A stretch of DNA of 39,257 nt from Elusimicrobiaceae bacterium (lineage in GTDB: Bacteria; Elusimicrobiota; Elusimicrobia; Elusimicrobiales; Elusimicrobiaceae). The stretch covers positions 92,947 through 132,203 of the forward strand of contig JAEEMS010000026.1 of assembly GCA_016283355.1 (NCBI GenBank), given 5' to 3'. The notes under the pieces were generated by a model that was not told where the DNA came from, made no database searches, and worked only from the letters and a program-made list of their open reading frames with translations. The position numbers were made by a program, and so were the translations under genes. This document shows, one piece after another, positions 1 through 39,257 of this stretch; the stretch's first letter is position 1; every line of letters begins with the position of its first letter.

Positions 1-39
1 TACCCAATATACTTTTTCCGAAATTTGTATTGCTTGCAT
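1..39 (-). CDS. N-terminus of probable flavodiiron protein (FprA/ROO family), cut by window edge
   Basis: Only the first 13 codons lie in the window, reading MQAIQISEKVYWV on the minus strand. A clear ribosome site (AAGGAG, then five A) precedes the ATG. Flavodiiron proteins typically begin with a similar stretch (a short acidic/isoleucine strand followed by VYWVG), where the beta-lactamase-like domain starts. Family members reduce O2 or NO to harmless products in anaerobes. The position just downstream of superoxide reductase and thiol peroxidase on the same strand fits an oxygen-defence operon. The call rests on 13 residues plus context, so any other protein with that beginning remains possible. 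Confidence 0.5.
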   Translation of the reverse strand, partial: MQAIQISEKVYWV

Positions 40-57
40 TTTTTCTCCTTCTTAAAG

Positions 58-80
58 AACCTCCCCTTGAAGGGGAGGTT
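58..80 (-). other. Intercistronic hairpin between dfx and the flavodiiron gene
   Basis: The sequence forms a perfect stem (AACCTCCCC against GGGGAGGTT, extendable through CTT/AAG) with a very small loop. On the minus strand it follows the dfx stop codon, but the bases after it are CTTTAAGAAGG rather than a U-run, so it is not a classical terminator in that direction. It may act as a leaky terminator or as an mRNA-processing or stability element that sets the downstream gene's expression. Confidence 0.6.
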
Positions 81-88
81 GTTCTTTC

Positions 89-478
89 TTATTTAAATTC
101 CACTTCCCACAAACCATGCAAATTGCAATATTCACGAGCAATAATATGTGTTGCTTGACAACTAAATAAAGCTTGCGGTGTTTCTCCCGGCTTTAACCAT
201 TTGCGTTGCACAAATCCCGTTTCCGGGCAGAAAATCTCAATCCATTCAATATAATGAGCCGGAGTGGACGGATGTTCCACGCTGCCTACTTTGACAAGAT
301 ATCCTTGTGCTGTCTTTTCAATCACAGGAACATGTTTTTCGGCAGCTCCGTCTGAAGTTCCCGCTATTTTTTTCTTCATATGTTGTCCGCAACATGTCAA
401 CGAACCGGCCCCCGCATGAAGTACTTCTACAATATTCCCGCATACTTCACATTTAAAAATTTCTTGTTGATTCGTCAT
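89..478 (-). CDS. dfx: Desulfoferrodoxin / superoxide reductase
   Basis: The 129-residue protein reduces superoxide to peroxide without releasing O2, typically with rubredoxin as electron donor, in the cytoplasm of anaerobes. The N-terminal desulforedoxin-type domain shows CEVCG near residue 10 and a CC pair near residue 29, the four Fe(Cys)4 ligands. The C-terminal SOR domain carries the Fe(His)4Cys site: HVPVIE near residue 49, [14 protein letters not shown] near 68-81, and the C-terminal C-N-L-H-G segment, whose Cys and His are iron ligands. This is the two-centre (1Fe plus Fe-Cys4) class at usual length. The ATG is preceded by AGGGGG, and only 9 bases separate it from the tpx stop, so the two are co-transcribed. 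Confidence 0.95.
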
Positions 479-487
479 ACGACCCCC

Positions 488-994
488 TTACGCTAATTCT
501 TTTGCTACCGCTAAAATAGGCGCATAATCCGGCTCTTGCGTCATTTCAGGCACCCGTTGGATATAAGCGATTTTTCCATCTTGTGTTAAAATAAAAACCG
601 CCCGGGCGAGTAATCCTAATTCTTCTATCAACACACCATAATCCGTAGCAAATCCGAAGTTGCGGTAATCCGATGCCATAATTACATTTTCTATTCCGTT
701 TGCGGCACACCACCGAATTTGTGCAAACGGTAAATCTTTACTAACCGTTATTACACGGATATTTTTTGATATTTTCGTGACTTCTTGATTAAAACGACGC
801 GTTTGTATACTGCAAACAGGCGTATCAATCGAAGGAACACATGATAAAATCACTACATTTCCGTAAAATAAGTCGTTTGTGAGAATATTTAATTCATTCC
901 CAACGAGCTTAAAGAGAGGGGCTCGGTCGCCTATTTTAAAATCCTTCTCTGAAATAGTAATCGGTTTCCCGCCCATCGTATATTTCCCGGACAT
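488..994 (-). CDS. tpx: Thiol peroxidase, atypical 2-Cys peroxiredoxin (Tpx)
   Basis: Tpx reduces hydrogen peroxide and alkyl hydroperoxides with electrons from thioredoxin. The peroxidatic cysteine sits in SIDTPVCSIQTRRF and the resolving cysteine in FAQIRWCAANGIENV, the standard Tpx spacing. An in-frame TTG at 1021 would add nine residues, but the ATG at 994 has a good ribosome site (AAAGGAG, 6 bases upstream) and gives 168 residues, the usual family length, so I place the start at 994. It is the first gene of a minus-strand operon with dfx and a probable flavodiiron gene: peroxide, superoxide and O2 removal together. Confidence 0.95.
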   Translation of the reverse strand: MSGKYTMGGKPITISEKDFKIGDRAPLFKLVGNELNILTNDLFYGNVVILSCVPSIDTPVCSIQTRRFNQEVTKISKNIRVITVSKDLPFAQIRWCAANGIENVIMASDYRNFGFATDYGVLIEELGLLARAVFILTQDGKIAYIQRVPEMTQEPDYAPILAVAKELA

Positions 995-1032
995 AAACAA
1001 CTCCTTTGTTCTCTTACCCAACCTTATTTTCT

Positions 1033-1045
1033 ATTATACTATAAT
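1033..1045 (-). promoter_or_regulatory. Palindromic -10 region / operator candidate upstream of tpx
   Basis: The 13 bases form a perfect inverted repeat, ATTATA-C-TATAAT, about 40 bases before the tpx start. Read on the minus strand it provides a consensus -10 (TATAAT). No strong -35 is visible at 16-18 bases. A palindrome overlapping a -10 in front of an oxidative-stress operon suggests repressor control, for example by a Fur/PerR-type protein, but the half-site order differs from the textbook PerR box and no regulator gene is in the window. Confidence 0.45.
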
Positions 1046-1196
1046 CCGGTTAATTTTCCCCGTTTTTTAATAAAATCAATAAAACGGCTATTTTAACGCG
1101 TTTTTTTGATTTTTTAGATAGTTTATAGCTTTTTTTTACAAAAATTCATTTAAACGCCTTTTTTTCCTTTTTTTAGCCATTTTAACTATTTTTTGA

Positions 1197-1226
1197 TTGA
1201 CCTAGTACCCTAATAAGTGGTAATAT
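1197..1226 (+). promoter_or_regulatory. Putative dnaA promoter (-35 TTGACC, 18-base spacer, -10 TAATAT)
   Basis: TTGACC at 1197-1202 and TAATAT at 1221-1226 are spaced 18 bases apart and end 36 bases before the dnaA GTG. The 170 bases before it (about 1022-1196) contain no gene but carry a series of long T-tracts on the plus strand; I see no consensus DnaA box there. Confidence 0.55.
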
Positions 1227-1262
1227 TTAAATAATTCATTTTTCAATTGTTGGTGGTGTGTT

Positions 1263-2618
1263 GTGGAAAATTTTCAAGAAAATCCTATTTTGGCTCCCAT
1301 ACTACAAGAAGTGGAACATATCATAGGAAAAGATGCATACGAATTGTGGTTTAAAACAGCTCAATTATCGTATGAACAACCTTTTTTAACTATTACAATT
1401 CCTAATGCTGTTTGGGGAAAAACGATTCAAGAACGGTACCAATCTGTTATTAAAGATACTTTTTTAAAACATACGGGAACCGAAATTCAAATTATTTATC
1501 AAATTATTCAAACGGAAAATCCGGTCGTAATGGATGCGCGTCAGGTAGTTCCTTCCGTTGCCGCACCCACGGTAACGGTAAATCCGTTTGCGGCACGGTT
1601 AAATTCCGAATATACGTTTGAAAATTTTATTGAATCTCCTTCCAACCGTTTTGCTTATAAATCGGCCCAAACCGTTGCCCAAAAATTAGGAGTAAAGGGG
1701 TATAATCCGCTAGTGATTTATTCCGCTCCCGGTTTAGGAAAAACCCATTTATTACATGCTATCGGAAATCAGGTACTCAAAGAAAATCCAAGTGCAAAAG
1801 TTCTATATATGACGGGGGAAGAATTTGTAAGTGATTATATTGAATCTTTACAAACCAAATCTACCAATATCTTCCGTCAAAAATATTACTCATTGGATTA
1901 TTTACTAGTAGATGATATTCAATTTGTAGTCGGAAAATCCGCTTCCGAACAAGAATTTTTTTACATTTTTAATAAACTGTTTGGAAATCAAAAACAAATT
2001 GTTTTATCCTCCGACAGAACACCTCAACAATTGGAAATAGATGAACGTTTATCTTCCCGTTTGTTATCGGGCGTACCCGTGGAAATCAAACGTCCTAATT
2101 TGGAGACACGTATTGCTATTTTGCGCCAAAAACGTGATTTAATGAATTTTACCATCGGTGATGATGTTTTAGTATTTATTGCGGAAGGAATTCAATCCAG
2201 TGTTCGCGAATTAGAAGGTTCTTTAAACCAAATACGCGCCTATTGTAAAACAAATAATGTCGTCCCTACAATTCCGATTGCCAAAGAATTATTAGCCGAC
2301 CGTTTGGTGAACGAAGAAGATATTATTATAAACGTAAATAATATTAAAAAGATCGTCGGAAAACATTTTGCCGTTAAAATGGAAGATTTTAACTCAAAAA
2401 AGAAAAACCAATCCATTGCCTGGCCCCGTCAGATTGCAATGTTTTTAACAACGGAAATGACGGATTTATCCTTGCCGGAAATCGGACGGGAATTTAATCG
2501 CGATCACAGTACCGTTGTTCACGCCAGAGATTTAGTGCGCGACAAAATAAATACGGACCCATTTTTTGCAGCCGAAATAAACAGAATGATTCTGGATATT
2601 AAAGCTGTGGATAAGTAG
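1263..2618 (+). CDS. dnaA: Chromosomal replication initiator DnaA
   Basis: DnaA binds DnaA boxes at oriC, opens the duplex with ATP and recruits the replicative helicase. The 451-residue protein has domain I (about 1-85), a short linker, the AAA+ core with Walker [11 protein letters not shown] (154-163) and Walker B LLVDDIQF (214-221), and domain IV with the DNA-binding signature DHSTVVHA near the C-terminus. The start is GTG; the ribosome site is weak (TGGTGG), but the N-terminal sequence matches a normal domain I. The last codons (VDK-stop) contain a reverse DnaA box, part of the cluster that runs on to dnaN. Confidence 0.98.
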
Positions 2619-2758
2619 TGAATAAGTTGTTTGTAAAAAGTGTAGTACTAATAAAAAAGCCTGAATAAATTTTTGAAATGTGGGTAATGTTGATAAAAAA
2701 CAGCAGTTATACACAGATCTGTCCAATAAACTGTATTGTTAAATTCACATTATTCACA
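2606..2758. other. Probable chromosomal replication origin (oriC): DnaA-box cluster
   Basis: The dnaA-dnaN gap and the last codons of dnaA hold three consensus boxes: TGTGGATAA (2606-2614, reverse), TTATACACA (2707-2715) and TTATTCACA (2750-2758). Three single-mismatch boxes in reverse orientation lie between them: AGTGAATAA (2617-2625), TGTGGGTAA (2679-2687) and TGTTGATAA (2688-2696). Six boxes in about 150 AT-rich bases next to dnaA is the usual oriC arrangement. Reverse boxes lie towards dnaA and forward boxes towards dnaN. A GC-skew switch would confirm it; I could not compute one. Confidence 0.75.
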
Positions 2759-2791
2759 CAATCAACAGAACAATAATAAGAGATATAAAAA

Positions 2792-3901
2792 ATGAAAATA
2801 AATATTACTAAAGCCACTCTTTTGGAAGGAATTCAAGTTATTTCTACAGGAGTATCTTCCCGTACCACACGGCCTATTTTGCATAACTTTTTAATGGAAG
2901 CAAAAAAAGGAAAATTAAAATTAGTTCGTACCGATATGGAAATGGCCACTGTTCACTTTGTTCCGGCTGAAATAGAAAAAGAAGGAAGTATCACTGTTCC
3001 CTTAAAAGAATTTGCGGATATTATTAAGAATTTAGCGGATGATAAAGAAATTACGATTCACTGTGATGAAAACAATAAAGTTCATATAAAATCAGGGAAA
3101 AGCAAATTTTGGGTCATTGGTACCCCTACCTCAGAATACCCTGCCATTCCGGAAGTAGAGCATGCGAACAGTTTAGTATTAGATCCGCTTGTATTACAAA
3201 AAATGGTAGAAAAAACAGCTTTTTCTGCTTCTACGCAAGAAACACGCTATATTTTAAACGGTTTATTGTGGAATAATATGACCGATAAGTTTGAAGTAGT
3301 TGCCACAGACGGAGGTCGTTTGGCGGTGTCCACCCATAAAGCCATTGAAGGAAGTCAAGAATTTAAGATTATTATTCCTACCAAAGTATTAACGGAAGTT
3401 TGCCGGTATATCAGTATTGCTAAACCGGATAAAGAAACAAAAATAGAAGTGAACGTATCTTCTAACCAAGTCAGTTTTATGATGAAAGAAACCACTTTTA
3501 TTTCCCGTTTAATAGAAGGAAATTTTCCAAATTATAATCAAGTAATTCCGACGAAAAAAAATATCACATTTGAAGTATTTACCAAAGATTTATTGGCTTC
3601 TACGCGTCGTGCGGCGTTGTGCGCGGGGGAATTTGGTAGTGTTGTCAAATACAAAGTAGAAAATAATTTGTTAACCGTTTCCTCAAATTCACAAACAATG
3701 GATTTTACGGATGAATTACCGGTAAAATATTCTTCGGAAACTTTTGATGCTGCATTTAAACCGCAGTATATTATTGACGTATTAAAGACGATTTCAACGG
3801 AAAAAGTATCTTTCTCGTTTGTCAATGCTTCCCAACCGGCTTTATTGGAACCTGTAGGGGAAAACACATTTAAATACGTTATCATGCCGATGAGAGCTTA
3901 A
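2792..3901 (+). CDS. dnaN: DNA polymerase III beta subunit (sliding clamp)
   Basis: The 369-residue protein has the length and three-domain pattern of the ring-shaped clamp that tethers DNA polymerase III to DNA and binds many repair proteins. Recognisable segments are the N-terminal KATLLEGIQVISTGVSSRTTRPIL, the central LLWNNMTDKFEVVATDGGRLAV, the LIEGNFPNYNQVIP segment of domain 2/3 and the conserved C-terminal VMPMRA that forms the protein-binding pocket. The ATG follows AAGAGA. The stop codon shares one base with the ATG of the next gene, so the two are translationally coupled. Confidence 0.98.
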   Translation: MKINITKATLLEGIQVISTGVSSRTTRPILHNFLMEAKKGKLKLVRTDMEMATVHFVPAEIEKEGSITVPLKEFADIIKNLADDKEITIHCDENNKVHIKSGKSKFWVIGTPTSEYPAIPEVEHANSLVLDPLVLQKMVEKTAFSASTQETRYILNGLLWNNMTDKFEVVATDGGRLAVSTHKAIEGSQEFKIIIPTKVLTEVCRYISIAKPDKETKIEVNVSSNQVSFMMKETTFISRLIEGNFPNYNQVIPTKKNITFEVFTKDLLASTRRAALCAGEFGSVVKYKVENNLLTVSSNSQTMDFTDELPVKYSSETFDAAFKPQYIIDVLKTISTEKVSFSFVNASQPALLEPVGENTFKYVIMPMRA

Positions 3902-4197
3902 TGAAATTTGGTCAAAATCCCAAAAAACAATGGCGCAGCACTCAAGAGCTGGTCAATGGATATAGTCCGTTAAGCCAGCGGTTGAACCGGTTAATGATAT
4001 TAGAGCATGTGTGGAAAAAATTAGTAGGTAACAAAGCTGCTTTTTGGGTGTTACATGCTGTGCAAGGAGATACTTTATTTGTGAAAGTAAAAGCAGCTGT
4101 TGCTAAAAATGAGTTAATAGCACGCAGAACACAATTGATAAAAGAATTAAACAAAAATTTTACCACACCGTGGATAAAAAAAATAGAAATTAAATAA
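3901..4197 (+). CDS. dciA: DciA-like protein (DUF721), probable helicase-loading factor
   Basis: The 98-residue basic protein matches the DUF721 pattern: an N-terminal helix with SPLSQRLNRLMILEHVWKKLVG, then a small KH-like beta-alpha core (GDTLFVKVKAAVAKNELIARRTQLIKELN). DciA proteins are considered the ancestral loaders of the DnaB helicase in bacteria without DnaC/DnaI. It is short because it lacks the extra domain of the longer actinobacterial forms. Its place, overlapping dnaN by one base and ahead of gyrB, is the common DUF721 location. The gene usually found beside it, recF, is missing here. Confidence 0.75.
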   Translation: MKFGQNPKKQWRSTQELVNGYSPLSQRLNRLMILEHVWKKLVGNKAAFWVLHAVQGDTLFVKVKAAVAKNELIARRTQLIKELNKNFTTPWIKKIEIK

Positions 4198-6702
<2,505 letters not shown>

Positions 6703-6751
6703 CATACGGGGCCACATGCCCCACGATTTGATTGATTAGGAGATTTTTGAA

Positions 6752-9280
6752 ATGAGTGAAGAAACCAACCAACCGACAGCCACCCCAAATGTGGACTTGT
6801 TTGGCAATATTCAACAACGCGACATTGCCGGAGAAATGCGCTCGTACTACATTGACTATGCCATGAGCGTTATTGTAGGCCGTGCCTTGCCGGACGTGCG
6901 CGACGGTTTAAAACCGGTGCATCGCCGTGTGCTTTATTCCATGAACGAAATGGGTTTGAAATATAACAAACCCTACAAAAAATCCGCCCGTGTGGTGGGG
7001 GATGTACTCGGTAAATATCACCCGCACGGAGATACCGCCGTATACGATACGCTGGTGCGTATGGCGCAAGATTTTTCTATCCGCAAACCCCTGGTAGATG
7101 GGCAAGGGAACTTCGGTTCCATTGACGGAGATTCTGCCGCCGCTATGCGTTATACGGAATGCCGATTGGCGCACATTTCCGATGAAATGTTGGCCGATTT
7201 AGACAAAGATACCGTCAAAATGATTCCCAATTACGACGGCTCTTTGGAAGAACCGTCCGTCCTGCCGGGCAAATTGCCGGCGCTATTGGTCAACGGATCG
7301 GCCGGTATTGCCGTAGGTATGGCCACCAACATTCCCACTCATAATTTAGGGGAAGTGTGCGACGGTATTATTGCCTATATCAAAAACCCGGACATTACCA
7401 CCAAAGAGATGATGAAAATCATCAAAGGGCCGGATTTCCCGACAGGTGCTATTATCCGCGGTACAAAAGGAATTTACGAATATTTTGAAACCGGTCACGG
7501 AAGCGTCAAAGTACAAGCCGAAACGGAAATTGAAGAACGCAAAAACGGCCGTGAAGCTATCATCGTAACAGCCATTCCGTATCAGGTAAACAAAACTTCT
7601 TTAATCGAAAGTATTGTGGCTTTGGTACGTGATAAAAAAGTAACCGATATTTCCGATATTCGCGACGAGTCGGACCGCCGTGGAATGCGTTTAGTCATTG
7701 AAATAAAACGCGACGGCAACGCCCAAGTGGTTTTAAATCACCTCTTCAAACATACACAACTGCAAACGTCTTTCCCGGTCAATATGCTGGCTATCGTGGA
7801 CGGTCGCCCGCGCGTGTTGTCCCTCAAAGAAGTGATGAAGGCGTATGTAAGACACCGCCAAGAAGTGGTAACCAATCGTACCAAATTTGATTTAAACAAA
7901 GCGCAACGCCGTGAACATATCTTGAACGGTTTGCTTATAGCAATTGCGAACATGGATGAAGTAGTTGCCATTATCCGCAAAGCCAAAGACCCGACCGAAG
8001 CCAAGTTCACGCTGATGACCCGCTTCACTCTCTCTGAAGTGCAAGCGCAAGCTATTTTGGATATGCGGCTACATCAACTGACGCAACTTTCCGCTTTGGC
8101 CATTGAAAACGAACGCAAAGATCTTTTAAAGTTGATTGCAGATTTGCAAGCCATCTTGGCCAGCCCGCAAAAGATTTTGGATATCATTGTGGACGAACTC
8201 AAACAACTCAAAAAAGATTACGATGACCCGCGCCGCACGCAAATCGGCCCGGATATGACGGATTTCTCAATGGAAGATTTGATTGAAAAAGAAGACGTCG
8301 TCATCACCATTTCTAATGACGGTTACGCCAAACGCATCCCGCTCAGTACCTATAAGAGCCAAAACCGCGGCGGAAAAGGTATTATCGGTAGCAAAACAAA
8401 AGAAGAAGATTTTATGGAACACTTGTTTATTGCTTCTTCGCACGCTACCGTGTTGATGTTTACCAACCGTGGACGTGTGTTTGCTTTACGTGCCTTTGAA
8501 ATTCCCGAAGGGACCCGCATGTCCAAAGGAAAAGCCCTCGTGAATTTATTGCAGCTCGTCGGGGAAGAAAAAGTAACCTCTGCTATTGCGGTGGAAGATT
8601 TTAACCCCAAAGATGCTACAAAAGAAAAAGCATATCTCACGATGTGTACCCGGTTGGGAACTATTAAACGTGTGGCACTCTCGGAATTTGCCAACATCCG
8701 CCGTTCCGGTATTATAGCCATCGGCCTGGAAGAAGGGGATGTTCTGATCAGTGTGCAAATGACGTACGGCAAATCGGATATTTTAATTGCCACCAAGAAC
8801 GGTAAATCCATCCGTTTCGATGAAAACGAAGTCCGTTCGATGGGGCGCCCGGCAAAAGGTGTACGCGCTATCGAATTAGGAGAAGGGGATGTTGTTGTCG
8901 GGATGGAGCAAGCACCCAACGACGGCGGGCTCCAACCGGATGTCCTCTCCGTTTGTGAAAACGGATTCGGGAAACGTACCGAATTTAGCGAATACAAACG
9001 CCAACACCGTGCCGGCATGGGGGTTATTACCATTAAAACCTCTGCCCGTAACGGACATGTAGTCGGTATCAAACTAGTGGACGAATCCAAAGACCTCATG
9101 ATCATTACCGAAAAAGGTATGACTATCCGCGTACGCTGTGCGGATATCCGCTCCGTAGGCCGCAATGCCCAAGGGGTAACGTTGGCCAAAATGGAAGGCG
9201 GCGATAAGATTGCTCGTATCGCTCCTGTGGTCAAGGATGAGGAAGAAAAAACCGACGAGGTGGCAGAAATGGCCAAATAG
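6752..9280 (+). CDS. gyrA: DNA gyrase subunit A
   Basis: GyrA makes and reseals the double-strand break through Tyr134 (in [10 protein letters not shown]) and wraps DNA with its C-terminal beta-pinwheel. The quinolone-determining segment reads [17 protein letters not shown]: Thr95 replaces the serine common in enterobacteria and Asp99 is retained. The C-terminal domain contains QNRGGKG at about residue 540, a GyrA-box variant (canonical QRRGGKG), supporting gyrase rather than topoisomerase IV. The 842-residue length is normal and the tail is acidic ([14 protein letters not shown]). The ATG follows TAGGAGA, and a strong terminator closes the unit. Confidence 0.97.
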
Positions 9281-9302
9281 CCACGCCTGCTTTTAAACAA
9301 AG

Positions 9303-9328
9303 ACCCCGGCTCCGGCCGGGGTTTTTTG
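9303..9328 (+). terminator. Rho-independent terminator after gyrA
   Basis: Eight-base stem ACCCCGGC / GCCGGGGT with a TCCG loop, followed at once by a run of six T. It lies 23 bases after the gyrA stop and ends the gyrB-gyrA transcript. Confidence 0.92.
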
Positions 9329-9353
9329 TTTATTTTTTCTGTAAAAAAAACTA

Positions 9354-9382
9354 TTTACTTTTTGCGTCTAAATTGGTATAAA
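9354..9382 (+). promoter_or_regulatory. Putative promoter of the GH13 gene (TTTACT, 17 bases, TATAAA)
   Basis: TTTACT at 9354-9359 and TATAAA at 9377-9382 have ideal 17-base spacing and lie between the gyrA terminator and the GH13 ATG at 9413. The short leader of about 25 bases has no visible structure. Confidence 0.55.
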
Positions 9383-9412
9383 AATAGAAGGGGAAATATC
9401 AGGGGACAACCA

Positions 9413-10870
9413 ATGAGAACAAATCCACATATTTTAGAGATTAATACGCGCTCTTGGCTCAAACGCTTTGAGGAACAAGAGGGGCGATCTCTCACGTTGG
9501 ACACGGTTCCGCAAGAATATTGGGAGCGTGTCAAAAAGGCCGGCTTTGATGCCGTTTGGCTGATGGGTGTTTGGCAAACAAGCCCAATGGCGGAAAAAAT
9601 TGCGCGAGAAAATGACGAAATTTTAAATCAAATTCGCATAATTCAACCGCAATTCAGTGTAGAAGATGTTACGGCTTCCCCGTACGCTGTGTACGATTAT
9701 GTGGCGGACCAACGTTTGGGTGGGAACGAGGCCTTAGCGTCTTTACATACGCGCCTCAATGCCATGGGAATTAACCTGTTGTTGGATTTTGTAGGCAACC
9801 ACATGGCAATCGATAGTCCTACTGTTACTTCAGACCCTGATTTATATATCAACACCGGGACACAAGAACCTCAAACGCACCGGGATTGGTTTTTTAAGAA
9901 CGCAAACGGTGTGTATGTTGCCCACGGCCGGGATCCGTATTTTGCTCCGTGGACCGATACGGCACAACTGAACTATTTTAATCCCAAAACACGGGATTTT
10001 ATGCTTCAAAACTTAGAAAAAGTGGCTTCTTTGTGCGACGGTGTCCGTTGTGATATGGCCATGCTTTCCCTCAATCGCGTCCAACGCGATACATGGTGGG
10101 AATTTATCGGCGGGGAATTGCCCAAAGAAGAATTTTGGAAACAAGCCCTAAGCCGAATCCGCTCTGTTCACCCGGAATTTACGTTTATTGCCGAGGTTTA
10201 CTGGGGATTGGAGTGGGATATTCAAGAAATGGGTTTTGATTATACCTACGATAAAGTATTGTATGACCGGTTGCGTTTTTCCAATGCGGAAAATATTCGC
10301 GGTCACTTAATGGCGGAACATTTGTTCCAAATGCGTTCCATTCGTTTTACCTCTAATCACGACGAAGAAGATAGTTTAAAAGCGTTCGGGAGGGAAAAAT
10401 CGTTGGCGGCCGCTACGATTATTTCTACGTTACCGGGGGCGCGGCTTTTCTACCTGTTTCAAGTGTGGGGTCGGCCCGCTCGTTTGCCGATTCAATACAT
10501 CCGCAACGATTTTCCGAAGGATAAGAGCGTAGAAGATTATTATTGGAAACTTTTTGAAATTACGTCCGATCCTGCTTTTCACGGAGGACAATGGTCGTTG
10601 GTAGACGTTTCTTCCGTAGGAATGGACGATTCTTCCCATCGCAATATTTTGGCATGGCAATGGAAACAGATGAACACCGTCAAATTGGTGCTTATCAATT
10701 ACAGTGATACATACGCCAAAGGTCGCTTGTGTTTCAAAGGAGCGCAAGGGGAAGTGCTGCACGAGGAATTAACAAACACTTCCATTCACGTTACTGCGGA
10801 AATGAACAGCGGCGATTGGGAAATAGAAATCAAACCCTACGAAAGTTTGATTTTTACCTACACCATATAA
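9413..10870 (+). CDS. GH13 (alpha-amylase family) glycoside hydrolase, cytoplasmic
   Basis: A 485-residue alpha-amylase-superfamily enzyme acting on alpha-glucans or related oligosaccharides. The four GH13 regions are visible: LLLDFVGNH (122-130), GVRCDMAM with nucleophile Asp214, FIAEVYW with acid/base Glu261, and FTSNHDEED with Asp317; so it should be active. A C-terminal beta domain ends in PYESLIFTY. No signal peptide is seen, so it probably works on imported or stored glucan. An in-frame upstream start at 9326 would overlap the gyrA terminator; the ATG at 9413 follows AGGGG, and I prefer it. It is monocistronic, without glycogen or maltose genes nearby, so the exact specificity (amylase, transferase or other) is open. 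Confidence 0.88.
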   Translation: MRTNPHILEINTRSWLKRFEEQEGRSLTLDTVPQEYWERVKKAGFDAVWLMGVWQTSPMAEKIARENDEILNQIRIIQPQFSVEDVTASPYAVYDYVADQRLGGNEALASLHTRLNAMGINLLLDFVGNHMAIDSPTVTSDPDLYINTGTQEPQTHRDWFFKNANGVYVAHGRDPYFAPWTDTAQLNYFNPKTRDFMLQNLEKVASLCDGVRCDMAMLSLNRVQRDTWWEFIGGELPKEEFWKQALSRIRSVHPEFTFIAEVYWGLEWDIQEMGFDYTYDKVLYDRLRFSNAENIRGHLMAEHLFQMRSIRFTSNHDEEDSLKAFGREKSLAAATIISTLPGARLFYLFQVWGRPARLPIQYIRNDFPKDKSVEDYYWKLFEITSDPAFHGGQWSLVDVSSVGMDDSSHRNILAWQWKQMNTVKLVLINYSDTYAKGRLCFKGAQGEVLHEELTNTSIHVTAEMNSGDWEIEIKPYESLIFTYTI

Positions 10871-10883
10871 TCTTTTCTCTTGC

Positions 10884-10914
10884 AAATCCCCCGGGTTTCC
10901 CCCCGGGGATTTTT
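10884..10914 (+). terminator. Rho-independent terminator after the GH13 gene
   Basis: AAATCCCC pairs with GGGGATTT across a C/G-rich loop, followed by a T-run. It is 14 bases past the stop codon. Confidence 0.85.
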
Positions 10915-11002
10915 AGTCCCAGCCGGGAAATAGGCCTTTTGGCCCTGGCGGTGTTTGTGTAAGATTTCTACAATAATACCAAAATCTCTTTTGGAGAAGA
11001 AA

Positions 11003-12085
11003 ATGCGATATTTATTTGCTATATTCTTATCTGTTTTGTTTGCAATACCTGCTTTTGCACAGGGGAAAGGACCCTTGACGGTTTCTCGTCACGTAATAAA
11101 TATAATGGCCCAAAAAGGATCCGCTTACTTTGCAAAGCATTATGTATTGCCGAATCGATATTTTCGCGTTGCGATATGGCAAGAATTTGTTGATTATAAA
11201 AAGAGTATATCTCTTTGTCAATTGCCGGTGGAAGGACAAAGTGCGGCCAATACAATGATTAGTTCGTTGTCCAACAAGATTTTTCGCACGGCAGCGCGAC
11301 AAATAGAGCTGCTGTCGCGTTCTTGTGATTCTCCGGGATATATGACCTCTTTCGCAAGAGTCAGCCAAGAGGCCCCGCGAAGAACGGGGCTGGAGTATAG
11401 CGATATGGCTCTTATATTGCGCTATGCTCTTCAAGATCCAACCGGAAGAAATTTTTCCGGATATTTTGTAAAAGATATCCGGGATTTGCAAAAAGTAGCC
11501 ATTCACCCCGCTACCGGGCAAACACTGGATGAAGCATTACGTACGGCCTATCAACAAGCCACGCAAACGGAAAGAGGCCTTTTAATCATTACGGAAGAAC
11601 TTCCGGAGCAATGTAGACGCAAGCCCGTCCAAAATTTTAAAGTAGGGCCTGTTACCTATACGGAAGAAAGGGGTCCCGCCCAATTGAAAGATATGTACGT
11701 GCTAGATTGGATCAACGGGGAATGGATTTCCTACAAAAAAAGTTTTGATCTTGTTTCGGAGCCGAAAGAAGCCATCGTTCATATTACGGAGGAAAATTTC
11801 ATCATAGAAGAACAAGTACCCCGGAGAAGAGGGGTCGTTATCGAAGAACAAGGAATGCAAAGAAGAGGGAACGTCCGGGTTGTGAAAAGAGCATCGGAAT
11901 TAGGGCAACAGATAGAATATGCCCGCAAAAAGGGATACCCGGTTTACTTGAAATTAAGAGACCAAACCTATGGTGACCCTCTTAAAACGCAACCGGATTT
12001 TGTTATTTTGTTTGCAAAAGAACAGGGCATGCCCCGTTATGATGACGTGTACGAATTGGAACGCCCTTTGATGGGGTTGGAATAA
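11003..12085 (+). CDS. Secreted protein of unknown function, 360 aa
   Basis: I do not recognise a family. The protein starts with a clean Sec signal peptide (MRYLFAIFLSVLFAIPAFA, cleavage expected after AFA), so the mature form is periplasmic or exported. The mature part is basic and mixed alpha/beta, with few cysteines (CQLPVEG, LLSRSCDSPG, PEQCRRK) and an R/E-rich stretch around residues 270-300. No enzyme motif is evident. The ATG at 11003 with GGAGAAG upstream is preferred over an in-frame TTG at 10955, which would spoil the signal peptide. A possible -10 (TACAAT, 10969-10974) precedes it, with no good -35. A strong terminator follows, so it is transcribed alone. Confidence 0.8.
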   Translation: MRYLFAIFLSVLFAIPAFAQGKGPLTVSRHVINIMAQKGSAYFAKHYVLPNRYFRVAIWQEFVDYKKSISLCQLPVEGQSAANTMISSLSNKIFRTAARQIELLSRSCDSPGYMTSFARVSQEAPRRTGLEYSDMALILRYALQDPTGRNFSGYFVKDIRDLQKVAIHPATGQTLDEALRTAYQQATQTERGLLIITEELPEQCRRKPVQNFKVGPVTYTEERGPAQLKDMYVLDWINGEWISYKKSFDLVSEPKEAIVHITEENFIIEEQVPRRRGVVIEEQGMQRRGNVRVVKRASELGQQIEYARKKGYPVYLKLRDQTYGDPLKTQPDFVILFAKEQGMPRYDDVYELERPLMGLE

Positions 12086-12120
12086 TAAATATTACATGAG
12101 ATAAAAATTGTTCTTCTTCA

Positions 12121-12148
12121 AAAACCTGCCTTTGTTGGCAGGTTTTTT
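12121..12148 (+). terminator. Rho-independent terminator before the atp operon
   Basis: Perfect stem AAAACCTGCC / GGCAGGTTTT with a six-base loop (TTTGTT) and a T-run. It ends transcription of the secreted-protein gene and insulates the ATP synthase operon. Confidence 0.93.
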
Positions 12149-12174
12149 GTATAGTATTTTTGTAGAAATTTTTT

Positions 12175-12180
12175 TATAAT
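12175..12180 (+). promoter_or_regulatory. Putative -10 element of the ATP synthase operon
   Basis: A consensus TATAAT at 12175-12180 lies about 40 bases before atpZ in a T-rich tract; no convincing -35 is found at 16-18 bases. The leader between it and the ATG is strikingly GC-rich (12191-12208), ends in the palindrome CTCGTACGAG (12202-12211), and overlaps the ribosome site GAGG, so leader folding may affect atpZ translation. Confidence 0.5.
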
Positions 12181-12218
12181 ATACTTATACGCGCCCGCGC
12201 GCTCGTACGAGGTTTGGA

Positions 12219-12443
12219 ATGAAGAAAAGCGCCTTTTCCGCCAAAGATCATGTAGCCACGACTACGTTAGGATTAGAAATTGCAATAGCGGAAGTATTGG
12301 GGGTGTACGGCGGATATTTGTTAGATAAAAAATTTGACACATTGCCATGGTGTGTAATCGTGGGCATGCTTGTGGGATTTTTCGTCGGTATGTATCGCGT
12401 GTGGCAAGAAGCCCAAAAGATACAAAATAAAAAGAAAAAATGA
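12219..12443 (+). CDS. atpZ: AtpZ/AtpI-type small membrane protein of the ATP synthase operon
   Basis: A 74-residue protein with two predicted membrane helices (about 15-35 and 42-63) and a lysine-rich tail (QNKKKK), the usual layout of the AtpZ family (PF09527) that opens many F1Fo operons. Homologues are implicated in c-ring assembly or Mg2+/Ca2+ supply. The motif GVYGGYLLDKKFDTLPW followed by a glycine-rich second helix fits the family. The stop overlaps the atpB start (ATGA), indicating coupled translation. Confidence 0.8.
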   Translation: MKKSAFSAKDHVATTTLGLEIAIAEVLGVYGGYLLDKKFDTLPWCVIVGMLVGFFVGMYRVWQEAQKIQNKKKK

Positions 12444-13201
12444 ATATAGAGAAAATCCTTTCTCATCACATTTTGGACCATGATTTGGGGATCATGTTCG
12501 GCGGTTTTCGTTTGCCTATTACCGTGCATTCCGTTACCATTTTTTGCGTTAGTTTATTTCTGTTCATAGCGCTGGTATGGATTTCTCGTGCCCATAAAAA
12601 CCGCACCGGTCGCCTCTTAACCACATTGGCCGAAGAATACGTTTCTTTTATCCGTGACGGAATAGTAATTCCCAATATGGGGCAAGAAGGGCATGGGTTT
12701 CTTCCGTATTTCTGCACGCTTTTCGTGTTTATTTTAAGTATCAATTTGGCAGGTATGTTTCCCAATATGAAAACCGCTACCTCTAATATTTCCGTTACGG
12801 GTGCGTTGGCCCTTTGTTCGGGAATATTGATTGTGTACAGCGGGCTTAAATTCCACGGGCTTATCGGGTTTATCAAAGGGTTTGTGCCGTCGGGCACGCC
12901 CGTGTGGTTGGTACCGCTCGTGTTCCCGTTGGAAATTGTTAGCACCATTATCAAAGTGTGTGTACTTGCGATTCGTTTGTTTGCCAATATGCTCTCGGGC
13001 CACATGGTATTGATTTGTTTGCTTTTGATGGTTTTTATTATCGGGCAAATGCATTGGGCCGCGGGGGTTGGGTCCGTATTGCCCATTATGGCACTGGAAT
13101 TTTTAATGACGTGTTTGGAGTTGTTAGTTGCATTTTTACAAGCGTATGTGTTCACATTGCTCACGGCTATTTTTGCCGGAGCGGTTATCCATACGCATTA
13201 A
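12440..13201 (+). CDS. atpB: ATP synthase Fo subunit a
   Basis: The 253-residue integral membrane stator subunit forms the proton half-channels beside the c-ring. The essential arginine is Arg179 in VLAIRLFANMLSGHM, and five to six hydrophobic helices are visible. Its start overlaps atpZ by four bases and atpE follows 30 bases later, with AAAGGAG upstream of the atpE ATG. Confidence 0.96.
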   Translation: MNIEKILSHHILDHDLGIMFGGFRLPITVHSVTIFCVSLFLFIALVWISRAHKNRTGRLLTTLAEEYVSFIRDGIVIPNMGQEGHGFLPYFCTLFVFILSINLAGMFPNMKTATSNISVTGALALCSGILIVYSGLKFHGLIGFIKGFVPSGTPVWLVPLVFPLEIVSTIIKVCVLAIRLFANMLSGHMVLICLLLMVFIIGQMHWAAGVGSVLPIMALEFLMTCLELLVAFLQAYVFTLLTAIFAGAVIHTH

Positions 13202-13231
13202 TTTACGGGCTTTGCCCAAAAGGAGAAAAAA

Positions 13232-13459
13232 ATGGACCTCATTGCACTCAAATATATTGCCGCCGGTATCGGCGCAGGAATTATCGTGTGGGGTGCCGGT
13301 TTAGGACTTGGTAAAATCGGTTCCGCCGCATTGGAAGGGATGGCTCGCCAACCGGAAGCCGGTGGTGACTTACGTACTACCATGATTATCATTGCCGCTC
13401 TCTTGGAAGGGGCCGCCATGGTAGGGTTGCTCGTTTGCTTTTTAGTTGTATTTAGATAA
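13232..13459 (+). CDS. atpE: ATP synthase Fo subunit c
   Basis: A 75-residue helical hairpin with the polar loop ARQPEAGGD (about 38-46) and the ion-binding carboxylate Glu59 in IIAALLEGAAMVG. Helix 1 is glycine-rich (GAGIIVWGAGLGLGKIG), allowing tight ring packing. The residues that make Na+-specific rings in Ilyobacter-type c subunits (a Gln in helix 1 and the Ser/Thr after the Glu) are Leu26, Gly60 and Ala61 here, so proton coupling is the better prediction. Confidence 0.96.
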   Translation: MDLIALKYIAAGIGAGIIVWGAGLGLGKIGSAALEGMARQPEAGGDLRTTMIIIAALLEGAAMVGLLVCFLVVFR

Positions 13460-13470
13460 TTGGAAATATT

Positions 13471-13965
13471 ATGCAAGATTTATTAAAGCCGGACCTGGGT
13501 GTCCTGGCCTTAACAATTCTTAATTTTGCGTTACTCGTTTTTCTGTTGGCAAAATTCGCTTGGAAACCGATTATCGGGGCATTGGAAAAACGGGAAGAAC
13601 AAGTGCGTACGGATAAAGAAACGGCCGAAAAAGCCCGCACGGAAGCCGTACAACTTAAACAAGAATTGGATGAGAAATTAGCACATATTTCTCAAGAAGC
13701 CACGCGCAAAATGGCAGAAGCCGTTCAAATGGGGGAAGCCCAAAAAGAACAACTTTTGACAGCGGCAAAAGGGCAGGCGGAATTGTTTTTGTCACAAGCC
13801 AGAGAGCAAATTGCTGCCGAGAAGACAAAAGCAATCTCTGATATCCAGTCGCAAATTGCTCAACTAAGCATTTTAGCGGCTTCGCGGGTAATAGAACAAC
13901 AGTTGAACGAAAAAGAAGCATCCCGTGTGGTAGAACAAGTATTACAGGAAGTGAAAAACAAATGA
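13471..13965 (+). CDS. atpF: ATP synthase Fo subunit b
   Basis: The 164-residue peripheral-stalk subunit has one N-terminal membrane helix (about 10-28, LALTILNFALLVFLLAKFAW) followed by the canonical KPI and a long charged coiled coil rich in A, E, K and Q up to the C-terminus, which holds the F1 head through subunit delta. Its stop overlaps the atpH start by four bases (ATGA). Confidence 0.95.
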   Translation: MQDLLKPDLGVLALTILNFALLVFLLAKFAWKPIIGALEKREEQVRTDKETAEKARTEAVQLKQELDEKLAHISQEATRKMAEAVQMGEAQKEQLLTAAKGQAELFLSQAREQIAAEKTKAISDIQSQIAQLSILAASRVIEQQLNEKEASRVVEQVLQEVKNK

Positions 13966-14489
13966 ACAGTTCCGAAAGAATAGCGGCCAAACGTTATGCC
14001 ATTGCCTACGATGCTTTGAGCACAAATGCAAAAGATGCCCAACGCCGCAGCAATGATTTACACATTGCATTACAGGCGTTGGCTCCTATGCAGGGATATA
14101 TGACCAGCCCTTGTATTTCGCTCGCGGAAAAGAAAAAACTTATTTTGTCCAGCTTGTCCGCTATGCCCGACACGGCTACTTTTTTAGCTTTGTTGGTAGA
14201 TGCAAAACGCTATTCTCTTTTATCGGCAATCGAACAGGAAGTACAAGTATTAACGGATAAAAGACGGGGGATTGTACGGGCGGCGGTTATTTCCGCGCAG
14301 GAACTTTCGGTTCAACAGAAAAAAGCAACACAAGAGGCCATTTCCTCTCGTTATCATGCACAGGCCGAGGTGAATTTTTCCACGGATAAAACACTTTTGG
14401 GCGGCTTAAAAATTATGTGCCAAGGGGAGCAAATTGACGGCAGTTTGCAAGGGCAACTGCAACGGTTGTTTAAAGACATTTCAGAGTAA
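13962..14489 (+). CDS. atpH: ATP synthase F1 subunit delta
   Basis: The 175-residue protein caps the F1 head and binds subunit b. It shows the N-terminal helical domain (RIAAKRYAIAYDAL) and the C-terminal KTLLGGLKIMCQGEQIDGSLQGQLQRL, matching the family's GG-x-x-I-x-x-G-x-x-x-x-D-x-S signature. Length and operon position (b-delta-alpha) are normal. Confidence 0.94.
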   Translation: MNSSERIAAKRYAIAYDALSTNAKDAQRRSNDLHIALQALAPMQGYMTSPCISLAEKKKLILSSLSAMPDTATFLALLVDAKRYSLLSAIEQEVQVLTDKRRGIVRAAVISAQELSVQQKKATQEAISSRYHAQAEVNFSTDKTLLGGLKIMCQGEQIDGSLQGQLQRLFKDISE

Positions 14490-14501
14490 TACGGTATTAT
14501 T

Positions 14502-16025
14502 ATGGCAATTAGACCCGAAGAAATTACAACAATTATCAAACAAAAAATTGAACAGTTTCATGTAGAAGCAGATATCAGTGAAACCGGTACGGTTATTCAA
14601 GTGGGAGACGGTATTGCCCGCGTGCATGGGTTAAATAACGTAAAAGCGTCCGAACTGGTGGATTTTGGTCATGGTGTAAAAGGCATGGCTCTGAATTTGG
14701 AATATGATAACGTCGGTTGTGTATTAATGGGCGCAGATCATTTGGTGCATGAAGGCGACAGCGTAAAACGCACCGGGGAAGTAATCAGCATTGGTGCCAG
14801 TTCTAAAATGATTGGGCGCGTGGTAAACCCGCTGGGAAAAGCATTGGATGGAAAGGGAGAGATCCTTCCCGAAAAAACCATGCCTTTGGATATTGTGGCT
14901 CCCGGCATTATTGATCGTCAACCGGTCAAACAACCGCTTCAAACGGGTATCAAAGCCATTGATGCCATGGTGCCTATCGGCAAAGGGCAGCGCGAACTTA
15001 TCATTGGGGACCGTCAAACCGGGAAAACCGCCATTGCCGTGGATACGATTATCAATCAGAAGAATATTCCGGAAGACGAAAGGTGTATTTGTATTTATGT
15101 AGCTATCGGACAGAAACAAAGTACGGTGGCGCAAGTGGTAAAAACGTTAAGTGATTTTGGCGCAATGGATTATACGGTGGTTGTATCGGCTACTGCGTCC
15201 GATCCGGCCTCCTTGCTCTACATCGCCCCTTATGCGGGATGTGCAATTGGGGAATATTTTATGTGGCAAGGAAAGGATGTGCTGATTGTGTATGATGATT
15301 TATCCAAACATGCACAAGCTTATCGGGAAATGTCATTATTGTTACGCCGTCCGCCAGGGCGTGAAGCGTACCCGGGAGATGTGTTCTATTTGCACTCTCG
15401 TTTACTGGAGCGTGCCTGTAAACTTTCCAAAGAGAACGGGGGCGGATCTATCACGGCATTGCCTATTATTGAAACGCAAGCCAATGACGTGTCTGCTTAT
15501 ATTCCGACAAACGTTATTTCTATCACGGACGGGCAAATTTATTTGGAAAGCAATCTCTTTTTAAGCGGTATTAAACCGGCCATCAACGTGGGGCTATCCG
15601 TTTCTCGTGTGGGGGGGAGTGCTCAACGAAAAATGATGCGCAAAGTTGCGGGAACACTCCGTATCGATTTGTCTCAGTATCAGGAATTGGCAGGTTTTGC
15701 GCAGTTTGGTTCGGAACTCGATAAAGAATCACAACGCCAAATTGCGCGAGGCAAACGCATGACGGAATTATTGAAACAAAACCAATACGCGCCGCTGAAA
15801 GTAGGCGAAGAGGTCCTGGTACTCTACGCAGGTACACACGGCTATTTGGATGATATTCCCGTGGAACAGGTGGGAGTGTATGAAAAACAGTTGTTGGCCT
15901 ATGCGCGTACCAAGCAAAAAGCGACGCTGGATGTAATTCAACATTCGCAAGAAATGACAGAAGAGTTGGAACAAAAAATAATTGCAGTACTGGATGGCTT
16001 TAAAGCTGTATTCAAAACTGCATAG
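14502..16025 (+). CDS. atpA: ATP synthase F1 subunit alpha
   Basis: The 507-residue non-catalytic nucleotide-binding subunit alternates with beta in the F1 hexamer. Walker A is GDRQTGKT at 169-176, and the conserved [29 protein letters not shown] region follows. The N-terminal beta-barrel and C-terminal helical bundle are complete. The next gene begins 8 bases downstream but is not an ATP synthase gene. Confidence 0.98.
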
Positions 16026-16033
16026 GAGAGAAA

Positions 16034-16969
16034 ATGGAAGTTAAAAATCGTAAAAAATATTTGGTCACCGGCGGAGCGGGTTTTATCGGCAGTAATATTG
16101 CCAAAACGCTGGAGGCACAAGGTCACGAAGTGACCGTGTTGGATGATTTCCAAGGGAACGGGCATTTTAAAAATTTGATTGGCTTTAAAGGGGATGTAAT
16201 TGCCGCAGATTTGTTTAAAGCCGTTCCGACAGATATGTATTTTGATGCAATCTTCCATGAGGCAGCTATTACCGACACAACGGAAATGGACCAAAAGGCC
16301 ATGATGGAACAAAACGTGGAAGCTTTTAAAAATTTGTTAGCATACGCGGCAGAAAATGAAATTAAAAAAGTAATCTATGCTTCCAGTGCCGCTACGTACG
16401 GGAACGGGCCTGTTCCCAATGTAGAAACACAACCTACATGCCCGGAAAATATATATGGGTTTTCCAAAGTAATTATGGATAACGTTGCTCGTCAATTTGC
16501 CGAGGATAACAATGATATGACAATTATCGGATTGCGCTATTTTAACGTGTATGGCCCGGGCGAGAGTTTTAAGGGAAAAATGGCCAGCATGGTTTACCAG
16601 CTTTATAATCAAATGAAAGCCGGCCGCCGCCCGCGTATTTTTAAAAACGGAGAACAACAGCGCGATTTTGTATATGTGAAAGATATTGTTAAGATCAATC
16701 TTTGTGCATTGACAAACGGCAAAGAGACCGGCGTCTACAATGCGGCCACCGGTATCGCCCGCGATTACAATGATGTTATCCGTTGTTTAAACAAAGAAAT
16801 GGGCACAAATTTGGCCCCGGAATATATCGATAATCCCTATCCGTTCTTCCAGGTTAAAACGCAAGCTGATATTACAAAGTCCAAAGAGAAATTGGGCTAT
16901 ACGCCGGACTATACGCTGGAAACCGGAATTGCGGAATATGTATCCATTTTAGAAGGAAAAAATAAATAA
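16034..16969 (+). CDS. hldD: HldD-like NAD(P)-dependent sugar epimerase inside the atp operon
   Basis: The 311-residue short-chain (extended SDR) epimerase most resembles ADP-L-glycero-D-manno-heptose 6-epimerase, which makes the heptose precursor of the LPS inner core. The Rossmann motif is TGGAGFIGS (12-20) and the catalytic pair is Tyr141-x3-Lys145 (YGFSK). HldD-type features include ASSAATYG (116-123), RYFNVYGPGESFKGKMAS (168-185), RDFVYVKDI, and TQADITKSKEKLGY near the C-terminus. Length equals that of E. coli HldD. It lies 8 bases after atpA and 3 before atpG, with GGAGAG before its ATG, so it is co-transcribed with ATP synthase. A related nucleotide-sugar epimerase activity cannot be excluded. 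Confidence 0.82.
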   Translation: MEVKNRKKYLVTGGAGFIGSNIAKTLEAQGHEVTVLDDFQGNGHFKNLIGFKGDVIAADLFKAVPTDMYFDAIFHEAAITDTTEMDQKAMMEQNVEAFKNLLAYAAENEIKKVIYASSAATYGNGPVPNVETQPTCPENIYGFSKVIMDNVARQFAEDNNDMTIIGLRYFNVYGPGESFKGKMASMVYQLYNQMKAGRRPRIFKNGEQQRDFVYVKDIVKINLCALTNGKETGVYNAATGIARDYNDVIRCLNKEMGTNLAPEYIDNPYPFFQVKTQADITKSKEKLGYTPDYTLETGIAEYVSILEGKNK

Positions 16970-16972
16970 ATT

Positions 16973-17878
16973 ATGGAATCTTTGCGGGATATTCGGCAAA
17001 ATATCAAAGCCATCGAATCGACAAAGCAAATCATGCAGACGATGAAGATGATTTCCAACGCGCGCATTCGCCGGGCGCAGGAAGCCATGATTGCCGCACG
17101 GCCTTTTGCGCAGAAAATGTTGGAAATGGTAGACGATTTACGCCCCGATATTTTAGCCATCCCGCAAGAAGAAAATGCCCCCGAAAATATGGCCAGTCGG
17201 TTTTTTGCCAATCTCTCCGGGCAAAAAGATAAGATAGGGCTGGTTGTAATTACCGGGGATAAAGGATTAACAGGGTCCTTTAATGCGGTTGTACTTCGCA
17301 GTACGCTGCAATTTATCAAGCAAAACGAAGGGAAAGAAATTTTCATTTTTACAATCGGGAAAAAGGGCCGGGATTTTTTGAACCGATTGCGGATGAAAAA
17401 TTTACACATTGTGTATGAAAGCGTAGGGATTTTTCCAAAGGTTTCGTACGTGCATGCGGAATTATTGGGGGAAGCTCTTTTAAAATATTTTTTAGAAGAA
17501 AACCTTTCCGACATTACGCTTATTTACAACGATTTTAAATCGTTGGCAAGTCAAAACTTAGTACAAGAACAAATCCTTCCTTTTGCTTTAAACAAGGAAA
17601 CAAAATCCTTCAAAGAACATGATTTTGAATGTGAGCCCGGGTTGTTTGAAATTTTTGAATTATTGGTGCCTCGTTTGATAAAAGCCAATATGTATCGTGT
17701 TTTGTTAGAATCGCAAGCGGCGAATTTAGCAGCCACCATGAACGCGATGGATTCCGCAAGCAAAAACGCCGGAGAGTTGGTCACGGCGTTGGGTGTAAAA
17801 CTTAACAAAGTTCGTCAAGCAAACATTACCAACGAAATTTTAGATATTGTAAATGGCGCCGAAGCGCTAAACAGTTAA
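16973..17878 (+). CDS. atpG: ATP synthase F1 subunit gamma
   Basis: The 301-residue central rotor shaft shows the N-terminal helix SLRDIRQNIKAIESTKQIMQ, the Rossmann-like core (GLVVITGDKGLTGSFN) and the C-terminal helix ESQAANLAATMNAMDSASKN followed by KLNKVRQANITNEI. All family landmarks are present at normal length. Only three bases separate it from the preceding epimerase gene. Confidence 0.97.
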   Translation: MESLRDIRQNIKAIESTKQIMQTMKMISNARIRRAQEAMIAARPFAQKMLEMVDDLRPDILAIPQEENAPENMASRFFANLSGQKDKIGLVVITGDKGLTGSFNAVVLRSTLQFIKQNEGKEIFIFTIGKKGRDFLNRLRMKNLHIVYESVGIFPKVSYVHAELLGEALLKYFLEENLSDITLIYNDFKSLASQNLVQEQILPFALNKETKSFKEHDFECEPGLFEIFELLVPRLIKANMYRVLLESQAANLAATMNAMDSASKNAGELVTALGVKLNKVRQANITNEILDIVNGAEALNS

Positions 17879-17885
17879 AGGATAA

Positions 17886-19307
<1,422 letters not shown>

Positions 19308-19310
19308 CCC

Positions 19311-19724
19311 ATGGCAGATAAAAAACTGATTTTTAACCTTGTAACGCCGCAAAAACAACTGGTTACCGATTTACCGGTGGATATGGTTGTTTTACCAGCG
19401 TTTCTGGGGGAAATGGGGATTTTGCCGGGCCATATACAAACGTTAGTACAATTAGGGATGGGGCCACTACGTTACAAACAAAACGGGCAGACGGAAGTGT
19501 TTGCCGTTTTGGGCGGATTCGCGGAAGTAGTGAATGATACGGTAAACGTATTTGCGGAAGGGGCAGATCTTGCGGGGCAAATTGATGAAGAGGAAGAAAA
19601 ACAACGTATCAAGGCCCTCAAAGATTCTCTTTCCAAAAAAGATGCAGATATTGATTTTGAGTTGGCGGAATTAGAAATTAAACAAGCGCTAACTCGTATG
19701 AAAGTTAAAAAACGAAGATTTTAA
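19311..19724 (+). CDS. atpC: ATP synthase F1 subunit epsilon
   Basis: The 137-residue protein has the N-terminal beta-sandwich (LVTPQKQLVTDLPVDMVVLPAFLGEMGILPGH, then a G-GFAEV strand) and a C-terminal two-helix hairpin from about residue 85 that can inhibit the enzyme. It starts three bases after atpD, and the next gene follows 11 bases later with AAAGGAG. Confidence 0.95.
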   Translation: MADKKLIFNLVTPQKQLVTDLPVDMVVLPAFLGEMGILPGHIQTLVQLGMGPLRYKQNGQTEVFAVLGGFAEVVNDTVNVFAEGADLAGQIDEEEEKQRIKALKDSLSKKDADIDFELAELEIKQALTRMKVKKRRF

Positions 19725-19735
19725 AGGAGAAAATC

Positions 19736-20548
19736 ATGAGAGACATAACCCCTCGAAAAATAAACGGTTGGTTAATTGCTGTACCGATAATATTCTTTGT
19801 GTTATTGGTGTTATCCGTAAGTTCTTATTTTACGGTTTCTGCCGGTACGGTTGCTGTAAAATTGCGCTTTGGTAAATTGGAAGGAGCGTATGGAGAGGGA
19901 ATTCATTTTAAAATTCCGTTTATTGATTCGGTGGAAAAATTTTCGGTGCGTATTAAAAAAGATGCTTTTCAAACGGAAGCTTTTTCTAAAGATTTACAGC
20001 AAGTTAAACTTGCTTTGGCGGTCAACCATCGTATTTTACCCAACACGGTAGAATCCGTGTACCGTAACTTAGGCCCGGAATACACGGCTACGGTTTTGAA
20101 ACCCATGGTGGAAGAATGGTCAAAAGCCGTGATTGCCAAATATTCGGCGGACAATTTGATTTCCAATCGTATGCAAGTCACCAAAGAATTGGACGAAATT
20201 TTGAAACAAAAAATGGCAGAAAAAGAGGTTATTATTTCAGATATTGCCATTACGGATTTTGATTTCTCTCCGCAATTTTTAAAAGCGGTAGAAGAAAAAC
20301 AAATTGCCGAACAAGAAGCCAAACGCGCAACGAATTTGGTGGAGAAAGTGAAGAAAGAGGCAGAACAGAAAATTTTACAAGCGGAAGCAGAGGCCAAATC
20401 TCTACGTTTGCAACGGGAAGTGGTATCGGACAATCTGATCAAATTGCGCCAAGTAGAAGCGCAACTGAAAGCCATTGATAAATGGGACGGACGCATGCCC
20501 ACTTACATGGCAGGCGATGGGAAGATGCCGTTTGTGATGGTAAAATAA
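19736..20548 (+). CDS. SPFH/prohibitin-domain membrane protein at the end of the atp operon
   Basis: The 270-residue protein has one N-terminal membrane helix (about 12-34), then a PHB/SPFH domain (about 35-190) with the typical VSAGTVAVKLRFGKLEG and GIHFKIPFIDSVEKFSVRI, and a long E/A/K-rich coiled coil (about 190-250). Relatives form large membrane-associated rings that organise proteases or membrane complexes. It lacks the partner pairing of HflK/HflC and reads as a single prohibitin-like protein. It sits 11 bases after atpC with AAAGGAG and before the operon terminator, so co-expression with ATP synthase is likely; a role in its assembly or quality control is inference. Confidence 0.85.
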   Translation: MRDITPRKINGWLIAVPIIFFVLLVLSVSSYFTVSAGTVAVKLRFGKLEGAYGEGIHFKIPFIDSVEKFSVRIKKDAFQTEAFSKDLQQVKLALAVNHRILPNTVESVYRNLGPEYTATVLKPMVEEWSKAVIAKYSADNLISNRMQVTKELDEILKQKMAEKEVIISDIAITDFDFSPQFLKAVEEKQIAEQEAKRATNLVEKVKKEAEQKILQAEAEAKSLRLQREVVSDNLIKLRQVEAQLKAIDKWDGRMPTYMAGDGKMPFVMVK

Positions 20549-20567
20549 TTTTTTTATTGTAAACAAA

Positions 20568-20595
20568 CCCCCTAAGATTTTCTTAGGGGGCTTTT
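20568..20595. terminator. Terminator of the atp operon, usable from both strands
   Basis: Perfect 10-base stem CCCCCTAAGA / TCTTAGGGGG with a TTT loop, flanked by CTTTT on the plus side and by A-rich sequence that gives U residues on the minus side. It separates the SPFH gene from the converging small membrane-protein gene. Confidence 0.93.
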
Positions 20596-20608
20596 ACGTG
20601 GGAAACTA

Positions 20609-20944
20609 CTAATTTTTATTTTCTTCTTCAGGGAAAAGAGGGGCATCCTCTTTATATATTAGAAAAAACAATTCTCTTAGAGAGAAAAAAGTAAGGATAA
20701 AAAACGCTATTGTAAAGAAAAATCCAAATATAAATATGGGGGAGATCACGAGCATTTCCAAAAAGATTAAGGGCTCTTTACACATATCCCCAATTACCGA
20801 GAAGAGTTCCCCGCTCACGATTAAGGATAAACCATTTACAAAACAACTCCAAAAGAAATTGTGAAAGAACAGAAAAAGAGTTAGGAAGATAAATTCGGAT
20901 ACAAAAAGCCATAAGGAAACGGAAAAATCTTTTTGTTGATGCAT
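20609..20944 (-). CDS. Small membrane protein of unknown function
   Basis: A 111-residue, strongly hydrophobic protein with two to three membrane helices (about 8-37, 55-90) rich in phenylalanine, and a short acidic tail (YKEDAPLFPEEENKN). No family recognised. The ATG follows AAGAGAAAG on the minus strand, and the gene runs into the shared terminator at 20568-20595. It is divergent from the Sel1-repeat gene, with the two promoters likely overlapping around 21011-21045. It could be a chance reading frame, but the hydrophobic pattern, polar tail and terminator argue for a real gene. Confidence 0.6.
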   Translation of the reverse strand: MHQQKDFSVSLWLFVSEFIFLTLFLFFHNFFWSCFVNGLSLIVSGELFSVIGDMCKEPLIFLEMLVISPIFIFGFFFTIAFFILTFFSLRELFFLIYKEDAPLFPEEENKN

Positions 20945-21010
20945 GTCTTTCTCTTTTTCATCAAAGAATCTTTTAAATTGTTTTAGGATCTCTTCTCCTG
21001 GAAACAGGCC

Positions 21011-21038
21011 TTCACTATTGTACCAAAAAAGCTATAAT
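21011..21038 (+). promoter_or_regulatory. Putative promoter of the Sel1-repeat gene (TTCACT, 16 bases, TATAAT)
   Basis: TTCACT at 21011-21016 and consensus TATAAT at 21033-21038 precede the ATG at 21067, which has AAGGGGAA as ribosome site. The minus strand of the same stretch contains TACAAT (21017-21022), a -10 candidate for the divergent membrane-protein gene. Confidence 0.6.
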
Positions 21039-21066
21039 AATACTATCTTAATCAAGGGGAACGAGT

Positions 21067-22194
21067 ATGAGAAAGTTTTTGTTGTTTCTGTTGCTGTTGG
21101 GCGTAGGGGCAGGGGTTTATTATTTTTATTTTTATAAAACTCCCGAAGTTCGTGCATTTGAACAAAATTTAGCACAAGCCAAGCAAGGCAATGCTTCGGC
21201 TATGTTTCAAGCGGGATTAGGGTACGAAAAGGGCGTAGGTACGCCACAAAACAATGCACAAGCCATAGAACTTTTCCGTCAAGCAGCCAGCGCCGGCAAT
21301 ACGGAAGCCATGTATCATTTGGCTAAAATATACGAAGAAGGCAAAATGGTTCCTCAAGATTTAGAAGAAGCTGTGGTATATTTACAAATTGCAGCTGCGC
21401 AAGGGGATGCTAACGCACAGATTGCATTGAGTCGTTATTTCCAAGAAGGAAAAGGCGGATTAACTGCCAGTGAAGGGGAAGCTTTATTGTGGCTTTCCCG
21501 TGCGGCTAAACAAAATAATGCCGGGGCCGCCCAAGCGTTAAAAGAAGCACAAGAAAAAAATCCGGAATTGTATGAAGCGGTAATGAATTTTGAAGAAAAT
21601 TTAGCAGGCGTGGCCGAAGATGCCCAAAAAGCGTTTGTTGTCGCCGATGCATATCGGAAAGGAAATCCGGTTGCCCGCAATGATGAAGAGGCCTTTAAAC
21701 TCTTTAAAACTGCCTGGGAAAAGGACCCGACACTCTCGCAAGCGGCGGTAGAATTGGCGGAAATGTACCGCTTGGGTGAAGGTACCGAAAAAAATGATGA
21801 AAACGTCCTTTCCCTTTACGCAAAAGCAGCGGAATTAAAAAATCCGCAAGCGCAGTACTTTTTAGGTAAACGCAGTTACGAAGAAAATCCCCCGAATTAT
21901 CAAGATGCTTTTGCCTGGCTTTCTAATTCTGCCGCGCAAGGGTATGCTCCGGCGCAATATATGACGGGGTATATGTTGTTGCAAGGGCAAGGCACGGCCC
22001 GCTCTCTTCCGATGGCGGTAGATTTTTTTACCAAATCGGCTGAACAAGAATTTGCACCCGCGCAATACGTATTGGGGCAAATGTATTGGAAGGGATTGGG
22101 CGTAAAGAAAAATACGGAACAAGGTCGTTCCTGGATTGAAAAAGCAGCCGCCAACGGGAATGAATCCGCACAAACTTTCTTGGCAAATCTTTAA
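21067..22194 (+). CDS. Sel1-repeat (TPR-like) protein with N-terminal membrane anchor
   Basis: A 375-residue protein with an N-terminal hydrophobic helix (MRKFLLFLLLLGVGAGVYYFYFY), probably uncleaved, holding a periplasmic repeat domain. About seven Sel1-like repeats follow from residue 34 on, with typical elements such as AMFQAGLGYEKGVGTPQNNA, AMYHLAKIYEEGKMVPQD and AQYVLGQMYWKGLGVKKNTE; the middle region (about 165-215) is diverged. Sel1 repeats form helical scaffolds for protein-protein contacts, often in signalling or envelope functions. The gene is flanked by its own promoter and a terminator; the partner is unknown. Confidence 0.88.
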   Translation: MRKFLLFLLLLGVGAGVYYFYFYKTPEVRAFEQNLAQAKQGNASAMFQAGLGYEKGVGTPQNNAQAIELFRQAASAGNTEAMYHLAKIYEEGKMVPQDLEEAVVYLQIAAAQGDANAQIALSRYFQEGKGGLTASEGEALLWLSRAAKQNNAGAAQALKEAQEKNPELYEAVMNFEENLAGVAEDAQKAFVVADAYRKGNPVARNDEEAFKLFKTAWEKDPTLSQAAVELAEMYRLGEGTEKNDENVLSLYAKAAELKNPQAQYFLGKRSYEENPPNYQDAFAWLSNSAAQGYAPAQYMTGYMLLQGQGTARSLPMAVDFFTKSAEQEFAPAQYVLGQMYWKGLGVKKNTEQGRSWIEKAAANGNESAQTFLANL

Positions 22195-22215
22195 TTCTGT
22201 ACAAAATTCAAAAAC

Positions 22216-22266
22216 TTCCCCCGTAAAAACGTTTACATGGTAAATTTTTTGCGGGGGAATATTTTT
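22216..22266. terminator. Bidirectional terminator between convergent genes
   Basis: TTCCCCCGTAAAAA (22216-22229) pairs with TTTTTTGCGGGGGAA (22245-22259) with one internal mismatch, enclosing a 15-base loop. A T-run follows on the plus strand, and the minus-strand exit is also moderately U-rich. It serves the Sel1 gene and possibly the facing peptidase-like gene. Confidence 0.75.
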
Positions 22267-22304
22267 TCGTTACGCAACCTTCAAATTAAAGGGGCACGTC
22301 AGCA

Positions 22305-23447
22305 TTATCTTGTAAAGGACGTTACTTTACCGGTAGAAACATTTGTATCGTAATAAATTGTTCTTGCCTTTTTTGTTATGGTAGCAGGTTCTTCCACAAT
22401 AATGCGCAAGACGTCATTTGGTTCCAGTTCAAAAAATTCTTCTAACTTCTGCGGATTGAGAAAGGGGTTGAAATGGACCGTTTGTTTCACAAAGCCGTTT
22501 CGCATTAATAATACGGAGGAAAGGTGTTCGTTGGGATACAAAAGCGCAACCGGTCTTCCTAATACTTTCATCTCAATGGCGGCTAATTTATCATCTCCAG
22601 TGATAAATGCTCGGGATACGGCCACGGCATTTTGGATAGGAACAGCGAAATGTACATTCGTAAGATTTTTTTTGGCCTCTTCAGGCAAGAATTTAAACCA
22701 TTCCGCTAACTGAGCATTGTAACTGAAATCTCTTTCCATGGCCAGTAATTTTCCGGTGACAGAATCTGTAATGGCACTTCCACACGCTCCACCTAACATT
22801 AGAGGGTTACGCATTTGTATTACGTAGCGCAAGGGTGAAGCAGTAAGTACGGTTTCTTCAGGCAAAAGAAAAGGAACCTCGTCTGCAAAGCCCGAAATAT
22901 TTACAGCGGTTCCGATTTCCGCCAGCTCCTCGGCAGGATCGAGGGGAGTTATGAACGGTTTTAGCTTATCCGGAATATAAGACACGGTTATATCTAAATT
23001 GTGTTCATTGGTGATATACATTGTTTGGATGGGTTCTACAAATTCTTCTCCGCTTGAGGTTCTCACCTTTACATACGGGTCTTTTTTGATTTTTACTGCT
23101 ACATGTGAAGGAAAAACGAGAATCCCTTTTCCGTCGACCATCATGGGTAGAGCGGACCCTGTATTGTTTGAAGAAGCATGCAGCTGAACCTGAATAGAAG
23201 GGGTGTTTTCATGTAAGGTATAGAAATATTTTTGCGGACGCGGTTGAGATATAACTTGTGGAATTTGTTTCAATCGTCCTGTAAATTTTAACGTCGCTAT
23301 TTGGGAAAGTTTCCGCAGTTGCGCTGCGGAAAGGGCATTTTTTGCCACTTCCGTAATACTGGGAGGTAACGGTTTGGCATATCCCAATGAAAAACAACAT
23401 AGTAAAAAGAATAAAAATAATTTTTTCATAATTTTAATTTTGTTCAT
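22305..23447 (-). CDS. Secreted trypsin-fold (PA clan) peptidase-like protein with Cys nucleophile, copy A
   Basis: A 380-residue exported protein: a Sec signal peptide (n-region MNKIKIMKK, hydrophobic core, SLGYA end) and a basic helical segment (about 30-75) precede a region that reads like a DegP-type trypsin fold. The His segment is LVFPSHVAVKI (His115), the Asp segment HNLDITVSYIP (Asp152), then EIGTAVNISGF, and a nucleophile loop GGACGSAITDSVTGKLLAM with Cys222 where serine peptidases have Ser, followed by HFAVPIQNA as in DegP FAIP. Triad order and spacing suit the PA clan. The last 100 residues form an unrecognised domain, not an obvious PDZ. The start overlaps the upstream paralogue (ATGA) and has GGAGAT. 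Function is inferred from motifs only. Confidence 0.7.
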   Translation of the reverse strand: MNKIKIMKKLFLFFLLCCFSLGYAKPLPPSITEVAKNALSAAQLRKLSQIATLKFTGRLKQIPQVISQPRPQKYFYTLHENTPSIQVQLHASSNNTGSALPMMVDGKGILVFPSHVAVKIKKDPYVKVRTSSGEEFVEPIQTMYITNEHNLDITVSYIPDKLKPFITPLDPAEELAEIGTAVNISGFADEVPFLLPEETVLTASPLRYVIQMRNPLMLGGACGSAITDSVTGKLLAMERDFSYNAQLAEWFKFLPEEAKKNLTNVHFAVPIQNAVAVSRAFITGDDKLAAIEMKVLGRPVALLYPNEHLSSVLLMRNGFVKQTVHFNPFLNPQKLEEFFELEPNDVLRIIVEEPATITKKARTIYYDTNVSTGKVTSFTR

Positions 23448-24562
23448 CTTTTATCTCCATACACAGCAACTTTACCGGTAGAAACGTTCACATCGTAAAA
23501 AATCTTCTGACCGGTATGTGCCCGTTCTACGACGAAGCTTAACACGTCATTTGGTTCAAGGTTAAAAAATTCTTCTAACTTCTCCGGATTGAGAAAGGGG
23601 TTATAAAAAATGCTTTTTTTGCGCTTTACCCACACAGACAAAATATATTCATCGGGATACAAAAGCGCAACCGGTCTCCCCAGCACTTTTATTTCAATGG
23701 CGGCCAAAGAATCATCCCCACTCTCAAACGCGCGGGCAATAGCCACGGCATTTTGGATTGGGATAGCAAGATGTGTATCTGTAAAGTTCTCTTGTGCTTC
23801 TTGCGGCAGAAGCTGGAACCATCCTGCCATTGATGCACTGCCCATATAATTAAATCCCTGCTCTATGGCTACCGCCTCCCCGGTAACGGGGTCTGTGATA
23901 GTACCGCCGCATATCCCTTCTAACATTTTGGGATTGCGCATTTGTATCACATAGCGTACCGGCGAAGCAAAAAGAACGGTTTCTTCGGGCAACAGAGTAG
24001 AACTTTCGTGTGCAAAGCCCGAAATATTTACAGGGGTTCCGGCTTCTAGCAGGGACTCGGCAGGTTCCAAAGGGGTTATAAACGGTTCTATCTCTTCCGG
24101 AGCACGGAACACCGTTAAATCCAAACCACGTTCGTGAGCGCTGTACATTTCTTTAATAGGGGCTACAATCACTTCCCCGCTGGGAGTTGTTACTTTTACA
24201 TGGGGATCTTTTTGAATCTTTTCCGCCCAATGCGTAGCACAAAACAGTTCTTTTTTCCCATCCACCATTAGCGGAGTAGCCGAAGCAGCATGAACGGAAT
24301 GAGCGTGTAATTGCACTTGGACGGTAGGTATCTCGCTCGGGGAGACATTTGGATTAAATTGTTGACGCGGGTTCGTTCTCAATTGCGGAATTTGTTTCAA
24401 CCGTTGTGTGAAATTGGCCGTCGCACTTCGGGAAAGATTTTTCAGTTGCGTGGCGGACAGGGCTTTCCTTGCAATTTCTTCCACACTGGGCGGTAACGGT
24501 TTGGCATATCCCAAAGAAAAACAACACAATAGAAAAAATAAAAATAACTTTTTATCATGCAT
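23444..24562 (-). CDS. Secreted trypsin-fold (PA clan) peptidase-like protein with Cys nucleophile, copy B
   Basis: A 372-residue paralogue of the next gene; much of the sequence is shared (KPLPPS start, PVNISGFAHE, LPEETVLFASPVRYVIQMRNP, VLGRPVALLYP). It has a Sec signal peptide ending SLGYA. The putative triad is His111 (FCATHWAEKI), Asp148 (RGLDLTVF) and Cys218 (LEGICGGTITDPVTGEAVAI). All three positions, including Cys, are kept in both copies, which argues against random loss of a serine. The ATG at 24562 has no good ribosome site, and I find no better start. It is first in a two-gene unit; downstream translation is coupled by ATGA. Confidence 0.7.
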   Translation of the reverse strand: MHDKKLFLFFLLCCFSLGYAKPLPPSVEEIARKALSATQLKNLSRSATANFTQRLKQIPQLRTNPRQQFNPNVSPSEIPTVQVQLHAHSVHAASATPLMVDGKKELFCATHWAEKIQKDPHVKVTTPSGEVIVAPIKEMYSAHERGLDLTVFRAPEEIEPFITPLEPAESLLEAGTPVNISGFAHESSTLLPEETVLFASPVRYVIQMRNPKMLEGICGGTITDPVTGEAVAIEQGFNYMGSASMAGWFQLLPQEAQENFTDTHLAIPIQNAVAIARAFESGDDSLAAIEIKVLGRPVALLYPDEYILSVWVKRKKSIFYNPFLNPEKLEEFFNLEPNDVLSFVVERAHTGQKIFYDVNVSTGKVAVYGDKR

Positions 24563-24599
24563 ATACTAATACTGTAATGCATTTAAAAGGGGCACACAA

Positions 24600-24638
24600 G
24601 GGTCAAAAGACCTAGATATCAGGGGCCAAAAGACCTAG
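24600..24638. repeat. Two tandem 16-base repeats, 23-base period
   Basis: GGGTCAAAAGACCTAG (24600-24615) recurs as GGGCCAAAAGACCTAG (24623-24638) with one change. The first copy contains the mini-hairpin GGTC-AAAA-GACC, and the second runs into the palindrome GACCTAGGTC. They fill the gap between the glyA stop and the copy B peptidase gene, both on the minus strand. On that strand each copy gives a short T-run (TCTTTTG), so the pair might be a weak terminator for glyA or a protein-binding site. Confidence 0.6.
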
Positions 24639-24641
24639 GTC

Positions 24642-25889
24642 CTATTGGAGCGAAGAATAGAGAGGAAACTGTGCCAAAAATTCTTTTACCTGTTTTGCTT
24701 GCGTTGCTAAAAAGGCATCATCTTCGGCGTGTGTGAGCGCATTATCAATAAATGCGGCCACTTGCGCCATGTCTTTTTCTTTCATCCCGCGCGTGGTAAT
24801 AGCCGGGGTACCGATACGCAATCCGCTGGTCACAAATGGTTTTTCTGGGTCGAAAGGGATGGTGTTTTTGTTGGCGGTAATACCGGCTTTATCCAGGGCG
24901 GTTTCCGCAGCTTTGCCTGTCATTTTTTTGTTGCGCAAATCTAAACACATCACATGGCAATCGGTTCCGCCGGCTACTAAGCGGTAGCCGCGTTTGATAA
25001 GTTCTTGCGCAAGTGTTTGCGCATTTAATTTGATTTGGTGTTGATAGGTTTTAAATTCGGGTTTTAGCGCTTCCCCAAAGCAAACGGCTTTCCCGGCGAT
25101 TACATGCATGAGCGGACCGCCTTGCGTCCCCGGGAAAACAGCGGAATTGATAGCTTTGGCCCATTTTTCTTTACACAAAATTAACCCGCCGCGCGGGCCA
25201 CGTAACGTTTTGTGTGTGGTAGTGGTTACTACGTCCGCGTATGGGACGGGAGATGGATACTCTCCGGCGGCCACAAGCCCCGCATAATGCGCAATATCGC
25301 ACGCTAAATACGCACCGCAACTATCGGCAATTTCACGCAACCGTTTCCAATCAAAGATGCGGGAATAGTTAGAAGCCCCCGCCATAATTAGTTTGGGTTT
25401 ATGTTGCAAGGCCAAGCGGGCCGCTTCTTCGTAATCAATTTCTTCCGTATCCGGACGAACATTCATAGCAATAATGTTGTAAAGCTTCCCGGAAGAATTC
25501 ATCGGGTGACCGTGTGTTAAATGTCCGCCGTGGGAAAGATTTAACCCTAAAATCGTATCTCCGGGATTTAAGAGTGCAAAATAAACCGCCATATTGGCTT
25601 GTGCGCCGGAATGCGGTTGCACGTTGGCATGCTCGGCCCCGAATAACTTTTTGGCGCGTTCAATGGCCAATGTTTCCACCTGATCTACAAATTCACATCC
25701 GCCGTAATAGCGTTTGCCGGGGTATCCTTCCGCGTATTTGTTGGTAAGTACGGACCCTTGCGCTTGCATAACAGCCAAAGAGGTAAAATTTTCGGAAGCA
25801 ATAAGCTCCATTTTTTCGCGTTGGCGGTTGAGCTCGTTTTTTACAGCGCTAAAAACTTCGTAATCGGTCTGTTGCAAATCGGAATACAT
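24642..25889 (-). CDS. glyA: Serine hydroxymethyltransferase
   Basis: A PLP enzyme that interconverts serine and glycine while charging tetrahydrofolate with a one-carbon unit; cytoplasmic. The 415-residue protein has all landmarks: SENFTS (32-37), [18 protein letters not shown] (52-69), the H-S-G-A-Q-A-N-M segment, and the PLP lysine Lys227 in [16 protein letters not shown]. The ATG follows AAGGAG. It is divergent from the deoxyhypusine-synthase-like gene. No clear terminator is seen, only the tandem repeats at 24600-24638. Confidence 0.98.
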
Positions 25890-25920
25890 AAAAACTCCTT
25901 AAATTTTTCAAAAATTTTTA

Positions 25921-25949
25921 TTTAAAAATAAGTTGTTATTTAATATAAT
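25921..25949 (+). promoter_or_regulatory. Putative promoter of the deoxyhypusine-synthase-like gene
   Basis: TATAAT at 25944-25949 with a weak TTTAAA at 25921-25926 (17-base spacing), in the AT-rich divergent gap to glyA. It lies about 45 bases before the ATG, which has GAGGTG as ribosome site. The same gap must also hold the glyA promoter, which I could not define. Confidence 0.45.
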
Positions 25950-25994
25950 TTACTAAATAGAAGTACCAAAAATCCAGAACGAGGTGTTACGAAA

Positions 25995-27065
25995 ATGGCT
26001 AAATTGACCAAAAAAGACTTTCTCAAAGACACTGTCAAACACATTGATTTGAAAAAATACAATGTTGTTCCGATGGTGGAGGCCTTTGGGAGCATGGCCT
26101 ACGCGTCCCGCGAAGTGGCCAGAGCGAGCAAAATATATAACATGATGCTTTCCGATAAAAAATGCTCTGTCATTTTGTGTATCGCGGGGTCCTTGGTATC
26201 TGCCGGCATGAAAAAAGTAGTGGTAGATATGATCCAAAACCACATGGTGGATGCGATTGTTTCCAACGGGGCCAACATTGTGGACCAAGATTTCTTTGAA
26301 GCTCTTGGTTTCAAACACTATATCGGCAATCCTTACAACCAAGATGATAATTTGTTGCGCGATTTGCACATTGACCGTATTTACGACACCTACATCGATG
26401 AAGACGAACTCAAAGTGTGCGATGAAACCATCTATAAAATCTGCAATGCGTTGGAACCCCGTCCGTATTCTTCCCGTGAGTTTATTTGGGAAATGGGAAA
26501 ATACTTGGATAAAAAGAACAAAGGCAAAGATTCCATCGTTTACAACGCCTACAAATACGGCGTACCGATATTTGTACCGGCCTTCTCCGATTGTTCCGCC
26601 GGATTTGGTTTTGTAATGCACCAAGCCGAACGCCCCGGTGCCCACATTTCTATTGACAGTGCCAAAGATTTTTTGGAACTGACCAAAATCAAAATGAAAG
26701 CCAAAGAAACCGGTCTTATGATGTGGTCCGGTGGTGTGCCGAAAAACTTTGCACAGGATACTGTGGTAGCCGCCGAAGCATTGGGTGCGGAAATCCCGAT
26801 GCACAAATACGCGGTACAAATTACCGTAGCTGATGTGCGCGACGGTGCTTTGTCCGGCTCTACCCTCAAAGAAGCTTCCAGCTGGGGTAAAGTTTCCACC
26901 GCTTTGGAACAAATGGTGTATGGTGAATGTACCACGCTCATCCCGCTTATTATTGGGTATGGCTATCACAAAGGTGCGTGGAAAAAACGCCAAGCCACCA
27001 ATTACGTCAAATTCTTACAGGAAGAAGACGCAAAAGCTGCCAAAGCCGCCAAAAAAAGAAAATAA
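25995..27065 (+). CDS. Deoxyhypusine synthase family protein
   Basis: The 356-residue protein belongs to the deoxyhypusine synthase fold: SNGANIVDQDFFEALG (90-105), VYNAYKYGVPIFVPAFSDCSAGFGF (182-206) and the segment SSWGKV with Lys299, aligning with the catalytic lysine of the eukaryotic enzyme. Eukaryotic and archaeal members transfer aminobutyl from spermidine to a lysine of eIF5A/aIF5A; bacteria lack that substrate, and related bacterial enzymes can make homospermidine. Presence of the catalytic lysine suggests an active NAD-dependent aminobutyl-transferring enzyme, with the acceptor unknown. The C-terminus is a lysine/alanine tail (DAKAAKAAKKRK). It ends immediately before the next gene (TAAATG). 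Confidence 0.85.
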   Translation: MAKLTKKDFLKDTVKHIDLKKYNVVPMVEAFGSMAYASREVARASKIYNMMLSDKKCSVILCIAGSLVSAGMKKVVVDMIQNHMVDAIVSNGANIVDQDFFEALGFKHYIGNPYNQDDNLLRDLHIDRIYDTYIDEDELKVCDETIYKICNALEPRPYSSREFIWEMGKYLDKKNKGKDSIVYNAYKYGVPIFVPAFSDCSAGFGFVMHQAERPGAHISIDSAKDFLELTKIKMKAKETGLMMWSGGVPKNFAQDTVVAAEALGAEIPMHKYAVQITVADVRDGALSGSTLKEASSWGKVSTALEQMVYGECTTLIPLIIGYGYHKGAWKKRQATNYVKFLQEEDAKAAKAAKKRK

Positions 27066-27917
27066 ATGCGGTTTGCAAATGCGTTTCTTTGTTTGATATT
27101 GTGGATCTGCCCGTGCGCATTATGCTACGGGCAGGTCCATTTTTCAAGCGTACATGGGGAACGCGGCTACTCCGCCCTGCGGGGGAGCGTAACATGGGAT
27201 TTAGGTGCCGATGTTTTATTTAGTCCGCTAGTTGGCTATTACCGTATGTCCGATACGGAACAGGACGAAAAAGGATCTACTTCCCGTTACGGCGCGCAAG
27301 TAGTATACGATTGGAAAGATTGGTTACAGTGGATAGCAACGCTACGTTGGCAGCCAAAAGCTATTGGTTATCAAGCGGTTCTTTATGATACTTCTCTTCA
27401 ATGGTTTCCCTTTTACTATTGGCATGGGATAAAACAGCCGTTTGTACGCTTGGGGATAGGACAGGGAAGATATCGGTCTTTGGTAAATACGGAAGGGGAA
27501 CGGTTGCCGCGCACCTTTCGCGAAGTGGACACCTCCGTACAGACAGAAGGTGGGGCCCAATATCACCGTTGGAACTTGAAAGCGCAGTGGCAGAAAGTGT
27601 TAAAATATAGTGAACCGGTTCCCACAGGGATTTCTTTTAGCTGGGCCGAAATTCCGTATTTGGCTGCGGTAATGCAAGGTTTTGTGAAAGAAGCCACCGC
27701 ACTGCGGGTCAGTTACGGGACTTCGGTTGTTACACCGTATATGGGGTTGGTTCGTTACCGGTATGTGCAAAGCCATACGGACGCTTTTGCGGTGCTTGCC
27801 GGATTAAACGTTCATTTGTGGGGTGCTTCTTTTTTAGGCGGGATTGAAGTGTTTGAGCCCCGCCGGGAAGAAAACCGAAAAACATTTTTTTCATTATCGG
27901 TAGAAGCCGAACTTTAG
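27066..27917 (+). CDS. Probable outer-membrane beta-barrel protein
   Basis: A 283-residue protein with a Sec signal peptide (about 1-22, unusually cysteine-rich: CLILWICPCALCYG) and a body of alternating hydrophobic/polar strands with many aromatic residues (for example LQWIATLRWQPKAIGYQAVLYDTSLQWFPFYYW, LRVSYGTSVVTPYMGLVRYRYV). The C-terminus ends FSLSVEAEL, similar to an outer-membrane insertion signal though with Leu instead of the usual Phe. No specific family recognised. Its ATG directly follows the stop of the preceding gene, so the two are translated from one message; the functional link is unknown. Confidence 0.7.
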   Translation: MRFANAFLCLILWICPCALCYGQVHFSSVHGERGYSALRGSVTWDLGADVLFSPLVGYYRMSDTEQDEKGSTSRYGAQVVYDWKDWLQWIATLRWQPKAIGYQAVLYDTSLQWFPFYYWHGIKQPFVRLGIGQGRYRSLVNTEGERLPRTFREVDTSVQTEGGAQYHRWNLKAQWQKVLKYSEPVPTGISFSWAEIPYLAAVMQGFVKEATALRVSYGTSVVTPYMGLVRYRYVQSHTDAFAVLAGLNVHLWGASFLGGIEVFEPRREENRKTFFSLSVEAEL

Positions 27918-27925
27918 GAGTCAAA

Positions 27926-28366
27926 ATGACAGTTCCTCCTGTACATTGCAACATCAACGAGAACACTTTTTCTTGGACGATTTTTTTAACGCGGATTTTG
28001 TGCGCAGCTGTATTGATTTATGTATCTGCGGGATGTTTGTTATATTACCGCGAATTTTTATATAACGCTGTTGTTTTGGGAATTCCTGTTCCGGTAGGAG
28101 TAGGGATTGGGTTGGTGGTTCTTCAATTGTTTTTAGCACTTTTGCTTGTCTTGGGTTTGTTCAGCCGCTTTGTAGCGGGGGCCTCTATTTTTTGTTTGTC
28201 TGCGGTTTCTTTTATCTTTTTCGGTGCAGATTTAAATAAAATATATATCGCTTTGATTGTATTGCTTATGACCGCCTTACTTCCCACCCTACTATTAGGT
28301 CCGGGGAAGCTAAGCTTGGATTTTAATGAGGTGCGTCGGCGGGTAGCCAAAGAATTTAGAGGTTAG
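27926..28366 (+). CDS. DoxX-like membrane protein
   Basis: A 146-residue protein with four predicted membrane helices (about 15-38, 52-78, 82-104, 108-128). The segment LLGPGKLSLDFNEV just after the last helix is the hallmark of the DoxX/DoxD-like family, whose members are small membrane proteins tied to redox or thiol stress in some bacteria. AGGAG lies 7 bases before the ATG. It is in a tight run with the upstream barrel gene (8-base gap) and dnaX (2-base gap). Confidence 0.7.
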   Translation: MTVPPVHCNINENTFSWTIFLTRILCAAVLIYVSAGCLLYYREFLYNAVVLGIPVPVGVGIGLVVLQLFLALLLVLGLFSRFVAGASIFCLSAVSFIFFGADLNKIYIALIVLLMTALLPTLLLGPGKLSLDFNEVRRRVAKEFRG

Positions 28367-28368
28367 TT

Positions 28369-30123
28369 ATGGAACAAACACCCTATGTGAGTTTAGCCAA
28401 TAAATACCGTCCCCAAACGTTTGAAGATATGGTGGGGCAGGAAAGCATTTCAAAAACACTTCAGAATGCCCTTAAATTAGGCCGGGTGGGGCATGCGTAT
28501 TTATTTTATGGACCGCGCGGTTGCGGCAAAACAACCACCGCCCGTATTTTAGCAAAAGCACTCAACTGTACCGGGCATGGAAAAACCGGGCCCACGCCTT
28601 CCCCTTGTGGGGAATGTCCTTCCTGTAGGGAAATTGCCCAAAGCGCGGATTTGGACGTATTGGAACTGGATGCTGCCAGTAATACGCAAGTGGAAAAAGT
28701 GCGCGAAGCTATTATTGATACGGTGGCTCTTGCTTCTTCGCGCGACCGTTTTAAAGTGTTTATCTTGGATGAAGTTCACATGCTTTCGGCCAGTTCTTTT
28801 AATGCGCTTTTAAAAACAATAGAAGAACCCCCGGCCCATGTGGTATTTATTTTGGCCACTACGGAGAAACACAAAGTACCGGCAACTATTGTGAGCCGCT
28901 GCCAAACGTTTCGTTTCCGTCCGCTGACAACGGAAGAAATCAGCGAACACTTGATGGAGTTGGCAGAAGCGGAAAACATTGATTTAACGGCTGCCGCCGC
29001 CAAAATTATTGCCAAAAATGCGGGGGGAGCCATGCGCGATGCGTTGACGCTGTTGGACCGCGCCATTGCATTTGCCGGAAACCGTATTGATGAAAAATTA
29101 GTAGGGGAAATGTTAGGGCTTACCCCGGACGAATTGATTAAAGAAGCATTGGAGGCATTGATTCATAAAAACAATGCACAGTTGCATCATGTTTTTGAAA
29201 CATTAAAAAATGAAGGATTTGATGCAAATTCTTTTTTAAAAGATATCAAAAATGCATTAGGGGATGCTTTTTATTACTCTTTGGGACAAGGTAAAGAGCC
29301 GTTTGACGGGGCCAAAGCGTTATTGGCCGAAGTGTCTCCTGGTTTTTTGGCACAACTTTCGCGCAAAGTAAATAAGTTAATGGAAGAAGTTAAATTTTCC
29401 GATGCCGCTTTAATCAGTGCGGAAGTGGGATTGTTTACCGTAATGGATAGCGTCATGGACATCGAAGGTTTTATCCGCCGCTTGGAAGCTTTGGAAAACG
29501 GTACCGGTGCAACGGATGTTCCTGCGGGACCTGCGCAACCACAAAAGAAATCCGGTGTTCCTTTATCAAATAAACCTACTCAAAAAATAGATTCACAAGT
29601 CGTTATTCCACCTGCAAAAGAAGATTCATCTATATCGGAAATTACTGCTATGGATACCACTATTTCCAATCGTCAAATTTGGGATAAAATGCTTAAAATG
29701 TTTGAAAAAAGCCCCTTTGTATACGATGTAATGCTCAATGGAACAATAGATTTTGTGGAAGAAACGCGTTGGGTGCTTTCGTTCCCTGCAGGCAAAGAAT
29801 TTTATCAAATTCCCGCACAAAACAAATTGGGAGAATTATCCGCTGCGGCCTCCAAAATAAGCGGGCGCACTATACAGGTTGTGTTGGCGGATACCCAATT
29901 AACAACTTCTTCAAAAGTTGCAACAACATCCAAGGCAATATCCTCAAAGAAAAAAGCTACTTCAAAAACAACCGCGCAACCTGTTGTTATTTCCGAAGAA
30001 GAACCTTTTGTAGCGGGGAACTTTGAGCAAGAAGCATCATCGGCTGCTACGGTTCCGGCAGATAAAGTGCCGGAAGAAGTAAAAGGAATTATGGAAATTT
30101 TCCCCGGGGAGTTGATGGCCTAA
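28369..30123 (+). CDS. dnaX: DNA polymerase III subunit gamma/tau
   Basis: The 584-residue clamp-loader ATPase organises the replisome and loads the beta clamp. It has the N-terminal YRPQTFEDMVGQ motif, Walker A GPRGCGKT (48-55), four zinc cysteines (Cys67, 80, 83, 86), and LDEVHML (133-139). The C-terminal region beyond about residue 385 is a low-complexity linker followed by a tau-like domain. No convincing internal frameshift site for a short gamma form is seen. It is followed closely by recR; the small ebfC (ybaB) gene often found between them is absent. Confidence 0.97.
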   Translation: MEQTPYVSLANKYRPQTFEDMVGQESISKTLQNALKLGRVGHAYLFYGPRGCGKTTTARILAKALNCTGHGKTGPTPSPCGECPSCREIAQSADLDVLELDAASNTQVEKVREAIIDTVALASSRDRFKVFILDEVHMLSASSFNALLKTIEEPPAHVVFILATTEKHKVPATIVSRCQTFRFRPLTTEEISEHLMELAEAENIDLTAAAAKIIAKNAGGAMRDALTLLDRAIAFAGNRIDEKLVGEMLGLTPDELIKEALEALIHKNNAQLHHVFETLKNEGFDANSFLKDIKNALGDAFYYSLGQGKEPFDGAKALLAEVSPGFLAQLSRKVNKLMEEVKFSDAALISAEVGLFTVMDSVMDIEGFIRRLEALENGTGATDVPAGPAQPQKKSGVPLSNKPTQKIDSQVVIPPAKEDSSISEITAMDTTISNRQIWDKMLKMFEKSPFVYDVMLNGTIDFVEETRWVLSFPAGKEFYQIPAQNKLGELSAAASKISGRTIQVVLADTQLTTSSKVATTSKAISSKKKATSKTTAQPVVISEEEPFVAGNFEQEASSAATVPADKVPEEVKGIMEIFPGELMA

Positions 30124-30126
30124 TTT

Positions 30127-30720
30127 ATGAAAGGGTTGGAACGTATTATCCGTGCGTTACGACGTTTGCCGGGGGTAGGCCCGCGCCAAGCGGAGCGGTT
30201 TGCTGCGTATTTTTTACGTGCACCCCAAGGGGAAGTAGAAGAATTTGTTAACGCTTTATTGGACATGAAGCACGATATTAAATTGTGTCCGGTTTGTTTT
30301 TCTTATAGTGATAAATCTCTTTGTTCCATCTGCGCGGATACGGACCGGGATCATAGCCAAATTTGTGTAGTAGAAGACCCGCAAGATATAGAAGCCATCG
30401 AAAAAACAAAAGCGTATAACGGCGTTTACCATGTGTTGCACGGAACGATTTCTCCCATGGAAGGCAAAGGGGCCGAACATGTCAAAATACGGGAGCTTCT
30501 TTCCCGGATTCAATCTTCCGACCAACCCATCCAAGAGGTCATTATTGCCACCGACCCGGATAGCGAAGGGGAAACAACCGCTTTGTATTTAGCGGATTTA
30601 TTACGAGGTCAAGTCGATCATGTAACACGAATCGGATACGGAGTCCCTCTGGGAGGAGATCTGGATTACATGGATGAAATGACGCTTGGATATTCCCTCA
30701 AAGGCCGTACGAAAATTTAA
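30127..30720 (+). CDS. recR: Recombination mediator RecR
   Basis: A 197-residue DNA-binding ring protein of the RecFOR pathway. It has a helix-hairpin-helix near the start (LRRLPGVGPRQAERFAAYFL, about 12-31), a Cys4 zinc finger (CPVCFSYSDKSLCSIC) and a TOPRIM domain (ICVVEDPQDIEAIEKT, then ATDPDSEGETTALYL). It starts three bases after dnaX, and its TAA shares one base with the ATG of comEC. Confidence 0.97.
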   Translation: MKGLERIIRALRRLPGVGPRQAERFAAYFLRAPQGEVEEFVNALLDMKHDIKLCPVCFSYSDKSLCSICADTDRDHSQICVVEDPQDIEAIEKTKAYNGVYHVLHGTISPMEGKGAEHVKIRELLSRIQSSDQPIQEVIIATDPDSEGETTALYLADLLRGQVDHVTRIGYGVPLGGDLDYMDEMTLGYSLKGRTKI

Positions 30721-32582
30721 TGAACTTTTGCGTTTACAAACGGCCCCTTTTTCTCTCGTTGCTGTTGTTGATAGCCACCATTACCCTGTTTTATCATCCT
30801 CAACCTTCTTCCAAAGATGTATCGCGTTTTATTTCTAAAAATGCAGTATATGTTGTAGGTCGGGTGGAAAGCTTTGCTGTAGAAAAGCCGTCTTCCTATA
30901 ATGTGCGGGTAAAAGTAAAGCAAGTAAACGGAGAACCCGCAACAGGGATTCTTTACTTGCGCAGTGCCCAAAAATCTCCCGCGTGGAAAGAGATCATTGC
31001 CTTTACCGGGGTATTAAAGGAACCTTATGGAATTGCTTTGCTGGGAAACTTTGATTGGCGTAATTATTTATCGTATAAAAATGTATTTACGGAAACCCGT
31101 GTAGAAGATTATAAAGTGCTTAAACCTTCGGCTTGGTTATACCGGATGATTAGTGCGTTACGTGGTTCTATTTTAGAAAATTTTGAAACGCACTTTCCCA
31201 AAGAACAGGCCCAAATTGGAGGCGGGATTTTACTGGGGGAACGCGGCGATTTGGCGCCGGAATTATTCGCCTCTTTTCAGGACAGCGGTGCCATCCATTT
31301 GTTAGTGGCCTCCGGCGGAAATGTGGGTTTTGTTACGTTGTTGACGATGGCTGCATGCGGGATTTTTTCTTTGAGTCGTAAAAAATCTTTATTAATATCG
31401 TTAGGCATTGCCGGCATTTATACGCTCTTAGCCGGTGCGGATGCGCCTCTTTTGCGGGCTTATTTTATGACCGTATGCGCAGTAATGGGGTATTTGTTCA
31501 AGCGTAACAGTGGTATTTTTCAAGGATTGGTTCTTTCCTGTTTTCTTCTCTTGCTTTTTCATCCGACAGCTTTATTTGAAACGGGATTTCAGATGTCTTT
31601 TCTGGCCACATTTGCGATTGTTCTGGTTGTAAATAATTATCAAATTCCCAATAAGTGGCCTTCGTGGATACGTTTTTTCGTCCAAATCTTTTTAGCCACA
31701 CTGGCAACCCAACTGGTCCTCTTGCCCATTTTTACCAATGTTTTTTACAAAGTTTCTCTGGCGGGTTTAGCGGCCAATATGGTATTGGTACCGCTGGCTT
31801 CGGGATTATTGGGCTTGAGTTTTGCCTACTATGTATTTGAATTATTACACTTGGGGTTTATCTTATATTTTCCTACATTATGGGGATTAAGGATTTTTGC
31901 GGGCCTGGTACGGTTTTTTGCATCTCTTCCGTTTGCTTCTCTTACTATCAGTGCGTGGGGCCCGTGTTTGATTATCGCTTATTATATAGGGTTATTTTTG
32001 ATATTTCATTTGCCTTGCCCTTGGCTTTCCCGCAAATGCTGGGTAACGGGAATTGCAGTAATAGTTTTGCTTTTGGCGGTACATTTTTGGTGGGAAAGAA
32101 AGACAACACGGATTTATTTGCTTAATGAATGGCACAAAAATGTTGTTTTAGTAAAAATGCCCACCAAAACTTTTGTAGTTGGCAATGAGATTTCACCGGA
32201 GAAAATCAAAGCTGCTTTATATAAAATAGGACGCAGTCGCGTAGATGCGCAATTTGTGTTACGTCCAAAGGACGAAAAAGATTCTTTGGCAAATTGGGTG
32301 CCCGTTACACAAGAGATAGTTCCTTTTACGTCTTCGGTGTGGCCGGGAGAGCGCTGGCAGTTCGATTCCTTAACCGTCACGTTACGATGGGGCCTTTATC
32401 CCGAGGAAAACGGAAGGTTAACCGAACGGAGAGGATATACGGGTTCAAAAGAAGATGTTGTATCTTATTGTTTTGAAGAAAAGAAAATCTATTTTTGCGT
32501 AGGGGCCGATGGCCGTTTTGTAGCCACGATAGACAAACAAGTTTTTAGTAAAAGGAATAAAACAGTTTCGTTAAAAATTTAG
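30720..32582 (+). CDS. comEC: ComEC/Rec2-type DNA-uptake channel, lacking the nuclease-like domain
   Basis: The 620-residue membrane protein forms the inner-membrane channel for single-stranded DNA in natural transformation. It has an N-terminal helix, a soluble OB-like region (about 40-115), then the competence domain with multiple helices, including GGGILLGERGDLAPELFASFQDSGAIHLL. The usual SG-x-HVG motif reads SGGNVG: the conserved His is Asn here. Typical ComEC proteins are about 700-800 residues and end in a metallo-beta-lactamase domain; here the last 150 residues show no H-x-H-x-D-H motif. Either a reduced ComEC or a relative with another transport job. Confidence 0.85.
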   Translation: MNFCVYKRPLFLSLLLLIATITLFYHPQPSSKDVSRFISKNAVYVVGRVESFAVEKPSSYNVRVKVKQVNGEPATGILYLRSAQKSPAWKEIIAFTGVLKEPYGIALLGNFDWRNYLSYKNVFTETRVEDYKVLKPSAWLYRMISALRGSILENFETHFPKEQAQIGGGILLGERGDLAPELFASFQDSGAIHLLVASGGNVGFVTLLTMAACGIFSLSRKKSLLISLGIAGIYTLLAGADAPLLRAYFMTVCAVMGYLFKRNSGIFQGLVLSCFLLLLFHPTALFETGFQMSFLATFAIVLVVNNYQIPNKWPSWIRFFVQIFLATLATQLVLLPIFTNVFYKVSLAGLAANMVLVPLASGLLGLSFAYYVFELLHLGFILYFPTLWGLRIFAGLVRFFASLPFASLTISAWGPCLIIAYYIGLFLIFHLPCPWLSRKCWVTGIAVIVLLLAVHFWWERKTTRIYLLNEWHKNVVLVKMPTKTFVVGNEISPEKIKAALYKIGRSRVDAQFVLRPKDEKDSLANWVPVTQEIVPFTSSVWPGERWQFDSLTVTLRWGLYPEENGRLTERRGYTGSKEDVVSYCFEEKKIYFCVGADGRFVATIDKQVFSKRNKTVSLKI

Positions 32583-32606
32583 TTATAATATGAGCCGAGG
32601 AGTATT

Positions 32607-33095
32607 ATGGAAGAAAAAGAATTAAGACAACACCAACATTTTTTAAGAGAAGCCGTTAAAATGGCGGAAAAAGGAATGCAAGGTGGAAAAGGCGGCCCAT
32701 TTGGTGCCGTTATTGTGAAGGATGGCAAAATTATTGCCCGCGGTTGTAATCAGGTGACTTCTCAAAATGATCCTACCCGCCATGCGGAAGTGGATGCCAT
32801 CCGCAAGGCATGCAAGAAGCTAAAAAATTTTGAATTGAAAGATTGCATCATTTATTCTTCGTGCGAACCTTGCCCGATGTGTTTGGGGGCAATCTATTGG
32901 GCACGGCCAAAAGCCCTCTTTTTTGCCGCCGATCGTTTCCGGGCGGCTAAATCCGGCTTTGATGATGAATTTATTTATAAAGAGGTGTCTCTCCCTGTAG
33001 AGAAACGTTCTATCAAAACATATTGTATGAATATCAATAACAAAAATGAGCCCTTTGATTTGTGGGATGCCAAAACAGATAAAACGGAATATTAA
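32607..33095 (+). CDS. guaD: Guanine deaminase (cytidine-deaminase fold, GuaD type)
   Basis: The 162-residue zinc enzyme converts guanine to xanthine in purine salvage or catabolism. Zinc ligands and catalytic acid are His59-Ala-Glu61 and Cys89-Pro-Met-Cys92. The context GGPFGAVIVKDGKIIARG, SSCEPCPMCLGAIYWARPKALFFAA, SGFDDEFIYKE and the C-terminal -EY are close to Bacillus GuaD, where the C-terminal tail completes the active site, and less like tRNA adenosine deaminase TadA. GAGGAG precedes the ATG. A TATAAT at 32584-32589 may give it its own promoter. Confidence 0.85.
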   Translation: MEEKELRQHQHFLREAVKMAEKGMQGGKGGPFGAVIVKDGKIIARGCNQVTSQNDPTRHAEVDAIRKACKKLKNFELKDCIIYSSCEPCPMCLGAIYWARPKALFFAADRFRAAKSGFDDEFIYKEVSLPVEKRSIKTYCMNINNKNEPFDLWDAKTDKTEY

Positions 33096-33136
33096 GCATT
33101 TTTTTCAATAAAAACAGATTTTAAAAGGATAAGGTT

Positions 33137-33496
33137 ATGAAAAAAGTGGTGCTTATTATCTTTTTTATTGTATTGGGAATAGGAATTTATAATGGACGCT
33201 CTCTTTATGAGCATCTCATGATTAAAGTACAACTTCATATGATGATACCCGATACGTCCTTCGTCTGCCAACAACAGCCCCAAAAATCTATCGAGTATGA
33301 GCAACTTCGTGAGCAAATATGTAGTTTAGTGCAAAAAGAGAATGAACAGTTAAAACAACTGGCCCGTTCCAGCAAAACGTATGAAGAATTTGTTCGGGAA
33401 AGCGAGCAATTATTAACAGAAAATGATGAAAAATTCATGAAAATTCTAAAATCTTATAAAGAGATTTCCTCTAAACAAGAAGATGTTGCACAGTAA
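33137..33496 (+). CDS. Small membrane-anchored protein of unknown function
   Basis: A 119-residue protein with one N-terminal membrane helix (about 3-21) and a soluble, strongly charged, glutamate/lysine-rich helical part from about residue 50 on (EYEQLREQICSLVQKENEQL, then QLLTENDEKFMKIL), probably a coiled coil facing the periplasm. No family recognised. The ATG follows AAAGGATAAGG. The likely glmU promoter overlaps its 3' end, so it may share that region's transcript only weakly. Confidence 0.7.
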   Translation: MKKVVLIIFFIVLGIGIYNGRSLYEHLMIKVQLHMMIPDTSFVCQQQPQKSIEYEQLREQICSLVQKENEQLKQLARSSKTYEEFVRESEQLLTENDEKFMKILKSYKEISSKQEDVAQ

Positions 33497-33514
33497 GCGC
33501 TAGTTTTGTACAAT
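33486..33514 (+). promoter_or_regulatory. Putative glmU operon promoter (TTGCAC, 17 bases, TACAAT)
   Basis: TTGCAC at 33486-33491 and TACAAT at 33509-33514 have ideal spacing; the -35 overlaps the last codons of the upstream gene. A second -10-like TATAAT follows at 33514-33519. The glmU ATG is about 40 bases further on, with a weak ribosome site (AAGAG). Confidence 0.6.
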
Positions 33515-33557
33515 ATAATTACCAATTTAATTTATTTTTAGGCAAGAGTTAAACAAA

Positions 33558-34958
33558 ATGGTAGCCAAAAATATAGCTGTTTTAATCCTCGCGGCCGGCA
33601 AAGGCACGCGAATGAAATCTTCTCTCCCCAAACCGTTGCATTCGGTTTGCGGGTTTCCTATTTTAGCTCATATTTTGAAAGCGGCTCAAGCACTAAACCC
33701 GGCCGCTATCGGTGTTGTGATCGGTCATGGTGCCGAGCAAGTAAAAGAAGTTGTTTCCGCTAATTTATCCGCTTGGGGAATTACTGCCCCGGTGGATTTT
33801 TTTGTACAGACCGATTTATCCGGTTCTGCCTCGGCGGTAAAAGCCGCGTTGCCGTTCTTGCAGAAGCATAAAACGGTTATGATTTTAAATGGTGATACAC
33901 CGCTTTTAAAACCTCAAACACTGCAGGAAATGGCCCAACAATTTGAAGCACAAAAAGCCGGCTCGCTGGTGTTAGGGGTTGACGTGCCGAACCCGTTTGG
34001 TTATGGGCGTATCGTACGCGATAGCAAAGGCCAATTTGAGAAAATTGTAGAGCAATCGGATGCGGATACAGCCACTCAAAAAATTACCGAAATTAACAGC
34101 GGTATGTATGTGTTTGACAGCGCATCACTGCAAAAAGCGCTCACGCAACTCAAACCGCAAGGCCCCAAAAAAGAGTTTTATCTAACCGATACGCTATCCA
34201 TTATTAAAAAATCAGGATTGCCGGCAATTGTTTTTACCAGCAACGATTTTGAGCAAGCTTTAGGTGTAAATTCCCGTGGGCAACTGGCCGAAGTTTTCCA
34301 AATTATGCGTGCACGTATTAATCAATTCCATATGGATAACGGCGTTACGCTTATAAATCCGCAAGATACATATATTGATGCCGGTGTTAAAATTGGGGCA
34401 GATACAACGATTGCTTCGGGTTGTTATTTATTGGGAAATACCCAAATCGGTGCAAATTGCACGCTGGAAAGCAGTGTATATATAAATGATTCTAAAATAG
34501 CCGATAATGTTACATTAAAATTGGGTACCTATATTGAAGAATCTGAAGTGGCGGAAACGTGCCAGCTTGGTCCGTATGCTCATTTGCGGCCGAAATCGGT
34601 ATTGTGCAAAGGGGCCAAAGTAGGGAATTTTTCTGAAATTAAAAAAGCCGTAATCGGAGAAGGATCCAAAGTAAATCACTTAAGTTACATCGGGGACACT
34701 CAAATGGGTGCCGGGGTCAATGTAGGAGCCGGTACGATTACGTGCAATTATGACGGGGTTCACAAACACCAAACCGTCATTGAAGACCATGTGTTTATTG
34801 GGTCGAACGTCAATTTCGTAGCACCGGTTACGGTGCATGAATATGCAAAAATCGGCGCGGGATCAACGGTTACGAAAGAAGTTTCCGCCAACGGCTTAGC
34901 CATTGCTCGTTCGCGTCAGGTTGTATTAGAAAACAAAGGTGCAAAAAAGAATGACTAA
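33558..34958 (+). CDS. glmU: Bifunctional GlmU: glucosamine-1-P acetyltransferase / GlcNAc-1-P uridyltransferase
   Basis: Makes UDP-N-acetylglucosamine for peptidoglycan and LPS. The N-terminal pyrophosphorylase domain carries LAAGKGTRMKSSLPKPLH (11-28) and the LNGDTPLL substrate loop; the C-terminal left-handed beta-helix has repeated hexapeptides (GADTTIASGCYLLGN..., GAGVNVGAGTITCNYDG) with the acetyltransferase active site near GPYAHLRPKSVL and NFSEIKKAVIGEGSKVNHLSY. At 466 residues it is complete. Its last eight bases overlap the prs start. Confidence 0.97.
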   Translation: MVAKNIAVLILAAGKGTRMKSSLPKPLHSVCGFPILAHILKAAQALNPAAIGVVIGHGAEQVKEVVSANLSAWGITAPVDFFVQTDLSGSASAVKAALPFLQKHKTVMILNGDTPLLKPQTLQEMAQQFEAQKAGSLVLGVDVPNPFGYGRIVRDSKGQFEKIVEQSDADTATQKITEINSGMYVFDSASLQKALTQLKPQGPKKEFYLTDTLSIIKKSGLPAIVFTSNDFEQALGVNSRGQLAEVFQIMRARINQFHMDNGVTLINPQDTYIDAGVKIGADTTIASGCYLLGNTQIGANCTLESSVYINDSKIADNVTLKLGTYIEESEVAETCQLGPYAHLRPKSVLCKGAKVGNFSEIKKAVIGEGSKVNHLSYIGDTQMGAGVNVGAGTITCNYDGVHKHQTVIEDHVFIGSNVNFVAPVTVHEYAKIGAGSTVTKEVSANGLAIARSRQVVLENKGAKKND

Positions 34959-35895
34959 AAGTGTAAACGGTGACTTGCGTATTTTTACCGGCAACGCAAA
35001 CCCTGCGCTCGCGCAGTTAATTTGCAACCATTTGAATACGGACCTAGGCAAACTGCGTGTGGAACGCTTTGCCGACGGAGAAGTAGACGTTCAACTCTTG
35101 GAAAGTGTGCGCGCACATGACTGTTATATTATTCAGCCCACTTGCCCCCCCGTCAACGAAAATTTAATGGAGCTGCTTATTATGATTGACACGTTTAAAC
35201 GTGCCAGTGCCGGGAAAATCACGGCGGTAGTTCCTTATTTTGGTTATGCACGTGCAGATCGCAAATCTTCCCCACGTGTACCGATTACAGCCAAATTGGC
35301 CTCTAACCTCATTACGGAAGCGGGTGCAGATCGTATTATGACGCTTGATTTGCACGCCGGGCAAATCCAGGGATTCTTTGATATTCCCGTGGATCACTTA
35401 CGTGCGCGGAAAGTGTTTTTGGATTATTTTTCCGGTTTTGACCGTAATAATTTAGTGGTTGTTTCCCCGGATGTAGGTGGGGTGGAACGCGCCCGTAAAT
35501 TTGCGGCACGTATGGACGCCGGGCTTGTTATCATTGATAAACGTCGCCCGAAAGCCAACGAAGCCGTAGTGTATAATGTCATCGGGGACGTAGAAGGGAA
35601 AACGGCCATCATCTTTGATGATATTGTAGATACTGCCGGCACGTTGACCACCGTGGCCCAAACCATTAAAGACCGCGGGGCCAAAGAAGTTTATGCGGCC
35701 AGTACCCATGGGCTTTTATCGCGTAATGCTGTAGAGCGAATTAATAATTCTGCTATCAAAAAGCTCGTCATTACCGATTCTTTACCGGTGCGGGATTTAG
35801 GCCCGAAAGTGGAAACATTGTCCGTTTCCTACTTGCTGGCAGATGCCATTAGCCGTAACCATAATGGGCAATCTCTCAGCGATATTAACATGTAA
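34951..35895 (+). CDS. prs: Ribose-phosphate pyrophosphokinase (PRPP synthetase)
   Basis: Makes PRPP from ribose-5-phosphate and ATP for purine, pyrimidine, NAD, His and Trp pathways. Landmarks: FADGEVDVQLLESVRAHDCYIIQPT, YFGYARADRKSSPRVPI, the Mg/substrate region MTLDLHAGQIQGFFDIPVDHL and the PRPP-binding loop DDIVDTAGTL. I choose the ATG at 34951 (AAAGGTG upstream, overlapping glmU by eight bases) rather than an in-frame GTG at 34939; this gives 314 residues, the usual length. Confidence 0.97.
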   Translation: MTKSVNGDLRIFTGNANPALAQLICNHLNTDLGKLRVERFADGEVDVQLLESVRAHDCYIIQPTCPPVNENLMELLIMIDTFKRASAGKITAVVPYFGYARADRKSSPRVPITAKLASNLITEAGADRIMTLDLHAGQIQGFFDIPVDHLRARKVFLDYFSGFDRNNLVVVSPDVGGVERARKFAARMDAGLVIIDKRRPKANEAVVYNVIGDVEGKTAIIFDDIVDTAGTLTTVAQTIKDRGAKEVYAASTHGLLSRNAVERINNSAIKKLVITDSLPVRDLGPKVETLSVSYLLADAISRNHNGQSLSDINM

Positions 35896-35922
35896 GATTT
35901 TTTAAACTTGGAGGATAAAAAG

Positions 35923-36600
35923 ATGGAAAAAGTAAGTATTGCCGCCTCTGCCCGCGAAGGCATTGGTGTGAAAGGGGCTCTCTCTAAAATCAGAGCCGAA
36001 AAAAACATCCCGGCCGTAATCTACGGCGGGCACAAAGACCCTGTTAGCGTAACCGTTAGCGTAAAAGATTTGGAAAAAATCGTAAAAGCCGGTAAAAATA
36101 CGTTAGTAGAAGTTACTTTAAATGGTAAGCCGGAACTCGCCCTGGTGAAAGAAGTACAGTATCACCCGGTAACCGATTTGCCGATTCACGCTGATTTTCA
36201 ACGTGTAGCCATGAACGAAAAAATGGATGTGGTCGTACCGGTCCGCTTGGAAGGTACCTGCGCCGATATCGCTCAGTATGGTGCTATCATTGAACACATC
36301 TTGCGCGAAATCGAAGTCCGCGCGTTGGTAAGCGCCATCCCGCACGAAATCGTGGTAGATATTACCCCCATGACCATCAACAAAGGTATCTTGGCGGGCG
36401 ATATTGCAATGCCTAAAGGCGTGGAACTCATGACCGACCCGCAAGCGCCGGTTGTTCACCTCGCTATCCCGAAAGAAGAAGCTGCCCCGGCCCCGGCTGC
36501 CGCTGATGCTGCTGCCGCCCAACCGGAAAGCTCTTCCACCAAAGGGAAGAAAGATGAAGAAGGCAACCTTACTAAAGGTGCCGACGCCGCAAAGAAATAA
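35923..36600 (+). CDS. rplY: 50S ribosomal protein L25 (CTC family)
   Basis: The 225-residue protein binds 5S rRNA. The N-terminal L25 domain (about 1-95: AREGIGVKGALSKIRAEKNIPAVIYG, EVQYHPVTDLPIHADFQRV) is followed by the C-terminal TL5/CTC domain and a low-complexity tail rich in A, P, E and K from about residue 190. A TTG at 35908 is in frame, but it is part of the ribosome site (TTGGAGGAT) for the ATG at 35923, so the latter is the start. It lies between prs and pth, a common bacterial trio. Confidence 0.95.
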   Translation: MEKVSIAASAREGIGVKGALSKIRAEKNIPAVIYGGHKDPVSVTVSVKDLEKIVKAGKNTLVEVTLNGKPELALVKEVQYHPVTDLPIHADFQRVAMNEKMDVVVPVRLEGTCADIAQYGAIIEHILREIEVRALVSAIPHEIVVDITPMTINKGILAGDIAMPKGVELMTDPQAPVVHLAIPKEEAAPAPAAADAAAAQPESSSTKGKKDEEGNLTKGADAAKK

Positions 36601-36603
36601 CCT

Positions 36604-37164
36604 ATGGCATATCTCTTGGTGGGGCTGGGAAATCCAGGTGCTGAATACGAACGCACACGCCACAATGCAGGTTTTCGGGTGGTGGATGCGGCAGGACAAA
36701 AATGGGGCGCCGATTGGAAGGACTGGCAAAAACTGGGAGTATATGCAAAAGTTTCCGTTTGCGGACACGAGGTTTTTTTACTAAAACCTTTTACCTACAT
36801 GAATGAATCGGGTCGAGCTGTTAGCAGCTTGGCCCGATTTTATAAAATACCGACGGAAAATTGCTTGATTTGCTTTGATGACGTGTCCCTCGCGGTAGGT
36901 AAAATTCGCTTGCGCCGTAATGGTTCTGCGGGCGGCCAAAAAGGCATGAAAAGCGTGATTGAGCAATTCGGCACGCAAGAAATTGCGCGCCTACGTTTGG
37001 GCATCGGCCCCAAGCCGGAAAAATTTGATTTAGTAAATTTTGTGTTGTCCCGTTTTACCAAAACGGAAGAAGAAGTTTTATCTACTACGCTTCCTCGCGC
37101 CGTAGACGCGCTGGAAACGTATCTCGCTCATGGTATCGAAAAAGCCATGAATCAGTTTAATTAG
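36604..37164 (+). CDS. pth: Peptidyl-tRNA hydrolase
   Basis: Releases peptides from prematurely dissociated peptidyl-tRNA. The 186-residue protein has GLGNPGAEYERTRHNAGF with catalytic His20, KPFTYMNESG (61-70) and FDDVSLAVGKIRLRRNGSAGG with Asp93. The next motif reads GGQKGMKS, where most relatives have GGHNGLKS. It starts three bases after rplY. Its last eight bases overlap the 3' end of the opposing membrane-protein gene. Confidence 0.95.
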   Translation: MAYLLVGLGNPGAEYERTRHNAGFRVVDAAGQKWGADWKDWQKLGVYAKVSVCGHEVFLLKPFTYMNESGRAVSSLARFYKIPTENCLICFDDVSLAVGKIRLRRNGSAGGQKGMKSVIEQFGTQEIARLRLGIGPKPEKFDLVNFVLSRFTKTEEEVLSTTLPRAVDALETYLAHGIEKAMNQFN

Positions 37165-37660
37165 GTTTTTGTAAATTATCTACGTCGATTTCCATGTTCC
37201 GCGCAATATCATCCAGTATTTTCAGATATTTTTCCGCCTTTTCACAGCATTCTTTTGCTTTGGCCTTATCCGCAACACATCCAAATCCCGTGTCATACAT
37301 CTCCCCTAAATTGTCGTAGTAAGAAGTCAGAATCATGTTGCAATCAAATTCTATATCCTTAGAAATCCCTTTTTCCAACTGTTTTTTTGTGCATAATAAT
37401 GCAGCCCCTTCAGCTTCCAATCGATGTAATAAATATTGGGTTCCTTTAAAAATTTCGGTAGCTTGTAGGGAAGATTTCTGAAAAGATTTGGTATATTTCG
37501 AATCAGAGAAATGAGCTAATTTAAGGAGTGCTTTAAAATCATTTTGTTCAAATGCTTGTCGATATAAATTATCAATTTTTGAAGCCCTCGGTTTGATAAG
37601 AAAAAACACCATAGCAACCATTAAAATACAAAAAACAGTAAGAGCGACTAAAAGAGACAT
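37157..37660 (-). CDS. Membrane-anchored protein with a Sel1-like repeat
   Basis: A 167-residue protein with one N-terminal helix (about 2-22) followed by a helical soluble part with several cysteines. The segment NLGEMYDTGFGCVADKAKAKECCEKAEKYL (about 117-146) resembles one Sel1 repeat. Otherwise unrecognised. GGAGGAAA precedes the ATG, and a 15-base gap separates it from the PH-domain gene upstream, so the two form an operon. It converges on pth with an eight-base overlap. Confidence 0.75.
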   Translation of the reverse strand: MSLLVALTVFCILMVAMVFFLIKPRASKIDNLYRQAFEQNDFKALLKLAHFSDSKYTKSFQKSSLQATEIFKGTQYLLHRLEAEGAALLCTKKQLEKGISKDIEFDCNMILTSYYDNLGEMYDTGFGCVADKAKAKECCEKAEKYLKILDDIARNMEIDVDNLQKPN

Positions 37661-37675
37661 ATTTTTCCTCCAACG

Positions 37676-38317
37676 TTAAGAATTCGTTGTATTAATTTTC
37701 GTCTGTAAATCTTTAATAAGTTCGTACACCCGTTGAAAATCCGAGATGTCGGTTATCTCGGTATTTTTTTGTTGTGTGTTTGTCTTACTAAAACTCTTTG
37801 ACTGCATTGGTAAAGGGAAAGGTAAAACAAGCGTATTTTGTTTTCGAGATAATACCACGTCTCCCACGCCCAACCATTGATCAATCATGCCGCGGTGAAT
37901 AGTAAGCGTAACAATCTCTTTAATGGGAAGTGTTTCAAATGTTTGTGCAAAGATTCCTCCGGACGTATAAACACATTTATCGGTGAGGACAAATTCCGTA
38001 TGGCGGTGTCTGCGAAAGGAAAACAAAATGCCACCCAAATAGATCCACACCGGCATCAAGTGGAGCGCAAAAAAACCACACATAGCCACTATACCCACCG
38101 TCGGGAAAGTGGCATGTTTATCAGACATCAAAAGAGAGCTGACAAAAAATGCATCAAACAATCCCCAGATAAGAGCAAAAGGTAATAAGGGATTAAAAAT
38201 TGTTTCCAAAAGAAAGCACTTCAAATTGGGCCTGCCCGACCATAAGATGTTTTCATCGCTCCCAATCATGCTATAAAGAACAGAAGGATGATATTTTGTT
38301 TTTTCTGTTGGAATCAT
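37676..38317 (-). CDS. Bacterial PH-domain (bPH2/DUF304-like) membrane protein
   Basis: A 213-residue protein: an N-terminal segment with ENILWSGRPNL (23-33, typical start of YdbT/bPH2 proteins), two membrane helices (about 40-62 and 72-100), then the PH-like beta region with EFVLTDKCVYTSGGIFAQTFETLPIKEIVTLTI and GVGDVVLSRKQ, the usual bPH2 pattern. The C-terminus is a helical tail. Such proteins are membrane-associated and of ill-defined function. The ribosome site is weak (AAAGAACC). Confidence 0.78.
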   Translation of the reverse strand: MIPTEKTKYHPSVLYSMIGSDENILWSGRPNLKCFLLETIFNPLLPFALIWGLFDAFFVSSLLMSDKHATFPTVGIVAMCGFFALHLMPVWIYLGGILFSFRRHRHTEFVLTDKCVYTSGGIFAQTFETLPIKEIVTLTIHRGMIDQWLGVGDVVLSRKQNTLVLPFPLPMQSKSFSKTNTQQKNTEITDISDFQRVYELIKDLQTKINTTNS

Positions 38318-38376
38318 AACAAAAGGTTCTTTTATAATGTCTGTAATTTACAAGGATAGTGTACAAAAAAACACAT

Positions 38377-38436
38377 AAAAAAGGAACCCGTGCTCTTCTA
38401 GGAGCGTACGCTTTAAACGCGTCTGTGTGGGTTCCC
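38377..38436 (-). ncRNA. Putative 60-nt structured small RNA with its own promoter and terminator
   Basis: On the minus strand the predicted transcript starts GGGAACCC a few bases after a -10 box and ends in six U. GGAACCC pairs with the 3' GGGUUCC (seven pairs). Inside lie two smaller hairpins, ACGC/GCGU with a seven-base loop and GCUC/GAGC with a CUAGAA loop, giving a three-way junction closed by the outer stem. The outer stem plus U-run can act as the terminator. No known RNA family fits from memory. It could instead be an attenuated leader of the PH-domain gene, whose ATG is about 60 bases downstream. Confidence 0.55.
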
Positions 38437-38444
38437 TTACCAAT

Positions 38445-38472
38445 ACTATAATGATATTTTTGAAAAATTCAA
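38445..38472 (-). promoter_or_regulatory. Promoter of the putative small RNA (TTGAAT, 16 bases, TATAGT)
   Basis: On the minus strand TTGAAT (38467-38472) and TATAGT (38445-38450) are 16 bases apart, and the first G of the structured RNA lies eight bases past the -10. It is back-to-back with the plus-strand tRNA-Cys promoter. Confidence 0.6.
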
Positions 38473-38490
38473 GGCCTAATTTTAAAAATT

Positions 38491-38518
38491 TTGCTTTCTT
38501 CTAAAAATTTAGTATAAT
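38491..38518 (+). promoter_or_regulatory. Putative tRNA-Cys promoter (TTGCTT, 16 bases, TATAAT)
   Basis: TTGCTT at 38491-38496 and a consensus TATAAT at 38513-38518 lie about 28 bases before the tRNA-Cys gene, leaving a short 5' leader. Confidence 0.65.
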
Positions 38519-38545
38519 AAACATATAATTTGAGTCGTAGTGTTC

Positions 38546-38617
38546 GGTGCGGTGGCCAAGTGGTAAGGCGAGAGTCTGCAAAACTCTTATTCGTGGGTTC
38601 GATTCCCACCCGCACCT
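38546..38617 (+). tRNA. tRNA-Cys (anticodon GCA)
   Basis: A complete cloverleaf: acceptor GGTGCGG with CCGCACC, the anticodon loop CTGCAAA (anticodon GCA at 38578-38580), a normal T-arm GTGGG-TTCGATT-CCCAC and discriminator T73, as expected for cysteine. CCA is not encoded; a T-run follows directly and may terminate transcription. Confidence 0.95.
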
Positions 38618-38845
38618 TTTTTCTTTCTGTTATTATCTGTTTTTTGTAGCAGAACCGCCTGCCCCGCAAAAATTTTGTAACACATTACCCTTCCCCACTT
38701 TGCTTGTATCTTGTTGTAAATTAAAGGTTTTTTTATTTTTATTCGCCTGTTTAACAAAAGAGTGCCTTTTTGCGCAATAATTAAAAAGGAATTTTTGAAT
38801 AAAATTCTATTAAAAAATAAGTATTTTTTGCATTTTCAAAAAAGG

Positions 38846-38907
38846 TTGGCTTTTAAAGGCCGAATATGATATAATAAATACAGGACTCCCAAAAGGGGGT
38901 CGTTTTT
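38846..38907 (+). promoter_or_regulatory. Promoter directly followed by a terminator hairpin
   Basis: TTGGCT (38846-38851), an 18-base spacer and TATAAT (38870-38875) predict a start near 38882. The stem GACTCCC / GGGGGTC (38884-38890 with 38895-38901, AAAA loop) begins almost at once and is followed by GTTTTT. The rest of the 359-base gap between tRNA-Cys and tRNA-Gly is T/A-rich with no gene that I can support. Confidence 0.55.
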
Positions 38908-38931
38908 ATCGGTACATAAGGCACAAAAAAC

Positions 38932-38960
38932 TTTTGTGTTCCGTGAATATTTTGTATAAT
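38932..38960 (+). promoter_or_regulatory. Putative promoter of the tRNA-Gly/Thr cluster
   Basis: TATAAT at 38955-38960 with a weak TTTTGT (38932-38937) at 17 bases. The -35 overlaps the inverted repeat CACAAAA / TTTTGTG (38922-38938). The -10 is 16 bases before tRNA-Gly. Confidence 0.5.
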
Positions 38961-38976
38961 AATTAGGTACTGTCCT

Positions 38977-39047
38977 GCGGGCGTGGTTCAATGGTAGAAC
39001 ACTAGCCTTCCAAGCTTGTGACGTGGGTTCGATTCCCATCGCCCGCT
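38977..39047 (+). tRNA. tRNA-Gly (anticodon TCC)
   Basis: Acceptor GCGGGCG pairs with CGCCCGC; the anticodon loop is CTTCCAA (TCC at 39009-39011), the T-arm GTGGG-TTCGATT-CCCAT, and the discriminator T, as expected for glycine. The anticodon stem has one T-T mismatch. CCA is not encoded. Confidence 0.93.
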
Positions 39048-39067
39048 GGACGTTTTGACAATTTTTT

Positions 39068-39140
39068 GCTGGGGTAGCTCAGTCGGTAGAGCATCTCCAT
39101 GGTAAGGAGAAGGTCGTGGGTTCGATTCCCACTCCCAGCT
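39068..39140 (+). tRNA. tRNA-Thr (anticodon GGT)
   Basis: Cloverleaf of 73 bases: acceptor GCTGGGG with TCCCAGC (one G-T pair), D-arm GCTC/GAGC with the GG of the D-loop, anticodon stem TCTCC/GGAGA, loop ATGGTAA (GGT at 39101-39103) and T-arm GTGGG-TTCGATT-CCCAC. It follows tRNA-Gly after 20 bases, probably in the same transcript. Confidence 0.94.
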
Positions 39141-39180
39141 AAAATTTGGTAGTACCGCCTCGCTATTGAGTCGAAGAAAT

Positions 39181-39253
39181 GCCGGGGTAGCCCAGTCGAG
39201 AGAGCATCTCCCCGCTAAGGAGAAGGTCCTGGGTTCGAGTCCGACTCCCAGCT
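39181..39253 (+). pseudogene. Degenerate tRNA-Thr-like gene with anticodon GCT
   Basis: This is a diverged copy of the preceding tRNA-Thr (about 10 differences in 73 bases, no length change). The anticodon stem is intact, but the loop reads CCGCTAA, giving GCT (39214-39216) and replacing the near-universal U33 with C. Mismatches appear in the acceptor (C3-A70), D-stem (C12-A23) and T-stem (two), and the second G of the D-loop GG is A. GCT would mean serine, but there is no long variable arm, so it is not a normal tRNA-Ser. Most likely a pseudo-tRNA, or an assembly artefact at the sequence end; a functional odd tRNA is less likely. Confidence 0.6.
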
Positions 39254-39257
39254 GTTC

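Follow-up and report, generated by a model that had tools for sequence, protein, structure and literature searches.

Two adjacent genes in a 39,257-nucleotide stretch of DNA from an Elusimicrobiaceae bacterium (the window) raise the question of whether bacteria export trypsin-fold peptidases that use cysteine in place of serine as their nucleophile. This idea had been put forward from the letters of the window alone (hereafter, the sequence-only reading), and we followed it up with profile searches, structure prediction and a comparison of related loci. The two genes, called P1 and P2 here, belong to a family that is real, conserved and unannotated. Taking the alignments and a structural model together, we consider it probable that P1 and P2 are active PA-clan cysteine endopeptidases that the cell exports, and that they descend from HtrA/S1-like serine proteases and have diversified by tandem duplication.

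The gene pair and its products

P1 and P2 are overlapping paralogues, 62% identical to each other, that occupy positions 22305-24562 of the window on the reverse strand, where the sequence-only reading had placed both open reading frames. The features below lie on this strand unless otherwise indicated. The upstream gene of the pair, P2 (23444..24562), encodes a predicted exported Cys-type trypsin-fold protein of 372 amino acids, as judged from its reading frame and triad columns. P1 (22305..23447; 380 amino acids), for which we have a reading frame and an AlphaFold2 model, starts within the last codons of P2, such that the end of P2 and the start of P1 share a 4-nucleotide overlap (ATGA). In our reading of the sequence, a GGAG motif is located directly 5' of the P1 ATG.

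Both proteins have the same architecture: they begin with a putative signal peptide, continue through a short helical stretch into a trypsin-like domain, and end in a C-terminal domain of roughly 95 residues. The putative Sec-type signal peptide of P1 comprises residues 1-24 (23376..23447), with likely cleavage after GYA and without a lipobox; it was read from the sequence and not called by a dedicated predictor, and is supported by a family consensus, PAYAQK, and by a helix at residues 5-21 of the AlphaFold2 model. The export signals proposed earlier thus fit both proteins, and we expect that this peptide would direct export of the P1 and P2 chains. Residues 25-80 of P1 (23208..23375) form a variable helical region, with pLDDT of about 65-96, that is possibly a pro-segment or a linker. 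The predicted PA-clan double beta-barrel follows at residues 81-284 (22596..23207), as delimited by secondary structure in the model, in which the match to DegP, DegS and SplA spans approximately residues 71-290.

The remaining residues, 285-380 (22308..22595), make up an all-beta domain with no recognized family or fold. When folded alone, this domain is modeled with pLDDT of 94.6 as seven strands with short helices. Foldseek found nothing at E<=0.001, and the best VIA match has a Z-score of only 4.7, in agreement with the earlier remark that this part of the protein, then estimated at 100 residues, is unrecognized. No PDZ or other known fold is among the matches listed, although the absence of such a match does not exclude a PDZ domain. 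The domain is present throughout the stand-alone family, and is not aligned in most copies that occur within giant proteins (see below).

Fold of the trypsin-like domain

Searches starting from the individual proteins were uninformative: a Pfam scan of P1 and P2 revealed no peptidase family, and phmmer with P1 matched no solved structure. Among 52 family members, 46 match Pfam Trypsin_2 at E<=0.1 (best 1.2e-10), and eight weakly match Peptidase_C3 (best E 0.013). A profile built from the relatives retrieved HTRA1, the staphylococcal glutamyl endopeptidases (V8/Esp), SplE, the trypsin-like domain of IgA1 protease and viral 3C proteases, with E-values from 1e-6 to 1e-3. In the displayed alignments, the family's His, Asp and Cys fall on the catalytic columns, where several solved constructs have Ala at the nucleophile. 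Even a profile built without serine-type members retrieves a serine HtrA-like protein of the host among 223 open reading frames (E 2.5e-8), in an alignment that spans both barrels, has His and Asp in register, and puts the family's Cys opposite the Ser of SSSGSP.

The AlphaFold2 model of P1, predicted with 52 relatives, has a mean pLDDT of 91.8 and a pTM of 0.88. All 991 PDB chains that were compared with it have Z-scores of at least 8, and the best matches are DegP, DegS, MucD, Deg1 and SplA (Z about 19 over 165-188 residues). With high confidence, the model thus assigns P1 to the PA-clan double beta-barrel fold, as the sequence-only reading had anticipated, and not to some other fold. The geometry of the triad is a separate matter, and is suggested by where the residues fall when the profile is aligned with the HtrA catalytic columns.

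Conservation of the putative catalytic residues

The putative triad of P1 is His115 (23103..23105), Asp152 (22992..22994) and Cys222 (22782..22784), and there is no other Cys in P1 after maturation. In P2, the corresponding residues are His111 (24230..24232) and Asp148 (24119..24121), whose positions were counted from the translation, and Cys218 (23909..23911). The motifs around these residues occur as originally described (SHV/THW, LDITV/LDLTV, NISGF and GACGSAI/GICGGTI), the residue numbers given for P1 and for Cys218 of P2 are right, and in both copies His, Asp and Cys follow the trypsin order when aligned to the HtrA columns. By homology, Cys222 would be activated by His115 and Asp152 to attack the peptide bond, and the G-x-C-G loop would form the oxyanion hole.

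An alignment of homologs had been proposed as a check on the triad. Among the 52 aligned members, the His column is intact in 51 and the Cys column in 49; 44 have Asp, and the remaining eight have Asn in its place. We also classified 112 PA domains, for which an automatic reading gave 88 HDC, 10 HNC, 11 HDS and one each of HNA, SDH and HDY; one HDC row (L095) is really serine-type, which leaves 87 HDC domains. The Cys-type assignment of L095/L126 was accordingly dropped, as the sequence there is G-F-S-G-G-P. The HDS triads are restricted to ordinary HtrA/trypsin-type domains, and the Gly following the Cys is invariant across HDC rows.

The HNC, HNA, SDH and HDY rows constitute one paralogue clade (support 98), and loss of Cys or His is confined to this clade, in which Asp has mostly become Asn. 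That Cys or His is sometimes lost where Asp has mostly changed is what would be expected if the three residues work together. This clade corresponds to L036:6778-8001 and to the same array position in L037-L044; its members have Glu at the S1 column and sporadically lack Cys or His. They are likely pseudoenzymes or specialized partners that have been retained beside active copies.

Cysteine is otherwise scarce in the family. The nucleophile column accounts for 49 of the 84 cysteines in the mature parts of the 52 members, and the next commonest column for 17. Several paralogue groups have a second conserved Cys at column 239 by P1 numbering, in the motif G-I-H-C-G-S (e.g., L041:9190-10437), which is 17 residues past the nucleophile and, in our reading, near Ser214 of chymotrypsin. 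Compositional bias was considered as the cause of the Ser replacement and ruled out, given the scarcity of cysteine and the serine-type enzymes kept in the same genome. Because the nucleophile Cys is kept across the family, and also in a cysteine-poor giant protein, the Cys of the window's genes is neither drift nor a sequencing slip. Comparison of the PA parts of P1 and P2 gives dN of 0.29 and dS of about 2.2, the latter being saturated, and their divergence shows purifying selection. The triad is no chance arrangement, and the residues named in the sequence-only reading are conserved among homologs.

It is important to consider that the window's own pair has departed from the family motif GVTAxH, with VFPSH and FCATH instead, and that residues 110 and 225 of P1 are unlike the family consensus. 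Because of these changes, the P1 and P2 copies could be weakened while their relatives are intact.

The S1 pocket

Glu238 of P1 (22734..22736) occupies the S1 column and in the alignment stands opposite the G-I-H His of the Esp glutamyl endopeptidase. In glutamyl endopeptidases, His at this column is the determinant of specificity for Glu at the P1 position of the substrate; 3C proteases use its equivalent to recognize Gln. Among the 88 rows read as HDC, 49 have His in the column, 15 have Phe, 11 have Tyr and the rest have other residues; Glu occurs in the window's pair and in HNC rows. We therefore infer from these residues that members with His may have Glu/Gln-type specificity, and that the window's pair probably has a different one, perhaps basic. 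Because the S1 residue has diversified, the paralogues probably cleave different sequences.

Distribution, copy number and giant proteins

Profile matches at E<=1e-5 occur in 83 of 341 Elusimicrobiota genomes. Strong matches come from the window's genus and a sister genus. Elsewhere in the phylum, the weaker matches that were inspected belong for the most part to ordinary HtrA-like proteins with serine; one exception, of the Cys type, comes from another Elusimicrobiota family (L097). Relatives are named as uncultured Elusimicrobiales and Elusimicrobium assemblies, several of which carry RUG (rumen) names. Full searches of four genomes showed that the largest sets comprise about 9 to 11 near-full-length copies, in addition to matches to the N-terminus only. 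The host genome encodes four Cys-type and four Ser-type trypsin-like proteins, and Ser-type PA proteins are exported as well. No relatives were found in collections of viral contigs, phages and plasmids. A scan of genome contigs with a single protein gave no match because the family is too divergent, and an over-diverse family alignment yielded no usable patterns.

The domain also occurs in very long proteins. In the sister genus, an open reading frame of 5,670 residues has five clear PA domains, and its six cysteines include five PA nucleophiles. L120, L121 and L127, which come from the sister genus and from a different family of the phylum, are giant proteins (3,400-5,700 amino acids) with only 0.1-0.2% cysteine, and each contains from one to about five PA domains. 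One polypeptide of 1,107 amino acids (L123:2-3325) combines a Cys-type domain (GGTCGSA) with a Ser-type domain (PGSSGSA). Another giant protein, L126 (1,775 amino acids), combines a PA domain of the serine type with a segment weakly similar to legumain/C13 (E 0.0087).

Matches at the locus L081 were dropped as family proteases, since they involve mainly the N-terminus and the proteins look ChaN/Tiki-like. This locus (G063:C19:1000-17000) is an array of about ten secreted paralogues of 430-490 amino acids with weak matches to ChaN/Tiki (Cofac_haem_bdg). They have a leader style, AxAQKNLxPAAKAAL, in common with the protease family, and appear unrelated in the remainder. The common leader is possibly a shared sorting or N-terminal signal.

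Synteny and a proposed origin of the cysteine

The pair is flanked by two conserved neighbors: glyA (serine hydroxymethyltransferase; 24642..25889), upstream on the same strand, and a Sel1-repeat protein gene (21067..22194, forward strand) that is convergent with the pair. A bacterial deoxyhypusine synthase-like gene is located at 25995-27065 (Pfam DS, E 1.9e-92). We compared 18 loci, and wherever the flanks are covered, the protease array, mostly of two to four genes, is situated between glyA and the Sel1-repeat gene. Beyond these flanks, the relatives have a band-7 gene and, where the sequence extends that far, atpC. The window's pair is the reduced form of this array and belongs to a large family, a scale that the sequence-only reading missed.

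In syntenic relatives, identity to the window's genes is 83-90% for glyA and 91-94% for the deoxyhypusine synthase-like protein, whereas proteases are only about 15-34% identical to P1. Such fast-evolving proteases between conserved flanks fit tandem duplication with diversification. The Sel1-repeat protein, though set among conserved neighbors, also evolves fast (46-50% identity), and is a possible functional partner of the array.

We constructed a quick tree of PA domains, including Elusimicrobiota serine HtrA-like domains. This tree needs two changes between Ser and Cys, but the likelihood rises slightly when the serine-type rows are all constrained to group together (p-AU 0.578), which makes the data compatible with a single switch. 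The tree leaves the root and the direction of change unfixed; we favor Ser-to-Cys because serine HtrA proteins are ubiquitous. Our proposal is that the family would have arisen within Elusimicrobiota from HtrA/S1-like serine proteases via one Ser-to-Cys switch, and that tandem duplication at the fixed glyA/Sel1-repeat locus would have expanded it while the S1-pocket residue diversified.

Alternative explanations

The caveat raised above regarding weakened copies leads to the alternative that these proteins are pseudoproteases, i.e., exported trypsin-fold scaffolds that have lost the serine, retain Cys as a relic, and bind ligands without cleaving them. Several active-site neighbors are indeed altered in the window's pair, and some members look degenerate, with the array clade showing Asp-to-Asn changes and scattered Cys or His loss. 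However, with an overall identity of just 15-35%, nearly all other members still keep Cys, His, Asp and the next Gly; the PA Cys is almost the sole Cys retained in a cysteine-poor giant protein; and dN between P1 and P2 is well below dS. We therefore regard this explanation as unlikely. The Cys might instead act in redox switching or be a site of modification on a protein with a protease-like fold, as it is often the sole Cys of the mature protein. However, it falls exactly on the column of the catalytic Ser, in the company of His and Asp, which is unlikely to be a coincidence; we consider this the least credible of the alternatives.

A functional nucleophile could also serve a different reaction. 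Cysteine nucleophiles favor acyl transfer, and the PA domain is found in giant proteins that resemble surface proteins, so it is conceivable, if rather improbable, that an amine and not water resolves the thioester, in a transpeptidation or ligation of surface proteins. Hydrolases are the nearest relatives, however, and we identified no acceptor site or sortase-like substrate motif. The remaining alternative, to which we give very little credence, is that a picornavirus-type 3C-like protease was acquired horizontally, with no Ser-to-Cys change in the bacterium. G-x-C-G with a downstream G-x-H in many members, and weak profile matches to 3C structures, are what such a transfer would leave. Yet the profile matches to HTRA1 and bacterial glutamyl endopeptidases are stronger, the best VIA structural matches are DegP, DegS and Spl, and the family falls into one tree with Elusimicrobiota serine HtrA-like domains, albeit a tree without viral sequences.

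As for what these enzymes would do, we find it most likely that they would digest or process proteins of the host or its diet in the gut; next in likelihood is that they would mature surface proteins of the bacterium itself, and last comes a part in interbacterial conflict. Through this family, a sizeable group of probable exported enzymes in gut Elusimicrobiota comes to light that is unannotated and missed by standard libraries. Moreover, a genome in which Ser and Cys types coexist, as they do even within a single protein (L123), offers a cellular system for studying the biochemistry of the much-discussed serine-to-cysteine switch.

Comparison with known systems

The HtrA/DegP/DegS proteases (MEROPS S1C) and bacterial Trypsin_2 proteins resemble P1 and P2 in the double beta-barrel, the order of His, Asp and nucleophile, the signal peptide (putative in P1 and P2), and the profile and fold matches. 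However, HtrA enzymes have a Ser nucleophile where P1 and P2 have Cys, which places the latter outside the serine-based definition of S1C, and the P1/P2 family differs further in its 95-residue all-beta domain, with no PDZ recognized, and in its tandem arrays. The staphylococcal glutamyl endopeptidases and Spl proteases (S1B) are similar to P1 in fold (SplA, Z 19.2) and are exported, as P1 is predicted to be. Their S1-pocket His is shared by 49 of the 88 HDC rows, while the window's pair has Glu; they also have a serine nucleophile, and Spl proteins do not have the additional C-terminal domain. Spl proteases likewise occur as tandem paralogues.

The viral PA-clan cysteine proteases (picornain C3, NIa C4 and others) share the Cys nucleophile, the PA fold and the G-x-C-G loop with P1 and P2, and the downstream G-x-H of 3C-type enzymes is present in many relatives. 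A structural survey from 2019 lists nine PA-clan cysteine families, all from positive-strand RNA viruses, and relates the viral proteases to HtrA-like cellular ones (PMC6524800). In contrast to an origin in such viruses, the genes of the P1/P2 family are chromosomal and syntenic in bacterial genomes. We found no bacterial Cys-type trypsin-fold enzyme in the open literature, where incomplete coverage means that this is not proof of absence. There is perhaps an even chance that this is the first recognized cellular family of PA-clan cysteine peptidases, in which Ser-to-Cys was fixed independently of RNA viruses, with many copies per genome, domains in giant proteins, and some polypeptides that combine both nucleophile types. 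The viral enzymes process polyproteins, while the P1/P2 family is cellular, predicted to be exported, and nearer to bacterial HtrA- and V8-type proteases in sequence and fold searches; it is likely a cellular counterpart of the viral PA-clan cysteine families.
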